Assembly: GCA_022843175.1 (NCBI GenBank)
Contig: JALHOE010000038.1
Location: 1 to 52,061, forward strand
Length of the DNA stretch: 52,061 nt
Reading direction: 5' to 3'
Source: Deltaproteobacteria bacterium
GTDB taxonomy: Bacteria > Myxococcota_A > Polyangia > Polyangiales > JADJMO01
Made by a program: the position numbers and the translations under genes. The notes under the pieces are model-generated. The model saw only the letters and a program-made list of their open reading frames with translations, was not told the origin of the DNA and ran no database searches. This document shows positions 1 through 52,061 of the stretch, one piece after another (the stretch's first letter is position 1; every line of letters starts with the position of its first letter).

Positions 1-334
1 CGGTCGCGAGCGGCAGGCCCGGCGGCGCGGACTTCGCGGCCACGAGACCTCCGCCGCCGCCGTAGCCCATGCCGCCGACGGTCCCGAAGCCGACGCCGCT
101 CTTGTCGCCGAACGCAGCCGAGGGCGTCGGGGCGTTCTTCGAGGGATCGCCCATCATCCCCTCGGCGCCCTTGTGCTTCGCGCCGGTCCCTCCCTCCTTC
201 TCGTCGACCGCAGCCCGGGTCGACGCGGGCGCCTGCTCGTTGCGTCCGACCGCGCAGTGCGTGCCGGCCACGAACGCAAGACAGATCACTGCAACCGCCC
301 GTGCGTGCGCACGGGTGCAACTCGTCGGCAACAT
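1..334 (-). CDS. N-terminal part of a glycine-rich exported protein, cut by left edge
   Basis: The reading frame opens with ATG at 334 and stays open to base 1, giving 111 codons, so the gene continues outside the window. A purine-rich ribosome site (GGGAGAAGG) lies just upstream of the ATG. The first 30 residues hold a basic start and a hydrophobic stretch (AVAVICLAFVAGTHC) that reads as a signal peptide, possibly lipoprotein-like. A segment with AKHKGAEGMMGDPS and then a Gly-rich run (GTVGGMGYGGGGG) follows. Such segments are common in myxobacterial VIT/VWA or AgmX-type envelope proteins, but the diagnostic domains are off the edge, so the family is only suggested. It is divergent from the M3 peptidase across 128 bp. 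Confidence 0.6.
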   Translation of the reverse strand, partial: MLPTSCTRAHARAVAVICLAFVAGTHCAVGRNEQAPASTRAAVDEKEGGTGAKHKGAEGMMGDPSKNAPTPSAAFGDKSGVGFGTVGGMGYGGGGGLVAAKSAPPGLPLAT

Positions 335-462
335 GGCCTTCTCCCTTTGAAACGCCTTCGCGGCGTTGCTTCCGTCAGTTCCGACCCGTCACGGCCGCGC
401 TTCTTGGTGACGTGTGCAGACCACCGTTCTCGCCCGGAGTTCCCGCTACACTGCCCCCCCCC

Positions 463-2490
463 ATGTCCGAGCCGAACCCGCTCCTCAGTCCGGCGCTTCC
501 CCTCCCCTTCGACCGCGTTCGCGCCGAGCACGTCGGCCCTGCCGCCGACGCCCTGCTCGAAGACGCGCGCGCGCGGATGACGGCGATCGCCGCGACCAGC
601 GAGCGCACCTGGGACGCCACGCTCGGCGCCTTCGACGCGATGACCGAGCGGCTCGACGACGCGATGGGCCTCGCCGGTCACCTCGAGTCCGTCGCGACCG
701 AGCCGGCGCTCCGCGACGCCTACAACGCCGTGCAGCCCCGCGTGAGCGCGTTCTACAGCACCATCCCGCTCGACGCCGGCCTCTATCGCACCATGAAGAG
801 CTACGCCGAGACGACCGAGGCACGGGCGCTGTCGGGCACCCGCCGGCGCTATCTCGACAAGACGCTCGCCGACTTCCGCCGCCACGGCGCCGAGCTCGAC
901 GAGCAGGGCAAGAAACGCCTGAGCGCGATCGACGTCGAGCTCACCGAGATCACGCTGAAGTTCTCGCAGAACACGCTCGACGCCACCAACGCGTTCGAGC
1001 TGATCGTCGAGGACAAGAACCGGCTCGCCGGCCTCCCCGAGAACGCGATCGAAGCCGCGCGCGAGAGCGCCCAGAAGGCCGGCCGCGCCGGCTATCGCTT
1101 CACGCTCGCGGCGCCGAGCTACGTGCCGGCGATGACCTACCTCGACGACGGCGCGCTCCGCGAGCAGCTCTATCGCGCGTTCAACACCCGCGCGACGGCG
1201 GCGCCGTGGGACAACCGCCCGCTCGTCCGCAAGATCCTCGAGCTGCGCCGCGAGAAGGCCACGCTGCTCGGGTTCAAGAGCTTCGCCGATCTCGTGCTCG
1301 AGGACCGCATGGCGAAGTCCGGGGACGCCGCGCGCAAGTTCGTCGCCACCCTGCGCGACAAGACCACGCCCCACTTCGCCCGTGAGAACGAGGAGCTGAG
1401 GCGGTTCGCCGGCGTCGCCAAGCTCGAGCCGTGGGACGTCGGCTACTACTCCGAGAAGCAGCGCCGCGCCCTCTACGACTTCGACGAAGAGGCGCTGCGC
1501 CCGTACTTCGCCCTCGAGAGCGTGCTCAACGGCCTGTTCGAGGTCGCGCATCGCCTCTACGGCGTGCGGGTCGAGCGCGATCCGAGCGCGCCGGTGTGGC
1601 ACCCCGACGTGCGCGCGTTCCAGCTGCGCGACGACAAGGGCCCGATCGCCACCTTCTACGTCGACGTGTTCCCGCGCGAGAGCAAGCGCGACGGCGCGTG
1701 GATGCACGGCCTCATCACCGCCTCGTCGCGGCGCGACACCGCGGTCGAGGCGCTCATCGCCAACGTCACGCCGCCCCTCGGCGACCGCCCCGCGCTGCTC
1801 AATCACCGCGAGGTCGAGACGATGTTCCACGAGTTCGGCCACCTGCTCCACCACGCGCTCGGGCGAGTCGAGGTGCGCGGGCTCGCCGGCACCAACGTGG
1901 CGTGGGACTTCGTCGAGCTGCCCTCGCAGATCATGGAGAACTGGTGCTGGGAGCGCGAGGCGCTCGACCTGTTCGCGCGCCATCACGAGAGCGGCGCCAC
2001 CATCCCCGACGCGCTGCTCGAGAAGATGCGCCGCGCACGCACGTTCCGCGCCGCCAACCACATGATGCGTCAGCTCGGGTTCGCCGAGCTCGACCTCGCG
2101 CTCCACGTCGACCTCGATCCGCGCGATCCGGGGGCCGATCCGATCGAGCTCGCGCGGACGCTCCTCGAGCAGCACTCGGCGACCAAGCTGCCGGCCGACC
2201 ACGCGATGATCGCGTCGTTCGGTCACCTGTTCGGCGCTCCGGTCGGCTACGCCGCAGGCTACTACTCGTACAAATGGGCCGAGGTCCTCGACGCCGACGC
2301 GTTCGCCACGTTCCGCGAGAAGGGCATCTTCAGTCGCGAGGTCGGCGACCGCTTCCGCAACGAGATCCTCTCCAAGGGCGACAGCGAGGATCCGGCGGTT
2401 CTCTACCAGCGCTTCGCCGGCCGCGAGGCGCGCCTCGAGCCGCTGTTCGAGCGCTCGGGCCTGACCGAACCGACGGGGCCGCGCGCGTAA
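463..2490 (+). CDS. M3-family zinc oligopeptidase (oligopeptidase A / PrlC-like)
   Basis: A 675-residue cytosolic metallopeptidase of about the usual length for oligopeptidase A. The family cleaves short peptides, including released signal peptides. The zinc site is intact: HEFGH at residues 456-460 gives two His ligands and the catalytic Glu457, and Glu485 in FVELPSQ, 29 residues after His456, is the expected third ligand. The helical N-terminal half and the conserved C-terminal GYAAGYYSYKWAEV segment, which shapes the substrate channel, are present. I chose the ATG at 463 because the protein starts there with the family-like SEPNPLLSPALPLPF; longer in-frame versions add only low-complexity residues. 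It has no signal peptide and is convergent with the Cys-rich lipoprotein gene at 2555. Confidence 0.93.
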   Translation: MSEPNPLLSPALPLPFDRVRAEHVGPAADALLEDARARMTAIAATSERTWDATLGAFDAMTERLDDAMGLAGHLESVATEPALRDAYNAVQPRVSAFYSTIPLDAGLYRTMKSYAETTEARALSGTRRRYLDKTLADFRRHGAELDEQGKKRLSAIDVELTEITLKFSQNTLDATNAFELIVEDKNRLAGLPENAIEAARESAQKAGRAGYRFTLAAPSYVPAMTYLDDGALREQLYRAFNTRATAAPWDNRPLVRKILELRREKATLLGFKSFADLVLEDRMAKSGDAARKFVATLRDKTTPHFARENEELRRFAGVAKLEPWDVGYYSEKQRRALYDFDEEALRPYFALESVLNGLFEVAHRLYGVRVERDPSAPVWHPDVRAFQLRDDKGPIATFYVDVFPRESKRDGAWMHGLITASSRRDTAVEALIANVTPPLGDRPALLNHREVETMFHEFGHLLHHALGRVEVRGLAGTNVAWDFVELPSQIMENWCWEREALDLFARHHESGATIPDALLEKMRRARTFRAANHMMRQLGFAELDLALHVDLDPRDPGADPIELARTLLEQHSATKLPADHAMIASFGHLFGAPVGYAAGYYSYKWAEVLDADAFATFREKGIFSREVGDRFRNEILSKGDSEDPAVLYQRFAGREARLEPLFERSGLTEPTGPRA

Positions 2491-2554
2491 GCGTGCGGTA
2501 GCCCAATCGAGCGGCGAGGAGCAACCGCGGGCTTACGCCGCGGCCCCGTCGTGA

Positions 2555-3709
2555 TCACGTCGGGCAGGCTGCTGCGGTGACGCACACCGCGAACTTGTGG
2601 CCGGGGGGCGCCGGGCAGCACAGCGAGCCGGGGACGTAGGCCTCGCACAGCGCGCAGGGGCACGTCGCGCAACCGACCGCCGGCGTGTATGCGACGCAAT
2701 TGCCGCTCACGCACATCTGGCCGGTGGTGCACGCGCGCCCGCACGAGCCGCAGTTGAGCTCGTCCTTCTGCAGATCGACGCAGCCGCGGCCGCACTGGAA
2801 CAAACCGCCGGTGCAGTTCTTCGTGCACGAGCCGCCGCTGCAGGTGTCGTTCGCGCCGGAGCTGCACACCCGCCCGCACGAGCCGCAGTTGAGGCCGTCC
2901 GCGCGGGTGTCGACGCAGTTGGCGCCGCAGCGGGTGAGTCCGGGGCGGCAGAGGCACTTGCCGGTGCCGTCGCAGTGCTCACGCGGACCGCACGCGGTGG
3001 TGCAGCCGCCGCAGGCGAGCGAGTCGTCGGTGGTGGCGGCGCACCGATCGGTGCACAGCGTGCTCCCGGCGCCGCACCCGCACACGCTCGCGGTGCAGCC
3101 CGAGAACTTGGTCGTGCACTTGGTGCCGCACGCGGCGCAGTTGAGCGGATCCTTCGTGAGGTCGACGCAGATGCCGCCGCAGTCGTTGAACCCGCTCTTG
3201 CAGACGCACTTGCTGTCGACGCAGTCGCCGCCCGCTCCGCACGACTTGCCGCACATGCCGCAGTGCGCGTTGGTGGTCTTGGTGTCGACGCACGCGCCGC
3301 CGCACTCGGTGAGGCCGTCCGGGCACACGCACGCGCCGGCGGTGCAGGTGGCACCCGCCGGGCAGACCTTGCCGCACATGCCGCAGTGGGCGTTGTTGGT
3401 CTTGGTGTCGACGCACGAGCCGGAGCACGCGCTCAACCCGGAGGGGCACTGGCACGTGCCGCCCACGCAGGGAACGCCGCTCGGACACGGGTTGCCGCAG
3501 CGCCCGCAGTGCTCGCTGCTGGTCGCGGGATCGGCGCACACCGCACCGCAGCGCAGCTCGGTCGCGCCGCAGGTGACCGACGCGTCGCCGTCGACCGCGC
3601 CGTCGACGGCGGTCTCGTCGAGCGAGCCGTCGGGCGGATAGGGCTCGGCGCCGTTGAGCCCGGCGATCGACTGACAGCCGAGGAGCAGCACCGCGAGCGC
3701 CCACCTCAT
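2555..3709 (-). CDS. cysteine-rich repeat lipoprotein
   Basis: A 384-residue predicted lipoprotein. The signal peptide ends in a lipobox (LLLGC, Cys12), followed by a short acidic Asp/Gly/Ala stalk. The rest is about eight imperfect repeats of roughly 35-40 residues with a pattern like C-x-G-x-C-V-D-x-x-x-x-x-x-x-C-G-x-C-G-x-x-C, forming a disulfide-rich surface structure. It ends with VGCATCPC and CCPAPPG motifs, also found at the end of the lipoprotein at 16836. Its ATG at 3709 overlaps the stop of the upstream TPR/PEGA gene (ATGA), so the two are translationally coupled and follow a Ser/Thr kinase gene. It is probably an envelope-exposed protein of unknown ligand; no enzymatic motif is visible. 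Confidence 0.85.
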   Translation of the reverse strand: MRWALAVLLLGCQSIAGLNGAEPYPPDGSLDETAVDGAVDGDASVTCGATELRCGAVCADPATSSEHCGRCGNPCPSGVPCVGGTCQCPSGLSACSGSCVDTKTNNAHCGMCGKVCPAGATCTAGACVCPDGLTECGGACVDTKTTNAHCGMCGKSCGAGGDCVDSKCVCKSGFNDCGGICVDLTKDPLNCAACGTKCTTKFSGCTASVCGCGAGSTLCTDRCAATTDDSLACGGCTTACGPREHCDGTGKCLCRPGLTRCGANCVDTRADGLNCGSCGRVCSSGANDTCSGGSCTKNCTGGLFQCGRGCVDLQKDELNCGSCGRACTTGQMCVSGNCVAYTPAVGCATCPCALCEAYVPGSLCCPAPPGHKFAVCVTAAACPT

Positions 3710-4674
3710 TGGAACACCCCGGTGAGCGCCGCGCCCGCGAAGCCGGGGCCGAACATCGGCGCGACGCGCGCCGTCTCTTTGGGGGCCGACGGCGTGAGCA
3801 GATACCAGGTGACGCCGCCGACGAGCACCGCCGCACCCACCCCGGTGACGATGTTGGAGGTGCGCGCTGCCGAGCGGGCGTCCTCGAGCGCAGCGGGCTC
3901 GCACAGCTTGGTGTCGCCGCACGCGTCCTTCTTGCCGCTGATCGCCATGTAGCCGAACGCCAGCCCGACGATGACGGTGGCGCCGCCGACCCCGGCGACG
4001 ACCAGCGGAGCGACGCGCGACGGCTTCTCTGCGACCTTCGGCGGCGGCGGTGGCGGCGGCGGCGCGGCCTTGTCGCCGAACGTGATCGTGACCGTCTTCG
4101 ACTCCTTCTCTGCGAGCGTGATGCTCTCGTGGAAGGGCGCGACATCCTTGCCCTCGGCGTGCACCTGATGGGTGCCCGGGTCGATCTCGACGGCGGTACC
4201 CCACGCGCCCGCGGGCAACGGCTTGCCGTCGATGGTGACCGACGTGGCCGACGCCGGCGCGTTGACCGTGACGTGCGGGATGAGCGGCCCGAGCGTCTCG
4301 AGCTCTTTCATCGCGTACTCGGCCCAGATGTGGCGCTTGGGGTTCGGGTCCTGCGGCGCCCTCTGTTGCAGCTCGCGAAAGCGCCGCGCGGCGCTGGCGA
4401 GGCGGCCGAGCCCGCGTTCGACGTACGCGAGGTTGCGCAGCGCGCCGAGCCCCGCGGGGTAGATGTCGTAGGCGCGGGTGAAGTGCTCGCGCGCTTCGTC
4501 GCAGATCGCCTTGTCGGTGATCTGCGGCTGGTCGCACTTGCCCTCTTCCATCTTCTTCACGCCCTTGGCGAAGAGCTCGGTGGCGAGGGCCTTGTCGTCC
4601 TCGGGGTTCGCCGACGCGGCGCGCGGCAGCGCCGGCAGTGCGACGAGGGCGAGGAGGATCCAGCGCAGCTTCAT
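3706..4674 (-). CDS. TPR/PEGA-domain exported protein with C-terminal membrane segments
   Basis: A 322-residue protein with a cleavable signal peptide (MKLRWILLALVALPALPRA then ASA). Residues about 25-120 form TPR-like helices (AREHFTRAYDIYPAGLGALRNLAY). Residues about 130-195 resemble a PEGA domain (VTVNAPASATSVTIDGKPLP, then a TVEIDPGTHQVHAEG-type turn). A poly-Pro linker follows, then two hydrophobic segments (APLVVAGVGGATVIVGLAFGY and IVTGVGAAVLVGGVTWYLL). This layout is common in myxobacterial genes beside Ser/Thr kinases. The start at 4674 was chosen because it begins the signal peptide and lies 1 bp after the kinase stop (4676-4678). It probably acts in the periplasm or envelope as a scaffold for the kinase locus; its partner is unknown. 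Confidence 0.85.
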   Translation of the reverse strand: MKLRWILLALVALPALPRAASANPEDDKALATELFAKGVKKMEEGKCDQPQITDKAICDEAREHFTRAYDIYPAGLGALRNLAYVERGLGRLASAARRFRELQQRAPQDPNPKRHIWAEYAMKELETLGPLIPHVTVNAPASATSVTIDGKPLPAGAWGTAVEIDPGTHQVHAEGKDVAPFHESITLAEKESKTVTITFGDKAAPPPPPPPPKVAEKPSRVAPLVVAGVGGATVIVGLAFGYMAISGKKDACGDTKLCEPAALEDARSAARTSNIVTGVGAAVLVGGVTWYLLTPSAPKETARVAPMFGPGFAGAALTGVFQ

Positions 4675-4675
4675 A

Positions 4676-5992
4676 TCAGAGCTCGTGTTTGTTACCCCAA
4701 CCAGAGCCGTCCTTCTTCTTGACCTTGGGGGGCGCGGAGATTTTTCCCGCGCTCGTGGATGCCGCACTCGCCGCTCCGGTAGCGGCAGCCACCGATGAAG
4801 AGGGAGACGGAGGGGGAGAAGTCGTGGTCGCGCTCGGTGCCGGCTCGGCAACAGTCGGCGCGGGCTGAGGCGGGGCGGCGCCAGCGGCAGGCTGCTCGCC
4901 TCCCGATTTGCGCGTGGCCGCGAAGACGATGACGAGGATGACGAGCAGCGCGCCGCCGATCGCGACCGGGACCACCTTGCGCGTACGCGCCGGCGGCGGC
5001 GACGACTGCACGTGCGAGCCGGTGGTGTTGTGGCTCGCGCCGGTGTCGTCGAGCGGAGTCGCTGGCGTGGCGCGCGGCGCGGCTGCGCCGGTGGCCGTGA
5101 CGCCCGCGACGGTGGCGAGGAAGTCCGCGAGCTCGCGCGCGCTCTGGAACCGCTCCTCGGGGTTCTTCGCGAGACCGCGCTGCATCCACATGTCGAGCTC
5201 GATGGGGAGGTCGTTCCACACCTGCGACGGCGGGATCGTCTCGGTCGACATGATGCGGAGCGCGATCTCCTGCACCCGCCCGGAGCCGAACGGCGCGCGG
5301 CCCACCGTCATGCGGTAGACGATCGCCGCGACGGCCCACAGGTCGGAGCGCGCATCGACCGGCTTCTCGCTGACGATCTGCTCGGGGCTCATATAGCTCG
5401 GGGTGCCGAGGACCTGCCCCTGCCCCGTCTGCTCGTCGGCGTCCTCGAGCGCCTTGGCGACGCCGAAATCGAGCAGCTTCACCTCGACCTCGTCGCCCTG
5501 CTCGGGGTTGCACAGAAAGACGTTGGCCGGCTTGAGATCGCGATGCACGACGCCCGCCGAGTGCGCGACGTGGAGGGCGCGCGCGAGCTGCTGCACGATG
5601 CGGGTGGCGAGGACGAGCGGGAGGCGCCGCTCGCGCTTCAGGCATTCGGAGAGCGACTCGCCCCGCAGCAGCTCCATGACGAGGAACGGGACGTTGCCCT
5701 CGTGGATGCCGTGGTCGATGACGCGGGTGATATGGCGCGACGCCTCGCCCAGGCGCGCGGCGAGCTTGGCCTCTCGCTCGAAGCGCGCGCGCGCCACGTC
5801 GCTCGCGGCGATCGAGTTGAGGAGGAACTTGATCGCCACCTGGTGACCGAGCGTGACGTGGGTGGCGTTCCACACGACGCCCATCGCGCCGACACCGAGC
5901 TCGGAGGAGAGGCGGTACTTGCCCCCGACGATCACGCCCTCCCTGAGCGCGATCTCCCCCCCTGCGGTCGCGGCTGCGTGGTCCCCGGACAC
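4676..5992 (-). CDS. membrane-anchored Hanks-type Ser/Thr protein kinase
   Basis: A 438-residue kinase. The catalytic domain (about 26-290) has the Gly-rich loop ELGVGAMGVVW, Lys55 in VAIKFLL, HRDLKPAN with catalytic Asp152, DFG at 175-177, and GTPSYMSPEQ in the activation segment. After an Ala/Thr/Pro linker comes one transmembrane segment (VVPVAIGGALLVILVIVFAA), then a Pro/Ala/Ser-rich extracytoplasmic tail without PASTA repeats. It should phosphorylate Ser/Thr on cytosolic partners. The start is a GTG at 5992 with a poor ribosome site; no in-frame ATG precedes the Gly-rich loop. It lies 17 bp after the M36 protease gene and 1 bp before the TPR/PEGA gene, so the four genes 9474-2555 may be one transcript. 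Confidence 0.93.
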   Translation of the reverse strand: MSGDHAAATAGGEIALREGVIVGGKYRLSSELGVGAMGVVWNATHVTLGHQVAIKFLLNSIAASDVARARFEREAKLAARLGEASRHITRVIDHGIHEGNVPFLVMELLRGESLSECLKRERRLPLVLATRIVQQLARALHVAHSAGVVHRDLKPANVFLCNPEQGDEVEVKLLDFGVAKALEDADEQTGQGQVLGTPSYMSPEQIVSEKPVDARSDLWAVAAIVYRMTVGRAPFGSGRVQEIALRIMSTETIPPSQVWNDLPIELDMWMQRGLAKNPEERFQSARELADFLATVAGVTATGAAAPRATPATPLDDTGASHNTTGSHVQSSPPPARTRKVVPVAIGGALLVILVIVFAATRKSGGEQPAAGAAPPQPAPTVAEPAPSATTTSPPPSPSSSVAAATGAASAASTSAGKISAPPKVKKKDGSGWGNKHEL

Positions 5993-6009
5993 GACCGCGA
6001 GAGCTTAGC

Positions 6010-9000
6010 TCAGGAGCGGCGCCGACGCCCCCGCGCGATCAGGCCGAACGCAAAGATCGAAAGCAGCCACGAAACCCGTGACGAGTGATGCCCGGGGATC
6101 TCACATCCGCACGCGCCACCTTCGACAACGTCCTGCCCCGGCGGCGTCTCGGCAGAGGGCCCGATTCCCGCGTCGGGATCGGGCGCGCTGCCGCACACCG
6201 TTCCATCGCCCACGCGCGATGCGAAGGGCGTGTTGGTGATGCCCTCGAAGCCGATGTCGTCGACCTCCCAGGCGCCGCTCGCCGTGCCCTCGTCGGTGCC
6301 GGAGCGGAACCGCACGAGCACCGTCTTGCCCGCGTAGGTCGTCCCGAGATCGAGCTTCACGCTCGTGAGCTCGGGGTACCCCGCGCTGCGGAAGACGAAC
6401 GCCTTGCGACCCTTGAGCGGGTTGTCGTTCTCGTTGGTCGTGAGGGTGCCGTTGTAGACCGACGCGCCGGCGTCCTCCCACGTCGTGCCGTCGTCGGTGC
6501 TGATCTCGATCACGCCACCGTCCCAGTTGAGCCCGCGCGACTGCTCGAACGAGTGACGGTGCTTGAAGGTCATCACCAGCGGCTTGCCGTCGGAGACCAC
6601 GAGCGGCGGCGAGATGAGGCTGCGATCCGAGCGGTCGGGGTTACCGATGATCGACCAGCGCTGGTTGATCCCGTCCTTGATCCGCGTCCATGTGGTCTTT
6701 CCGGTCGAGGCGCGCCACGCGGTCTCCTCGGTGTCGACGGAGTCGAGCGCCGAGGACTCGAGCTTGGTGTCGGCGTCGACGATCAGGGGCAGGCTCGCGG
6801 TGATCACGCGCGGGACCGCGAGGCCCATCGCCTCGACGGAGACCTCGATGTCCTGCTTCGACGCCGGCGCGGCGTTGTTGAGGGTGACGTCGACCTTGAC
6901 CTCGGCCGACTCGAACGGCTTGAGCGTCGGGAGCGTGACGACGCCGCCGCTGGCGAAGGCGAAGTTGCCGCTCTTGGAGGTGAGCTTGCCGCTGGCGGTC
7001 TCGATCGTCTCGGTGCCGACGTTGCGAATCTTGATGGTGACGACGCCGGTCTCGCCGTTGTCGAGCGTGCCGTCCTCGTCGCACGAAGTGCTCTCCGCGA
7101 TCGTGATGCTCTCGACCTCGATGTCGCCGCCGACCGCGAAGCTCTCCTTCACCCCGACGTTGGTGCGAGACGCGCGGTCGGGGCCCGTCGCGCCGACGCC
7201 CGCGCCGCGCTCGGCAAAGCCCTTGGCGCACACCTTGAAATCGAGCTGATCGGCCTGGTACATGGCGGTGAGCAGCGCGTCGCGCGCCTCGATGATCGTC
7301 GGGCTGACCGGCGTCACCTTCAGGCTCGCGACGTAGTACGCGCGCATCCGCTTGTTGGCCTCTTCGTACGTGTGGCGCTTGTCGCGGAGGAGGCCGACGT
7401 AGCACTGCCACAACATCGCGGCCCACACCTCGCCGGTCGCGTGCACCTCGGCGTTGTTGCTGCCCGACTCGCCGTACGCGAGGGGCACGTCCTTGGGGAG
7501 CGCCGTGCCGTTCTGGATGTGCTTGAACGTGAGCGGGTTCTTGTTGAGGTCGGCCGAGTACGGGTAGCGGCGAATGCCGAAGTAGCTGCCCGCGCCCGAC
7601 GCGCCGTCGACCCAGCCACCCATCGAGTAGGTGCCGTTCCAGCCCTCGGCGGCGGAGGCCGCGATGTCGCTCGCGTGCACCGTCGTCAGGAGCGCGGTGA
7701 AGTCGCCCCAGCCCTCGCCGAGCCCGCCGCCCTGCGTGTTGATGAGGCCGTTGCCGTTGCCGACCAAGCGGTTGGTGAGCACGTGGCCCCACTCGTGGGA
7801 GACGATCCCGGTGTCGAGGCCGCCGTCGCGATCGAGCGCCGTCTCGCGGAACATCGTCACGCTGACGCCGCTCGCGCCCTTGAGCTTGGTGCCGTCGGCC
7901 TGCGAGATGGAGAGGGTGGGGATCTTGATCGCCACGCCCGCGGTGCCGCCGAGGTACGGCGCGCCGCCGGACGCGGTGTTGTTCGCGATGAGGACGCCCG
8001 CAGCGCCGGCGAGCTCCGCGTTGAGCACTTTGTCGGTGAACGCGCAGACGCCGCGGTCGATGAGCGCGATCTTGCCCTTGATGGCTGCCGCGTTGACGAA
8101 CGGCTTCTCGCAGCCGTCGCTGGTGGTCCCGGCGCCGTCGTCGACGACCACGACGTCGGCCGTGAGGTCGAAGTTGGCCGGGCCGAAGGGAGCGCTCCGC
8201 GTCGAGAGCGCGCCCGCGATGGTGTCCGGCGCCTTCACCGTCAGCTTCGACGTCCCCGCGCCGTTGAAGAGGAACATCTGGATGCGCGGCGACGCGCCGT
8301 CGGCGGGCGTGGTGGCGTTCGCGTTGTTGCGGCCGCTGTAGTCCTGCGCCTCCATCTTCAGCGGGTCTCGACCGACGCCGCCACGACCGAGGTTGTCGGC
8401 CTGGTGGTTGCGCGACGCCTCGGTGAAGCCGGCGTCGTAGAACCAGTCGTGCATGTAGTTGCCGACGTAGAACAGCTGCGTCGACACCGCGTCGATGTTG
8501 GTGGGGTTGGCGTTCGGGTTCTTCGTCGCGTCGTAGGCGAAGTCGAACGTGTTGGCCGCGGTGGTCTTCGGCTGCGGATCGGTGCCGGAGAGTCCGTCGG
8601 GCGCGAGCAGGTCGGCGTATGCGCTCACGTTGTTGCCGTCGGTCTTCGTCGCCCCTGCCGGCAGCCACGGATCGTTCTTGCTGAACGGCGCGTTCTGCAG
8701 CTTCACCGCGACCATCTCCTTGGAGGTGACCGTGGTGCTGTCGAGGGTGCCGGTCGGGTGCGGCGTGAGCTGCGAGCCGTGCGGCCCCGCCCAGGGCACG
8801 AACGTCCCGGCGGGCTCGGCGTAGACCTTGTAGGTGAAGGAGTCGTCGGCGGTGAGGTCGTGCTCGAAGAGGATCGCGCCATCGACGGCGGACACCACGA
8901 ACGAACGCACGACGGAGTCGGTCGACGACACGTCGGAGACATCGAGCTCGACGTAGTGCGCGGCGGTGAGGCGCTTGCCCTGGAACCAGACCGGCTTGCT

Positions 9001-9474
9001 GCGGGCGCTCTGGACGCGCTTGGCCCCGGTGAGGCGGACGTCGAAGTGGGCGTAGTCGCCGTTGCCCTGCATCGGCGCGATCGCGGCCGGCGTCTCGCCG
9101 GTCATCGCGAGGAGCGCGGCGCGGAGGGTCGTGAGCGGATCGAGCTTGAACGCCGACGCGGGGTGCACCGTCGAAACCGGCTGGCCCGACAGCGTGACCG
9201 AACCGTCCCGGCCGACGATCATGCCGAAGCCGCCGAGGAAGACCTCGTGGCCCGCGATGCGCTGCGAGATCTGCGCGACGCGGACGCCGGGCGCGTACTC
9301 GTGGACGTTCTCGACGACGAGCGTCGCGACGACGTCGGCGCTCCAGCCCCTCGCGCGGCCGATGGCCGAGAGCGACAGCTCGCTGGTGGACCGGGCGGTC
9401 TCGGTCCCTACGGGGGACGGAGCGGAGCAGGCAGCGAGCGCGACAATGGACACGAGGGCGAGGCAGCGACGCAT
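6010..9474 (-). CDS. secreted M36 fungalysin-family metalloprotease with PA insert and MYXO-CTERM-like tail
   Basis: A 1154-residue extracellular zinc protease. The N-terminus is a lipoprotein-type signal (MRRCLALVSIVALAAC), followed by an FTP/fungalysin propeptide (about 30-200). The catalytic part has HEWGH at 560-564 and the third ligand in GEGWGDF (Glu587), as in family M36. A protease-associated (PA) domain (about 440-530, GKIALIDRGVCAFTDKV) is inserted before the HExxH. The C-terminal half holds a beta-sandwich (about 790-880) and a MAM/jelly-roll-like domain. The end has a Cys pair (GGACGC), a hydrophobic helix (VSWLLSIFAFGLIA) and RGRRRR, which matches MYXO-CTERM sorting tails. The ATG at 9474 was chosen because it begins the signal peptide. 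It probably digests protein outside the cell. Confidence 0.93.
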   Translation of the reverse strand: MRRCLALVSIVALAACSAPSPVGTETARSTSELSLSAIGRARGWSADVVATLVVENVHEYAPGVRVAQISQRIAGHEVFLGGFGMIVGRDGSVTLSGQPVSTVHPASAFKLDPLTTLRAALLAMTGETPAAIAPMQGNGDYAHFDVRLTGAKRVQSARSKPVWFQGKRLTAAHYVELDVSDVSSTDSVVRSFVVSAVDGAILFEHDLTADDSFTYKVYAEPAGTFVPWAGPHGSQLTPHPTGTLDSTTVTSKEMVAVKLQNAPFSKNDPWLPAGATKTDGNNVSAYADLLAPDGLSGTDPQPKTTAANTFDFAYDATKNPNANPTNIDAVSTQLFYVGNYMHDWFYDAGFTEASRNHQADNLGRGGVGRDPLKMEAQDYSGRNNANATTPADGASPRIQMFLFNGAGTSKLTVKAPDTIAGALSTRSAPFGPANFDLTADVVVVDDGAGTTSDGCEKPFVNAAAIKGKIALIDRGVCAFTDKVLNAELAGAAGVLIANNTASGGAPYLGGTAGVAIKIPTLSISQADGTKLKGASGVSVTMFRETALDRDGGLDTGIVSHEWGHVLTNRLVGNGNGLINTQGGGLGEGWGDFTALLTTVHASDIAASAAEGWNGTYSMGGWVDGASGAGSYFGIRRYPYSADLNKNPLTFKHIQNGTALPKDVPLAYGESGSNNAEVHATGEVWAAMLWQCYVGLLRDKRHTYEEANKRMRAYYVASLKVTPVSPTIIEARDALLTAMYQADQLDFKVCAKGFAERGAGVGATGPDRASRTNVGVKESFAVGGDIEVESITIAESTSCDEDGTLDNGETGVVTIKIRNVGTETIETASGKLTSKSGNFAFASGGVVTLPTLKPFESAEVKVDVTLNNAAPASKQDIEVSVEAMGLAVPRVITASLPLIVDADTKLESSALDSVDTEETAWRASTGKTTWTRIKDGINQRWSIIGNPDRSDRSLISPPLVVSDGKPLVMTFKHRHSFEQSRGLNWDGGVIEISTDDGTTWEDAGASVYNGTLTTNENDNPLKGRKAFVFRSAGYPELTSVKLDLGTTYAGKTVLVRFRSGTDEGTASGAWEVDDIGFEGITNTPFASRVGDGTVCGSAPDPDAGIGPSAETPPGQDVVEGGACGCEIPGHHSSRVSWLLSIFAFGLIARGRRRRS

Positions 9475-9551
9475 GGTTGGGTGTGGCTGTGCCGCGTCTC
9501 CCCACATTTCACAAGCAGTTCGGCGCGATTTGACGGCCGTCGGGGAATTTT

Positions 9552-10612
<1,061 letters not shown>

Positions 10613-10613
<1 letters not shown>

Positions 10614-12205
10614 CACGACACCTTCTGGTTGATGGCGGCCTTGAAGGTGTCGGGCGACTCGGCGAAGAACGCGGCCTGGTCGGCCGAGCACTTGCCGGCG
10701 CGCACGAGCCCCGCGAGCGAGTCGTCGAGGCGGATGATCCCGAGCGAGCGACCGCGCTGCTGCAGGGAGGGGATCTGATAGGTCTTCTCCTCGCGGATCA
10801 GGTTCCACAGGGCAACGGTGCCGGTGAGGAGCTCGACCGCCGCGTGCACGCCCTTGCGATCGACGCTCGGCACGAGACGCTGGCCGATCACGAGCTTGAG
10901 GCCGCCGGCGAGCGTACGCCGCACCTGCGCCTGATCGCCCGGCGGGAACATGTCGATCAACCGATCGATGGTCTTGGCCGCGCTCGGCGTGTTCATGGTG
11001 CCGACCACGAGGTGCCCCGTCTCGCTCGCGGCGACGGCCATCGAGACGGTCTCGGTGTCGCGGAGCTCGCCGACGACGATGACGTCCGGATCCTCGCGGA
11101 GCGCGCCCTTGAGCGCGCGGGCGAACGACTTGGTGTGGGTGCCGACCTCGCGCTGACTCATCATCGCGCGCTTGCGCGGGTGCACGAACTCCACTGGATC
11201 CTCGACCGTCACCACGTGGTGGGTGCTCTCGCGGTTGATGTGATCGACGATCGCGGTGAGGGTGGTGGTCTTGCCGTGACCGGTCGGGCCGGTCACCAGG
11301 ATGAGGCCCTGGTGGTGCTTGGTCGCTTTCGCGACCTCCTCGGGGAGCCCGAGCGAGCCCAGCGTGGGGATCTCGGCGGGGATGAGACGAAACGTCGCCT
11401 TGAGGCCGGTGCGCTGCCTCGCGACGTTGACCCGCGCGCGTCCGAGGCGGGCGTCGGCGAGCGCGAAGTCGCATGAGCCGTCGCGCTCGAGATCGGCGAG
11501 CAGGCGCGCGGGGACCAAGGGGATGAGCATCGCCTCGACCTTGTCGGCCGCCAGCGGCTCGCCCTGCGGCAGGAGCTCGCCGGCGATGCGCATCAGCACC
11601 GGGCGCTCGGCGATGATGTGCAGATCGCTCGCCGCGGCCCGGCGCGCGTTGCTGAAGATCTCCGCGAACGCCGCGTTGCCGGTCGAGGACTGCTTCTTGA
11701 GCCCGCCGTACAGCGACGCGTCGGCGTCACGGTCGAGCATCAGCGCGGCCTGCCGGCGATCGATGTCGAGCTCGGGCGGCGCGGCCGGCGGCGGCGACAC
11801 GCTGATCGCCTTCATCTTCATCGACTTGGCCTTGGGCGGACGGACGGTCGCGGCCTTGGGGGGGCGGACGGTCGCGGGCTTCTTCGCCACCTCCCGCTGG
11901 GTGACCGCGAAGCGCGCGCGGATCTCCCCGCCGCGCTGAGTCGCCGAGACGCTCACCAGCCCGAGCCCGCGCGAGCGGAACGTCCAGCTGACCGGCGCCT
12001 CCCCGATCGACTCCACGTGCCGGTCGCCCCCGAGAGCGACCAGGATCCCGAGGATGTCGTCGGTCGAGACGGCGTCCTCGGCGAGCGCCTGCCACTTGTC
12101 GGCGGCGCGCGCGGCGGGAAACCGCCCGGTGGCGAGCGCGCACTCGGTGACGTCTTCGCGGTGGAGCGACCGGAGCAGGGTTTGAACGAGGGACAAGTCC
12201 CTCAA
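10613..12205 (-). CDS. PilT-like ATPase with a 170-residue N-terminal extension
   Basis: A 530-residue protein whose C-terminal about 355 residues are PilT-like. It has Walker A GPTGHGKT at 306-313 (Lys312), the acidic box VEDPVEF, and Walker B DPDVIVVGELRD with Glu380. The His box reads GTMNTPSA, so Asn405 stands where PilT has His, and the usual A-I/V-R-N-L-I-R-E motif reads ALWNLIREE. Residues 1-110 form an extra domain of unknown fold, joined by a basic linker with a near-perfect repeat (ATVRPPKA twice). The start is uncertain: TTG at 12205 opens the frame, while TTG at 12196 follows a GAGGG. It is translationally coupled to the 353-residue paralogue and may have a regulatory role. Confidence 0.85.
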
Positions 12206-12236
12206 TTAACGGCCGCGCGCGCCGAACCCTTAGGGG

Positions 12237-12857
12237 TCAGAAGGCGAAGCCGCCGCCGAGGGTGATTCGGCGCTCGCCGAGGAACGCGATCTCGATCGCG
12301 CCGTCGAGCCCCTTGCCGAACACCAGGAGGCCCGCGCCCACCTGATAGCGGTAGCGGTCGGTCCCGACGTCGCCGAGGAAATACACCGGGCCACCGAACG
12401 TGCGAGCGACGACGAAGGGCGCGATCGGCCCGAACGTCTTGCCGAGCGCCACGCCGAGCCGCGCGTCGCTGGCCCTCAGCGACGCGTCTCCGGCGCGGAC
12501 GAACGACTGCGCAATCGAGAGCGTGGTCACGAGGAACGGGCTCCGCGGACCGTCGTCGAGGAGGCGCACCGAGAGCGCGAGCGAGGCGAGGGGCCCGGGC
12601 TTGACCCGATGCTCCACTCCGTTGCGCACGACGTGTCCGGCGAGCGCGGAGCCGAGCGCGAGTTGCAGCGTGAACCGCTCGCCGAGCCGCCGGTCGAGCG
12701 AGGCGGCGACCCCGAGCTGCTGGAAGGCGGCCAGGCCCGCGTCGCGGAACCGGATCGTGGTGTCGAACGCAGCGACGCCCGCGCCCACGCGCCAGCGGCG
12801 GTCGTGATCGCCCTCGCAGGTCTGCGGCAGACCGGTCGGACCGACCGGCGGTGACAT
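12237..12857 (-). CDS. hypothetical beta-strand-rich protein
   Basis: A 206-residue protein. Alternating hydrophobic and polar stretches with many aromatic-ended strands (RRWRVGAGVAAFDTTIRF, QVGAGLLVFGKG, IEIAFLGERRITLGGGFAF) and a final Phe are typical of outer-membrane beta-barrels. No signal peptide is visible from the ATG at 12857, which follows a GTGAGGG ribosome site, so either export uses a longer unseen start or the protein is not a porin-like barrel. It lies 31 bp after the PilT-like pair in reverse order (it is upstream of them) and could share their transcript. I do not recognise a named family. Confidence 0.65.
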   Translation of the reverse strand: MSPPVGPTGLPQTCEGDHDRRWRVGAGVAAFDTTIRFRDAGLAAFQQLGVAASLDRRLGERFTLQLALGSALAGHVVRNGVEHRVKPGPLASLALSVRLLDDGPRSPFLVTTLSIAQSFVRAGDASLRASDARLGVALGKTFGPIAPFVVARTFGGPVYFLGDVGTDRYRYQVGAGLLVFGKGLDGAIEIAFLGERRITLGGGFAF

Positions 12858-12980
12858 CCCTCACGCCTCGGCGTCACGCGGGTGCACGAGCAGGGCGACG
12901 AAGAACGCTAGAGCTGGAACACGCACCCGCCCAGCATAGTCACTCTCACGGCAACCCGATCGCGACTATCCTCCCCGCCC

Positions 12981-14435
12981 ATGGGGCTGCCCGGCGTCGC
13001 TCGCCTGCTCGACCTCCCGATGGAACTCTGCGGCGCGCTCGCCGCACGCCTGCGCGCCGCCGGCCTTCGCGAGGGCGCGACCGCGCCGTACGCGATGAGC
13101 GGCGAGAACATGCCGGAGCGGATGCGCGCGCCGCTGCGCAACTGGCACCTGCGCCGCAAGCGCACCCCGCTCACGCTGGCGGCGCGGATGTTCATGTTCA
13201 TGGACCCGATCGATCGCGCGGGCGCCGTCGAGGTGCTCGGCGAGCTGCTGCCCGCGCTCGTCGAGCACGGCCTGGTCGTCGAGCGTGACGGCGGTCTGGT
13301 GTGCCCGTTCCTCCTCAACCTCGTGAACGAGCTGCTCGTCTTCTGCGACGACCTCGCGGAGGGCGGCGACGCGGTCATGGGCGCGGGGGAGACCACCGCC
13401 GACTTGATCCGGGCGGCGTACCCGCGCACGCGCCACCGGAGCGCGCTCGACGTCGGGTGCGGCGCGGGGACGGCCGCGCTGCTCCTCGCCGCGCAAGTCG
13501 ATCGGGCGGTGGGCGTCGACATCAACCCCCGCGCCATCGTGCTCGCGCAGTTCAACGCGCGCCTCAACGCGATCCACAACGTCGAGTTTCGCGCCGGAGA
13601 CCTCTTCGCGCCCGTCGCCGGCGAGCGGTTCGACCTGATCGTGTCGCAGCCCGCGTTCGTGTCTGCGCCCGACGACGCCAAGCAGATCACGTTCCTCCAC
13701 GGCGGTCGCCGCGGCGACGAGATGACGATGCGCATCCTCGGAGAGCTGCAGCCGCACCTCGCCGAGGGAGGTCGCGCGGTGATCCTCCACGACCACCCGA
13801 CCGTCGGCGACGAGCCCCCGGTCGCCCGGCTCCGCCCGGCGATCCCCGCGGCGATGAACCTGCTGCTGCTCGTGTCGACGCCCAAGGATCTCGACGCCTA
13901 TTGCGCGTTCTACGCGGCCGGCCGGCACCGCACGCTCGGGCCCGAGTTCGAGCGCGACGCCGTCATGCACCGCGAGCACCTCGCGCGGCTCGGCGTCGAG
14001 GCGCTGCAGTTCATCTTCGTCGTCATCGACAACGCCGGCGCCGAACGCCCGTGGACCGCCGCCATCGAGACGCGCAGCTTCGCCGAGGTCGACGTGACGA
14101 GCGCACAGATCGACCGGCTGCTCGCGAGCCAGCGCCTCCTCTTCGGCGACGACGCGGGGATCCTCCGCGCGACGCTGCGCCCGGTCGAGGGAATGACGTT
14201 CGTCGACGAGGGCAGCCGCCTCGTGGCGAGGCTGCCCGCTCGCGCGTTGGTGCCCGAGGTCACCTGCAGCACCGACGCGGTCGGGCTGCTGTCGACGTTC
14301 GGCGACGGCATCACGGTCGAAGCGGCGGTCTCCGCGTTCGCAGCGCAGGTGAACGCTGCGCCCGACGCGCTGCGTCCGCAGATCGTGCCGGCCGTGCGCC
14401 AGGCGCTCGCCGCGGGTCTCCTCGAGGTGCCCTGA
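12981..14435 (+). CDS. class I SAM-dependent methyltransferase (RsmC/HemK-like core)
   Basis: A 484-residue protein with three parts. Residues 1-135 are helical and precede the catalytic domain. Residues about 150-310 form a Rossmann methyltransferase fold, with motif I DVGCGAGTA at 157-165, an acidic residue at the end of strand 2 (VGVDINPRA), and SQPAF at 222-226 where N6-adenine and glutamine methyltransferases have NPPY/F. Residues about 330-484 form an uncharacterised C-terminal domain. The SQPAF variant keeps the Pro and aromatic but loses Asn and one Pro, so the substrate (rRNA, protein or small molecule) cannot be read off. The ATG at 12981 follows CCGCCC with no clear ribosome site. 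It is convergent with the thiolase gene across a strong hairpin. Confidence 0.85.
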   Translation: MGLPGVARLLDLPMELCGALAARLRAAGLREGATAPYAMSGENMPERMRAPLRNWHLRRKRTPLTLAARMFMFMDPIDRAGAVEVLGELLPALVEHGLVVERDGGLVCPFLLNLVNELLVFCDDLAEGGDAVMGAGETTADLIRAAYPRTRHRSALDVGCGAGTAALLLAAQVDRAVGVDINPRAIVLAQFNARLNAIHNVEFRAGDLFAPVAGERFDLIVSQPAFVSAPDDAKQITFLHGGRRGDEMTMRILGELQPHLAEGGRAVILHDHPTVGDEPPVARLRPAIPAAMNLLLLVSTPKDLDAYCAFYAAGRHRTLGPEFERDAVMHREHLARLGVEALQFIFVVIDNAGAERPWTAAIETRSFAEVDVTSAQIDRLLASQRLLFGDDAGILRATLRPVEGMTFVDEGSRLVARLPARALVPEVTCSTDAVGLLSTFGDGITVEAAVSAFAAQVNAAPDALRPQIVPAVRQALAAGLLEVP

Positions 14436-14439
14436 GCAC

Positions 14440-14471
14440 AAAAACGACGACGCCGGGGAAACCCCGGCGTC
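14440..14471 (-). terminator. intrinsic terminator between methyltransferase and thiolase genes
   Basis: A perfect 10-bp stem (GACGCCGGGG at 14449-14458 against CCCCGGCGTC at 14462-14471) with a 3-nt loop AAA. Read on the minus strand, the stem is followed after a few bases by a run of five U (complement of A at 14440-14444), the intrinsic-terminator pattern for the thiolase gene ending at 14488. The stem may also stop the convergent methyltransferase transcript. Confidence 0.85.
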
Positions 14472-14487
14472 CTCGCAGACGACCGCC

Positions 14488-15663
14488 TCAGTCGCGGCGA
14501 TACATCGTCATCACGCACGCGCCGCCCAACCCGAGGTTGTGCTGGAGCGCGACCTTCGCGTTCGGGACCTGGCGCTGATCGGCCTGGCCGCGCAGCTGCC
14601 ACACCAGCTCGGTGCACTGCGCGAGGCCCGTGGCGCCGAGCGGGTGGCCCTTGGAGAGCAGCCCGCCGGACGGGTTGGTGACGTGCTTGCCGCCGTAGGT
14701 GTTCTGCCCCTCGGTGATGTACTTCTCGGCTTCGCCCTCTTTGCAGAGACCGAGCGCCTCGTAGGTGAGGAGCTCGTTGGCGGTGAAGCAGTCGTGCAGC
14801 TCGACGACCTGCACGTCGTTCGGGCCGAGGCCCGACTTCTCGTAGACCTGCTTCGCGGCGGCAACGGCCATGTCCCAGCCGACCATCTTGATCATGCTGT
14901 CCTGGAAGGACGTCTGGTAGTCGGTGGTCATCGACTGCGCGGCGATCCACACCGGGTTGCTGATGCCCTTCTTCTTGGCGAACTCGTCGCTGCAGAGGAT
15001 GGCCGCGGCGGCGCCGCAGGTGGGCGGGCAGCACTGATAGCGGGTGAGCGGGTCGAAGACCTCTTCGCTCGCCATGATCTCGTCGACGCTGAGCACGTTG
15101 CTGAAGAGCGCGAGCGGGTTCTTGCTCGCGTGCTGGCGGGCCTTCGCGCTGATCTTGGCGAAGGTTTCCTTCTTGGTGCCGTAGCGCCAGCGGTACTCGC
15201 GGCCGGCGCCGCCGAACATCTGCGCGGCCGGGGGCGCCTGGTTGAAGCCCTGCACGCGGGACATGACCTCGGCGTGCTTGTCGAGCGGGTTGGTGCGGTC
15301 GGTGAACTTGGAGCCGAGGGCGCCCTTCTCCATCTTCTCGAAGCCGACGGCGAGGACGCACTCGGCGCCCGCTTCGATCGCCTGGCGCGCGAGGAAGAGC
15401 GCCGTCGAGCCGGTGGAGCAGTTGTTGTTGACGTTGACCACCGGGATGCCGGTGAGGCCGACCTCGTAGACCGAACGCTGGCCGCACGTGCTGTCGCCGT
15501 AGACGTAGCCGGCGAACGCCTGCTCGATGTCCTTGAAGTCGACCTTCGAGTCGGCGATGGCGGCCCTGATCGCGTTGGAGGCCATGACGTTGTACTCGTC
15601 GCTCGCTCCCGGCTTCTGGAACTTGACCATGCCGACGCCGATGACGTTCACCCTACGAGCCAT
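14488..15663 (-). CDS. SCP2-type thiolase / acetyl-CoA acetyltransferase-like protein
   Basis: A 391-residue thiolase of the sterol-carrier-protein-x class, which cleaves 3-ketoacyl-CoA in beta-oxidation of long, branched or sterol side chains. Catalytic residues are recognisable: Cys82 in NNNCSTGS, the His of [11 protein letters not shown], the His of KGHPLGATG and the C-terminal Cys of GGACVMTMY. The ATG at 15663 has an excellent ribosome site (AAGGAG), so the start is secure. A 20-bp palindrome lies about 87 bp upstream and nearly repeats one in front of the SDR-MaoC-SCP2 gene at 26053, which points to joint control. A strong terminator follows. Confidence 0.93.
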
Positions 15664-15749
15664 GGGACACTCCTTGGTTTCCTGCCGCTCCCGCGCGGGA
15701 TGAGGTGGGACGGAGACTGTAGCGCCCGCCCCCGCCGCCGCCCAGGGGG

Positions 15750-15769
15750 GAATGAATGGCCGTTCATTC
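15750..15769. promoter_or_regulatory. palindromic operator candidate upstream of thiolase
   Basis: A 20-bp inverted repeat, half-site GAATGAATGG, with one mismatched pair. It lies between the thiolase (minus) and a small plus-strand gene at 15831. The core TGAATGGCCGTTCA differs at one base from the core of the palindrome at 26130-26143. The TGAATG half-site resembles that of TetR-type fatty-acid repressors such as Bacillus FadR, though here the two halves abut. The regulator is not in the window. Confidence 0.7.
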
Positions 15770-15830
15770 GGGCGGGCGGCCACTGCCCAGCTGTACGGTC
15801 CCTGGCGTCATCCTTGCTGGACCCCTGGAA

Positions 15831-16064
15831 ATGGCTGGCATCGTCACCAAGGACTTCGCGGTCCTCGCCCGCTTCGTGCGCGAGGTCAGCATGATCGAAC
15901 AGGTCGTCCCGCCCGACGTCACCGACGGCGGAACCCTGCGCTCCCTGACGGCGGCGGGCAGCGAGCCCCCCCCGCCGCCGACGTCGTCCCGCAGGCACGT
16001 CCTCAACGACTCGGGGCGCTACTCCATCATCCACCCGCGCACCCGTTCCCGCGCAGCCACGTAG
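15831..16064 (+). CDS. small hypothetical protein
   Basis: A 77-residue frame starting MAGIVTKDFAVLARFVREVS and ending in an Arg-rich tail. Nearly every codon ends in G or C through its length, as in the true genes here, and this is the best support for it being coded. No conserved domain is recognised; a Glu-Pro-Pro run sits in the middle. The ribosome site is weak (CTGGAA). The palindromic operator lies 61 bp upstream, so it may share regulation with the thiolase. The remainder of 15664-16169 holds no other gene that I can support, only the operator and two palindromic repeats at its right end. Confidence 0.5.
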   Translation: MAGIVTKDFAVLARFVREVSMIEQVVPPDVTDGGTLRSLTAAGSEPPPPPTSSRRHVLNDSGRYSIIHPRTRSRAAT

Positions 16065-16105
16065 CGCATTCCCTGCGTTCCCCCCCGCAGCGCGTGCGGG
16101 CGGAC

Positions 16106-16174
16106 GGCAGGCGCTCGCTTACGCGCGCGCCTATCAGGGCGGGCAGGCGCTCGCTTACGCGCGCGCCTATCAGG
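16106..16174. repeat. two tandem copies of a REP-like palindromic repeat
   Basis: A 33-bp unit occurs at 16106-16138 and 16142-16174, identical in both copies and 36 bp apart. Each contains an imperfect hairpin: AGGCGCTCGC, loop TTAC, GCGCGCGCCT (16109-16132 and 16145-16168). The stop codon of the acetate transporter (16170-16172) lies inside the second copy. Related copies occur at 18123-18146 (inverted) and 18172-18195 (degenerate). Confidence 0.85.
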
Positions 16175-16778
16175 TGGGCGGGCGCGGCGTGAACGCCGGC
16201 CCCGGCACCGCGAACACCGGTCGCCCCGCGAGCGGGTTCACGAGCAGCGCGAACGCGATGTAGAGCGCGAGGAGCGCGAGCGCCACCGTGCACGCGGCGA
16301 TCGCCGGGCCGAGCGCGCGCGCGTGGGTGAGCTCGCGCGCGATGCGCAGCACGTAGAGGAGGTCGATGTCGAGGAGGAACGCCACGAGCAGCTTGCTGAC
16401 GAACCCGAACGCGTAGGTGAGCACGACGAAGATCACGAGGAAGCACACGTCGACCGACAGCACGACCGAAGCGTTCGGCACCCGCCCCTGCGACAGCTCG
16501 CTCAGCGCCCACCAATTCATCACCCAGTTGAAGGAGAACGTGGTGAACAGCGTGCCGCCGAGGGTGTTCTTGTTGGCGAGCGCCATCATTCCGGCCAGGA
16601 ACTGACCGCCCCCGCCGAACAGGAGGCAGAACCACGCCGCGGTCCGCAGCGCATCGGCCGTGAGCGTGAGGCCGAGAGCGATCGGCATGAGCGCCGCGCA
16701 CCCCACGGCGAGGCCCAAAAGCCCGAGTGGCGTGGGCTCCGCGAAGCTTGGAGCGGGGGCGGTCTGGGGATGGTCCAT
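16170..16778 (-). CDS. acetate uptake transporter, GPR1/FUN34/YaaH (SatP) family
   Basis: A 202-residue integral membrane protein with six predicted helices, the usual size for SatP-type acetate/succinate channels. The family signature N-P-[AV]-P-L-G-L appears in variant form as EPTPLGLLGLAVG near the N-terminus, with Glu in place of the conserved Asn. Other matches are AAWFCLLFGGGGQFLAGM and the GGTLFTTFSFNWVMNWWAL segment. It should move acetate with protons across the inner membrane, which would fit the beta-oxidation genes nearby. The ATG at 16778 was chosen because the hydrophobic core begins 20 residues later; longer in-frame versions are low-complexity. The stop lies in a REP-like repeat. 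Confidence 0.9.
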   Translation of the reverse strand: MDHPQTAPAPSFAEPTPLGLLGLAVGCAALMPIALGLTLTADALRTAAWFCLLFGGGGQFLAGMMALANKNTLGGTLFTTFSFNWVMNWWALSELSQGRVPNASVVLSVDVCFLVIFVVLTYAFGFVSKLLVAFLLDIDLLYVLRIARELTHARALGPAIAACTVALALLALYIAFALLVNPLAGRPVFAVPGPAFTPRPPT

Positions 16779-16835
16779 CGCGCCCCCAGCACTACCACGC
16801 CTCGCGCTTCGCGCGGGCTCACGTAGACTGAACGC

Positions 16836-17711
16836 ATGATCGCAGGGGCTCGCTTCTGGATCGTCGTCCTGCTCGCTCTGCCGCTCTCGTGCACCGCCGA
16901 GACGGGCGGCCTCGCCGAGACCGTCGACGAGGACGCGCAGCCCGACACGGCCCTCGTCGACGACAGCGTCGTGACGGTCGACAGCGCGGTCGAGGAGATC
17001 GCCACCGACAGCACGGTCGCAGACACCACCGTCGCGGACACCACGGTCACCGACACCGCCGTCGCCGACACCGCCGTCGCCGACACCAAGCCCCCCGTCG
17101 ATACGACCCCGATCGATACCGGCCCCGAGGTGCTCATGTGCCCCGCGGGCTCCTCCGACTGCTCCGGCACCTGTCGCGATCTGCAGGCCGATCCCGCCAA
17201 CTGCGGCACGTGCGGCGCTCCGAAATGCGCGAGCGGCTCGATGTGCGCGAGCGGCGCCTGCGCCTGTCAGCCCGGCCTCACCTCGTGCGGCAGCGTATGC
17301 GTCGACACCAAGGGCTCCGTCGAGGCGTGCGGCGGGTGCGGCGCCATGCGCCGCTGCGACAAGAACGACCGCTGCGTCGACGGCGCGTGCGTGGGCGCCG
17401 GCGGCTCGAGCTGCCCGAGCACGCGCCCGGACGAATGCCCCGCGAGCGACGGGCGCAAGAGCTGCTTCAACACCAAGCGCGATCCGATGCACTGCGGCGG
17501 CTGCGGGATGGACAAGCGCTGCACCTCCGACGAGGTCTGCGTCGACGGCGGGTGCGAGAAGTACGTCGTCGGCGTCGGCTGCACGACGTGCCCCTGCGCT
17601 GCGTGCACGACGCTCTTGATGGGCTCGCGCTGCTGTCCGGCACCGCCCGGCTCCGCCGCCGGACGCGTGTTCTGCGTCGACGCCGCGGACTGCCCCGCGT
17701 GGTTGCCGTAG
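16836..17711 (+). CDS. cysteine-rich lipoprotein with VADTT repeat stalk
   Basis: A 291-residue lipoprotein. The signal peptide ends ALPLSC (lipobox Cys19). A stalk of Asp/Thr/Val repeats (about 25-95) includes six five-residue units such as VADTT. Cys-rich modules follow, with the pattern seen in the lipoprotein at 2555-3709. The C-terminal segment VGCTTCPCAAC then CCPAPPG is shared with that protein, so the two are paralogues. The ATG at 16836 starts the signal peptide. Function is unknown; it is probably displayed on the outer membrane with disulfide-bonded modules held away by the stalk. Confidence 0.85.
   Translation: MIAGARFWIVVLLALPLSCTAETGGLAETVDEDAQPDTALVDDSVVTVDSAVEEIATDSTVADTTVADTTVTDTAVADTAVADTKPPVDTTPIDTGPEVLMCPAGSSDCSGTCRDLQADPANCGTCGAPKCASGSMCASGACACQPGLTSCGSVCVDTKGSVEACGGCGAMRRCDKNDRCVDGACVGAGGSSCPSTRPDECPASDGRKSCFNTKRDPMHCGGCGMDKRCTSDEVCVDGGCEKYVVGVGCTTCPCAACTTLLMGSRCCPAPPGSAAGRVFCVDAADCPAWLP
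17001..17090 (+). repeat. 15-bp in-frame tandem repeat encoding a VADTT stalk
   Basis: Six consecutive 15-nt units in codon phase encode ATDST, VADTT, VADTT, VTDTA, VADTA and VADTK. Units differ mostly at third positions, so the array is under coding constraint but could change length by slippage. Confidence 0.9.
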
Positions 17712-17814
17712 TGCCGCTCGGCGGAAATTTCGCCAAAAGTTCTGCCTCGTGGGCGTGCTCGTCCGCGTGCACGGGCACGTGAGCGGGCTCGGGCACGCGC
17801 ACGGGCACGAGGCC

Positions 17815-18060
17815 TCACCGGCACGTTCGGGTAAGCATGGCCGCGATTCGACTCAGCATGCCTCGATCGAGCTGATCAGCCGATGCGCGTCCGAGCAGTG
17901 CGCAGACGTCGAGCGCCGCGCCATACTCCAGCGCGCTGCCGCGCCGTCGCGTAGTAGCGCGTGCGATCCGCTGCCGTCGCGGTGCCTCGGCGATGTTGAG
18001 CGGAATCGACATCGCGCCGCGTTCGAGCTGTGAACGAAGCTCGCGCCGTTGCGGGGGACG
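17815..18060 (-). pseudogene. decayed four-helix-bundle (S23-type) protein gene
   Basis: The minus frame reads ELRSQLERGAMSIPLNIAE, a good match to the SVxLNIAEG core of the four-helix-bundle/S23 family, and ends GSALEYGAALDVCALLGRAS through SRIAAMLTRTCR, which matches the family C-terminus. Between them the expected ADRTRYYATAR-type segment is present only in another frame (about 17938-17985), so the gene needs two frame changes to be read through. The N-terminal helix is not recognisable. This is therefore a truncated, twice-frameshifted remnant. The rest of 17712-18373 has no gene I can support; it holds this remnant and two palindromic repeats. Confidence 0.6.
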
Positions 18061-18122
18061 GTTGCGTGCGCAGCTGAATCGCGAGCCGATCGAGCCCACG
18101 TGCCCGCTCACGACCACGGAAT

Positions 18123-18195
18123 AGGCGCGCGCGTAAGCGAGCGCCTACCGGTGCGAGGGTGCGAATCACCGAGGCGCTCGCTGACGCGCGCGCCC
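18123..18195. repeat. two further REP-like palindromes (one inverted, one degenerate)
   Basis: 18123-18146 is the reverse complement of the hairpin unit seen at 16109-16132 (AGGCGCGCGC, loop GTAA, GCGAGCGCCT). 18172-18195 is a direct but degenerate copy with loop TGAC and a final C for T. With the two copies at 16106-16174 they bracket the acetate transporter, a lipoprotein and the decayed gene. Confidence 0.75.
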
Positions 18196-18373
18196 AAGGG
18201 TCGGCACGTCGACGGTCGACGGTCGACGGCGGCGAAAGGGCAGCGCCCGCGTCGATCATCGAAAGCGGGAAGTGCTCTAGAGTAGATCTACCCAGCTCGA
18301 CGGCGTGGTCGTCGTTCGCGCGCGCGCGTCGCGCGCAGTTGCCCCCACTCCCCCGCCGCCCTACTCCGCAACC

Positions 18374-18931
18374 ATGCGCCGCACCACCTTCGCCGTCTGC
18401 GCGCTCGCGCTCGCGCTCGCCGCCTGTAAGAAGGGCAGCGCCAAGGGGGCGCGGCTCGCGACGGAGCGACTCCGGCCGCACGTCGCCAAGCTCGACGGCG
18501 TCGACCCGAGCGCGGTCGCGGTCACGATGGACGAAGAGGTGTTCCGCAACGTGTGGTTCGCGCGCGCGTCCGCCAAGGGCGAGTGGCGCTGCTTCGTCGA
18601 CGTGCTCGAGATCTTCTGCGACCACGGCGAGGGCAAGATCTTCCCCGCGCTCGTCGCGCACCGCCGCCTGGGGGACAACCGCGGCAGCATCGACGATCCG
18701 GTGTGGGTCTCGATGATCCGCTACGCCTACGGCCTCAAGTCGGTCTACCCGGACAAGGACTTCGCCACGCTCACCGACAAGAGCAAGCTCGCCTTCCCCA
18801 AGATCGAGCGCCCCAGGGACGGCGGGGTGACGATCACGTTCTTCGCCATCGACCCCAGTGACAAGACGGTGCGGGTCGAGGCCGACGTCCGTGGTGAGGG
18901 CTCGGCGGCGGTCCGCCTGTTGCCCCTCTGA
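18374..18931 (+). CDS. lipoprotein of unknown function
   Basis: A 185-residue protein with a clear lipoprotein signal (MRRTTFAVCALALALAAC, Cys18) followed by KKGSAKG. The mature part (RLRPHVAKLDGVDPSAVAVT, then WFARASAKGEWRCFVDVLEIFC) looks like a compact alpha/beta domain with two Cys; no family is recognised. I chose the ATG at 18374 rather than upstream in-frame starts because it begins the signal peptide. It is convergent with the membrane-protein gene ending at 18949. Confidence 0.8.
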   Translation: MRRTTFAVCALALALAACKKGSAKGARLATERLRPHVAKLDGVDPSAVAVTMDEEVFRNVWFARASAKGEWRCFVDVLEIFCDHGEGKIFPALVAHRRLGDNRGSIDDPVWVSMIRYAYGLKSVYPDKDFATLTDKSKLAFPKIERPRDGGVTITFFAIDPSDKTVRVEADVRGEGSAAVRLLPL

Positions 18932-18948
18932 TCGACTGCCCTGCGCAA

Positions 18949-20841
18949 CTATCGCGACGACTCGAGCACGATCTCCCGAGCGCTCGCGGGGACCAGCACG
19001 CCGAGGAGGGCGCCGTAGGTGGGGAACGTGCGGGCAGCTCGGCCGTCGATCCGGACCGAGGCGGTCGCCAGGTAGTTGGTCGCGAGCGTGAGCACGCACT
19101 CGGTGCGGGTGGTCACGGAGACGGACACCCGCCCCTCCCCCGTCACGCTCTCCACCGCGCCCTCGCACGCGAACGCGTTCGTGGGCCCGTCGTCGCCGAC
19201 CAGCCACGCGACGTCGTGGGCGGCCGACGAAAGCTTCGGCGCGTTGGCATGCAGCACGCGGGCGAGCTCGGCGAACGACGCGACACGCTCGGTGCGCGCG
19301 CTGAACCAGGCCGCCCCCGCGGTCGCTCCCGGACGGGTGACGACCCCGCCCGGCCCGACCAGCGCGCGCACGTTGTAGAGCTGTCCCATGATCGCGAACG
19401 CGCGGGTGCGCGGATCGAACACCAGGATGGTGTGTCGGGGATCGTAGGGGACCCCGCTCACCGCCGCTGCGAGGGCGACGAACCGGCGCGCCGGATAGCC
19501 ATAGCCGTCGATCGACGAGAGCCCCGCCGCCCACGCCGTGTTGGGGCCGTAGAGCGGCGACGAGAGCTGGAGGCTCACCCGGTCGAGCGGCGTCGCGAGG
19601 TCCGACGCGTGCGCGCGGACGACGGCGCCGAGCTCGCGCGGCTCGTCGACGAGCGCGGCGCGGGTGGGGAACGGGAGCAGCTTCTCGCGGAACGAGAGCA
19701 CCGACCCCACGGCCAGGAGCGCGGTGACGATGCGGAGATCGAACCGCATGCGGCGCGCGTAGAGCGACGCGACCGCGACGATCGGCAGCGCCGTGGCGAA
19801 CACGAGGAGCGCGCGCAGGGGCACGCGAAACGCGCCCATCGGCGGGAACAAGAGGAACAGCGAGGACACCGGGCGCACGTCGGTCGCGAACAACACCGCC
19901 CCCACGAACGCGAACAGCAGCGCGGCGGCGACGAGCGGCGCGCGCCGGAGAGGGAACCAGGCGAGCAGCAGCAGCGGGGCGCCGAGCGGATAGTGCGTGT
20001 CGTGCAGCAGCTGCGGCGCCCGAACGCTCGCCCACGGCGTCCAGGTCAGCGAAGCGAGCACGTCGCGGGAGGTGCCCGTGAGGTACGCGAACCCGGAGGC
20101 GTCGCCCGCGCGCCGCGTCGCGTCCGGACCGAGCGAGTAGCGGAGCATCGCCGAGAGGGCCGGGAGCGATAGCAGGAGCGCGAGCGCGATCACGAGCGCC
20201 GACGCCGAGAGCGCGCGGAGGGCGTCGCGACGAGGCGCCCGATGCAGCGCGACGGCCACCAGCAGCGGCCCACCGAACACCGCGGTGTAGAGCATCACCT
20301 GGAAGCCGTGCGAACGGAACGTGTGCACCAGCGCGAGGAGCGCGAGCGCTTGCGTCAGCCGCGACGGGCGCACGCGCGCCGACACGATCAGCGCGAGCGG
20401 CGCCGTCACGAGGAACGTCGCCCACACGAGGTTGAGGTGCCCGTACGAGAGCCGCCAGCCGAGCACCGGCGCGAACGCGAGGGCGAGCGCCAGCGGGATC
20501 GCGTGCGAGCGCGGCCGCGGGGACCCGCCGAGCAGCCGCGCGAGATCGAGCGCCGCGAACGCGCCGAGCACCCCGTGCAGCACCTGCGTCTCGAGCACCG
20601 CGACGTTGAACGCGGCGACGCTGCCGATGGGGAGAAACGGCGGCGCGCCGTACACCCCCGCGGTCGCGACGCCGCCGAGCACCGCCGGCTGGTAGGCGGC
20701 GCCCCGGTGCTCGAGGAGCAGGAAATAGAGCGTCGAGTCGTGTGCGCCGAGCAGCTCGCCGCGCCAGCCGAGGAGCAGCCATACGAGCGGGACGAGCGCC
20801 GCGACCGCCGCGACCACGGCCAGATCGCGCTTCACCGCCAC
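18949..20841 (-). CDS. polytopic membrane protein, YfhO/GT-C-like
   Basis: A 630-residue protein with about 11-12 hydrophobic helices in the first 410 residues and a soluble C-terminal domain (about 420-630), the layout of YfhO-type and other GT-C membrane glycosyltransferases. An early acidic site (AHDSTLYFLL, about residue 33) lies in the first loop, as in GT-C enzymes where an Asp is catalytic. The likely role is transfer of sugars from lipid-linked donors to envelope molecules, but this is inferred from layout only. The start is uncertain: GTG at 20841, or GTG at 20835, which gives a neat GTGA overlap with the upstream gene's stop. It is coupled to the membrane protein gene at 20832-22469. 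Confidence 0.75.
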   Translation of the reverse strand: MAVKRDLAVVAAVAALVPLVWLLLGWRGELLGAHDSTLYFLLLEHRGAAYQPAVLGGVATAGVYGAPPFLPIGSVAAFNVAVLETQVLHGVLGAFAALDLARLLGGSPRPRSHAIPLALALAFAPVLGWRLSYGHLNLVWATFLVTAPLALIVSARVRPSRLTQALALLALVHTFRSHGFQVMLYTAVFGGPLLVAVALHRAPRRDALRALSASALVIALALLLSLPALSAMLRYSLGPDATRRAGDASGFAYLTGTSRDVLASLTWTPWASVRAPQLLHDTHYPLGAPLLLLAWFPLRRAPLVAAALLFAFVGAVLFATDVRPVSSLFLLFPPMGAFRVPLRALLVFATALPIVAVASLYARRMRFDLRIVTALLAVGSVLSFREKLLPFPTRAALVDEPRELGAVVRAHASDLATPLDRVSLQLSSPLYGPNTAWAAGLSSIDGYGYPARRFVALAAAVSGVPYDPRHTILVFDPRTRAFAIMGQLYNVRALVGPGGVVTRPGATAGAAWFSARTERVASFAELARVLHANAPKLSSAAHDVAWLVGDDGPTNAFACEGAVESVTGEGRVSVSVTTRTECVLTLATNYLATASVRIDGRAARTFPTYGALLGVLVPASAREIVLESSR

Positions 20842-22469
20842 GCCCTCTCGAGGATGGGGATCGCGTCAGTGTTGGGGGCGAGTCGTGCGAGCCGCGCGAG
20901 CGCGGCGCGAAAGGTCGGCTCGTCGTGGATCGACAGCGCGCCGATCGCGTGCGCGGTGACGGCGCGCACGCTGTTCGGGGCTTGCGCCGCGGCGAGCGCG
21001 CCGTCGTGCGAGAGGTCCACGCCCTGCTGCGCGAGCGCGAGGAGCTGGGGGGCGGTGGAGAGGTGGTGCAGCACGCGGTAGCCGCCCGCCGCGAGGGCTG
21101 CGTTGTCGCCGGTGTCGCGCACGTAGATCGCGGCGACGTCGTCGAGGAACACCATCCGCCACCCCTGCTTCGCGGCGAGCGGTTGGCTGAAGCCCTTGCA
21201 GAGGGGCTGGATGGTGCAGGTGATCGCCCACTGCATCTGGAAGTCGCGCGTGAGGAACTCGAACTCGGCGCTGTCGGCCATGCTCAGGCGGGCGCGGGTG
21301 ACGATCGCGCGGTCGCGGGCGAGCGCGTTGCGACCGTCGTTGAACACGCGATACGTCGGGTGCAGCCGCCACGCCAGGTAGCCGCCGAACGGCATGAAGT
21401 TCCACATGTTGCCCGCGGGGCGTCGCTGCTCGACGAACTGCACCGCCCCCTCGGGGAAGTACGGCCAATACCACCCGACCCCGAGGAACGACTCGAGCGA
21501 GAGCGCGATCACGAACGGCGGTACGAGCGCGGCCAACCCGCACGCGAGCTCACCCGGTCTCGTGAGGCGCGGCTGCAGCCGGGCGCCGATGAACGGCGCC
21601 ACCATCACCGCGAACACCGGCACGAACCGGATCGCGGAGACGAGGAGACCGGTGGCGAGGAGCAGCACGGAGGCCTCGAACAGCGTGGGCCGCCGCACGA
21701 ACAGTGCCGCCAAGAGCAGCGCAAAGAGCAGGTAGATCGCGGGCGAGACCTGCCACAGCATCGCGGGCGTCGGGCGGAGCCACTCGCTGATCCCGACCAG
21801 GTCCTCGTCGAACCGGCGGACCATGATCAAGAGCCGCGGCCCCGCCGTGGAGAGCATGGTCGCCACCGTGACGAGCACCGCGATCACCAAGGGGCGGCGC
21901 GTGGCGGTGCGGGGTTGACCGGCGTTGAACCATCGTTCGCTCGCGGTCGCCGCGGCGAGGTGCAGCCACACCAGGATCACCCCGAGCGGCGCGTACCCGT
22001 GCGTGTTGGCCCACACGAGCTGCAACGGAATCAGCCACCCGTACCGGCGCGTCTCGAGCAGCCACAGCACCACCGCGACGAACACCAGCGAGACCGTCGC
22101 CGGCCGGATGTACTGCCAGGGCGCGATGGTCACGAGGACCAAGCCGATCAGCGGGTACGCCACGGGGTGGCGGATCAACCGATAGAGCGCGAGCGCGAGC
22201 CCGACCGCTACAAGGCCGTTGAGCACCTGCAGCCCGAGCGGCCCGGCCGCGCGCATCGTCAGATACATCCCGACGTCGCTCACGACCTCGGTGTACTTGA
22301 GCGCGCCGTGCGTGAACGCGAGGTCGTCGACGCGGGGGATGCTCCGCGTCTGCGCGATGATCCGCCCTGTCGCGAGGTGCCAGGGCAGATCCCAGTCGTC
22401 GAGCCGCCGCAGCGTGAGGACGACGAACGTGAGCGCGAGACCGAGCGCTGCGAGGAGGCGGTGCCTCAT
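20832..22469 (-). CDS. polytopic membrane protein, GT-C-like
   Basis: A 545-residue protein with about 10 transmembrane helices. The first loop carries DDWDLPWHLATGRII and VDDLAFTHG, resembling the DxWWHLxxG and D-P-F-S-F-T pattern of a large uncharacterised family of putative GT-C glycosyltransferases. A later NFMPFGGYLAWRLHP and VFNDGRNALA stretch is also typical of that family. The C-terminal 130 residues are soluble. The substrate cannot be inferred. It overlaps the downstream gene by 4 or 10 nt, so the two probably function together, perhaps in surface glycan assembly. The ATG at 22469 starts the first hydrophobic helix after RHR. Confidence 0.75.
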   Translation of the reverse strand: MRHRLLAALGLALTFVVLTLRRLDDWDLPWHLATGRIIAQTRSIPRVDDLAFTHGALKYTEVVSDVGMYLTMRAAGPLGLQVLNGLVAVGLALALYRLIRHPVAYPLIGLVLVTIAPWQYIRPATVSLVFVAVVLWLLETRRYGWLIPLQLVWANTHGYAPLGVILVWLHLAAATASERWFNAGQPRTATRRPLVIAVLVTVATMLSTAGPRLLIMVRRFDEDLVGISEWLRPTPAMLWQVSPAIYLLFALLLAALFVRRPTLFEASVLLLATGLLVSAIRFVPVFAVMVAPFIGARLQPRLTRPGELACGLAALVPPFVIALSLESFLGVGWYWPYFPEGAVQFVEQRRPAGNMWNFMPFGGYLAWRLHPTYRVFNDGRNALARDRAIVTRARLSMADSAEFEFLTRDFQMQWAITCTIQPLCKGFSQPLAAKQGWRMVFLDDVAAIYVRDTGDNAALAAGGYRVLHHLSTAPQLLALAQQGVDLSHDGALAAAQAPNSVRAVTAHAIGALSIHDEPTFRAALARLARLAPNTDAIPILERAWR

Positions 22470-22499
22470 CCGTTCCTCGCTGCCACAGCCGCTTCCCTG

Positions 22500-22979
22500 C
22501 TAGGCGCGCGCCTTCTTCACGATCGCCGCGACCTGATTGCGCTGCAGCCCCGCGGCCGAGCCGATCTTCTCGAGCATCTGCGCCTCGGCCTTCTCGATGC
22601 CGTTGCTCGCGTAGGCGACGATCGCGCCGATGAGGATGCCGGCCTCGGCGTTGCCGAGCTCGGCGAGGCGCGCGCCGATCGCGCTGCAGCGGGCGTCGGC
22701 GCCCTCGGCCTGCACGCGCGCGGACGATTGCTCGAGGAAGTGCGCCGTCTCCCACTCGATGACGAGGCCCTTCGACAGCAGCTCGAGGGCGCTCGCGAGG
22801 GCCTTCTTCTCCTCTTCGTCGTCGTTGCCGTCGGCGATCGCCGTGAGGTAGCCGGCCTCGGCCGCGAGCGCGAACACCTCGTCGGCGCGGTGCGCCGGCA
22901 GCGAGTTGCGCACCGCGCTCGCCTGCGCCTCGAGATACGCCTCGTTGACCTTGCCCGGAGCCTTCTTCGCTGCTGCCAT
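22500..22979 (-). CDS. TerB-like domain protein
   Basis: A 159-residue helical protein. The segment VFALAAEAGYLTAIADGNDDEEEKKALASAL resembles the start of TerB/tellurite-resistance-like domains, where an acidic D-G-x-x-x-x-E-E cluster binds metal. A second half ends QRNQVAAIVKKARA. Such domains occur in stress and membrane-associated proteins; its role here is unknown. The ATG at 22979 begins MAAAKKAPGKVNEAYLEAQ. A terminator hairpin lies just upstream, so it is probably transcribed separately from the SDR-MaoC-SCP2 gene. Confidence 0.7.
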   Translation of the reverse strand: MAAAKKAPGKVNEAYLEAQASAVRNSLPAHRADEVFALAAEAGYLTAIADGNDDEEEKKALASALELLSKGLVIEWETAHFLEQSSARVQAEGADARCSAIGARLAELGNAEAGILIGAIVAYASNGIEKAEAQMLEKIGSAAGLQRNQVAAIVKKARA

Positions 22980-22995
22980 GGCGGCGAGCCTATCC

Positions 22996-23028
22996 AAAAA
23001 CAGCGACGCCGTCCCGGGAAGGACGGCG
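22996..23028 (-). terminator. intrinsic terminator after the SDR-MaoC-SCP2 gene
   Basis: An 8-bp stem CGCCGTCC (23007-23014) pairs with GGACGGCG (23021-23028) across a 6-nt loop. On the minus strand the stem is followed by TCGCTG and five U (complement of A at 22996-23000). It sits 23 bp after the stop codon at 23051. Confidence 0.8.
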
Positions 23029-23050
23029 CCGCGCTCGGGAGAGTGCTCGG

Positions 23051-26000
23051 TCAGATCAGCTTGTTCAGAAACCCGAGCCGGTGGGCGACGGTCACGTCCC
23101 CATCCACGCGCAGCTTCCCCTGCTGGAACAGCGACTGCGCCGAAGCCGTCCCCTTCACCAGCTCGACCAGATCCTCGTCGCTGATCGTGAGCGTCACGCT
23201 CGGATCGGAGACCGTCCCCTCGGTCACCGAGCCCTTGCCGGTCTTCAGATCGACGACATACGCCGCCGCCGGATCCTTCACCTTGAACTGAATGACGGCC
23301 GCGACCTCGCCGAGCAGCGCCGGCGTCTCCGCGACGCGCTTGGTGAGGGCGTCGAAGATCGCCTTCGACTGCGCGCCCGCGCTGGCGTGGCTCGCGGTGC
23401 CGGTGGCGACGGGCGTGCCCTTGCTGCGCACGGCGTCGAGGGCCTTCTTCGACTCCTCGGGCGTCATCGCCTTGAAGAGCGTCTCGAGCTTCTGCGACGC
23501 CATGACGTTGCCGCTGATCTTCAGCTTGCCGCCGAAGTAGAGCTTCTGCGGATCGGCCTTGCCGGCGGTGAGCGCCATGAAGTCGGCGTCGCTGATCTCG
23601 AGCGTGCAGTCGGCCTTCGCCTCGCCCGGCGAGACGACGCCCTGCTTCAGATCGAGCAGGTACGCCGAGTCGGGGGACTTGAGCTTGAAGGCGAAGGTGG
23701 TCTGCACCTTGGCCGCGATCTCCGGGTGGTCCTTGAGGAACTCGCCCATCGCCGCGAACACCTCGGCGCTCGTCGGCTCGCCGCCGCTGCTCGGGGTGGT
23801 GGGCGGATCGGACGCGACCTCGGCGCCGCGCTCGGCGCGAACCTTGGCGAGGAGCTTCTCGGCCTCGGCGGGCGTCATGCTCTTGAACAGCGTCTCGAGC
23901 TTCTGCGACGCCATGACGTTGCCGCTGATCTTGAGCTTGCCGCCGAAGTAGAGCTTCTGCGCGTCGGCCTTGCCCTGCGTGAGCGCGAGGAAGTCGCTCT
24001 CGGCGATCTCGAGGGTGCAGTCGGCCTTGGCGTCGCCCTTGGCGACCTTGCCCTCCTTGAGGTCGACGAGCCACGCGCTGTCAGGGCTCTTGAGCTTGAA
24101 CGCGAAGGTGGTCTGGACCTTCTGCGCGATCTCGGGGTGGTGCTTGAGGTGCTCGCCGATCGAGAGGAAGACCTCTTCGCTCGTGGGCGCGCCGGTGTTC
24201 GGAGCGGGCGCGGGCTTCGCGGCGGCGGCCTTCGGCGCCTGCGCCTTCGGGATCTCCTTGTAGAGCTCCACCGCGGCGTTGCTGATCACGACCTTGTTCC
24301 GCTCCACGACCGAGCAGCGGACGAGGATCTTGTCCCCCTCCTTCCACATCTCGGTCTTCAGGGTCTCGCCGGGGAACACGCTGTCGGCGAAGCGGGCCTT
24401 GATCGACTTGAACAGGCGCGCGTCGTTGCCCGCGAACTGCTTGATGACGTGGCGGGCGACGAACCCGTAGGTGCAGAGGCCGTGGAGGATCGGCTTCTCG
24501 AAGCCGAACGCCTTGGCGAACGACGGGTCGGCGTGGAGCGGGTTCCAGTCGCCGGTGAGGCGATAGAGGAGCGCCTGGTTCTCCGACGTCTTCTCGGTGA
24601 TGACCGCGTCGGGCGCGCGCTCGGGCGCCACGTTCTGCTCGGCGCTCGGACCGCGATCGCCGCCCCACCCGCCGGCGCCGCGCACGAAGGTGACGAACTC
24701 GTTGTAGATGAGCTCCTCGCCGGTGGCCGCGTCGTACGAGGTGACGGCCTGAATCACGAGGGCGTTCTTGCCCTTGTCGAAGATGTCCTTGATCTTCGCC
24801 TTGTGCTTCAGCTTCGCGTTGGGCGGCAGCGGCCGCTTGATCTCGGTGTACTGCTCGCCGTGGAGGATGCGGTCGAAGCCGTAGTTGAGGCCGGGGGCCT
24901 TCTCGCCCTTCTTCGCCATCTCCATCATGGTGCGCATCACCGGGATGACGCCGAAGGTGGGCGACACCTGGAAGCCGTCCCCGTGCATCTCGTAGACGAA
25001 CTTGAGGTCGTTCATGTCGCTCGGATCGCGACCGGCGCCGATCGCGAGCCCGTAGAGCGCGGCGTCGCGCTCGTCGTAGCCGCCCTCGACGACCGGGAAC
25101 TCGTAGCCGAGCGCCTCGTCGAGATCGATGAGCTCGTTGCCGCCCTTCGACTTGCTCTGGATGTTGGCGAGGATGGGCTGCATCGACGACGTGATGTCGG
25201 TCGGGTGCTCGCTCTTGCTGAAGTCGGTGATCTGCTCCCACGCCTTGGCGACGTCGTCGGGCTTGATCTCCTTGCCGAGCTTGAACGTCTTGCCCGCGGT
25301 GCGCTCCCAGCGGAGCTTGCCGATGAACCCGCCGCCGACCTCGAAGGTGCCGCCGGTCTCCTTGCAGTCCTCGTGACAGAGCCACGCGGCCAGCGGCGAC
25401 ACGTACTCCGGCTTGAGCGCCGCGATGATCTCGGGCGGGAGCACCGTCTCGGTCAGGCGTGAGCCGGCGATCGGCGCGATCGTGTTGACATGGACGTTCT
25501 TCTTCTTGCCCTCGAGCGCGAGCGTCTGCGCGAAGCCGATGAGGCCCATCTTGGCGAGGGCGTAGTTGGCCTGGCCGAAGTTGCCGTAGATGCCGGCGGC
25601 CGACGCCGTCATGAGGATGCGGCCGAAGCCCTGGTCGCGCATCAGGTTCCACACCGCGGCGGTGCACTTGTAGGCGCCGTTGACGTGGACCTTGAGGATG
25701 AGGTTCCAGTCCTCCTCGCTCATCTTCTGGAACGAGGTGTCGCGGAGGATGCCGGCGTTGTTGATGAGGATGTCGACGCGGCCAAACGCGTCGAGCGCGG
25801 TCTTGACGATCTTGTCGCCGTCCTCGACCGAGTCGTAGTTCGCCACGGCCTCTCCGCCGGCGTCCTTGATCTGCTTCACGACCGCGTCCGCCGCCGCCGA
25901 CGACTTCCCGCCGCCGTGGATCGACCCGCCGAGGTCGTTGACGATCACCTTCGCGCCGCGCGACGCCAGCAGGAGCGCGTGGGATCGGCCGAGGCCGTTT

Positions 26001-26053
26001 CCTGCGCCGGTGACGATCGCGACTTTCCCATCGAAGCGGAGCTCGTTGGCCAT
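23051..26053 (-). CDS. multifunctional beta-oxidation protein: SDR dehydrogenase, MaoC hydratase and three SCP2 domains
   Basis: A 1000-residue relative of eukaryotic peroxisomal multifunctional enzyme 2. Residues 1-300 are a short-chain dehydrogenase (TGAGNGLG at 15-22; Ser151, Tyr164, Lys168), acting as a 3-hydroxyacyl-CoA dehydrogenase. Residues about 320-600 are a double hot-dog enoyl-CoA hydratase 2 with GDWNPLH (Asp502, His507) and HGLCTYGF. Three SCP2 lipid-carrier domains follow (about 624-727, 761-867, 893-1000); the first two are nearly identical (KVQTTFAFKLKSPDSA in both). Animal MFE-2 has one. Together with the SCP2 thiolase it would complete hydration, oxidation and cleavage of acyl-CoA. 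The ATG at 26053 follows an AGAGG. A shared palindrome lies 74 bp upstream. Confidence 0.93.
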   Translation of the reverse strand: MANELRFDGKVAIVTGAGNGLGRSHALLLASRGAKVIVNDLGGSIHGGGKSSAAADAVVKQIKDAGGEAVANYDSVEDGDKIVKTALDAFGRVDILINNAGILRDTSFQKMSEEDWNLILKVHVNGAYKCTAAVWNLMRDQGFGRILMTASAAGIYGNFGQANYALAKMGLIGFAQTLALEGKKKNVHVNTIAPIAGSRLTETVLPPEIIAALKPEYVSPLAAWLCHEDCKETGGTFEVGGGFIGKLRWERTAGKTFKLGKEIKPDDVAKAWEQITDFSKSEHPTDITSSMQPILANIQSKSKGGNELIDLDEALGYEFPVVEGGYDERDAALYGLAIGAGRDPSDMNDLKFVYEMHGDGFQVSPTFGVIPVMRTMMEMAKKGEKAPGLNYGFDRILHGEQYTEIKRPLPPNAKLKHKAKIKDIFDKGKNALVIQAVTSYDAATGEELIYNEFVTFVRGAGGWGGDRGPSAEQNVAPERAPDAVITEKTSENQALLYRLTGDWNPLHADPSFAKAFGFEKPILHGLCTYGFVARHVIKQFAGNDARLFKSIKARFADSVFPGETLKTEMWKEGDKILVRCSVVERNKVVISNAAVELYKEIPKAQAPKAAAAKPAPAPNTGAPTSEEVFLSIGEHLKHHPEIAQKVQTTFAFKLKSPDSAWLVDLKEGKVAKGDAKADCTLEIAESDFLALTQGKADAQKLYFGGKLKISGNVMASQKLETLFKSMTPAEAEKLLAKVRAERGAEVASDPPTTPSSGGEPTSAEVFAAMGEFLKDHPEIAAKVQTTFAFKLKSPDSAYLLDLKQGVVSPGEAKADCTLEISDADFMALTAGKADPQKLYFGGKLKISGNVMASQKLETLFKAMTPEESKKALDAVRSKGTPVATGTASHASAGAQSKAIFDALTKRVAETPALLGEVAAVIQFKVKDPAAAYVVDLKTGKGSVTEGTVSDPSVTLTISDEDLVELVKGTASAQSLFQQGKLRVDGDVTVAHRLGFLNKLI

Positions 26054-26126
26054 GTGCGGAACCTCTGGTTCTCCCGGCCTGCGGACGTGCGGGTCCGGGG
26101 AGGGAGAGCGAGGGTAGCCCGGGGCT

Positions 26127-26146
26127 GAGTGAATGGCCATTCAGTC
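26127..26146. promoter_or_regulatory. palindromic operator candidate upstream of the SDR-MaoC-SCP2 gene
   Basis: The core TGAATGGCCATTCA (26130-26143) is a perfect 14-bp palindrome, extended to 20 bp (GAGTGAATGG against CCATTCAGTC) with one mismatched pair. It matches the element at 15750-15769 at 17 of 20 positions. It lies 74 bp upstream of the ATG at 26053 and 65 bp upstream of the small plus-strand frame at 26211. Confidence 0.75.
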
Positions 26147-26210
26147 CAAATCACTTCCATGGAGGCCCCGCGAGGGCCAAGGGGACCGGCCCACGCGGGT
26201 CGAACGGGCC

Positions 26211-26510
26211 ATGAAGCGGAAGGTCGCGCGCTCGATCGAGCACGGTCACGAGGTCCGCGCGCTGGCGCCGGCGGTGTCGACCCGCGCCCTCGCCCTACGC
26301 GCCGTCCTCCTCGCCGCGGTCGCCGCGTCGGCCGGGTGCGATCCGGTGCGCGAGATCAACCGCGCCGGGGTGTGGCTCGGGGTGATCGACGCGCCGCGCA
26401 TGGCCGGGGAGATGGCGCCCGTTCGCGCCTATCCGGGCGGCGCGATCGCCGTCCCGTCCACCCACGCGAGCGGCAGCGCGTCGTCCGCCCACAGCGCTGT
26501 CACGAAGTAG
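26211..26510 (+). CDS. small putative lipoprotein, possibly truncated
   Basis: A 99-residue frame. After a charged start (MKRKVARSIEHGHEV) comes a hydrophobic stretch with a lipobox-like ALRAVLLAAVAASAGC, then DPVREINRAGVWLG. Codon third positions are strongly G/C up to about 26425, as expected for coding DNA. The last 27 codons overlap the 3' end of the convergent NlpC/P60-like gene and look like antisense of it, so the true C-terminus may have been lost. The N-terminal region before the hydrophobic stretch is unusually long for a signal peptide. No family is recognised. Confidence 0.4.
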   Translation: MKRKVARSIEHGHEVRALAPAVSTRALALRAVLLAAVAASAGCDPVREINRAGVWLGVIDAPRMAGEMAPVRAYPGGAIAVPSTHASGSASSAHSAVTK

Positions 26511-27106
26511 CCGGCCTTGCGCGAGCGATCGATCGCCACGGCGCCATTGAGCGGCTCGTCGGTCACCTCCTGTGCCCCGGTGTAGCTCGCGTGAACGAAG
26601 CGGACGGCGGGGCCCCGCACGACCACGAAGCCGACGTGCACGTCGAGGCCGATCACGTACAGCCCGTCGCCGAGCGCGCGGAGGCGGCGCTCGAGCTCGA
26701 ACGGCGGGACACTGAGAATGCGGTGGTGCGCGTGCGCCGCGGGCACGAGCGCGGTCTGGATCGCGCGGGCCGTCGCACGCCCGAAGCGGCCGCGATCCAC
26801 GAGCCGAAGGCCCGCGGCCTGCAGGACCGTCGCCACGAAGTAGCCGCACGCGATGCCCTCTTGCGCGTGCGGGCGGGTGGCGGTGCCGTGGAACGACCAG
26901 CGGGTGCCGAGCCACGCCGGGAAGAGGTCGTCGACGATCGCGGAGTGGAGCGCCGCGCGCGCCTCGTCGACGGTGCTGGCCGCGGCGCGGCGCTTCTTGA
27001 TCGAGGCGAGGAGCTGCTCGTAGGTGCGCGCCGGCTTCTGCGCCCTCACCGTCGGCGGCGTGCAGCCGAGTGCCAGCATTGCCGTGAGCCAGGCGCGGCG
27101 GTGCAT
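26429..27106 (-). CDS. NlpC/P60-like papain-fold lipoprotein (predicted)
   Basis: A 225-residue protein with a lipoprotein signal (MHRRAWLTAMLALGC, Cys15). The core has GIACGYFVATVLQAAGLRL, a Cys at the start of a helix as in NlpC/P60 and CHAP cysteine peptidases, and later HVGFVVVRGPAVRFVHASY, where a His follows a beta-hairpin. A Cys-His pair in this order suggests a peptidoglycan hydrolase or amidase-like fold. The third residue is not clear, so activity is inferred. It is anchored in the envelope. It lies 55 bp after the SulP gene on the same strand. The ATG at 27106 begins the signal. Confidence 0.7.
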   Translation of the reverse strand: MHRRAWLTAMLALGCTPPTVRAQKPARTYEQLLASIKKRRAAASTVDEARAALHSAIVDDLFPAWLGTRWSFHGTATRPHAQEGIACGYFVATVLQAAGLRLVDRGRFGRATARAIQTALVPAAHAHHRILSVPPFELERRLRALGDGLYVIGLDVHVGFVVVRGPAVRFVHASYTGAQEVTDEPLNGAVAIDRSRKAGYFVTALWADDALPLAWVDGTAIAPPG

Positions 27107-27161
27107 GGCGGGGTAACGACTGGGCGAGCCCGGCGCTTCCTCCGTCGGTGAGCCGACTCGC

Positions 27162-28949
27162 CTACCCTCCGTCCGACTCCTCCCAATCCACCCACTCCAC
27201 GCCGTTCCGCTCGAGGAACGCCTTCACCGCGACGCCGATCGTCGGGAAGAAGTACTCGCGACCGATCTTCACCGCGAGGCCGTAGCGGTGGAGTCGGTCC
27301 TTGACCGGGTCCTTGAGCTCGGCGAACGCGAGCTCGACGCCCCGCGCAGCGAGCTCGGCGTCGAGCTCGTGGATCATCTCGGCCGCCGTGCTGTCGACGT
27401 CGGTGATCGGCTCGGCCGCGATCACCACCCACAGCACCCGGGTCGTCGCCTCGTCGACCACGTCGACGACGCGCTCGCGGAAGGTATCGGCGTTGGCGAA
27501 GAAGAGGGGCGCGTCCCAGCGGAAGATGACGAGGCCGGGGACCTGCCGTGCGTGGGGGTAGCGCGTGACGTCGTGGTAGCCCTTCACGCCGGCTGCTCGG
27601 CCGAGGATGGCGTCGTGCGGGCGCCACGCGCGGCGCACGAAATCGAGCAGCGAGACCGCGACCGCGAGCGCGATTCCGGGGATCACGCCGAGCGCAGCGA
27701 CGCCGAGGAACCCCACCACCGAGAGCGCGAGATCGGAGCGACGCACGCGATAGAAGATGGAGAGCTCCTTGAAGTCGAAGATGCGCAACGCGGCGGCGAT
27801 GACGACCGCCGCGAGCGCGGTGGTCGGGAGGTTGCGCAACAGCCCCGGCGCGGCGACGAGCAGCAGCGTGATCGCGAGCGCGCCGACGACGCCGGTCACC
27901 TGCGTGCGCGAGCCAGCCGACTCGGCCACCGGCGTACGCGACGAGCTGCTCGAGATCGGGAATCCCTGAAAGAAGCCGGCGGCGAGGTTGGCGATCCCGA
28001 GCCCGATGAGCTCCTGGTTCGGATCGACGCGGTAGCCACCTCGTCCGGCGAACGTCCGCGAGATGACGCTGGTGTCGGCGAACGAGACGAGCGCGATTCC
28101 GAGCGCCGCGCCGACGAGCTGACCGACGTCGGCGAGCGTGACCGCCGGGAGCGCCGGGAGCGGCATCCCCCGTGGGACCGCGCCGACCACCCCGATGCGC
28201 CCCCCGAGGTGCAGCCACTCGACCGCGATCGTCGCCAGAAACACGGCGATGAGGATGCCGGGGATCTTCGGCACCACGGCCCGCAGCAACAGGATGAGGG
28301 CGAGACAGGCGCCACCGATCGCGAGCGCCGCGAGCACGGCCCTTCCCTGGTGGACGCCGCGGACGAAGTCCACCATCCCGTCGAACACGTTCACCGCCTT
28401 CACGGAGAACCCGAACAGCTTCGGCAGCTGCGTGACGACGACGGTCAGCGCGATGCCATTCATGTAGCCGACTCGAACCGGCTTGGAGAGCAGCTGGGTG
28501 ACGAACCCCGCGCGCGCAAGACCGGCGGCGATGAAGAAGACGCCGGTGAGGATCGCGAGCATCGACGCCAGCGCCACCGCTCGCTGCGGACTGCCCCCGG
28601 ACATCCCGAGGGTCGTCGTGGCGATGAGGGCCGCGAGCGCCGAATCCGGTCCGAGCACCATGATGCGCGACGGGCCGAACAGCGCGTAGGCGATGAGCGG
28701 GACGACGGTCGCATACAGGCCGGTGATCGCCGGGAGCCCCGACGCCTCGGCGTACCCCATGCCCGCCGGCACGAGCAGCGAGGTGAGGACGAGCCCCGCG
28801 GTCACGTCCCGGGCCAGCCACGAGCGCTTGTAGTTGCGGAGCACCCAGAAGCCGGGCAGCCATCGGCTCAGGCCCGCGGACGGCGCCCGGGGTATGCCGA
28901 CCCCAGCTGCAGAGACGGGTCCGTTGTCGGGTGACGGCGTGTCGCCCAT
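27162..28949 (-). CDS. SulP-family anion transporter with STAS domain
   Basis: A 595-residue inner-membrane transporter. Residues about 30-430 hold 10-12 helices with family motifs: WLPGFWVLRNYKRSWLARDV at the start, AGLVLTSLLVPAGMGYAEASG in the first helix, and PISSSSSRTPVAESAGSRTQ in helix 8-9. Residues about 455-585 are a STAS domain (GLVIFRWDAPLFFANADTF, then WVVIAAEPITDVDSTAAEMI). SulP proteins move sulfate, bicarbonate or other anions; the ion cannot be told from sequence alone. The ATG at 28949 has no strong ribosome site but begins the usual cytosolic leader. Confidence 0.93.
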   Translation of the reverse strand: MGDTPSPDNGPVSAAGVGIPRAPSAGLSRWLPGFWVLRNYKRSWLARDVTAGLVLTSLLVPAGMGYAEASGLPAITGLYATVVPLIAYALFGPSRIMVLGPDSALAALIATTTLGMSGGSPQRAVALASMLAILTGVFFIAAGLARAGFVTQLLSKPVRVGYMNGIALTVVVTQLPKLFGFSVKAVNVFDGMVDFVRGVHQGRAVLAALAIGGACLALILLLRAVVPKIPGILIAVFLATIAVEWLHLGGRIGVVGAVPRGMPLPALPAVTLADVGQLVGAALGIALVSFADTSVISRTFAGRGGYRVDPNQELIGLGIANLAAGFFQGFPISSSSSRTPVAESAGSRTQVTGVVGALAITLLLVAAPGLLRNLPTTALAAVVIAAALRIFDFKELSIFYRVRRSDLALSVVGFLGVAALGVIPGIALAVAVSLLDFVRRAWRPHDAILGRAAGVKGYHDVTRYPHARQVPGLVIFRWDAPLFFANADTFRERVVDVVDEATTRVLWVVIAAEPITDVDSTAAEMIHELDAELAARGVELAFAELKDPVKDRLHRYGLAVKIGREYFFPTIGVAVKAFLERNGVEWVDWEESDGG

Positions 28950-28978
28950 CCGACGAGACGATAGCGGACCTCTTCGCC

Positions 28979-29248
28979 TCAGCGCTTGGGCTTCTTCTGC
29001 GAACGCCGCTCGTTCTCCGCCATCCGCGCCCGAAAGATCTTCTTCACCAGCGCGGCCGGGAGCGGCTTGTCGTGGGGGAAGCGAATGGTGCCCTTCGACG
29101 TGTAGTCGGCGAGCGCTCGAACGCCGGCACCTGATAGCGGATGACCTCGGTGGCCCCCGGCGCCGCGGTGGATTGCCTCGCGCAGCTTCTCGAGCGTCGC
29201 GCGCGCCGCCGCGGGCGCCCTGGCGAGGCAGGCGTCGATCTCCGTCAT
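28979..29248 (-). pseudogene. internally deleted, frameshifted DUF1801-family gene
   Basis: The frame starts MTEIDACLARAPAAARATLEKLREAIH and ends YTSKGTIRFPHDKPLPAALVKK, then RARMAENERR; both ends match DUF1801 proteins. Between them the frame is broken: the expected APGATEVIRYQVPAFER occurs only in the next frame (about 29118-29170), and the 40-50 residues that normally separate VPAF from the KGTIRFP motif are missing. The 89-codon frame is therefore a remnant with a shift and an internal deletion. Family members are small iron-binding or uncharacterised proteins. It lies 29 bp upstream of the SulP gene on the same strand. Confidence 0.65.
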
Positions 29249-29308
29249 CACCGAGGCTTCGCACAGCGCGATCGAACGCGAGGCTCCGAGGCGCACTATG
29301 CTGCCGCG

Positions 29309-30298
29309 ATGCGGCGTCTCGCGATCGCCCTCTTTGCGTGCACACCCGCCGTCACCGCGCCGGCCCCGGTGGCGCCGAGCGTGGGCGAGACCAAGGGCGA
29401 GCCGCCGCCCGTCGTCGCGGAGCCCACGTGGTCTGCGCTCCCGGTGCCCTGCGCGAAGGTCGCCGCCGTGAGCCCGAAGTCGCCTGCACCCCAATGGTCC
29501 GCGCGCGCGTCGGGGACGGCCGAGGCGCTCAACGCGGTGCACGGTCGCGGCGACGACGTGACCATCGTGGGGAACGCGGGCGTCGTGCTCCGCACCACCG
29601 ACGGCGGCTACTCGATGGAGCGATGCACCCTCCCCGAGGATCTCCACGCCGTCGCGGTGGTGGCGGATGGCGAGGCGTGGATCGGCGGCGAGAAGAACCT
29701 CTATCGACGCACGAGCAAGGGTTGGTTCGCGCGCTCGCCCGCGACCGGCGGCGTGTCCTCCCTCTCGGCGCTCTCGCGCGACGACGTATGGATCGTCGCC
29801 GATCGCAAGCTACTGCTCCACGCCACGGCCGACGGCTCCAAGTGGAAGACCGACCAGCACTGCATGCACACCGAGCACGTGTGGGCGAAGAGCGCGAACG
29901 AGCTCTACCTGGAGTGCTCGTTCTTCGTCGAACAGAGCCTCGACGGCGGCGCCACCTGGGCTTCGTCCGCGTTCGAGCCGCACGTCGAGTCCGGCTTTCG
30001 GATTCACGGCGCAGCCAACGAGATCTGGATCGCCGGGACCGCGGGCACGCTCGACGCGTCCTTCGATGGCGGCGCCACCTTCGCGCCCGTCCCCGCGCCC
30101 GCCGCGCCCGGCTTCTTCAGCGTGTGGGCCCTCGGCCAGGGTCGCGCGATCGTCGTTGGCGCCGGGCTGCACACGCGCTTGGCCAAGACGTGGTCCACCG
30201 AGCTGTCCGACGACGTCGGCATCGCCGCGGTGTGGGCGAGCAGCGCGCTCGATGTCTGGGCCGTCGGCCGCGCCGGCACCGTCCTCCATCGGCCCTGA
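29309..30298 (+). CDS. lipoprotein with BNR/Ycf48-like beta-propeller repeats
   Basis: A 329-residue protein with a short lipoprotein-type signal (MRRLAIALFAC, Cys11) and a Pro/Ala/Val-rich linker. The rest is strands with recurrent D-G-G-x-[ST]/[WF] turns (TTDGGYSMERC, SLDGGATWASS, SFDGGATFAPV) and AVWASSALDVWAVG-type blades, as in BNR and photosystem-II-stability (Ycf48-like) propellers. It is probably surface-attached and binding rather than catalytic. The ATG at 29309 starts the signal. It is divergent from the decayed DUF1801 gene and 95 bp before a receiver-like gene. Confidence 0.8.
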   Translation: MRRLAIALFACTPAVTAPAPVAPSVGETKGEPPPVVAEPTWSALPVPCAKVAAVSPKSPAPQWSARASGTAEALNAVHGRGDDVTIVGNAGVVLRTTDGGYSMERCTLPEDLHAVAVVADGEAWIGGEKNLYRRTSKGWFARSPATGGVSSLSALSRDDVWIVADRKLLLHATADGSKWKTDQHCMHTEHVWAKSANELYLECSFFVEQSLDGGATWASSAFEPHVESGFRIHGAANEIWIAGTAGTLDASFDGGATFAPVPAPAAPGFFSVWALGQGRAIVVGAGLHTRLAKTWSTELSDDVGIAAVWASSALDVWAVGRAGTVLHRP

Positions 30299-30393
30299 CT
30301 CGGGCGCGAAGGGGGGAGCGAGCGCGCCGCGGTCGCGTTGGCCATGCTTCGCTCGCGCGCGGTGGATCGCGTGATGCACCCCCGGCAGGCGCT

Positions 30394-30795
30394 GTGAGCG
30401 ATTCGCGCAAAAGCATTCTCCTCATCGACGACGAGCCCGAGTTGCGCGATCTCGCGCTCCTCGGGCTCGACTCGTTCCACTACCGCGTCGTGGTCGCGGA
30501 GGGTGTCCCTGCGGCGGTCACGCTCATGCAGCAGCAAGCGTTCGACCTGATGGTGTGCGCACGCCTCGGGACGCTCTCCGCGTTCCGCGCCGCGACGCGC
30601 AACGCAGAGGTCGCGATCCTCGTGCTCAGCAGTGGCCGGCGGTGGACGATGACGGAGACCGTCGCGTTCGCCGTGTGCCCGAACGACGCCGTGGCGCTGC
30701 GAGAGCTCGTGTCCGGTTACGTGGCCTCGAACGTGAGCGGCCCGAGGAAGTCCCGTTTGCCGACGTCCACGCCGTTGCTGCGCAAGATGGCGTAG
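30394..30795 (+). CDS. degenerate response-regulator receiver domain
   Basis: A 133-residue single-domain protein. It starts like a receiver (KSILLIDDEPELRDL gives the acidic pocket) and keeps the alternating helices and strands. The phosphorylation-site strand reads FDLMVCARLG, so Ala56 stands where the Asp should be, and the conserved Lys near the C-terminus is replaced (CPNDAVAL). It is unlikely to be phosphorylated and may work as a constitutive or protein-binding module. The start is a GTG at 30394. The last 79 bp overlap the convergent DUF1993 gene, so the final 25 residues are less certain. Confidence 0.65.
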   Translation: MSDSRKSILLIDDEPELRDLALLGLDSFHYRVVVAEGVPAAVTLMQQQAFDLMVCARLGTLSAFRAATRNAEVAILVLSSGRRWTMTETVAFAVCPNDAVALRELVSGYVASNVSGPRKSRLPTSTPLLRKMA

Positions 30796-31223
30796 GCCGT
30801 GGTGATGTGGAAGTAGAAGTTGGGCACGGCGTGCTCGAGGAAGTAGTTCGCGCCGGTCATCTTCTTACCCTCCCAGCGGGGCTGGGTGATCTCGCGCTTG
30901 GCGGCCTGCTCGAAGTCGGCGGCGGAGAACGTGTCGAGGTAGGCGAGCGTGCTCGCGATGCGGGCGCGGAGCTCTTCGATCGTCTTCTCGTTGTCCTCGT
31001 TCTTCGGCGCCTCCTTGCCGGTGAGGCGTGAGGCGGTGAGCTTCGCGGTGTCGCACACCGCCTGCACCTGACGCGAGAACGGGAACTGGTCCGGCGCCAG
31101 GCGCGTGCCGAGCCACACCGCCGAGTCGAACTTCTTCGCCTCGGCGAACCTGGCCGCCGCCTCGAGCCACTTGTCGAGCTGACCGAGGTGCTTCTTGAAC
31201 TGACCGAGCATCTGGAAGTACAT
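30717..31223 (-). CDS. DUF1993 family protein
   Basis: A 168-residue soluble protein matching the DUF1993 pattern: MYFQMLGQFKKHLGQLDKWL at the start, FDSAVWLGTRLAPDQFPFSR, then NYFLEHAVPNFYFHITTAYA and the ending NGVDVGKRDFLG. The family resembles DinB-type four-helix bundles and has no settled function. The ATG at 31223 gives the usual length. The 3' end overlaps the convergent receiver-like gene by 79 bp. Confidence 0.88.
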   Translation of the reverse strand: MYFQMLGQFKKHLGQLDKWLEAAARFAEAKKFDSAVWLGTRLAPDQFPFSRQVQAVCDTAKLTASRLTGKEAPKNEDNEKTIEELRARIASTLAYLDTFSAADFEQAAKREITQPRWEGKKMTGANYFLEHAVPNFYFHITTAYAILRSNGVDVGKRDFLGPLTFEAT

Positions 31224-31289
31224 GGGCGGCAGGGTAGTCCCTCCATCGGGCGACGAGAACCATCGTCGCCCGAATGCGCGCTCGTGCTG

Positions 31290-31823
31290 CTAGGCCGCCA
31301 CGGCCCGGGCCACGACTTCGGCGTCGATCTCGATGGTGACCTTCTCGCCGATCATCACGCCGCCCGCCTCGAGCACGGCGTTGAAGTTCACGCCGAAGTC
31401 CTTGCGGTTGAGTGTCGCGCGTGCGCTGAGGCCGGCGACGGTCTGGCCGTAGGGGCTCTTGGTGGGGCCGGCGATCTCGGCGTCGAGCGTGATCGGCTTG
31501 GTGACCCCGCGGATCGTGAGCTCGCCGTGCACGCGGTAGTCGCTGCCGCCGAGGGCTTCGACGCGGGTGCTCTTGAAGGTGATCTTGGGGTGGTTCGGCG
31601 CGTCGAAGAAGTCGTTGGTGCGCAGGTGCGCGTCGCGCTGCTCGTTGTTGGTGTCGATGCTCTCGACGTCGATCTCGCCCTCGAACGTCGAGCGCGTGAG
31701 GTCTTGCGGGTCGAGCGCGACCTCGCCGCGGTAGCTCCTGAACTTGCCACGCACGGTGGAGACCATCAGGTGTTTGACCGCGAAGCCGATGGTCGAATGA
31801 ACGGTGTCGATTTGCCAGGACAT
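31290..31823 (-). CDS. YceI-family lipid-binding protein
   Basis: A 177-residue lipocalin-like protein of the YceI family, which binds isoprenoid or other amphiphilic lipids in a beta-barrel. Motifs are WQIDTVHSTIGFAVKHLMVS, EIDVESIDTNNEQRDAHL, FFDAPNHPKITFKS and the terminal IEIDAEVVARA. There is no signal peptide, so this copy appears cytosolic. I chose the ATG at 31823 because AGAGG lies 8 nt upstream; a GTG three codons earlier is possible. It is divergent from the lipoprotein at 31935. Confidence 0.93.
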   Translation of the reverse strand: MSWQIDTVHSTIGFAVKHLMVSTVRGKFRSYRGEVALDPQDLTRSTFEGEIDVESIDTNNEQRDAHLRTNDFFDAPNHPKITFKSTRVEALGGSDYRVHGELTIRGVTKPITLDAEIAGPTKSPYGQTVAGLSARATLNRKDFGVNFNAVLEAGGVMIGEKVTIEIDAEVVARAVAA

Positions 31824-31934
31824 GATGTGCACCTCTCGTTTGCAGGTGAGATGGGCGCCGCACCTCGGCAGTGACGCATGCGTTCGGCAACGCTCCGTTG
31901 CTGAATCGACAACGCCCGCCGTATCCTCGCCGGC

Positions 31935-32579
31935 ATGTCGCGAGCGGTGATTGCGCTACTTCTCCTCGGCTGCGGCAGCTCGAACGCCACGACCGCAGCT
32001 TCCAAGAGTCCCCCGCCGGTCACCGCCGCGGACGACGACGACGAGGTGCCGGAGCCCATGAAGGCCACGGCGACCGCCGAGCCCAAGGGCCACGACGTGC
32101 ACGAGGACGGGAGCGTCATCTTCGAGAACTTGTTCAAGGCCGGCGCGGCCGGCTTCCCCAAGGCGGTCACCAGCGACGCCGAGTGCAGCAAGGGCGTCGG
32201 CTACACCGGCAGCTCCGCCAAGGACTACTCCGAGCTCACGGACAAGTGCGGCACCGGCACCGGCATGAAGGAGTTCGTCACGCGCCATGCGGGCAAGCTC
32301 GACGAGAAGCACCCAAGCGAGACCTACGCGTTCAAGATGCTCGGCGGCTTCTGCTACCGCTTCTTCGCCGTGGCCGACGACACGGTGAAGGGAATCAAGA
32401 TCCGCGTGCAGCGTCCCGGTGGTGCGCTCCTCTCGATCGCGGCGAGCAAGAGCTTCGTCACGATGATGAACCCCGACAGCGTGTGGTGCAAAAAGAAGGA
32501 CCGCGAGTTCCGCCTCGTCGTCGAGAGCGGCGGCGGCCAGGGCAGCTACACGTTCGGGATCTGGGCGCGCCCGAAGTGA
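31935..32579 (+). CDS. lipoprotein of unknown function
   Basis: A 214-residue protein with a lipoprotein signal (MSRAVIALLLLGC, Cys13) and an acidic/Ala-rich linker (DDDDEVPEP). The mature domain holds four Cys and a FKMLGGFCYRFFAVADDTVKG segment followed by beta strands (REFRLVVESGGGQGSYTFGI). The last part looks like a C-terminal beta-sandwich of the kind found in pre-peptidase domains, but the match is weak. No function is assigned. It is convergent with the esterase gene, 3 bp apart. Confidence 0.8.
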   Translation: MSRAVIALLLLGCGSSNATTAASKSPPPVTAADDDDEVPEPMKATATAEPKGHDVHEDGSVIFENLFKAGAAGFPKAVTSDAECSKGVGYTGSSAKDYSELTDKCGTGTGMKEFVTRHAGKLDEKHPSETYAFKMLGGFCYRFFAVADDTVKGIKIRVQRPGGALLSIAASKSFVTMMNPDSVWCKKKDREFRLVVESGGGQGSYTFGIWARPK

Positions 32580-32582
32580 GCG

Positions 32583-33512
32583 TCAGAACCGACTGAAGAA
32601 GCCCCACGCGGCCTGCGCGCCGAAGCTCGGCCACTCGTGGCCGCCGGCGTGGCTGCAGAACTCCACCGGGCGCAGCGGATCCGGGCACGTGTACGCGACG
32701 CACGTGGGCGCAGGCGGCACCACGGTGGTCATCGTCGTGCACTCGTTGCGCGTGCGCCAGAAGTCGCGGAACTCGATGCGACCCGCCACCGCCTCGCCGT
32801 CGCCAATCGTGATCCACGCCGCGGGCTTGCTGACGCACTTGGCCTTGTCGAAGTAGATCACCGCGCCACCGCTCGCGATGGCGCGGATGTCGGTGCGGTT
32901 GCACCCGAGATAGCCGGAGAACGAGCCGCCGCCGCTGAAGCCCATCGAGAAGATGCGGCTCGTGTCGACGCACAGCTCCTTCTCGAGGAGCGCGATGAGC
33001 GCGTCGATGTATGCGGCGTCGACCAGCGTGCTCTCGCGCCAGTCGCCGGTCCTCGCCTCGGGCAGCACGAGGAGCGCCTTGTCCTTCACGAGCGGGCGGA
33101 TCGCGCGGCCGCCGGTGGTGACGTCGAAGTAGCTCATGTTCGAGCCGTTGGGGTGGAGCGCGAGGACGAGCGGCCACGCCCTGTCCCTCGTGTAGCCCGT
33201 GGGCTTGCGGAGCGTGTATTTACGGCTCGTGCCGCCGACGGTGAGCGTGAGCGCGCCCTCGGCGAGCTCCTTGCCGGTCATGCAGCCGGCGCTCTTCGAC
33301 TCGACCGGCGCGTCCACCGCGACGTCGGCGGGTGGCGCGTCGGCCGGCGGGACAGCGGAGTCCTCGATCGGCGCGGTGCCGGTGTCGTCCACCGGCAGGG
33401 TGCCGGTGTCGGCCGCGGTGCCGGTGTCGTCGCCCGCAGCGTCGACCTCCGCGGGGGAGGTCGACGCACCGGATGAGCATCCCAGCATCGCGAGCACGAC
33501 GAGTCGCCGCAT
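32583..33512 (-). CDS. lipoprotein esterase of the PHB-depolymerase/LpqC type
   Basis: A 309-residue protein with a lipobox (LAMLGC, Cys12), a long Asp/Thr/Ala/Pro stalk to about residue 75, and then an alpha/beta-hydrolase. The catalytic Ser is Ser193 in GFSGGG, and His292 in HAGGHEWP fits the triad His. RKYTLRKPTGYTRDRAWPLV and LALHPNGSNMS match the oxyanion-hole region of polyhydroxybutyrate-depolymerase and feruloyl-esterase relatives. It probably hydrolyses an ester substrate at the cell surface. The ATG at 33512 shares its A with the stop of the upstream dehydrogenase-like gene, so they are co-transcribed. Confidence 0.88.
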   Translation of the reverse strand: MRRLVVLAMLGCSSGASTSPAEVDAAGDDTGTAADTGTLPVDDTGTAPIEDSAVPPADAPPADVAVDAPVESKSAGCMTGKELAEGALTLTVGGTSRKYTLRKPTGYTRDRAWPLVLALHPNGSNMSYFDVTTGGRAIRPLVKDKALLVLPEARTGDWRESTLVDAAYIDALIALLEKELCVDTSRIFSMGFSGGGSFSGYLGCNRTDIRAIASGGAVIYFDKAKCVSKPAAWITIGDGEAVAGRIEFRDFWRTRNECTTMTTVVPPAPTCVAYTCPDPLRPVEFCSHAGGHEWPSFGAQAAWGFFSRF

Positions 33513-36403
33513 CACCGCATTGTGGCAGGCATCCTTCGACGACGCACGCAGACCGCCGCGGCGACGAGCGCGAACGCCGCGAGCCCGCCCGCGGGCGCGC
33601 GCGGATCGCCGGTCGTACGACACGAGCAGCCCGAGTCCTCCGCGACCGCCGGATCGGTGGGCGTCTCGCCAGCGTCGTCGCCGCTCGAGCCGTCGAGGGT
33701 GCTCGAACCCGTGTCGGTGGCGATCGCGGTGTCGTCGAGCGAGGTGTCAGCGAGCGCGCTGTCCTCGGTCGAGCCATCTGCAACGGTCGCGGTGTCGGAG
33801 GCCGCGTCGGTCATCGATGCGTCGGGGAGCACCGCCGTGTCGCCGGGCGAGGCGTCGCCGCTGTTGGCGACGGTGACGTTGACCTCCATCGAGCCGGTCT
33901 TGCCGGTCGTGTCGGTCACCGTCATCCGCAGCTTGTGCGCGCCGTTCGCGAGCGTGAACGTGTTGAACAGCGCGTGGCCTCCGTTGATGTGATAGTGACC
34001 CGTGGCGTTCACGTCGGTGTAGGCGAGCACGCCATCCACGTAGAACTGCGCCCGGGTGCAGCCCACGTCGTCGACGCAGTCGCCGTAGAACTCCGCGTTC
34101 GCGCCGGACATCACCATGCCCTCGGTCGGCGACGTAATCGAAGCGGTCGGGGCCATGTCGGCGGTCACCACGATCGTGAACGTCTGCGTCGCGTCGGGGA
34201 GCGAGCCGTTGCTCGCGCGCACCGTGACCGAGAACGAGCCCGCCGCGGTCGGCGTCCAGGCGATGGCGCCGGTGGTCGCGTTGATGGTCATGCCGGCCGG
34301 GGGCGAGGTCAGCGAGAACGTCGGCGCCGGCGTGCCCGAAGCGGTGACGTTGTAGACGTAGGGCGCGCCGACGACGCCCTTGAGGTTCGGCGTCGAGGTG
34401 ATCGTCGGCGTCGACGCGCTCACGTCCCGCGCGATCACGCTGACCGTGCGGGTCGCGATGCCAGCCGACGTCACCGAGAGCGTCGCGGTGTCGTCGGTGG
34501 TGTCGACGTCGCTCGCGGCGGCGACGCTGACCGTCTGCGGCGTCGCGTAGTTCGCGGTGGTGAAGGTGAGCGCGGCGCCGCCGGTGACGGTGATGTCGGC
34601 GTCGCCCGCGGTGCGCGCGACGTTGACGGTGACCGAGGCCGCGGGCGCGCGCGCGAGGGCGACGGTGAACGTCCCGCCGGCTCCCTCGTTGATGTTGAGG
34701 GTCGCGGTCGAGATGACGAACGACTGGTTGGTGTTGTCGGTCGCCCGCACCGTCACCGTCTCCGAGGCGAGCCCCGCGCTGGTCGCGGTGAAGGTCGCGC
34801 TGTCGTCGGTCGAGTCGCCGTCGGCCGCGGCGGAGAACGTCACCATCTTCGGCACGTTCCAGTCGGTGGGCCCGAAGGTGAGGCTCGCGCCGGCCGACAC
34901 GGAGAGATCGGTGTCGCCCGCGGTGCGCGCGACGGCGACCGTCACCGGCCCGGTCGGCGCGATCGCGAGGCTCGCCATCACGACCGCGCGCCCGCCCTCG
35001 CTCATGCGCACGTGGCGGTTCGAGAGCACGATCGCCTGCGTCGTCGCCTTGTAGGCGACGCGATAGAACGTGCCGTCGTAGCGCGACCAATAGAGCGCGC
35101 CGTCGGGCCCGACCGCGGCGTCGATGTACTGGGTGATGTTGGTCGAGAAGGGATCGACCGAGGCGAACTTGTTCTCGCTGGTGCCGCCCATCACCGCGCG
35201 CATCACGCGGCCGCTGCCGAAGTCGCCCCAGAAGTAGTTGCCGCGATAGGCGGCGGGGAACGCGGTGCCGTCGTAGAACGTGCCGCCGAGGACGACGCGT
35301 CCAATTCCGTCGACCGAGGCGCTGCCGCCGCCGGAGGTCGCGTCGGCGCCGGCCTGCGCGATCGTGAACTGGGTGGGGCTGAGGACGTTGAGGATGGGCG
35401 GGTGCGGCGCGGTGGTGTTGAAGCTCGCGTTGGCGATCCCCGAGAGCTGCACCCGAACGCCCGGCTTGAAGAGCGTGTGCGGCGTGCTGGTGGTGATGGT
35501 GACGATGCCGCCGGCGCGCACCGCGCCGCTCGCCGTGACCGTGCGGGTCTCGTCGTAGTCCCAGTAGTTGAGCACCGGCTGGATGTAGGGCGGCACCTGC
35601 TGCCCCTCGGTCGCGGCGGTGTCGCGGATGTAGCCCGCGTGGTCGTTGCGATTCACGAGGAAGATCTGCTCGGAGTAGCTCCCGACCACGTTGACCCACA
35701 GCTTCTCGGTCGAGGGCTGGAACGTCATCGTGTAGGGGTTGCGGAAGCCGCGCGCCCAGATGAAGTCGTTGTTCGGTCCGCTGCCGTCGAAGAACGGGTT
35801 GTCGTTCGGCGCGGTGCCGTCGGGGTTCATCCGACCGACCTTCGAGTTGAGCGTCGCGGTGTCGGTGAGGGGCACGTTCGCGCCCGCCTCGCCGATCGAC
35901 CAATACAGCTTCCCGTCGGGGCCGAACGCGAGCGCGCCGCCGTTGTGGTTGCCTCCCTGCGGAAGGTTCGTGAGCAGCACGGTGCGGTCGACGCCGACGT
36001 CGCCGGTGGCGCGGTAGCGAATGATCTCGCCCTTGCCGTACGTCGTGGTGACGAAGACGTAGACGAACTGGTTGTCGACGAAGTTCGGATCGAAGGCGAG
36101 CCCGATGAGGCCCTCTTCGCCGCCCGTTCGGATCGGCGACATCGTCGCGAAGGGCGTGGCGACGGGGGTGCCGTTCTTGATGATGCGGACGGTGCCGTCC
36201 TGCTTCGTCCAGAAGAGGCGGCTCGAGCCGTCGGGCGCCCAGGCCATCGTCGTCGGGCCATACCCGCCGCCGCTCGGGATCGTCGCGAAGACCGTCTCGG
36301 TGAAGTTGGTGGTGTCGACGAGCGTCGCCTCCGCCATCGTTGTCCACGCCGCGGAGACGGCGAGCGGCAGGAGAAGGGGGAGCGCACGGATAAGGGAAGG
36401 CAT
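33512..36403 (-). CDS. glucose/sorbosone-dehydrogenase-like surface protein with Calx-beta-like and Ig-like modules and MYXO-CTERM-like tail
   Basis: A 963-residue exported protein (signal MPSLIRALPLLLPLAVSA). Residues about 30-460 form a six-bladed propeller of the PQQ-dependent glucose/sorbosone dehydrogenase type, with GGNHNGGAL (His153, the family's base) and ARGFRNPYTMTF. Two roughly 100-residue Calx-beta-like repeats follow (both with ARTAGD and TDDSAT/TDDTAT), then an Ig-like He_PIG domain (GVVGAPYVYNVTASGTPAP) and another Ig-like domain. The end is an Asp/Thr/Ala stalk, SGCSC, a hydrophobic helix and RRRR, like MYXO-CTERM tails. It would oxidise sugars or bind glycans outside the cell. 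The esterase gene follows with a one-base overlap. Confidence 0.9.
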   Translation of the reverse strand: MPSLIRALPLLLPLAVSAAWTTMAEATLVDTTNFTETVFATIPSGGGYGPTTMAWAPDGSSRLFWTKQDGTVRIIKNGTPVATPFATMSPIRTGGEEGLIGLAFDPNFVDNQFVYVFVTTTYGKGEIIRYRATGDVGVDRTVLLTNLPQGGNHNGGALAFGPDGKLYWSIGEAGANVPLTDTATLNSKVGRMNPDGTAPNDNPFFDGSGPNNDFIWARGFRNPYTMTFQPSTEKLWVNVVGSYSEQIFLVNRNDHAGYIRDTAATEGQQVPPYIQPVLNYWDYDETRTVTASGAVRAGGIVTITTSTPHTLFKPGVRVQLSGIANASFNTTAPHPPILNVLSPTQFTIAQAGADATSGGGSASVDGIGRVVLGGTFYDGTAFPAAYRGNYFWGDFGSGRVMRAVMGGTSENKFASVDPFSTNITQYIDAAVGPDGALYWSRYDGTFYRVAYKATTQAIVLSNRHVRMSEGGRAVVMASLAIAPTGPVTVAVARTAGDTDLSVSAGASLTFGPTDWNVPKMVTFSAAADGDSTDDSATFTATSAGLASETVTVRATDNTNQSFVISTATLNINEGAGGTFTVALARAPAASVTVNVARTAGDADITVTGGAALTFTTANYATPQTVSVAAASDVDTTDDTATLSVTSAGIATRTVSVIARDVSASTPTITSTPNLKGVVGAPYVYNVTASGTPAPTFSLTSPPAGMTINATTGAIAWTPTAAGSFSVTVRASNGSLPDATQTFTIVVTADMAPTASITSPTEGMVMSGANAEFYGDCVDDVGCTRAQFYVDGVLAYTDVNATGHYHINGGHALFNTFTLANGAHKLRMTVTDTTGKTGSMEVNVTVANSGDASPGDTAVLPDASMTDAASDTATVADGSTEDSALADTSLDDTAIATDTGSSTLDGSSGDDAGETPTDPAVAEDSGCSCRTTGDPRAPAGGLAAFALVAAAVCVRRRRMPATMR

Positions 36404-36527
36404 CGGGCGAGCTTACGCCGCGCTCGAGCGACTCCGCGCGTGCGGAGCCTGCGCGCCGTCACCGTTCGGCGCAGATTTCCCGGACGGGGACGCGTGCGTG
36501 CTACGCTTTTTGGGTTCGGAGGCCTCG

Positions 36528-37796
36528 ATGCCGCGTGTCGCTTGGTGGGTAGTAACTTCGCTTTTGTTCGGTTGCTCCAGCGCGAACTTCGACGTCGCGA
36601 GCGCCACCGACGGAGGCCAGGACGACTCCGGCGACGGGTCGAGCGAGACCGGTGCGCCGCCCGGCGACGGCGATCCGCTCGACACCTACACGCCCCCGCC
36701 CGACAGCGGCTGCGTCGAGGTGACGCCCGAATCACCCGACGTGTTCGTCGATCTCACCGCGCCCGCGGGGGGCAAGGGCACGAGCGGCTGTCCCTTCCGC
36801 AAGCTCTCCGACGCGGCCGCGGCGCCGCTCGCACCGGGCACCGCCCGCGTGGTCCACGTCAGCAAGGGCGCCTACAGCGAGGCGTCGTTCGTCCGCGTTC
36901 GGCCCGGCGAGACGTACCGCGGCGAGGGCGGCGTCGCGAAGCTCGTCGGCGGGGGCGGGAGCGACTGCCCCGGCACCGACGAGCCCTGCGTGGTGTTGAT
37001 CGACGGCGGCGGCAAGCTCGAGGGCTTCTGGATCGAGGGCGCGACGTACGGCGTCGTGATGATCGCGGCGACGAACACCCCGCCCGTGGTCAGCGGCACC
37101 ACCGTGCGCGGGGCGGTCAAGGCCGGCATCTTCGTCGGCGGCACCACGGCGACGATCGGGCCCGGCATGCACGTGGATTCGAACTTGAACTCCGGCGTGA
37201 TCATGAAGGGCAGCGGCAAGCTCTCGATCACGGGCGCCGGCAACACCTTCGACAGCAACGCCGGCGCCTTCGGCACCGCCGGGATCGTGATGTTCAGCGG
37301 CCAACTGTCGATCGACGGCGGCAGCAGCGCGAGCAACAACAACAACGGCGTGCTCTTCGACGCGTCGGGTCTGTCGACGGCCGAGCACGTCATCAGTCAG
37401 CTCGTGGCGCAGGGCAACCGCAACGCGGGGGTCGCGCTCAACAAGGCCTGGGGCCGCCTCGTGGTCCGCAAGTCGACCCTCACCAAGAACGCGAACTTCG
37501 GCCTCCAGGCCGTGCTCCTCGACAACACCCTCGATCTCGGCACGGCGGGCGCGCCCGGCAACAACGTGTTCGGCGGCCTCACGGGCAAGAACACCAAGGC
37601 CGGCATCATGCTCTGCAACTCCGGCGACACCGGCTCGGTGAAGGCCGATGCCAACAAGTGGTCGCTCTGTCCGCTGCTTCAGGTGAAGAGCACGAGCTGC
37701 GACGCCCCGGCGGCCTACGCCGACGTCGCGTACGTGGCGCGCGCGGGCGCCCCCGATCCGATCGCCACCCCGAGCGCGTGCGCGGTCGGCCCGTAG
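36528..37796 (+). CDS. lipoprotein with right-handed parallel beta-helix
   Basis: A 422-residue protein with a lipoprotein signal (PRVAWWVVTSLLFGC, Cys16), an Asp/Gly/Ser linker, and then a DUF1565-like start (CPFRKLSDAAAAPLAPGTAR, then VVHVSKGAYSEAS) leading into beta-helix coils with repeated GNRNAGVAL, NNNNGVLF and NANFGLQ turns. Such helices often bind or cleave polysaccharides; no lyase or hydrolase motif is clear here. The start at 36528 has a strong ribosome site (GGAGG). It is divergent from the dehydrogenase-like gene. Confidence 0.85.
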   Translation: MPRVAWWVVTSLLFGCSSANFDVASATDGGQDDSGDGSSETGAPPGDGDPLDTYTPPPDSGCVEVTPESPDVFVDLTAPAGGKGTSGCPFRKLSDAAAAPLAPGTARVVHVSKGAYSEASFVRVRPGETYRGEGGVAKLVGGGGSDCPGTDEPCVVLIDGGGKLEGFWIEGATYGVVMIAATNTPPVVSGTTVRGAVKAGIFVGGTTATIGPGMHVDSNLNSGVIMKGSGKLSITGAGNTFDSNAGAFGTAGIVMFSGQLSIDGGSSASNNNNGVLFDASGLSTAEHVISQLVAQGNRNAGVALNKAWGRLVVRKSTLTKNANFGLQAVLLDNTLDLGTAGAPGNNVFGGLTGKNTKAGIMLCNSGDTGSVKADANKWSLCPLLQVKSTSCDAPAAYADVAYVARAGAPDPIATPSACAVGP

Positions 37797-37833
37797 GCGC
37801 CACGCTGGCGTTCGGCACGTCGTCGCGACAAGG

Positions 37834-38928
37834 TCACTCGGCGGCGCCGAAGTACGGCTGCTCGTCGTCGCTTCGCGCGCTCGACAGACCCGACTGCGAG
37901 CTCTTGCGCGAGGATGGGCAGCCGCGCACGCCGCGCGGGAGGTAGAGGGTGATCTGCGTGCCCTCGCCGAGCTCGCTCTGCACCTCGAGCCGGCCGCCGG
38001 CCTCGCGAACGAAACGATTCACGACCCACAAGCCGAGCCCGCCCCCGGCGGTCTTGGTGGTGAACAGCGGCTCGAACGCGCGGGCGCGCTCGGCGGGCGA
38101 CATGCCCGCGCCCTCGTCGGTCACGCTCACTGCCACGAACTGCTCGCCGTCGATCAGCGCGGAGTAGGTGCGGATGATCAGCCGTCCGCCGGACGGCATC
38201 GCGTCGCGGGCGTTGGCGACCAGGTTGAGGAGGCCGCGCTCGAAGCGCCCACGCTCGATCGTCACCGCGCCGACCTCGTCGTTGAGCGCGAGGACCACGC
38301 CCACGCCCTCGCCGACCAGCCGCTCGATGAGGGGCCTCATCTCGAGGACCACCTCGTTGAGCTGCACCTCCTGCGGCTCGAGCGGCCGCCCGCGGAGAAA
38401 CGCCCGCACGCCGCGAACCAGCTCGCTGGCGGAGGTCGTCGCGCGCCGGAGCTCGGTGACCGTCGCGGCCCCTGTGTCGCCCGCGACCTCGCGGGAGAGC
38501 GCCTCGGTGAGCGCGGAGAGCGGAGTGATCAGGTTGCCGACGTCGTGAACGAAGGCGCCGGCGAACGCGCCGATCGAGGCGAGCCCCCACAGGCGCGCGA
38601 CGTCGTCCGCGGCGTCGCGCGCGACGGTCACGTCGGAGAGGAAGAGGATCGTGCGCGCGCCGCAGGTCCGGCCGTTCACGAGGATCGAACGCTCGCCGAC
38701 CCGCGCCTCCAGCGTGGCGCGACCGCGCGCGCGAAGCTCGACGCGGAACGCCATCCACTGCGGATCGCTCCGGAACGCGGCGATCACGTCCTCGCGACAC
38801 GCGAGCTCGCGCGCCGCGGCGTTGGCGAGGATCGCGCGGCCCTCCTCGTCCATCAGCAGGACCGCGTCGGGTGCGGTCTCGAACACGACTCGCTGCACAT
38901 CGCTGAGGTCTTCGGCGGTAAGCGTCAT
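37834..38928 (-). CDS. cytosolic PAS histidine kinase
   Basis: A 364-residue kinase with no transmembrane segment. Residues about 8-100 are PAS-like (VVFETAPDAVLLMDEEG). The dimerisation helix carries FVHDVGNLITPL, with His128 the likely phosphorylation site; the HDxxN pattern is that of NtrB-like kinases. The ATPase part has the N-box NLVANARDAM, G1 DEGAGM, FEPLFTTK and GGGLGLWVV. It lies 59 bp after a single-domain response regulator on the same strand and should phosphorylate that protein or the NarL-type regulator further upstream. Confidence 0.9.
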   Translation of the reverse strand: MTLTAEDLSDVQRVVFETAPDAVLLMDEEGRAILANAAARELACREDVIAAFRSDPQWMAFRVELRARGRATLEARVGERSILVNGRTCGARTILFLSDVTVARDAADDVARLWGLASIGAFAGAFVHDVGNLITPLSALTEALSREVAGDTGAATVTELRRATTSASELVRGVRAFLRGRPLEPQEVQLNEVVLEMRPLIERLVGEGVGVVLALNDEVGAVTIERGRFERGLLNLVANARDAMPSGGRLIIRTYSALIDGEQFVAVSVTDEGAGMSPAERARAFEPLFTTKTAGGGLGLWVVNRFVREAGGRLEVQSELGEGTQITLYLPRGVRGCPSSRKSSQSGLSSARSDDEQPYFGAAE

Positions 38929-38987
38929 GAAGGGAACCTACGGTCGCTCAGCGAGCCGGACCGTCGGAGCGACCCCCGCGCGCTCGG

Positions 38988-39419
38988 TCAGACGTTCGGT
39001 AGGTGGCCGTCGGACGGACTGCTCGACGCGACAAGCTCGGCCACAAGGGCGAACATCGCGTCGAGCTCGACCGTCTTGTCGAAGAAGTGATCCGCGCCGA
39101 GCAGCTTCGACTGACGCCGGTGGTGTCCGGTCGCCTCGTTGGTGAGGACGATGAACGACGGACGCCTGCTCGCGTACTGATAGTGAGAGAGCACCTCGAG
39201 CCCGCTGCGCTTCGGCAGGTGGAGGTCGAGCACCACGAGGTCCGGGCGAAGGGCGTCGATTTGGGCGATCGCTGCGTTGCCGTCGGACGCCTCGGCGACG
39301 CTGTCGACGCCCTCCTGCTCGGCGAACATCGCGACGAGCCGCGAGCGGACCGCGGTCGAATCGTCGACGACGAGGATCCTCACGTGTCGAAGCCTAAGGG
39401 CACGCTCGGGTGGACTCAT
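38988..39419 (-). CDS. single-domain response regulator (CheY-like)
   Basis: A 143-residue receiver with no output domain. It has the acidic pair in VRILVVDDST, the phosphorylation site Asp65 in LVVLDLHLPK, Thr in FIVLTNEAT and Lys in HFFDKTVEL. It relays phosphate to another protein or acts by binding. It precedes the PAS kinase gene by 59 bp. The ATG at 39419 is used, although a GTG at 39383, directly before the first strand, is an alternative. A perfect hairpin lies 13-41 bp upstream. Confidence 0.88.
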   Translation of the reverse strand: MSPPERALRLRHVRILVVDDSTAVRSRLVAMFAEQEGVDSVAEASDGNAAIAQIDALRPDLVVLDLHLPKRSGLEVLSHYQYASRRPSFIVLTNEATGHHRRQSKLLGADHFFDKTVELDAMFALVAELVASSSPSDGHLPNV

Positions 39420-39432
39420 GGGCCGTTACCAC

Positions 39433-39461
39433 CCTTCGGCCGTAGGAGCTGCGGCCGAAGG
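39433..39461. other. perfect 10-bp stem-loop upstream of the CheY-like gene
   Basis: CCTTCGGCCG (39433-39442) pairs with CGGCCGAAGG (39452-39461) across a 9-nt loop. It sits between the NarL-type regulator (stop at 39544) and the CheY-like gene (start at 39419). There is no U tract on either strand, so it may be a weak terminator, an attenuator or a protein-binding site. Confidence 0.6.
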
Positions 39462-39543
39462 CTTGTCGGTGTTCGTCCTACGACGCGTAGGCGCAGGCCA
39501 TCGGCGCGGGTCCGCGAGCGCCTGACTCGATCCGGCGCGGAGC

Positions 39544-40176
39544 TCAGCCCACCAACCCGGCGCGCACGGCGTAGTGGGTCAGCTCGGCGTTCGTCTTCAT
39601 GCCCATCTTGCTGAGGATCCGCGTGCGATGGGTGCTCACGGTCTTGACGCTGAGCGAGAGCTCCTGCGCGGCCTGCGACACCGTCTTCCCCGAGGCGAGC
39701 AGCTTCATGACCTCGAACTCGCGATCGGAGAGCCGCTCGTGCGGCGCGCCGCGGGCCTCGCCGGCGAGCATCGACGCGAGCGCCTCGGCGAGCTCCGGGC
39801 TCACCCAGCGGCCGCGCGCCGCGACCTTGCGAACCGCTTCGATCAGCTTGTCGGGAGCGCTCTCCTTGTTGAGGAACCCCGCCGCGCCGGCCTTGATCGC
39901 GCGGACGGCGTACTGGTCCTCGGGGAACACGGTGAGGATGAGGACGGGCGGCGGGTTCGGCTCCTTGCGGATCTGACCGATGAGATCGATCCCGTTGCCG
40001 CCCGGCATGTTGATGTCGAGGACGACGACGTGGAAGCGCTGCTCGCGCACGAGGCGCATGATCTCGTCGGCGGTGCCGGCCTCGGCGGCGACCTCGATGT
40101 CGGAGGTCTCGCTGAGGATCTGCCGGAGACCGCGGCGGACGATCGCGTGGTCGTCGCCGACGAGCACGCGGATCAT
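39544..40176 (-). CDS. NarL/FixJ-type response regulator
   Basis: A 210-residue transcription factor. The receiver (1-120) has DDH, Asp54 in VVVLDINMPG and LNKES. The LuxR-type helix-turn-helix (about 145-205) has LSDREFEVMKLLASGKT and LSVKTVSTHRTRILSKMGM. Phosphorylation should promote dimerisation and DNA binding. The cognate kinase may be the PAS kinase at 37834-38928, in the same run of minus-strand genes. The ATG at 40176 starts the first strand (MIRVLVGDDH). Confidence 0.93.
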   Translation of the reverse strand: MIRVLVGDDHAIVRRGLRQILSETSDIEVAAEAGTADEIMRLVREQRFHVVVLDINMPGGNGIDLIGQIRKEPNPPPVLILTVFPEDQYAVRAIKAGAAGFLNKESAPDKLIEAVRKVAARGRWVSPELAEALASMLAGEARGAPHERLSDREFEVMKLLASGKTVSQAAQELSLSVKTVSTHRTRILSKMGMKTNAELTHYAVRAGLVG

Positions 40177-40258
40177 CGCCCGCCCTTGCCGCGCGACCGC
40201 CCGCTCTCGAAGGGCTCGCGCCCTACGCCCGCATGTGCCCCCACCGAACGAGCATACG

Positions 40259-41482
40259 TCAGCGCGCGCCGTAGGGGATCGACCAGGTCAGTCGGGCGAC
40301 GAACTCGAAGAAGCCGCGCCCTCCGAGCCCGCCGCCGCCGGGGAGGTTGTCGTCGTCGCAGCGCGTGTCGGTGCCCGTGCAACCAAAGCGGTCGCCGCTG
40401 CGGACGGCGGTGCCGAACACGCGCGCCGACGCGCCCACCGCCCAGGCGCGCGCGATCGGGAAATCGAGGCCGGCCGCGAGACCGAGCGCGGGCGAAGTGG
40501 CCGCCCACTCGAACCCGGACAGCGTGCTCCCCGACGTCGGCGAGAAGCGCCAGGTCTCGCGCCACACGCCCACGTCGACCCCGATCCACCCGTCGAAGTA
40601 CTTGTCGCGGAGCACGTGGAGACGACCGCGCACGCCACCGATGCCGAAGGAGTATTGGCCGGTGGGGTCGATCTGCTCGGAGGTGCTGACGCTCGATTTG
40701 AGCTCGACCCGGCCCGCGGCGCCGCCGATGAAGGCTCCGACCGACCAGAGCGGGTGCAGGCGCCAGCCGCCCGACAGCTCCACGCCGCCGAGCACGTCGA
40801 GCCGGCCGCGCGCGACCTGCGACATCGGCGCGGCGATGCCCACCGAGAGCGCGACGTGAAAGGCGCGCGCGGGCAGGCCGCCCTCCTCGCGAGGCGCGGG
40901 CGGGGGCTCGTTCTTCGGCTCGGGCGCGAGCACGACCGCGACCTCCTTGGTGTCGCCGGCGGCGATGAGGAGCTCCTTGCTGAAGACGGTCTTGTTGTCG
41001 CGCTCGAGGGCGATGACGTGCCTACCGGCGCCGACCGCGATCGGCTTCTTGAGCGGGGTGGTGGCGGCGGCGCGCCCGTCGACGAGGACCGTCGCGCCCG
41101 CGGGGGCGTTCGAGAGCGTGACGTACGCGATTCGTTGGCGGAGCTTCTCGAGGTCCTGCTCGACCGCGGCGCGACGCTCCGCCGGTACGTCGTCTCCGCC
41201 GCGCGTGAGGTATTGCTCGAACGCCGCGATCGCCTCGGGATCGCGGCGGAGCATGACCAGCGTCTGCCCGCGGTTGTAGAGGATCTTCCAGTTGCTCGAG
41301 AGCGCGTAGGCCTTGTCGTACTCGACGAGCGCGTCGTCGTAGCGGCCCTCGGCGTAGAGCTGGTTGCCGAGGTCGAAGTGTTTCTGCACCTCGGGGTCGA
41401 CGGCCGGCTGCGCGCGCGCCGGCGCGGCGACCGCCACGATGCCGCTCGCGAGGAGGTAGCGGTGCATTCCGCGAGACGTCAT
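40259..41482 (-). CDS. TPR/PEGA exported protein with beta-barrel-like C-terminal half
   Basis: A 407-residue exported protein. A signal peptide (MHRYLLASGIVAVAAPARAQ) is followed by two TPR units (about 30-110, HFDLGNQLYAEGRYDDALVE) and a PEGA domain (about 125-195, VTLSNAPAGATVLVDGRAA). The second half (about 215-407) is Gly/aromatic-rich strands with a porin-like rhythm and ends FVARLTWSIPYGAR. This layout suggests an outer-membrane anchor with a periplasmic TPR arm. The start is ATG at 41482, which overlaps the stop of a 33-residue lipoprotein (ATGA), or the ATG at 41467 that begins the signal peptide. Function is unknown. Confidence 0.82.
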   Translation of the reverse strand: MTSRGMHRYLLASGIVAVAAPARAQPAVDPEVQKHFDLGNQLYAEGRYDDALVEYDKAYALSSNWKILYNRGQTLVMLRRDPEAIAAFEQYLTRGGDDVPAERRAAVEQDLEKLRQRIAYVTLSNAPAGATVLVDGRAAATTPLKKPIAVGAGRHVIALERDNKTVFSKELLIAAGDTKEVAVVLAPEPKNEPPPAPREEGGLPARAFHVALSVGIAAPMSQVARGRLDVLGGVELSGGWRLHPLWSVGAFIGGAAGRVELKSSVSTSEQIDPTGQYSFGIGGVRGRLHVLRDKYFDGWIGVDVGVWRETWRFSPTSGSTLSGFEWAATSPALGLAAGLDFPIARAWAVGASARVFGTAVRSGDRFGCTGTDTRCDDDNLPGGGGLGGRGFFEFVARLTWSIPYGAR

Positions 41483-41580
41483 TGGGGCGCGTTCTTGCCG
41501 TCGCATGGACACGACTTCGGCGGTTGCTGCTGCGGGCAGCCAGAGAGCAACAGAGCGGCGACGAGCAACCGGATGAGCAT
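41479..41580 (-). CDS. 33-residue lipoprotein peptide
   Basis: A short frame starting at ATG 41580: MLIRLLVAALLLSGC is a textbook lipoprotein signal with lipobox LSGC (Cys15). An 18-residue mature part follows with three Pro and a CPC motif. The stop TGA overlaps the start ATG of the TPR/PEGA/beta-barrel gene (ATGA), so it would be translationally coupled to it. No strong ribosome site is visible. It resembles the tiny lipoproteins that accompany envelope genes; its partner is presumably the downstream protein. Confidence 0.6.
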   Translation of the reverse strand: MLIRLLVAALLLSGCPQQQPPKSCPCDGKNAPQ

Positions 41581-41651
41581 GGGCGGTCCGCACTACATCG
41601 TACCCCTCCTCGGCGCCGCGCCGGCCCGACGATTGCTCCCGTCGGTCGCCC

Positions 41652-42407
41652 ATGCCGTCTTCCTTTCGCGTTTTGCCCGTGATCGCCGTGACTTTGCTCG
41701 GCTGCTCCGGCGCCGACTTCGAGATCGCCCCTGCCACGGATGCCGCAACCGGTGCGGACTCCGCCAACATAGTTGCAGACAGCCGGGCGAGCACCGACAC
41801 CGGCGCACAAGGGGCAAGCGACGCGGTCGGCACGCCGCCGGCCGAAGCGGGCCCCCCGCCGGAGTGCAAGACGCCCGCGCTCGCGTGCACGCCCTCGGAC
41901 AACTACTTCGCGCACCACGATCTCGCGCCGGGCGCGGCGCTGCCGGTCAACGTCAACCTCGAGAACAAGCACGTCGTCAGCTTCCTCACGTCGCATCGCG
42001 GCCGCATCGAGAAGATCGGCCTCCGGCTGCGCCGCAACGATCTGGGCTCCGGGGTCGACGGCAACTTCACCATCTCGGCGTTCTTCCTCCCCTGCCCCGA
42101 CACCTGGATCCCGATCGGCAAGCACGTGCGGGGTGCCGGGGAGGTCTCTGGCGACACCACGTTCTACTTCAACCCCGATACGACCGGCGGGCTCGTGCCG
42201 TTCCTACCGACCGCGGAGAAGGGCGCGCGCATCGCGTTCGTCATCGAGACCACCTCCACGCGCTACTCATGGACGATGATGTCGGCCGCCGTGCCCTCGC
42301 CGAACCCCCTCGGCCATTCGTGGGGCGTGAAGACGGGAACCGCGGCGTGGAAGCTCGGGCCGCAGATCGCCGCGACGATGACCTACATCCGTAGCTGCGC
42401 GGACTGA
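41652..42407 (+). CDS. lipoprotein of unknown function
   Basis: A 251-residue protein with a lipoprotein signal (PSSFRVLPVIAVTLLGC, Cys18) and an Ala/Asp/Thr stalk to about residue 65. The mature domain begins with CKTPALACTPSDNYF and continues as a beta-sandwich-like region (KIGLRLRRNDLGSGVDGNFT, then TRYSWTMMSAAVPSPNPLG). No family is recognised. The last 25 bp overlap the convergent DTW-domain gene. Confidence 0.8.
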   Translation: MPSSFRVLPVIAVTLLGCSGADFEIAPATDAATGADSANIVADSRASTDTGAQGASDAVGTPPAEAGPPPECKTPALACTPSDNYFAHHDLAPGAALPVNVNLENKHVVSFLTSHRGRIEKIGLRLRRNDLGSGVDGNFTISAFFLPCPDTWIPIGKHVRGAGEVSGDTTFYFNPDTTGGLVPFLPTAEKGARIAFVIETTSTRYSWTMMSAAVPSPNPLGHSWGVKTGTAAWKLGPQIAATMTYIRSCAD

Positions 42408-43525
42408 CCGGCGAGGGCGCGCGCGACCGAGAGCGCGGCGCCGTGCCGCGCGCCGGTGCGGTAGGGCGCCCACGACGCGATGGGAGGCGCCCCGAGCGCG
42501 GTCGCCATCTCGTCGACGTCGCCGGCGCGCCGGCCGAGGTGCGCCATCGCCCGGGCGCGGAGCTCGACGCTCGGCTCGAAGCCCTCGCCACGGAACATGA
42601 CCAACGTGAACGAGCCCCACACCGCGAGCGCGTCCCCCTCGCGGAGGAACGCGGCGAACCGCTGGCGAAAGCTCTCGCGGCTCTCGCCCGCGAGCACGCG
42701 CTCGGCGGGGATCTGCGTGTGGCAGGTGAAGCCGGGTGAGAGCGGCCGCGACGGCGCGACGTAGGCCTCGAAGCGCTCGCCCGTCGACACCCGCTCGGCC
42801 ACCGCGTGCACGAGCTCGGGGTGTGGTCCGTGCTCGCTGCCGCGTGGCCATGCGTTGGCCTCGCAGTAGGCGACGACGAGCTCGCGTCCCTCGAGCGGCG
42901 GGCGCTTCACCCGCGGTGGACGCTGCGCCTGCCGCGCGATGGCCGCTTTGAGGTGGCGGTTGTTGCGCTGCTCGTCGGCGATCCGCACCTGGTGCTCGAC
43001 CATCGCCTCGAACGGCGCGAGCACCCGTGCGGCGTCGAGGTCCTCGAGACAGGTGAGCGCCGCGACCGTGGCCTCGATCGTCGACACACAGTGGGCCGCG
43101 GGCTCGCGGCGGATGCGATACCGACTCGGCGCCGAGGGCTCGAACGCGTAGCGTGGCAGGCGCGCGAGCGTGGGGTTCGTGCGGAGCAGCTTGCGCGCCT
43201 GCGGCCACGTGCCGTCGACCACGATGAGCGTGACCGGCGCGCTCGGGGGGTCTCGGCGCAGATCGATCGCGGACGGCCCCGGCGCGAGGAGGATCGCCGC
43301 GCCGGACACCGCTTCGACGAACGCCGGATCGTTCTCCAGCTCCACGCCGACGATGCGCTGCGCCCCGAGGCAACGCTCCACCATCCACGCGGTGCCAATC
43401 GGGTTGCCGGCTTCGCGCGGGTGTTGGAGCACCACGACGCGCGTGCGGGTCTTTACGGTGACGAGGTGCGCGCAGATGCAGACGATCGGCGGACGACCGC
43501 ACCCCTCGCAGTAGGCGCGATACAT
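42383..43525 (-). CDS. DTW-domain tRNA-uridine aminocarboxypropyltransferase-like protein with extra C-terminal domain
   Basis: A 380-residue protein. Residues 1-200 are a DTW domain: zinc-type Cys cluster CEGCGRPPIVCIC (Cys6, 9, 16, 18), LQHPREAGNPIGTA, and the signature DGTW at 104-107 followed by PQARKLL. DTW proteins such as TapT transfer the aminocarboxypropyl group of SAM to tRNA uridine (acp3U). Residues about 210-380 are an extension not usual in the family; its FEAYVAPSRPLSPGFTCHTQ segment recalls DEDD-type 3'-5' exonucleases, but the acidic metal-binding residues are not evident. It lies immediately after the PSI-like lipoprotein gene with no gap and overlaps the convergent lipoprotein by 25 bp. 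Confidence 0.85.
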   Translation of the reverse strand: MYRAYCEGCGRPPIVCICAHLVTVKTRTRVVVLQHPREAGNPIGTAWMVERCLGAQRIVGVELENDPAFVEAVSGAAILLAPGPSAIDLRRDPPSAPVTLIVVDGTWPQARKLLRTNPTLARLPRYAFEPSAPSRYRIRREPAAHCVSTIEATVAALTCLEDLDAARVLAPFEAMVEHQVRIADEQRNNRHLKAAIARQAQRPPRVKRPPLEGRELVVAYCEANAWPRGSEHGPHPELVHAVAERVSTGERFEAYVAPSRPLSPGFTCHTQIPAERVLAGESRESFRQRFAAFLREGDALAVWGSFTLVMFRGEGFEPSVELRARAMAHLGRRAGDVDEMATALGAPPIASWAPYRTGARHGAALSVARALAGQSAQLRM

Positions 43526-44083
43526 CTAGTTGCAGGGACAGCAGTAGTACGTCGACCCGCCGCTCGTGAGCGCGGCGGTGCAGCCGACGGGCTTGCCGGT
43601 GTCGTGACAGCCGACCGTGTATTGGCCGGCGCCGCACAGCGTGCCGCCGGTGGTGCGGCTGCACCCCGCCGGAAACGACGACGGCGCGCGACACTCGACG
43701 CTCGACTCGACGGGAGCGTCGACCGCCGCGTCGGCGGCGACCTCGGCTGCGTCGGACTCGGCGTCGACCGCGGTCTCGGGCGCGGTCTCGGAAACTACGT
43801 CGGACGCGCCGGCGTCGGGCGCGGGCGGCGACGCCGGGCAGTCGCTCGGCTCCCAGTTCCAGCGGAACGTCGCGCCGCAGGCGCCGGGGCCGCTCGCGCA
43901 CCGGCCGCTGCCGTCGGCGAACGAGCACCAGCCGCAGCCGATCACCGGGGTGCAGGTGTCGCAGGTGAGGTTCTGCGAGCAGTCCAGCGCGACGGGGCGC
44001 TTGCCGTGGTGGTGGTCGTCGTCGTCCGGCGAGCACCCGACGGCCGACAGACCGAGCGCAGCGATCACGAGCCAACGGGTCAT
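43526..44083 (-). CDS. cysteine-rich lipoprotein, PSI-like
   Basis: A 185-residue protein with a lipobox (GLSAVGC, Cys17), then an acidic DDDDHHH stretch and a module CSQNLTCDTCTPVIGCGWCS, resembling a plexin-semaphorin-integrin (PSI) domain. An Ala/Asp/Glu stalk (VDAESDAAEVAADAAVDAPV) and a second Cys-rich module (GTLCGAGQYTVGC to YYCCPCN) follow. The VDAPVES stalk sequence also occurs in the esterase at 32583. The stop abuts the ATG of the DTW gene. Confidence 0.8.
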   Translation of the reverse strand: MTRWLVIAALGLSAVGCSPDDDDHHHGKRPVALDCSQNLTCDTCTPVIGCGWCSFADGSGRCASGPGACGATFRWNWEPSDCPASPPAPDAGASDVVSETAPETAVDAESDAAEVAADAAVDAPVESSVECRAPSSFPAGCSRTTGGTLCGAGQYTVGCHDTGKPVGCTAALTSGGSTYYCCPCN

Positions 44084-44107
44084 GACCGACAGTGTAGCGC
44101 GTCGCGG

Positions 44108-44605
44108 CTACTCGTCATCGGCCTCCAGAAACGCGCGGAGGCCCTCGTTCTCCACGTGGATTCCGAGGGCGATGACGATCTTGCGGAGGGCGATCTTCTC
44201 TTCCTCGCTGATCGGCCGGCCGAACCAGAGGAAGCCGCCGGACGCGGCCGCGACCCGCACCGCCATACCGAGCACGAAGTCCTCGTAGCGGCGGCGGAGA
44301 TCGGGCTCCATCTTCCGCAGCACGTCTCTCAGCTGGAGCAGGCGCCCGTGGAAGCCGGCCTCCTTGGGGTTGCGCGCCATCGGAGAGATGCGCTCGAACG
44401 CCGCCTGCGCCGACGTCGACCAATGGAACTCGACGCCGAGCTTCTCGCCCGCCTCGAACATCTCGTCGACCGCTTGGCCGACCTCGAACTCGTCGAACTC
44501 GCCGTCGGCCCCGGCCACCATCGCGATGATCATGGGGATGGAGGCGAAGAGCGTGTCGCGCTCGTCGTCGCTCAGGGTCTCGGCGAACTCCGCGAAGGTG
44601 GTCAT
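44108..44605 (-). CDS. TerB-like domain protein
   Basis: A 165-residue soluble helical protein. IPMIIAMVAGADGEFDEFEV resembles the metal-binding start of a TerB domain (A-D-G-x-F-x-x-x-E), and ASGGFLWFGRPISEEEKIAL is a second such half, so the two repeats of the domain are visible. Its role is unknown. It is divergent from the gene at 44635 with a 29-bp gap and 24 bp before the PSI-like lipoprotein gene. A second TerB-like protein is at 22500-22979. Confidence 0.75.
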   Translation of the reverse strand: MTTFAEFAETLSDDERDTLFASIPMIIAMVAGADGEFDEFEVGQAVDEMFEAGEKLGVEFHWSTSAQAAFERISPMARNPKEAGFHGRLLQLRDVLRKMEPDLRRRYEDFVLGMAVRVAAASGGFLWFGRPISEEEKIALRKIVIALGIHVENEGLRAFLEADDE

Positions 44606-44634
44606 GTCGCGGCATTGTAGTACCGTGGGGGCCG

Positions 44635-45612
44635 TTGCCGACCGTCGACTTGTTCTTCTTCGACGCCGCCGAGCGCGAGACGGTCGGCGCGGCCATGCGC
44701 GCCGTCGAGGCCACGAGCCCCGAGGACGCCGCGGTGCTGCTCGCGAACTTGATCCGGCTCTCCCAGACGGCGGCCGTCGTCCGCGACAGCCCGCCGATCG
44801 CCTCGTCGCTGCCGGGCCGCACCTCGCGCCCCTCGTTCTCGAGCGAGTCGCTCGTCGATCTGCTGTGCCGCGTGCCCGACTACGACTTCGATCTGCACAT
44901 CCCCACCAAGGCGATCCTCGGTCAGGCCTTCCTCGTCGCGAAGATCAACTTCTTCAAGGCCCTCGGCTACGCGCTCGACTCGGTCGGCGGCTCGCGCGAG
45001 GAGCTCGACAACGAGCTCGGGCAGTCGATCTACTCCAAGCTCGCCGAGGAGCTGTTCATCTCGATCGTGAGCGACCCCACCGCGCTCGACGAAGTGAAGC
45101 GCGCCGGCGCGCGCGCGCTCTTTCGCATCTGGGACGAGCGGCTCACCACCGAGATCGACGACTTCGCCCCCTTCCTCGAGTCGCTGTGGCGCGCGAGAGA
45201 CAAGCTCCGCCCGGTCCTCGGCACCATGCGCGGCACCGCCGAGATGTTCCGACTGATCGAGGAGACGAAGGACGCGCGCGTGCTCGACTACTTCACCGAG
45301 GACGTCCCCAGCGAGCAGCTGCAGGCGTTCGAGGAGTTCCTCTTCGGCATCTCCCACGAGGAGATCGAGCGCCTCCGCGACCACCTCGTCGAGCAGTCGG
45401 TCGCGGTCGTCAGCCACGAGGACGCGCGGCGACTGCTCGGCCGGCACAAGGAGTCGTGGGTGCCCACCGGCGGCCCGCAGTCGTTCTATTCGAGCTACAA
45501 GCGGCGGCGCGTACGGGCCGCCTACCGCCTCCTCACCAACACCCCCGGCCCGAAGAAGACCGCCGAGGAGTACGTGATGACAGCGTTCCTCCTCCGCGGG
45601 ATCGCGCGATAG
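44635..45612 (+). CDS. conserved-looking helical protein of unknown function
   Basis: A 325-residue soluble protein, mainly helical and rich in acidic and Leu residues (SLVDLLCRVPDYDFDLHIP, FFKALGYALDSVGGSREEL, LEEF-type stretches), with no recognised catalytic motif. The start is a TTG at 44635 shortly after a GGGGG purine run; no in-frame ATG precedes the hydrophobic start PTVDLFFFDA. The C-terminal tail is basic (YKRRRVRAAYRLL). I do not recognise the family. It is convergent with the response regulator gene. Confidence 0.75.
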   Translation: MPTVDLFFFDAAERETVGAAMRAVEATSPEDAAVLLANLIRLSQTAAVVRDSPPIASSLPGRTSRPSFSSESLVDLLCRVPDYDFDLHIPTKAILGQAFLVAKINFFKALGYALDSVGGSREELDNELGQSIYSKLAEELFISIVSDPTALDEVKRAGARALFRIWDERLTTEIDDFAPFLESLWRARDKLRPVLGTMRGTAEMFRLIEETKDARVLDYFTEDVPSEQLQAFEEFLFGISHEEIERLRDHLVEQSVAVVSHEDARRLLGRHKESWVPTGGPQSFYSSYKRRRVRAAYRLLTNTPGPKKTAEEYVMTAFLLRGIAR

Positions 45613-45627
45613 CGGCCGGTAGCGGCG

Positions 45628-46248
45628 CTACGAAGGCATCGTGAGCAGGCGTTTGCGGGCGCCCTCGAGGGAGTCGGCGTCGAGCTTGTGGAGCAGCGTG
45701 CGGACCTGGGTCTTGTAGGTGTTGCGCGTGATGCCGCGCTTGCGCTGGACCTCTTCGGCCGCGTGGCCGGCGAGATAGGAGACCAGCAGATCGGCCTCCG
45801 GTCCGCTCAGGCGGTGCTTCGCCGCGGCGCGCGCGACGCGGGCGCGAAGGATCGGGTCGATTCCGGCCTCGCCGGCCAGCGCTTCGATGACGAAGCGGGA
45901 GAGCTCGCCCGGCCCCATCGGCTTGAGCAAGCACGAAGCGCCGAGGCGGTAGGCCTCGTTGACGGCGTCGGGCTCGAGCTCGCCGGTGAGGATCAGCGCG
46001 GGCGCGTGCGGCGCGGTCTCGCGCGCCACGCGGAGGAACTCGATGCCCGAGCCGTCCGGGAGCTTGAGGTCGATGACGAAGCCGCTGATCCGCCGCCGGC
46101 TCGCCGAGAGTCGCGCCGTCGCCGTGCTCAGATCGGACGCGTCGATGCACTCGCGCGAGGGCGCGAGCAGACGCGAGAGCGAGCGCGTGACCGTGGGGTC
46201 ATCGTCGACGAGGAAGAACACTCCCGGTGCGGTCGTCGCTAACTGCAT
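45628..46248 (-). CDS. response regulator with C-terminal helix-turn-helix, end of the HK-ThDP operon
   Basis: A 206-residue regulator. The receiver (about 8-125) has FFLVDDDPTV, phosphorylation site Asp60 in GFVIDLKLPDGSG, Thr in ALILTGE and Lys in CLLKPMG. The C-terminal 70 residues (RLSGPEADLLVSYLAGHAAE, then RNTYKTQVRTLLHKLDAD) form a LuxR-like helix-turn-helix. The ATG at 46248 follows GGAGCGAGC; a GTG at 46218 is possible. It overlaps the citrate-synthase-like gene upstream by 50 bp, so it is the last gene of the operon beginning with the kinase at 51040, and is the likely partner of that kinase. Confidence 0.9.
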   Translation of the reverse strand: MQLATTAPGVFFLVDDDPTVTRSLSRLLAPSRECIDASDLSTATARLSASRRRISGFVIDLKLPDGSGIEFLRVARETAPHAPALILTGELEPDAVNEAYRLGASCLLKPMGPGELSRFVIEALAGEAGIDPILRARVARAAAKHRLSGPEADLLVSYLAGHAAEEVQRKRGITRNTYKTQVRTLLHKLDADSLEGARKRLLTMPS

Positions 46249-47026
46249 GCTCGCTCCGCGGACTCCGCCGCGGCCCACGCCCACTGTACGCGATCGTGCC
46301 CGGGGGAAGCACGCGCAGCTCGGGGGATGGCTCGGTGCCGGCCTCGAAGGCGTTGGCGATGAACACCGGTTGGTTGAGGAAATGGATGATCGCAGCGGAC
46401 TCAACCGGATCGAATCCCATGTCGAGGAGGAGCGCGGCGGTGCCGATCCCGATGTTGGGCGGCAGCCGCCGCTCGTTTTTTACGACTTCGGTGAGAACTT
46501 CCTGGAGTCGAAAATACGGAAGCTGGGCGCGACCGCGGAGGACGACGCGCTCGCGAAGTGCGACGAAGCGCTCGTCATAGGCTCGGAACGGGATGCCGTA
46601 GCCGATCAACCGCTTACGCCCCTGGACGAGCTGTCGCGCCTGCTCGGCGACCACGTCGCGGTCGTCGAGGCGATCCCCGACGGCGTCACGCAGGCTGACG
46701 AGCAGCTCCGCCGCATACCTCGCGGTGGGCGGTCCGATGCGATCGCCCTCGACGACCATGTGCCCCGCCGCGTAGCCGGCGAGGATGCCGCCGTAGGAAG
46801 CGACGACGCGGATCAGCTTGAGCGGCCAGATCCGAGGGTCGGCCACGAGCAGCACCGCGGCGAGATCGTCGAGGATGGCCACTTCTTCGGGCGTGAGGCG
46901 ACGCCCGCCGATCGCGAGCGCGATGAGGCCCGCGGTGCTCTCGTGCGCGACGAGCTCGCCGAACACCGCGTACCCGCGGAATCGGTGCTCCGGGAAGCCG
47001 AGCGCTGCGACGCGCGTCGTGATCAT
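46199..47026 (-). CDS. divergent citrate-synthase-like protein 2
   Basis: A 275-residue protein related to citrate synthase/citryl-CoA lyase. It starts FRGYAVFGELVAH, has a small-domain-like IALAIGGRRLTPEEVAILDDLAAV, then GRKRLIGYGIPFRAYDERF and NIGIGTAALLLDMGFDP, matching the G-x-G-H-P-x-x-x-x-D-P-R and N-V-D-x-x-x-A-x-x-L-x-x-L-G segments of the family. Ile-Pro replaces His-Pro at the first, and no L-H-G-G motif is seen, so normal condensation chemistry is unlikely. It overlaps its partner gene by ATGA and the response regulator by 50 bp. Confidence 0.7.
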   Translation of the reverse strand: MITTRVAALGFPEHRFRGYAVFGELVAHESTAGLIALAIGGRRLTPEEVAILDDLAAVLLVADPRIWPLKLIRVVASYGGILAGYAAGHMVVEGDRIGPPTARYAAELLVSLRDAVGDRLDDRDVVAEQARQLVQGRKRLIGYGIPFRAYDERFVALRERVVLRGRAQLPYFRLQEVLTEVVKNERRLPPNIGIGTAALLLDMGFDPVESAAIIHFLNQPVFIANAFEAGTEPSPELRVLPPGTIAYSGRGPRRSPRSEHAVSDDRTGSVLPRRR

Positions 47027-47589
47027 GGCTCCTCGTAGCGAACGGCGGGCAGGTTGAGCGGGTAGTCGCGGAAGCTCGCGGGCGGCGTCGCGAGCCCCTC
47101 GGCCGCGACGACCGCGATCCGCGCGACCAGCCACACCGCCTCGAGCTGCTCGTCGCGCTCGATGCCGCACTCCGCGAGCATCGCGAAGATCGGCGACAGC
47201 GTCTCGTCGTCGCGCCCGTTGCGCACCATGAACCGCGCCTGCTCGGCGAGCGCGATGGCGCCCGTCCCGAGCACGGCGCTGTGACTGGCGTCGCACACGC
47301 GGGCGAGCGACGCGGCGTGGCTCGGCGCCTCGGCGACCGAGATCGGCGCGAGGAGGATGAGCGCCTGCTCGAACGTGCTCGACTGCTCCTCGGTCGGCAG
47401 CTCACCGGTTAGGGAGAGGAACACGACGTCGCTGAAGCGGTAGTGTCGCGCGAGGTCGGAGCGAACCGCGTAGCCATGGATGCGCGGGTCGGGCTCCGGC
47501 GAGACGACCCGCGCGGTGAGCTTCGCGGGCCACGCGTGCTCGTCGAACGGCGTCCGCTGCTCTCGGTCCCACGGCGCTCGACTGCGCAT
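47023..47589 (-). CDS. divergent citrate-synthase-like protein 1
   Basis: A 188-residue protein. IHGYAVRSDLARHYRFSDVV then FLSLTGELPTEEQSSTFEQA match the N-terminal small-domain region of citrate synthase (I-x-G-Y-x-V then L-x-G-E-L-P-T). A later ARVCDASHSAVLGTGAIALA is where the active-site H-G-G-A loop would follow, but AEQARFM stands there instead. Its start resembles that of the 275-residue neighbour (GYAV and L-x-G-x-x-x-T-x-E), so the two may be paralogues or two parts of one split protein. The start ATG shares its A with the ThDP gene stop (TGATG), and its own stop overlaps the next start. Confidence 0.7.
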   Translation of the reverse strand: MRSRAPWDREQRTPFDEHAWPAKLTARVVSPEPDPRIHGYAVRSDLARHYRFSDVVFLSLTGELPTEEQSSTFEQALILLAPISVAEAPSHAASLARVCDASHSAVLGTGAIALAEQARFMVRNGRDDETLSPIFAMLAECGIERDEQLEAVWLVARIAVVAAEGLATPPASFRDYPLNLPAVRYEEP

Positions 47590-49364
47590 CAGCTCTCGAT
47601 GAACCCGGCGAGGGACTTGGCGCGGTCTCCGAGGGGCGGACAGACCGAGCCGTCGACGCGGACCTCGATGACCGCGGGCCCGCCGCGGCGCAGCGCCTCG
47701 GTGACCGCGCCCTGAATCTGGCCGGGCGAGTCGACGACCCACGACGAGAGCCCCATCGCGCGCGCGATCGCCGCGACCTCGAGGGGGCGACGATACTTCG
47801 CCGCGCGCATCGGGGTGCCCTTGCTGAGGATCTTGCTGCAGTGCCAGGTGATGCCGTGCATGTTGTTGTTCTCGACGATCCAGATCACCGGGACGTCGCT
47901 CTCGGCGGCGGTCAACAGGTCCATCCCGTTCATCGTGAAGCAGCCGTCGCCGATGATCGCGAACACCGGGCGCGAGGGCTCGGCGAGCGCGGCGCCGATC
48001 GGCGCGAGCGTGCCGTGCCCCATCGATCCGAAGCCGAGGTTGATGACGAAGCGCTGGCGCTCGCCGATCGATAGGTGGTGCAGGTTGAACAGCATGTGCC
48101 CGCCGATGTCGGAGAACACGATCGCGTTCTCGGGGAGCACCTCTTGCAGATCGACCCGCCACCGCGCCGGGTGCACCGGCACGTTGTCGCTGGTGCGACC
48201 GGCCGGGTCCTCGTAGCGGCTGTGCCAGCGCGGGAGCGGGGGCGCGTCGGCCCACGTCGACTCGGGCTTCACGCCCTCGCGGAGCTTGCGATGCGTGTGA
48301 TACACGAGCTCGACGAGGATGCTCTGGGCGTCCCCGACGAGCGGCACGTCGACCGGGTAGTTGCGGCCGATGCGGTCGGCGTCGATGTCGAGCTGGATGA
48401 GGCCCCGCGAGGGGAGGAGCTTCGGGTTCCAGTTCATCGTGGTGGTCTCGTTCAGCGAGGCGCCGACGGTGAACAGCACGTCGACGTCGCTGCCCATGAT
48501 CGTGTCGCGCGCGGCGCGGTGACCGGCGACGCCGAGCACGCCGAGCGACAACGGGTGGTTCTCGGGGAACACGCCCTTGGCGCGCGGACTCGTCGCCACA
48601 CGCGCGGGGAACATCTCGACGAGCGTGCGCAGGTGCTCCCTCGCGCCCGCGATCTCGACGCCCGAGCCGACGAGGATCACCGGGCGCTTGGCGGCGAGGA
48701 GCAGCTCGGCGGCCCGGGTGACCGCGGCGCGATCGAACGTGGTGGTCTCCGGCCGGTAGGTCTGCGGATCGAACCACTCCTCGACGAGCGGCTTGTCCCA
48801 GATGTCGACCGGGACGTTGAGGTGCACCGGCCCGGGGCGCCCGGTGAGCGCGAGGCGGAGCGCGCGACGGAGGTGATGCGCCATCGCGCTCGGCGACGTG
48901 ACCATCGCGGAGTACTTGGTGATCGGCCGGAACATCGCCACGATGTCGATGTCCTCGCGGGTCGTCTCCTGGGCGGCGCCCTTGCCGAGCGCGTGCGACG
49001 CAGCCTGGCCGCTGACGACGAGCAGCGGGACGCCGTCGGCGAACGCGCACGCGACGCCGGTGAGCAGGTTGGTCGCGCCGGGGCCGGACGTGCCGGCGCA
49101 CACCGACAGGCGCCGGCCGACGCGGGCGTACCCGTCGGCCATGAACGCCGCGCCCTCCTCGTGCTTGGAGACGATCAACGAGATGTCGTCGTCGCCCTCG
49201 ATCGCCTCGAAGAACGGGTGCAGCAGCCCGCCGGGGATGCCGAACACGAAGCGCACGCCCTCTGCCTTGAGGTACTTGAGGAACACGTCGACCACGCGAG
49301 GCGCGGCCACCGGCGGGGCGGACGGCGCGCGGGGCGGAGGCAGATACGAGATCGTGTTGCTCAT
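47589..49364 (-). CDS. ThDP-dependent enzyme, acetolactate synthase large-subunit-like
   Basis: A 591-residue enzyme of the acetolactate synthase/carboligase family, with all three domains. It has SKHEEGAAFMADGYAR with the activating Glu69, GTSGPGATNLLTG, a central nucleotide-type domain (AAKRPVILVGSGVEIAGA) and the ThDP-Mg motif GDG at 472-474, ending in NN at 499-500. The sequence follows the ALS pattern (SGQAASHALGKGAAQETTR, FRPITKYS), but no small regulatory subunit is nearby and the flanking genes are not of branched-chain synthesis. It probably joins or cleaves 2-oxo acids or related acyl compounds. The ATG at 49364 overlaps the kinase stop (ATGA); its own stop shares a base with the next ATG. 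Confidence 0.88.
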   Translation of the reverse strand: MSNTISYLPPPRAPSAPPVAAPRVVDVFLKYLKAEGVRFVFGIPGGLLHPFFEAIEGDDDISLIVSKHEEGAAFMADGYARVGRRLSVCAGTSGPGATNLLTGVACAFADGVPLLVVSGQAASHALGKGAAQETTREDIDIVAMFRPITKYSAMVTSPSAMAHHLRRALRLALTGRPGPVHLNVPVDIWDKPLVEEWFDPQTYRPETTTFDRAAVTRAAELLLAAKRPVILVGSGVEIAGAREHLRTLVEMFPARVATSPRAKGVFPENHPLSLGVLGVAGHRAARDTIMGSDVDVLFTVGASLNETTTMNWNPKLLPSRGLIQLDIDADRIGRNYPVDVPLVGDAQSILVELVYHTHRKLREGVKPESTWADAPPLPRWHSRYEDPAGRTSDNVPVHPARWRVDLQEVLPENAIVFSDIGGHMLFNLHHLSIGERQRFVINLGFGSMGHGTLAPIGAALAEPSRPVFAIIGDGCFTMNGMDLLTAAESDVPVIWIVENNNMHGITWHCSKILSKGTPMRAAKYRRPLEVAAIARAMGLSSWVVDSPGQIQGAVTEALRRGGPAVIEVRVDGSVCPPLGDRAKSLAGFIES

Positions 49365-51040
49365 GCGCTCTTGGCCTTTCGTATCTTCACGATCTTGCCG
49401 ATGATGTCGCTTCGCGGCTCGGCGTCGTTGGTGGGCGGCAGGGACTTGGCGGTCGGTTTCACCGGCAGATAGATCCAGAACGTGGTGCCCACCGCGGGTT
49501 TGGACATGACCTCGAGCCGACCGCCGATCTTGTCGAGGAGCTGAACGACGACCGACAGCCCGAGGCCGTAGCTGTTCGCGCTGCGCGTCGCCTGCTCCGA
49601 GCCGCCGGGCTGGAACACCTGGTCGATGGTCTCGGGATCGATGCCGCGACCGCTGTCGGACACCTTGAGGACGAGGAAGCCGGGGCTGCCGTCGACCTCG
49701 ACCACGATGCTCCCCCGCTCGGTGTACTTCGCGGCGTTGCTGAGGAGGTTGTCGGTGATCCGGTCGACCAGGAGCGAATCGGCCAGGATCGTGTCGGGCG
49801 CCTCGCGGGTGCGGAACACGCTCGCGCGGATGTCGCGACCGTGCACCATCGCGCGGAGGCGACGACGAAGGCGCTCGGTGAGAGCTTCGACCTCGAGCGG
49901 CTCGGGCGCGAGCTGGTGCGCGAGCGACGTCTGGCCGGCGGAGATCTCCATCAGCTCGCGCAGCATGCGGCGCATGCGCTCGACCGCGTCCTCGAGCTCC
50001 TGGAGCACCTGCGGCCCCTCGTTGCCGAGTCGGTGGGCGTTGGCGCCGAGGTACTCGAGGCCGCTCTGCATCACGAGCAGCGGGCTGCGGAGATCGTGCG
50101 AGAAGCCGCGTAGCTCGCGGACCCGCGCCTCTTGCGACTGCTGCATGCGCTCGATCACGCGCTGGATCGTCGCGGCGCGGCCGGCCGCCTCGTGCTCGAG
50201 CACGCGGCTCCATTCACGCTGACGATGATGGAACGCGAGGAGCTCGCGGCGCGCTTCGGCCTCTTCGCTCGCGAGCTCGCGCAGCGCACGATTCTGCTCC
50301 TCGCCGACGGCGAGGTTGGCGCGTCCGGTGCGGTGCTGCTCGAACGCAAACCCGATCGCGCCGCCCAGGGCCGGCAGCGACATCATCGCCACGGCCTCGA
50401 GCACCCCGAACCGCGCGGCGAGCGTCGCGGCGGTGGCACCGGCGACGGTGCCGAGCAAGCTCGGCAGCCAGCTCCTGCGCGTGAAGTAGCGAAGCTGGTA
50501 CTCGCACGCGGCATCGCCCTTCGCGACACACGAGATCTCGTGCACGGTCGCGCGGGGGAGCTTCCACAGCGTCGGGATGTCGGCCGTCTGCGCCTGGCGC
50601 ACGAGGCAGTTGAGGCGACTGATCTTGCGGATGCCGTCGAAGCGAACGTGAAGCGCGGTGCGCGAGAGCGAGACGATCTTCGGCTGGCCGATGGTGCACA
50701 CGAGCTTGTAGGTTTGCTCGGCGAGCGAGTAGATCGCCGAGGGCGTGGTCGCCCACAGGGCGAAGCGCATCGGCCCGTAGCCCTCGGCCATGCGGTAGAC
50801 CGCCGCCCCGCGGAACTCCTCGTCCGACGTCATCTCGGCGCGTGCGCCCTCGAGGAAGCTCTCGAACTGCGCCTGCGAGATCCAATGATTGCCTCCGTCG
50901 AGCTGCGACGGATCGACGCCCGCTTGCGTGCCGATGCGCAGCGGCAGCTCCGCTCCGCGGTTCGCGCCGAGCCAGCGCGCGAAGGGCAGCAGGATCTTCG
51001 CGTTGTATTCCGCGCTTCCTGTGGTCGATGGGCTATTCAC
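49361..51040 (-). CDS. membrane histidine kinase with V4R-like sensor domain
   Basis: A 559-residue kinase and first gene of the five-gene operon. The N-terminal half (about 50-185) resembles V4R/heme-NO-binding-associated sensors: EGYGPMRFALWATTPSAIYS, then HEISCVAKGDAACEYQ with Cys171 and Cys179. Two hydrophobic segments (about 191-210 and 213-232) are followed by a coiled coil (240-305). The dimerisation helix has GFSHDLRSPLLVM with His315. The ATPase domain has NLLSNAAKYT, VSDSGRGID and YGLGLSVV. I chose the GTG at 51040 because AGAGGGAG lies 8 nt upstream; the longer in-frame reading covers the promoter region. It may sense a small hydrophobic ligand or a redox state. Confidence 0.9.
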   Translation of the reverse strand: MNSPSTTGSAEYNAKILLPFARWLGANRGAELPLRIGTQAGVDPSQLDGGNHWISQAQFESFLEGARAEMTSDEEFRGAAVYRMAEGYGPMRFALWATTPSAIYSLAEQTYKLVCTIGQPKIVSLSRTALHVRFDGIRKISRLNCLVRQAQTADIPTLWKLPRATVHEISCVAKGDAACEYQLRYFTRRSWLPSLLGTVAGATAATLAARFGVLEAVAMMSLPALGGAIGFAFEQHRTGRANLAVGEEQNRALRELASEEAEARRELLAFHHRQREWSRVLEHEAAGRAATIQRVIERMQQSQEARVRELRGFSHDLRSPLLVMQSGLEYLGANAHRLGNEGPQVLQELEDAVERMRRMLRELMEISAGQTSLAHQLAPEPLEVEALTERLRRRLRAMVHGRDIRASVFRTREAPDTILADSLLVDRITDNLLSNAAKYTERGSIVVEVDGSPGFLVLKVSDSGRGIDPETIDQVFQPGGSEQATRSANSYGLGLSVVVQLLDKIGGRLEVMSKPAVGTTFWIYLPVKPTAKSLPPTNDAEPRSDIIGKIVKIRKAKSA

Positions 51041-51103
51041 GCGCGCGGCTCCCTCTGGAGAGATGCGACAGCCCGAGACGAATCTCGTGGGCCGTCCCAG
51101 GGT

Positions 51104-51270
51104 CTTTCGTAAATTTTGCAAAGTGTGTCGCGGCCCCGGTGGGGTGTCAGTCCCCACGGGCGTCACGGGGCAGGCCAAAACGTCTGAACCACACCCTGCG
51201 CAGTAGACCTACCGCGCGAGTTCCACGAGGAACCGGGTCACTCTGCTCTATAGAGTTTTGCGAAATCACA
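51104..51270. promoter_or_regulatory. AT-rich regulatory region upstream of the HK-ThDP operon
   Basis: The 354-bp gap 51041-51394 contains two AT-rich patches unusual for this genome. One at 51104-51123 carries TTTCGT-AAATTTTGCAAAG. One at 51246-51278 carries the perfect palindrome CTCTATAGAG (51246-51255) and TTTTGCGAAA. The motif TTTTGC(G)AAA occurs in both. They are plausible promoter and operator DNA for the leftward operon starting at 51040; no gene is supported in this gap. Confidence 0.5.
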
Positions 51271-51394
51271 AAATGAACAATCTTCCGAGATCACCCCGTG
51301 GGGGGAATGCCGGGTCGAATGAACCGCTCGAACATCCCTCCACCCCGTGCGCCCGACGGCTGCGCGTCCTCGCGGTCGTGCCCCGGTGGAGTCG

Positions 51395-52061
51395 TCACTT
51401 CGACTTCAGCGCGACCTCGAAGAAGATGATGCCCGAGTCGTCCTTGCCCTGCGTCCAGCCCGAGGCCGCCTCCTTGAAGCGCTGAGCGACGCAGCGCGCG
51501 GCGTTCTCGTCACCCTTGTTGTCGGGAGCGGCGCCCGCGAGCGTGATCTTCCCGACGGGGTGGACATGCACCGCCGCCATGACCTTCTCGTCCTTCGCCC
51601 GCCGGCACTCGTCCATCTCGGGGAGCGCCTTCTTGAGCACGCGGCGGATCTCCTTCTCGTCGAGATCGCCGACGACGCGCGGCTCCTCGATCTCGACGCC
51701 CGTCGACTTCGCGACGCCGCCCGACTTCTTCGGCTTCGCCTCCGGCTCCGGCGGCTCGGCCGGCTCGGGCTCGGGGTCGGCCGGCGGCTTCTCGCTCTTC
51801 TGCTTGGTCTGCGCCGGCTCGGCGGGCGGAGGGGAAGCGGGCGCCACCGCGAAATACACCACGAGCCCGCCGGCCACGGCCGCGAGCACCACGCCCGCCA
51901 CGATGAGGAGCGCCGCGGGGTTCGACTGCTTCTTCGGCGGCGGCGACGCCGCCATCATCGTCGGCGCGGTCACCGAAACCGGCGGCGCCGACCGATGGTG
52001 CGCGAGCTGCGGCGTCACCGAGACGCTGATCGGCGCGTGGACCGCGCCGCGGAGCGCGGTG
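51395..52061 (-). CDS. C-terminal part of an AgmX/TonB-C-like membrane protein, cut by right edge
   Basis: The frame is open from the right edge to the stop at 51395, giving 221 residues. A GTG at 52018 is not necessarily the start because the frame continues beyond it (THAPISVSV in part). It has one transmembrane helix (AALLIVAGVVLAAVAGGLVVYF), a long Pro/Glu/Lys linker, and a C-terminal domain (about 85 residues: DEKEIRRVLKKALPEMDECR, then AARCVAQRFKEA) of the AgmX/TonB-C type common in myxobacterial envelope proteins. Upstream domains are outside the window, so the full role is unknown. Confidence 0.75.
   Translation of the reverse strand, partial: TALRGAVHAPISVSVTPQLAHHRSAPPVSVTAPTMMAASPPPKKQSNPAALLIVAGVVLAAVAGGLVVYFAVAPASPPPAEPAQTKQKSEKPPADPEPEPAEPPEPEAKPKKSGGVAKSTGVEIEEPRVVGDLDEKEIRRVLKKALPEMDECRRAKDEKVMAAVHVHPVGKITLAGAAPDNKGDENAARCVAQRFKEAASGWTQGKDDSGIIFFEVALKSK

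Follow-up and report, generated by a model that had tools for sequence, protein, structure and literature searches.

Pairing a synthase with a sensor kinase in one cassette is a known bacterial way to make and hear a chemical. In the Cqs and Lqs cassettes (CqsA/CqsS of Vibrio; LqsA/LqsS/LqsR of Legionella) the gene for an acyloin-type synthase is found beside that of a sensor kinase, sometimes with a regulator (PMC3376566), and the known acyloin-type cassettes use a PLP enzyme. Enzymes of the BbmA/CsmA type have been described as CybE homologues yielding alpha-hydroxy-beta-keto acids (PMC12395478), and the annotation of CybF is that of a 3-oxoacyl-ACP synthase (PMC8777810). For myxobacteria, butenolide synthesis by a ThDP-based route has been put forward without any known role, the CybE-CybF pathway being proposed for the enhygrolides of marine species.

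Here, an overlapping operon is described in which a ThDP carboligase and a pair of citryl-CoA-lyase-fold proteins, both apparently catalytically dead, are encoded together with a kinase whose sensor is of a probable hydrophobic-binding type. The gene set was not found to be described in the literature searched on CsmA/BbmA, on citrate-synthase-like proteins with ThDP enzymes and on ThDP enzymes with kinases, a search outside which most subscription papers lay.

Organization of the locus

The window, that is the whole stretch of DNA analysed, comprises 52,061 nt of a Deltaproteobacteria bacterium (GTDB lineage Bacteria; Myxococcota_A; Polyangia; Polyangiales; JADJMO01), corresponding to positions 1 to 52,061 of the forward strand of contig JALHOE010000038.1 (assembly GCA_022843175.1). 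A first-pass annotation had reported five overlapping ORFs, and all of them were found to be present on the minus strand with the overlaps and coordinates claimed (Table 1). A promoter scan of the region upstream of the operon identified no consensus sigma-70 site, and alignment showed little conservation of this region between the window and its closest relative (locus L047).

Table 1. Features of the operon (positions are those of the window)
Feature	Position	Strand	Description
Sensor histidine kinase (HK)	49361..51040	-	GTG start, 559 aa; V4R/H-NOX-like sensor, hydrophobic helix region, linker, HisKA (His315), HATPase_c
ThDP-dependent carboligase, BbmA-like	47589..49364	-	591 aa; ATGA overlap with kinase gene
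CS1, citryl-CoA-lyase-fold protein	47023..47589	-	188 aa; TGATG overlap with ThDP gene
CS2, citryl-CoA-lyase-fold protein	46199..47026	-	275 aa; ATGA overlap with CS1
Response regulator	45628..46248	-	206 aa; 50-bp overlap with CS2
Kinase sensor domain, residues ~1-187	50480..51040	-	V4R/H-NOX/TRAPP-type fold; Zn-site signature C145, E168, C171, C179
Kinase hydrophobic helix region, residues ~187-236	50333..50482	-	Hydropathy; possible membrane hairpin
Operon upstream region	51041..51394	-	Sole free space ahead of operon

Recurrence of the gene block

The conserved unit consists of four genes, encoding the kinase, the ThDP carboligase, CS1 and CS2, with the regulator being a local addition. 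Relatives were identified by scanning a genome collection with a ThDP alignment; a scan of the collection with CS2 alone returned no relative, and the viral contigs searched gave no match. In locus L047, whose ThDP protein is 81% identical to that of the window, the HK-ThDP-CS1-CS2 junctions were the same as those of the window (-4/-1/-4 bp), and similar junctions were found in other loci. Locus L026 is rearranged (HK-CS1-CS2-ThDP), with gene ends that still overlap (-4/-11/-4 bp). As the block recurs with like junctions, its arrangement can be considered to be beyond chance.

Among 284 Myxococcota genomes, the ThDP clade (at least 1040 bits, next score 415) was present in nine, and an ortholog of the kinase sensor (at least 178 bits, next score 104) was present in seven of these nine and in no other genome (Fisher p 1.3e-12, uncorrected for phylogeny), adjoining the ThDP gene in all seven. 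In the two clade genomes without a sensor ortholog, the gene immediately following CS2 was found to encode a PAS kinase or PAS protein, and CS1 lay beside the ThDP-clade gene in 9/9 genomes. The first-pass annotation had held that the coupling would be in doubt if the ThDP and citrate-synthase-like genes occurred widely without the two-component genes. CS1 and CS2 do occur without the kinase in loci L029 and L031, there with a different ThDP enzyme, but the ThDP clade keeps a kinase within 2.6 kb in 12 of its 14 distinct loci, the two exceptions having CS2 immediately followed by a PAS kinase in L032 and by a PAS protein that the contig end truncates in L030. In loci L049 and L048, the same kinase-ThDP pair is retained but CS1 and CS2 are replaced, the ThDP gene being followed by a ketoacyl-synthase-III-type gene in L049 and by a relative of that gene in L048. 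No transporter, CoA ligase or oxidoreductase was found to be conserved in the Myxococcota unit.

Outside Myxococcota, a related ThDP gene had two-component genes as neighbours at 28 of 40 loci, compared with 1 of 57 controls; some of the loci counted are related to one another, and the two-component genes are of several kinds. Regulators at other ThDP loci included response regulators directly upstream (Elusimicrobia), Cache/GAF/PAS hybrid kinases and a GGDEF-EAL protein. In Proteobacteria, the CS pair was found together with genes for a TonB receptor and, in many cases, an SDR dehydrogenase.

Response regulator

The regulator of the window belongs to the Response_reg family, possessing an intact receiver (D15-D17, D60, T88, K109) and a C-terminal part resembling FixJ/NarL. 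It had been put forward as the closing member of a five-gene unit in which the enzyme genes are sandwiched between kinase and regulator. This arrangement did not hold up, as tblastn identified no regulator behind CS2 in the four-gene loci, L047 included, and no ortholog in the other carriers checked; the best other homologue was a 43% paralogue elsewhere in the window's own genome. In this genome the regulator gene now closes the operon and its product may receive phosphate from the kinase, and in other carriers the partner regulator of the kinase would have to be unlinked.

ThDP enzyme

The ThDP protein possesses the TPP_enzyme N, M and C domains, with the catalytic Glu69 and the GDG...ENN cofactor motif intact (HEEGAAF, IGDGCF...ENNN). 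Of the PDB chains, BbmA was the nearest to it (1.3e-136; 43% identity). In a tree of 61 sequences, the ThDP clade was sister (93/87) to a BbmA/Elusimicrobia clade and separate from the controls, with CsmA on a long branch of unsure placement. A plain acetolactate synthase was rejected (398 bits against an NCBIfam cut-off of 538), the enzyme grouping with BbmA. Its place beside BbmA suggests that it may join two alpha-keto acids with the loss of one CO2, giving an alpha-hydroxy-beta-keto acid or acyloin.

CS1 and CS2

CS1 gave a weak match to Pfam Citrate_synt (21.4 bits against a cut-off of 27) and CS2 gave no Pfam match. NCBIfam citryl-CoA lyase models matched both weakly (E 4e-7 for CS1 and 1e-8 for CS2), far below their curated cut-offs. 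Profile comparison with the citryl-CoA lyase 6hxp gave E 2e-11 for CS2, spanning its length, and E 1.7e-5 for CS1. A model of CS1, with a mean pLDDT of only 67.5, matched citryl-CoA lyase with Z 10.2-10.7 and rmsd 3.0-3.2 over ~140 residues.

Catalytic markers of citrate synthases and citryl-CoA lyases are a His (GHR/GHP...DPR motif) and an Asp (NVDG motif). CS2 has G(F/Y)G(V/I)...DER and NIG in place of the GYGHR and NVDG of 6hxp, so that both catalytic residues are replaced, and in CS1 the segment of the catalytic motifs is missing or diverged. True citrate synthases or lyases were ruled out by the missing catalytic His and Asp, and the two proteins look catalytically dead from their sequences. 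CS1 of the window has an internal deletion of ~35-40 residues relative to its relatives and CS1 is frameshifted in L028/L053, suggesting that it may be dispensable. The last ~17 residues of the window's CS2 are an out-of-frame reading of the regulator start; CS2 of L047 ends ...PRRTPRATGG*. The pair could serve as a heteromeric partner in binding or finishing the ThDP intermediate, at the position where some related loci have a ketoacyl synthase III.

Kinase sensor domain

The kinase possesses HisKA and HATPase_c domains. An AlphaFold2 model of its sensor domain (mean pLDDT 82.2) was found to match H-NOX and the VirS N-domain structurally (VIA-align Z 12.8 for both; rmsd 3.3 over 167 residues for H-NOX). 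DmpR and MopR chains were not among the structural matches listed for the sensor, which does not exclude them, and the sensor sequence gave no meaningful match to the PDB. The Pfam V4R match was weak (15.1 bits against a cut-off of 31).

A Cys-Glu-Cys-Cys signature was identified in the window and in 10/10 relatives tested, with Cys spacings of 26-27 and 8. The window sensor shares its 26- and 8-residue spacing with the Zn ligands of DmpR, Cys151, Cys177 and Cys185 (PMC7264223). From the residue signature, a structural zinc site formed by the three Cys and the Glu is predicted. Judged by spacing alone, the phenol-anchoring His and Trp are not placed relative to the first Cys as in DmpR (His100/Trp128/Cys151). 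An H-NOX haem sensor was rejected, as the fold agrees but the proximal haem His is missing: the sensor alignment has no conserved His column, and there is no His at residues 92-130 of the window protein. The V4R/H-NOX-type fold, the invariant zinc signature and the missing haem His together suggest that the sensor is probably a hydrophobic small-molecule receptor, with a greasy or aromatic ligand. Hydropathy reached its maximum (1.63) over residues 211-231, within the possible membrane hairpin. Sensor relatives with lower scores were also present in 33 genomes that lack the ThDP clade, and the window genome encodes one on a Ser/Thr kinase, indicating that sensors of this class are not restricted to the chemistry of the operon.

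Proposed function

The explanation that we favour, at about even chances, is that of an operon for small-molecule biosynthesis that includes its own kinase, which would sense the product or a precursor. The product, or an aromatic or branched keto-acid precursor, would bind the zinc-braced hydrophobic pocket of the sensor, and the cell would thereby measure the output of the operon and adjust its expression or behaviour. Because the block recurs in related bacteria, the cell may make and sense one chemical with parts of a single operon. The coupling of the enzyme and kinase genes is tight and recurs, and the suggestion in the first-pass annotation that the signal of the kinase is produced or read by the enzyme complex fits a sensor of the hydrophobic-ligand type. 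Points against the favoured explanation are the lack of CS1 and CS2 in L048 and L049, the possible dispensability of CS1, the lower-scoring sensor relatives apart from the ThDP clade, the weak V4R match, the DmpR phenol-anchoring His and Trp being absent at the corresponding positions as judged by spacing, the lack of a conserved transporter and the mixed make-up of the 28-of-40 count. Should the kinase read the product, an orphan sensor would have its ligand and the search for new myxobacterial small molecules would have a guide, and the idea is made testable by a named carrier, Paraliomyxa miuraensis SMH-27-4 (L050).

A broader proposal, rather unlikely as a whole, is that of an undescribed and widespread class of signalling cassette, in which a BbmA-like ThDP carboligase, acting with a dead citryl-CoA-lyase-fold pair or with a ketoacyl synthase III, would make an acyloin- or butenolide-like messenger. 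A neighbouring two-component protein would receive it, namely the V4R-like kinase in Myxococcota and response regulators or hybrid kinases elsewhere.

Pathway-specific regulation is the strongest rival to a kinase that reads its own operon's product or precursor, and we regard it as plausible if less probable. The kinase would respond to an aromatic or hydrophobic cue from outside by turning on a metabolite operon, without reading the product of that operon. V4R domains are known as sensors of aromatic compounds, including on kinases such as PcrS (PMC10715001), and the quite different regulators at other ThDP loci are expected if any local sensor suffices. However, the kinase ortholog group was found only beside the ThDP clade in the Myxococcota sampled, and the predicted chemistry of the operon is of the kind that such sensor domains bind.

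A catabolic or salvage operon, in which the ThDP enzyme would cleave or decarboxylate a substrate detected by the kinase and CS1 and CS2 would handle the CoA ester, appears improbable. The V4R regulators DmpR and MopR control catabolic genes, and the TonB receptor and SDR dehydrogenase found with the proteobacterial CS pair may point to a compound being taken up and used. This reading is opposed by the want of a conserved CoA ligase, transporter or oxidoreductase in the Myxococcota unit, by the loss of the lyase His and Asp from CS1 and CS2, and by the biosynthetic nature of the nearest characterised ThDP enzymes. Very improbable is a moonlighting complex in which the enzyme trio would report metabolic state through direct contact with the kinase or regulator. 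Although the gene overlaps favour co-translation and pseudoenzymes often serve as scaffolds, the active site of the ThDP enzyme is conserved in full, so that catalysis matters, and the regulator lies outside the conserved unit.

Comparison with known systems

The operon resembles the Cqs/Lqs cassettes in that the gene for a putative acyloin-type synthase adjoins that of a sensor kinase, the adjacency of kinase and ThDP genes being conserved in 12 of the 14 distinct clade loci; that the enzyme of the window would make a signal is a conjecture. It differs in that the Cqs/Lqs synthase is PLP-dependent, whereas the putative one of the window is ThDP-dependent and comes with a CS-like pair and a V4R/H-NOX-type sensor; domain-profile searches identified no PLP-dependent CqsA/LqsA synthase gene in the operon. 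With the furanolide/butenolide pathway of CybE-CybF (cyanobacterin), compared here by description, it shares a ThDP enzyme related to BbmA/CsmA, which have been called CybE homologues (PMC12395478), and in L049 a ketoacyl synthase III gene accompanies the same kinase and ThDP genes. A ketoacyl-synthase-type CybF gene is missing from the window, which has CS1 and CS2 in its place and a sensor kinase inside the operon.

CS1 and CS2 share the fold and profile of citryl-CoA lyase (6hxp of Hydrogenobacter thermophilus; the CCL module of ATP-citrate lyase), but they are two different subunits encoded side by side, neither of which keeps the catalytic His and Asp. The sensor has in common with the V4R domains of DmpR, MopR, PoxR and PcrS the Cys-Glu-Cys-Cys signature, the Cys spacing of 26 and 8 and the fold superfamily. 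It is distinguished from them by its score below the Pfam V4R cut-off, by a phenol-anchoring His/Trp pair that is not evident at the spacing expected and by the hydrophobic helices that follow the sensor.

Gene layout of the operon

Five overlapping genes on the minus strand were confirmed as described in the first-pass annotation, with junctions of ATGA, TGATG and ATGA and the start of the regulator gene lying inside a 50-bp overlap. The free space upstream of the kinase is a 354-bp gap, in which a promoter scan identified no consensus promoter. A further PAS histidine kinase was found ~7 kb past the regulator, for which no connection to the operon was seen, and a DTW-domain protein bearing a long C-terminal extension was also identified.

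Genes of the operon and other features of the window
Feature	Position	Strand	Description
Kinase	49361-51040	-	Histidine kinase, 559 aa
ThDP enzyme	47589-49364	-	ThDP-dependent carboligase, three domains, 591 aa
CS1	47023-47589	-	Citryl-CoA-lyase-like, 188 aa
CS2	46199-47026	-	Citryl-CoA-lyase-like, 275 aa
Regulator	45628-46248	-	Response regulator, 206 aa
DTW-domain protein	42383-43525		Long C-terminal extension
PAS kinase	37834-38928	-	Histidine kinase

A conserved four-gene block in Myxococcota

Relatives were identified using CS2 as query against 284 Myxococcota genomes, and their gene neighbourhoods were then compared. The order kinase-ThDP-CS1-CS2 was found to be shared by comparison loci L024, L025, L027, L028, L047, L050, L053 (same contig as L028) and L068, while L026 has the order kinase-CS1-CS2-ThDP with overlaps kept (-4, -11 and -4 bp). 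ThDP-CS1-CS2 is followed in L030 by a PAS protein cut off by the contig end and in L032 by a PAS hybrid kinase, the contig fragment L126 carries kinase-ThDP-CS1, and L048 and L049 keep the kinase-ThDP pair with a ketoacyl-synthase-III-type gene replacing the CS pair. The -4 and -1 bp junctions are found repeatedly across loci.

The ThDP clade was distinct in nine of the 284 genomes (1040-1115 bits, next score 415), with CS1 beside the ThDP gene in all nine; two genomes whose ThDP enzyme is a different one also have CS1. An ortholog of the N-terminal kinase sensor was identified in seven genomes (178-333 bits, next score 104), adjoining the ThDP gene in 7/7, and co-occurrence of kinase and ThDP enzyme across the 284 genomes gave a Fisher value of 1.3e-12, kinship being ignored.

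The regulator, placed last in the five-gene operon by the first-pass annotation, was not found after CS2 in the closest relative, L047. CS2 of this locus ends in ...PRRTPRATGG*, with no regulator reading frame 3' of it within the ~215 bp remaining on the contig, and tblastn with the regulator gave no match behind CS2 in the remaining four-gene loci. Among 20 chosen genomes, the best full-length homologue was a paralogue (43%) from the same genome as the window, followed by 33-34% proteins from genomes without this kinase-ThDP pair. The tail of the window CS2 (~17 residues) is the regulator start read out of frame. The regulator may be the partner of the kinase in the window genome.

ThDP enzyme and citryl-CoA-lyase-like proteins

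The closest solved structures to the ThDP enzyme were BbmA (1.3e-136) and CsmA (1.2e-103), enzymes of a type described as homologous to CybE, a producer of alpha-hydroxy-beta-keto acids (PMC12395478). The catalytic residue Glu69 is intact, as is the cofactor motif. A tree of 61 sequences placed the Myxococcota clade (support 100/100) as sister to an Elusimicrobia-plus-BbmA clade (93/87), with acetolactate-synthase-like controls separate. A second ThDP group (L033, L034, L035 and L036; ~29-32% identical to the window enzyme) has beside it just one CS-like protein, missing the lyase His motif where read, together with a ketoacyl synthase II.

CS2 matched citryl-CoA lyase 6hxp along its length (2e-11), with a weaker match for CS1 (1.7e-5), the model of which (mean pLDDT 67.5) fits the same fold (Z 10.2-10.7). 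The catalytic His and Asp positions of CS2 are substituted in 10/10 aligned sequences, and the corresponding segment of CS1 is diverged or missing; ~35-40 residues of the relatives' CS1 are absent from that of the window. CS1 is split across two frames in L028 (9205-9884) and L053 (10731-11416), by frameshift or assembly error, and CS2 of L025 (9246-10469, minus strand) bears a C-terminal RidA-type domain (Ribonuc_L-PSP, 4.6e-28).

CS-like pairs were also found near ThDP genes in Mariprofundus, a Desulfobulbaceae bacterium, a Gammaproteobacterium and a Cellvibrio MAG, where lyase His/Asp motifs were not seen; all four loci have a TonB receptor and three an SDR gene. In Mariprofundus (L065, 2685-11444) one gene run comprises the TonB receptor, CS-like pair, ThDP enzyme, an ABC-type substrate-binding protein and a hybrid kinase.

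Kinase sensor domain

Residues 1-218, modelled with AlphaFold2 (mean pLDDT 82.2), resembled H-NOX domains (Z 12.8, rmsd 3.3 over 167 residues), the VirS N-terminal domain (Z 12.8, rmsd 4.0 over 172 residues) and, with Z ~8.5, TRAPP Bet3. H-NOX-style haem ligation is unlikely, as the aligned sensor sequences have no conserved His. The sensor has an invariant set of three Cys and one Glu, spaced C-x22(23)-E-x2-C-x7-C. The Cys spacing equals that of the zinc cysteines of DmpR (151, 177 and 185; 26 and 8) (PMC7264223), and phenol-sensing V4R domains generally employ three Cys and one Glu, PcrS being a known kinase with a V4R sensor (PMC10715001). The Pfam V4R score was under the cut-off and the domain is therefore termed V4R-like. 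Lower-scoring relatives were found on other proteins; one in the window's own genome (L046, contig C86, 5273-7051) is found as a fusion with a Ser/Thr protein kinase, its sensor part weakly matching Pfam Arabinose_bd.

Two-component genes beside ThDP genes more widely

A kinase or receiver encoded on the same strand lay no more than 2.6 kb away in 28 of 40 ThDP loci with a profile score of at least 370 bits versus 1 of 57 lower-scoring loci, counts that pool related loci and differing regulators. Seven Elusimicrobia loci (L051, L054, L055, L058, L059, L060 and L062) have a receiver 41-206 bp from the ThDP gene; that of L051, the one examined, is an HTH_17 plus receiver protein directly upstream. 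The order regulator-ThDP-KAS III-hybrid kinase was identified in L070, L127 and L128, and ThDP-KAS III-kinase in L129 (L126-L129 were added once the pattern was already suspected). This association is a lead and not a test of function.

Interpretation and known systems

The observed gene coupling, family placement, active-site conservation and loss, and sensor signature are best accounted for by a biosynthetic operon whose kinase would sense the product or a precursor; chemistry, ligand and phosphotransfer are what we infer. The chief alternative is that an outside cue drives the operon through ordinary pathway-specific control. That the operon gives rise to a diffusible signal is a speculative possibility.

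Literature searches found no description of this kinase-ThDP-CS1-CS2 set. Closest in way of working are the Cqs/Lqs alpha-hydroxyketone quorum-sensing cassettes (PMC3376566); the operon falls outside them because their PLP synthase is absent from it. Furanolide synthesis, proposed for the enhygrolides of marine myxobacteria (PMC8777810), differs in employing a ketoacyl synthase missing from the operon, but shares with it the type of ThDP enzyme.

Follow-up and report, generated by a model that had tools for sequence, protein, structure and literature searches.

Closest described systems

Citrate synthase generates the enolate of acetyl-CoA by means of a His/Asp pair. Within the same superfamily, the citryl-CoA lyase of Hydrogenobacter (structure 6HXP) and the corresponding module of ATP-citrate lyase resemble one of two short proteins, CS1 and CS2, encoded in the window analysed here, positions 1-52,061 of contig JALHOE010000038.1. 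They share with CS2 a near-full-length fold, the GxG loop, the DxR motif, the Asn preceding the catalytic Asp position and a C-terminal Arg. In CS2, however, other residues stand at the positions of the two catalytic His, the catalytic Asp and the DHG His, and CS1 is missing the active-site segments altogether. Moreover, citryl-CoA lyase is one protein, whereas here two unlike proteins are tied to a ThDP enzyme. The ‘citryl-CoA lyase’ proteins of the PRK06224 type, present in other Myxococcota (L025-L033) and in the window genome itself (L004), are short and have lost the HGG His like the CS pair, but retain the GLGHP His and are single proteins.

Two types of systems are related by their logic. 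In carbazole biosynthesis, a ThDP carboligase (CqsB3/NzsH) is coupled to a KASIII-like condensing partner (CqsB1/NzsJ), CqsB1 condensing the CqsB3 product with 3-hydroxybutyryl-ACP (available part of PMC7466098). This pairing recurs in three of our loci (L145, L147 and L148), while in the window the partner is a pair of citrate-synthase fold, there is no cyclase and a histidine kinase (HK) is added. In Cqs/Lqs alpha-hydroxyketone signalling, the synthase gene adjoins a sensor histidine kinase as it does here, and the synthase forms a C-C bond in an acyl-CoA-dependent manner, as we propose below (excerpts of PMC3376566). In contrast, CqsA and LqsA are PLP enzymes, according to the same excerpts, while the present system, known from its genes, combines a ThDP enzyme and a CS pair. 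Judging by titles and abstracts of the open-licence PMC papers listed in our searches, none deals with linkage between a CS pair and a ThDP enzyme, and we found no report of a signalling system of this type in Myxococcota.

The gene cluster

The five genes lie on the reverse strand. The first encodes a histidine kinase (49361..51178) with HisKA and HATPase_c domains (Pfam) and an N-terminal domain conserved in a 15-row family alignment; its ORF opens with TTG at 51178 and its true start is uncertain. Its stop overlaps by 4 bases the ATG of the ThDP-dependent carboligase of the acetolactate-synthase superfamily (47589..49364). CS1 (47023..47589) and CS2 (46199..47026) follow. The translations agree with the lengths of 188 and 275 aa and with the 4-base overlap (47023-47026) given in the preliminary description. 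The end of CS2 is in turn overlapped by the start of a response-regulator-like gene directly downstream (45628..46248; Pfam Response_reg, 3e-12).

The window ThDP enzyme carries Pfam TPP_enzyme N, M and C domains with intact catalytic Glu and GDG...NN motif. It scored 398 bits against TIGR00118, the model of acetolactate synthase proper, under its cut-off of 538. Its closest match, the best of 135 distinct PDB sequences, was BbmA (8X3X, E=1.3e-136), which belongs to the BbmA/CsmA enzymes (8X3X, 8X3Z) and ranks first among solved structures for the ThDP enzymes of these loci. Three ThDP enzymes of a second type (type B, the window's being type A) scored 564-732 bits with a ScyA-related model. 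Carriers of type B include Nannocystis pusilla and Enhygromyxa salina. Unlike BbmA/CsmA and ScyA-related enzymes, the ThDP enzymes here fall under the curated NCBIfam cut-offs shown.

CS1 and CS2 derive from a citryl-CoA lyase

CS1 and CS2 are conserved as a tightly linked pair, and their ancestor was a citryl-CoA lyase. The backbone motifs reported initially were all recovered, GYAV in both proteins and GYGIPFRAYDERF and NIGIGTAALLLDMG in CS2. The absence of HGGA and the reading of the GxGHP motif as GYGIP were equally apparent in the translations.

Likeness to citrate synthase, for which the preliminary description had called for profile comparison, is real: weak for single sequences and firm with family profiles. 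CS1 matched Pfam PF00285 with E=1.4e-4 (21.4 bits, under the curated cut-off of 27), while no match to CS2 was obtained in Pfam. With the NCBIfam citryl-CoA lyase model NF004866 (cut-off 245), CS1 gave 3.7e-7 (29.5 bits) and CS2 9.7e-9 (34.7 bits). When family profiles were used against 6HXP, E-values were 4.7e-6 and 3.6e-14 for CS1 and CS2, respectively. The two families also matched each other (prob 94.2, E=1.1e-7).

Structure prediction, likewise proposed at the outset, gave a citryl-CoA lyase fold for each protein with high confidence, and not an unrelated one. The CS2 model (AF2, pLDDT 89.9) superposed on 6HXP with Z 22.5 and rmsd 3.5 over 250 residues. The CS1 model (pLDDT 93.1), whose best structural matches are citryl-CoA lyase modules, superposed on 6HXO chain E with Z 14.5 and rmsd 5.4 over 168 residues. 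CS1 lacks the HGG and GxGH segments, and the window copy shows an in-frame shortening of ~35-45 aa that is not seen in CS1 relatives. Chance resemblance to citrate synthase is ruled out by the family profiles and the predicted folds.

CS2 has exchanged its catalytic residues for a new invariant set

To follow individual positions, we aligned CS2 of the window with those of 26 of 28 loci (27 rows; L065, a RidA fusion, and L083, interrupted, were left out). Mapping to 6HXP bore out the predicted loss of the catalytic histidines: the first (HGG) is replaced by I97 (46736..46738) and the second by I145, within residues 142-153 (GYGIPFRAYDER, 46568..46603). The catalytic Asp is gone too, replaced by G193 (46448..46450), and P64 stands where the DHG motif has its His. 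Neither the second His nor the Asp was kept in any of the 27 rows, and a His directly preceding G98 occurred in four (L067, L068, L077 and L081).

In their place, W67, L69, K70, R148, E152 and D202 are invariant in 27/27 rows. D63, W67, P68, L69 and K70, all invariant, fall in the segment DPRIWPLK (residues 63-70, 46817..46840), and R148, D151, E152 and R153, invariant too, in the segment of the second His. The CoA-loop glycines G142 and G144 do not vary either. R148, aligned with Lys/Arg in four of the five solved relatives among those shown, has as its counterpart what we take to be the CoA-phosphate arginine of citrate synthase. Ancestral substrate-side residues were retained as well (D63, R73, D151, R153, N191 and R253), the arginines among them presumably corresponding to the substrate arginines of citrate synthase. 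CS1-CS2 is not decaying, since the new residue set never varies in the 27 rows.

Linkage of CS1, CS2 and the ThDP enzyme

Linkage was assessed over 39 non-redundant Myxococcota CS2 loci (from the 33 places of one of the searches, 11 weak ones were excluded from this count, as was G281:C37, L150). CS1 adjoins CS2 in 35 of them, the remaining four constituting a separate single-protein group. Similarly, a strong CS1 was seen in 18 genomes, 17 of which hold a strong CS2 too; in the remaining one CS1 is cut by a contig end. The suggestion that the two are an obligate pair thus holds as near-obligate. The genes overlap in 18/28 loci.

The proposed tie to the ThDP enzyme was found in 32 of the 35 CS1+CS2 loci. 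Moreover, the distances measured for CS1, CS2 and the ThDP enzyme are mutually correlated (r 0.64, 0.54 and 0.30; 0, 0 and 10 of 2000 permutations, respectively; 22 loci). Type-A ThDP enzymes occur in 14/377 genomes, 13 with an adjoining CS1 and one (G364) with a KASIII. Some loci depart from this arrangement: at L061 and L062 the flanks retrieved around the CS pair include no ThDP enzyme; at L039 the pair points away from the ThDP-HK genes. In the single-CS group, a FabF-type ketosynthase adjoins in four of five loci, indicating that CS and ketosynthase can coexist there. The sampled neighbours, typed with Pfam, vary by locus and show no conserved biosynthetic neighbourhood from which the product could be named; they comprise SDRs, unrelated genes and, in the single-CS group, the FabF-type ketosynthase.

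A KASIII occupies the position of the CS pair in sister operons

In three sister HK-ThDP operons (L145, L147 and L148), the slot held by the CS pair is that of a KASIII, and no KASIII was present at any CS1+CS2 locus. A fourth KASIII locus, L146, is a fragment only. The KASIII of L145 matched NF006829 with E=2.7e-41, under its cut-off. The Cys-His-Asn triad is complete in L090/L145 and L147 while L148 has lost His and Asn, and may therefore not be catalytic either. No Cys that could stand in for the KASIII nucleophile was seen in the CS pair.

In the ThDP tree, L145 (KASIII) groups with L091 (CS1) with support 95/90, and L148 (KASIII) with L039 (CS1+CS2) with support 100/99. With these groupings the tree shows two separate CS/KASIII swaps. 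L147 joins L071 by long branches, a placement that is not trustworthy.

Proposed role and alternative readings

The KASIII swap, and the KASIII-like condensation of the carbazole route, lead us to read CS1-CS2 as a re-purposed partner that takes the ThDP product through an equivalent step with an acyl-CoA, the HK perhaps sensing what is made. We favour this reading tentatively, at somewhat less than an even chance. CS1-CS2 would be a probable heterodimer with its active site mainly in CS2, and would handle a ThDP-derived beta-keto acid and an acyl-CoA, like KASIII in carbazole biosynthesis. The nucleophile would arise by decarboxylation of the beta-keto acid, so that the His/Asp pair for the acetyl-CoA enolate would not be needed. 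With less assurance, an alpha-hydroxyketone-type product might be sensed by the adjoining HK, as in an autoinducer synthase/receptor pair.

The part played by the HK is less sure. A dedicated HK was found in 19 of 23 type-A loci (L075 and L048 are among those without it) and in none of nine type-B loci. These nine loci, together with L061 and L062, indicate that neither partner is strictly required. A case, itself a little short of even, can be made that the HK does no more than regulate transcription in an operon for ordinary biosynthesis, whose product is not a signal: the ThDP-CS core exists without the HK at the type-B loci, and a cognate response regulator is not conserved, that of the window being matched by tblastn at 2 of 48 loci (L036-L083) and weakly (1.6e-5 and 1.7e-4). 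Such control accounts less well for the 4-base HK/ThDP overlap in the window and for the type-A ThDP enzyme held by 12/13 genomes with this HK family. The response-regulator-like protein, not being conserved at other loci, probably lies outside the module.

For the CS pair itself, we considered the earlier suggestion of a passive pseudoenzyme pair, which would bind an acyl-CoA and present it to the ThDP enzyme; as a variant, the pair might regulate this enzyme allosterically, like acetolactate synthase small subunits. Loss of the second His and the Asp in 27/27 CS2 rows, the missing segments of CS1 and the tight ThDP linkage are all compatible with it. Nevertheless, the pair and the KASIIIs exclude each other, and two of the three KASIIIs have a full Cys-His-Asn set, which suggests an enzymatic slot. 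Nor would a presenter obviously require invariant K70, R148 and E152. Exclusion and new invariant residues together point to a re-purposed enzyme-like partner over a passive one, which we regard as unlikely though credible.

CS1-CS2 could also work without CoA, with the ThDP product as its sole substrate, and use its carboxylate-binding arginines for decarboxylation, ketol isomerization or cyclization. D63, R73, D151, R153, N191 and R253 were indeed kept while the catalytic residues were lost, and ThDP products of the kind proposed are unstable beta-keto acids (available part of PMC9822442). CoA-independent action is nonetheless improbable in view of the invariant G142 and G144 of the CoA loop and the basic R148, and of the replacing KASIIIs, which are CoA/ACP enzymes.

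Citrate synthase or citryl-CoA lyase activity retained through alternative residues, which the common fold and the His before G98 in 4/27 rows might evoke, is very improbable given the second His and Asp (both 0/27), the P64 replacement and the separate, intact citrate synthases of the window genome. Decaying relics or frame artefacts, to which the shortened CS1 and the weak single-sequence matches might point, are hardly credible and largely refuted by conservation in 35 loci, by third codon positions being the most divergent in both cs genes and by confident structure models.

Carried to its full extent, our favoured re-purposing would define a signalling type of Myxococcota, in which a ThDP carboligase and a CS-fold heterodimer build an acyl-CoA-derived alpha-hydroxyketone-type molecule read by the adjoining HK, the CS pair being a KASIII analogue that evolved from a citryl-CoA lyase once every canonical catalytic residue had been lost. 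This broader proposal is rather unlikely as a whole. If true, a fold of central metabolism would have lost its textbook catalytic triad and been re-used for a ketosynthase's job, the natural swap partners would permit a direct side-by-side test, and a candidate signal synthase and its receptor would be at hand in one compact myxobacterial operon, myxobacterial cell-cell signals being of wide interest. Public model libraries leave CS2 without a Pfam name and call the pair ‘citryl-CoA lyase’ at best, a misleading label.

Histidine kinase family and distribution of the pair

The histidine kinase had not figured in the preliminary description. Its N-terminal domain gave weak Pfam matches, to Arabinose_bd in 2/15 sequences (best 7.3e-5) and to V4R in 4/15 (best 0.02). 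A distant HK (27 % identity) was found in G293, on a 4.2-kb contig carrying no ThDP or KASIII gene.

A scan of contigs of 84,980 species with the pattern [APT]D[PA][RH][IV]WPLK yielded 28 loci, mostly myxobacterial by title, which argues against a wide distribution outside Myxococcota. The exceptions by title were L070 and L075 (‘uncultured proteobacterium’) and L074 (‘bacterium’); L074 and L075 lie on contigs also held by genomes G361 and G047, respectively, and are placed in the window's class and phylum. A single-sequence scan found no relatives, indicating that distant ones can be missed. When the weak places were profiled (a second G093 place was assigned no locus), L032 gave no profile match, L024 displayed intact HGGA and GFGHR, and the others, where legible in full, were PRK06224-like with GLGHP or GIGHP retained.

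Operon organization and fold of the CS pair

Translation of the window bore out the two minus-strand ORFs of the preliminary description, CS1 (47023-47589, 188 residues) and CS2 (46199-47026, 275 residues), together with their four-base overlap. The citrate synthase motifs quoted there were also found in the translations, with HGGA missing and GxGHP reading GYGIP. The end of the ThDP enzyme gene (47589-49364) reaches one base into CS1, and its start overlaps by four bases the ORF of an upstream histidine kinase (HK; 49361-51178, start uncertain). HK, ThDP, CS1 and CS2 therefore constitute an overlapping run of four genes. A response-regulator-like protein, which starts inside the CS2 end (45628-46248), is not conserved at other loci; it might work with the HK in the window.

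Single-sequence matches of CS1 and CS2 are weak, and it is the family profiles and predicted structures which together settle the fold. The CS2 model (pLDDT 89.9) superimposes on the citryl-CoA lyase of Hydrogenobacter (6HXP) with Z 22.5 and rmsd 3.5 over 250 residues, and the CS2 family profile matches the same chain at E=3.6e-14. For the CS1 model (pLDDT 93.1), all 50 of the 50 structural matches listed belong to the citrate synthase superfamily, with a top Z of 14.5. Since helical models may reach such values by chance, the match of the CS1 family profile to 6HXP (E=4.7e-6) carries weight here. Compared directly, the CS1 and CS2 profiles align over 198 columns (probability 94.2, E=1.1e-7). 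CS1 of the window is roughly 35-45 residues shorter than its relatives, the shortening being in the middle.

Residues lost, kept and gained

CS2 positions were assigned by alignment to 6HXP and columns were counted across 27 CS2 sequences. In the window protein, I97 replaces the HGG His, I145 the GYGH His and G193 the catalytic Asp. The second His column contains V (20), T (5) or I (2), and the Asp column has no Asp in any of the 27. An aligned first His is likewise found in 0/27; however, in four relatives (L067, L068, L077 and L081) a one-residue deletion brings a His directly before glycine (HGP), which argues against a blanket claim that the first His is lost.

Positions unvarying in 27/27 include, among others, D63, W67, P68, L69, K70, R73, R148, D151, E152, R153, N191, D202 and R253. 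The 6HXP alignment marks D63, P68, R73, D151, R153, N191 and R253 as ancestral; W67, L69, K70, R148, E152 and D202, at which CS2 departs from 6HXP, are new or changed. Of the 5 solved relatives shown, 4 have Lys or Arg opposite R148. In CS1, G39, H91, E164, P177 and P181 are kept in 29/29.

The PRK06224-like 'citryl-CoA lyases' of Myxococcota (L025-L031, L033 and, in the window's own genome, L004) have no HGG His and retain the second one (GLGHP or GIGHP). These proteins, too, may be wrongly named.

Distribution and linkage

Searching the proteins of 377 Myxococcota genomes gave matches in 28; in 17 of these, counting that of the window, the match was strong (E<1e-29). A pattern scan over contigs of 84,980 species gave 28 loci. 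Merging both by CS2 identity, with 11 weak places from the first search excluded, left 39 non-redundant loci, of which 35 carry both CS1 and CS2 and 4 one CS-like protein alone. Among the 35, a type-A ThDP enzyme (58-100 % identical to that of the window) is present at 23 and a type-B enzyme (28-36 %) at 9. None was found in the fetched flanks of the other three, L061, L062 and L072, the last being cut by a contig end. The kinase N-terminal domain occurs at 19/23 type-A loci and 0/9 type-B loci; it is missing from L075 and L048, and L066 and L069 are cut by contig ends. CS1 and CS2 genes overlap at 18/28 loci, and sequence distances correlate between CS1 and CS2 and between both and ThDP.

Several loci depart from this organization. 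Among the neighbours at L061, a Pfam scan identified genes for an MFS transporter, a 3-hydroxyisobutyrate-dehydrogenase-like protein and a fused hydroxyacyl-CoA dehydrogenase/enoyl-CoA hydratase; genes at L062 are similar in size and match those at L061. In a Sandaracinaceae MAG (L083:7030-8544), an IS66-family transposase (PF03050) splits CS2 into two halves; the CS1, HK and ThDP genes of this locus look complete. At L065:5883-7076, on a contig shared with L038, CS2 carries a C-terminal RidA/YjgF-like domain (PF01042, 4.4e-28). In the related single-CS group (L052-L055, L150), one CS-like protein with an N-terminal extension adjoins a ThDP enzyme, its motif being GFGRP or GIGRP in the four members shown; a FabF-type ketosynthase is also present at 4/5 of these loci.

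KASIII in place of the CS pair

The type-A ThDP enzyme is found in 14 genomes, and CS1 adjoins it in 13. In the remaining one, G364, HK and ThDP are followed 14 bases downstream by a KASIII whose Cys, His and Asn are all in place, and neither CS1 nor CS2 was found elsewhere in the assembly. ThDP, KASIII and histidine kinase also lie in a row in G345 (L147) and G325 (L148), and a KASIII-like fragment adjoins the ThDP gene at L146. The L148 KASIII (4246-5370) keeps Cys but no longer has its catalytic His and Asn, so that this slot may likewise be occupied by a pseudoenzyme there. A search of 55 loci plus the window found the KASIII of these operons at no CS1+CS2 locus. On the ThDP tree, the G364 KASIII locus L145 is sister to CS1-linked L091 (95/90), and KASIII-linked L148 to the CS-pair locus L039 (100/99). 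The swap thus occurred at least two times, or the partner went back and forth.

In the carbazole route, the KASIII-like CqsB1 joins the product of the ThDP enzyme CqsB3 to 3-hydroxybutyryl-ACP (PMC7466098). If the KASIIIs of these operons act in this way, the CS pair, by analogy of position, would most likely perform an equivalent step on acyl-CoA. With a decarboxylating substrate, the His and Asp that enolise acetyl-CoA would be dispensable, hence open to loss, and the CoA loop and carboxylate-side arginines would be retained; such a substrate, we infer, would account for both the residue loss and the retention. Less probably, the pair is a passive presenter, as the preliminary description proposed for acyl-CoA and the ThDP enzyme, or a regulator. 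It would also be less likely to act independently of CoA, as a decarboxylase, isomerase or cyclase. Searches of open-licence papers brought up no account of the pair; its fold and the ThDP chemistry are already known, and its new function is a proposed one.

ThDP enzymes and histidine kinase

Every readable row of the ThDP enzymes retains the catalytic Glu along with the GDG/GDA...N motif (L066 is partial, L064 frame-broken). BbmA is the top solved match for the window type-A, one type-B and one single-CS-group enzyme. The ScyA-related model matches L060, L080 and L079 at 564-732 bits (3 of the 4 CS-pair loci with a distant ThDP enzyme first scanned) and L052 of the single-CS group at 701 bits, and acetolactate synthase is the top model for L071, L055 and L039, all these scores being under the cut-offs of both models. 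The reaction described for ScyA and NzsH is the joining of two 2-oxo acids (PMC9822442).

The type-A enzyme is also present in 12 of 13 genomes carrying the window-type HK family, whose N-terminal domain gives weak Arabinose_bd and V4R matches. The placing of an enzyme for a C-C-linked ketone (a proposed product here) next to a sensor kinase is reminiscent of CqsA/CqsS and LqsA/LqsS (PMC3376566); unlike the ThDP enzyme of the window, the CqsA and LqsA synthases are PLP enzymes. A plain regulatory role of the window-type HK would be just as probable as the sensing of a candidate signal.
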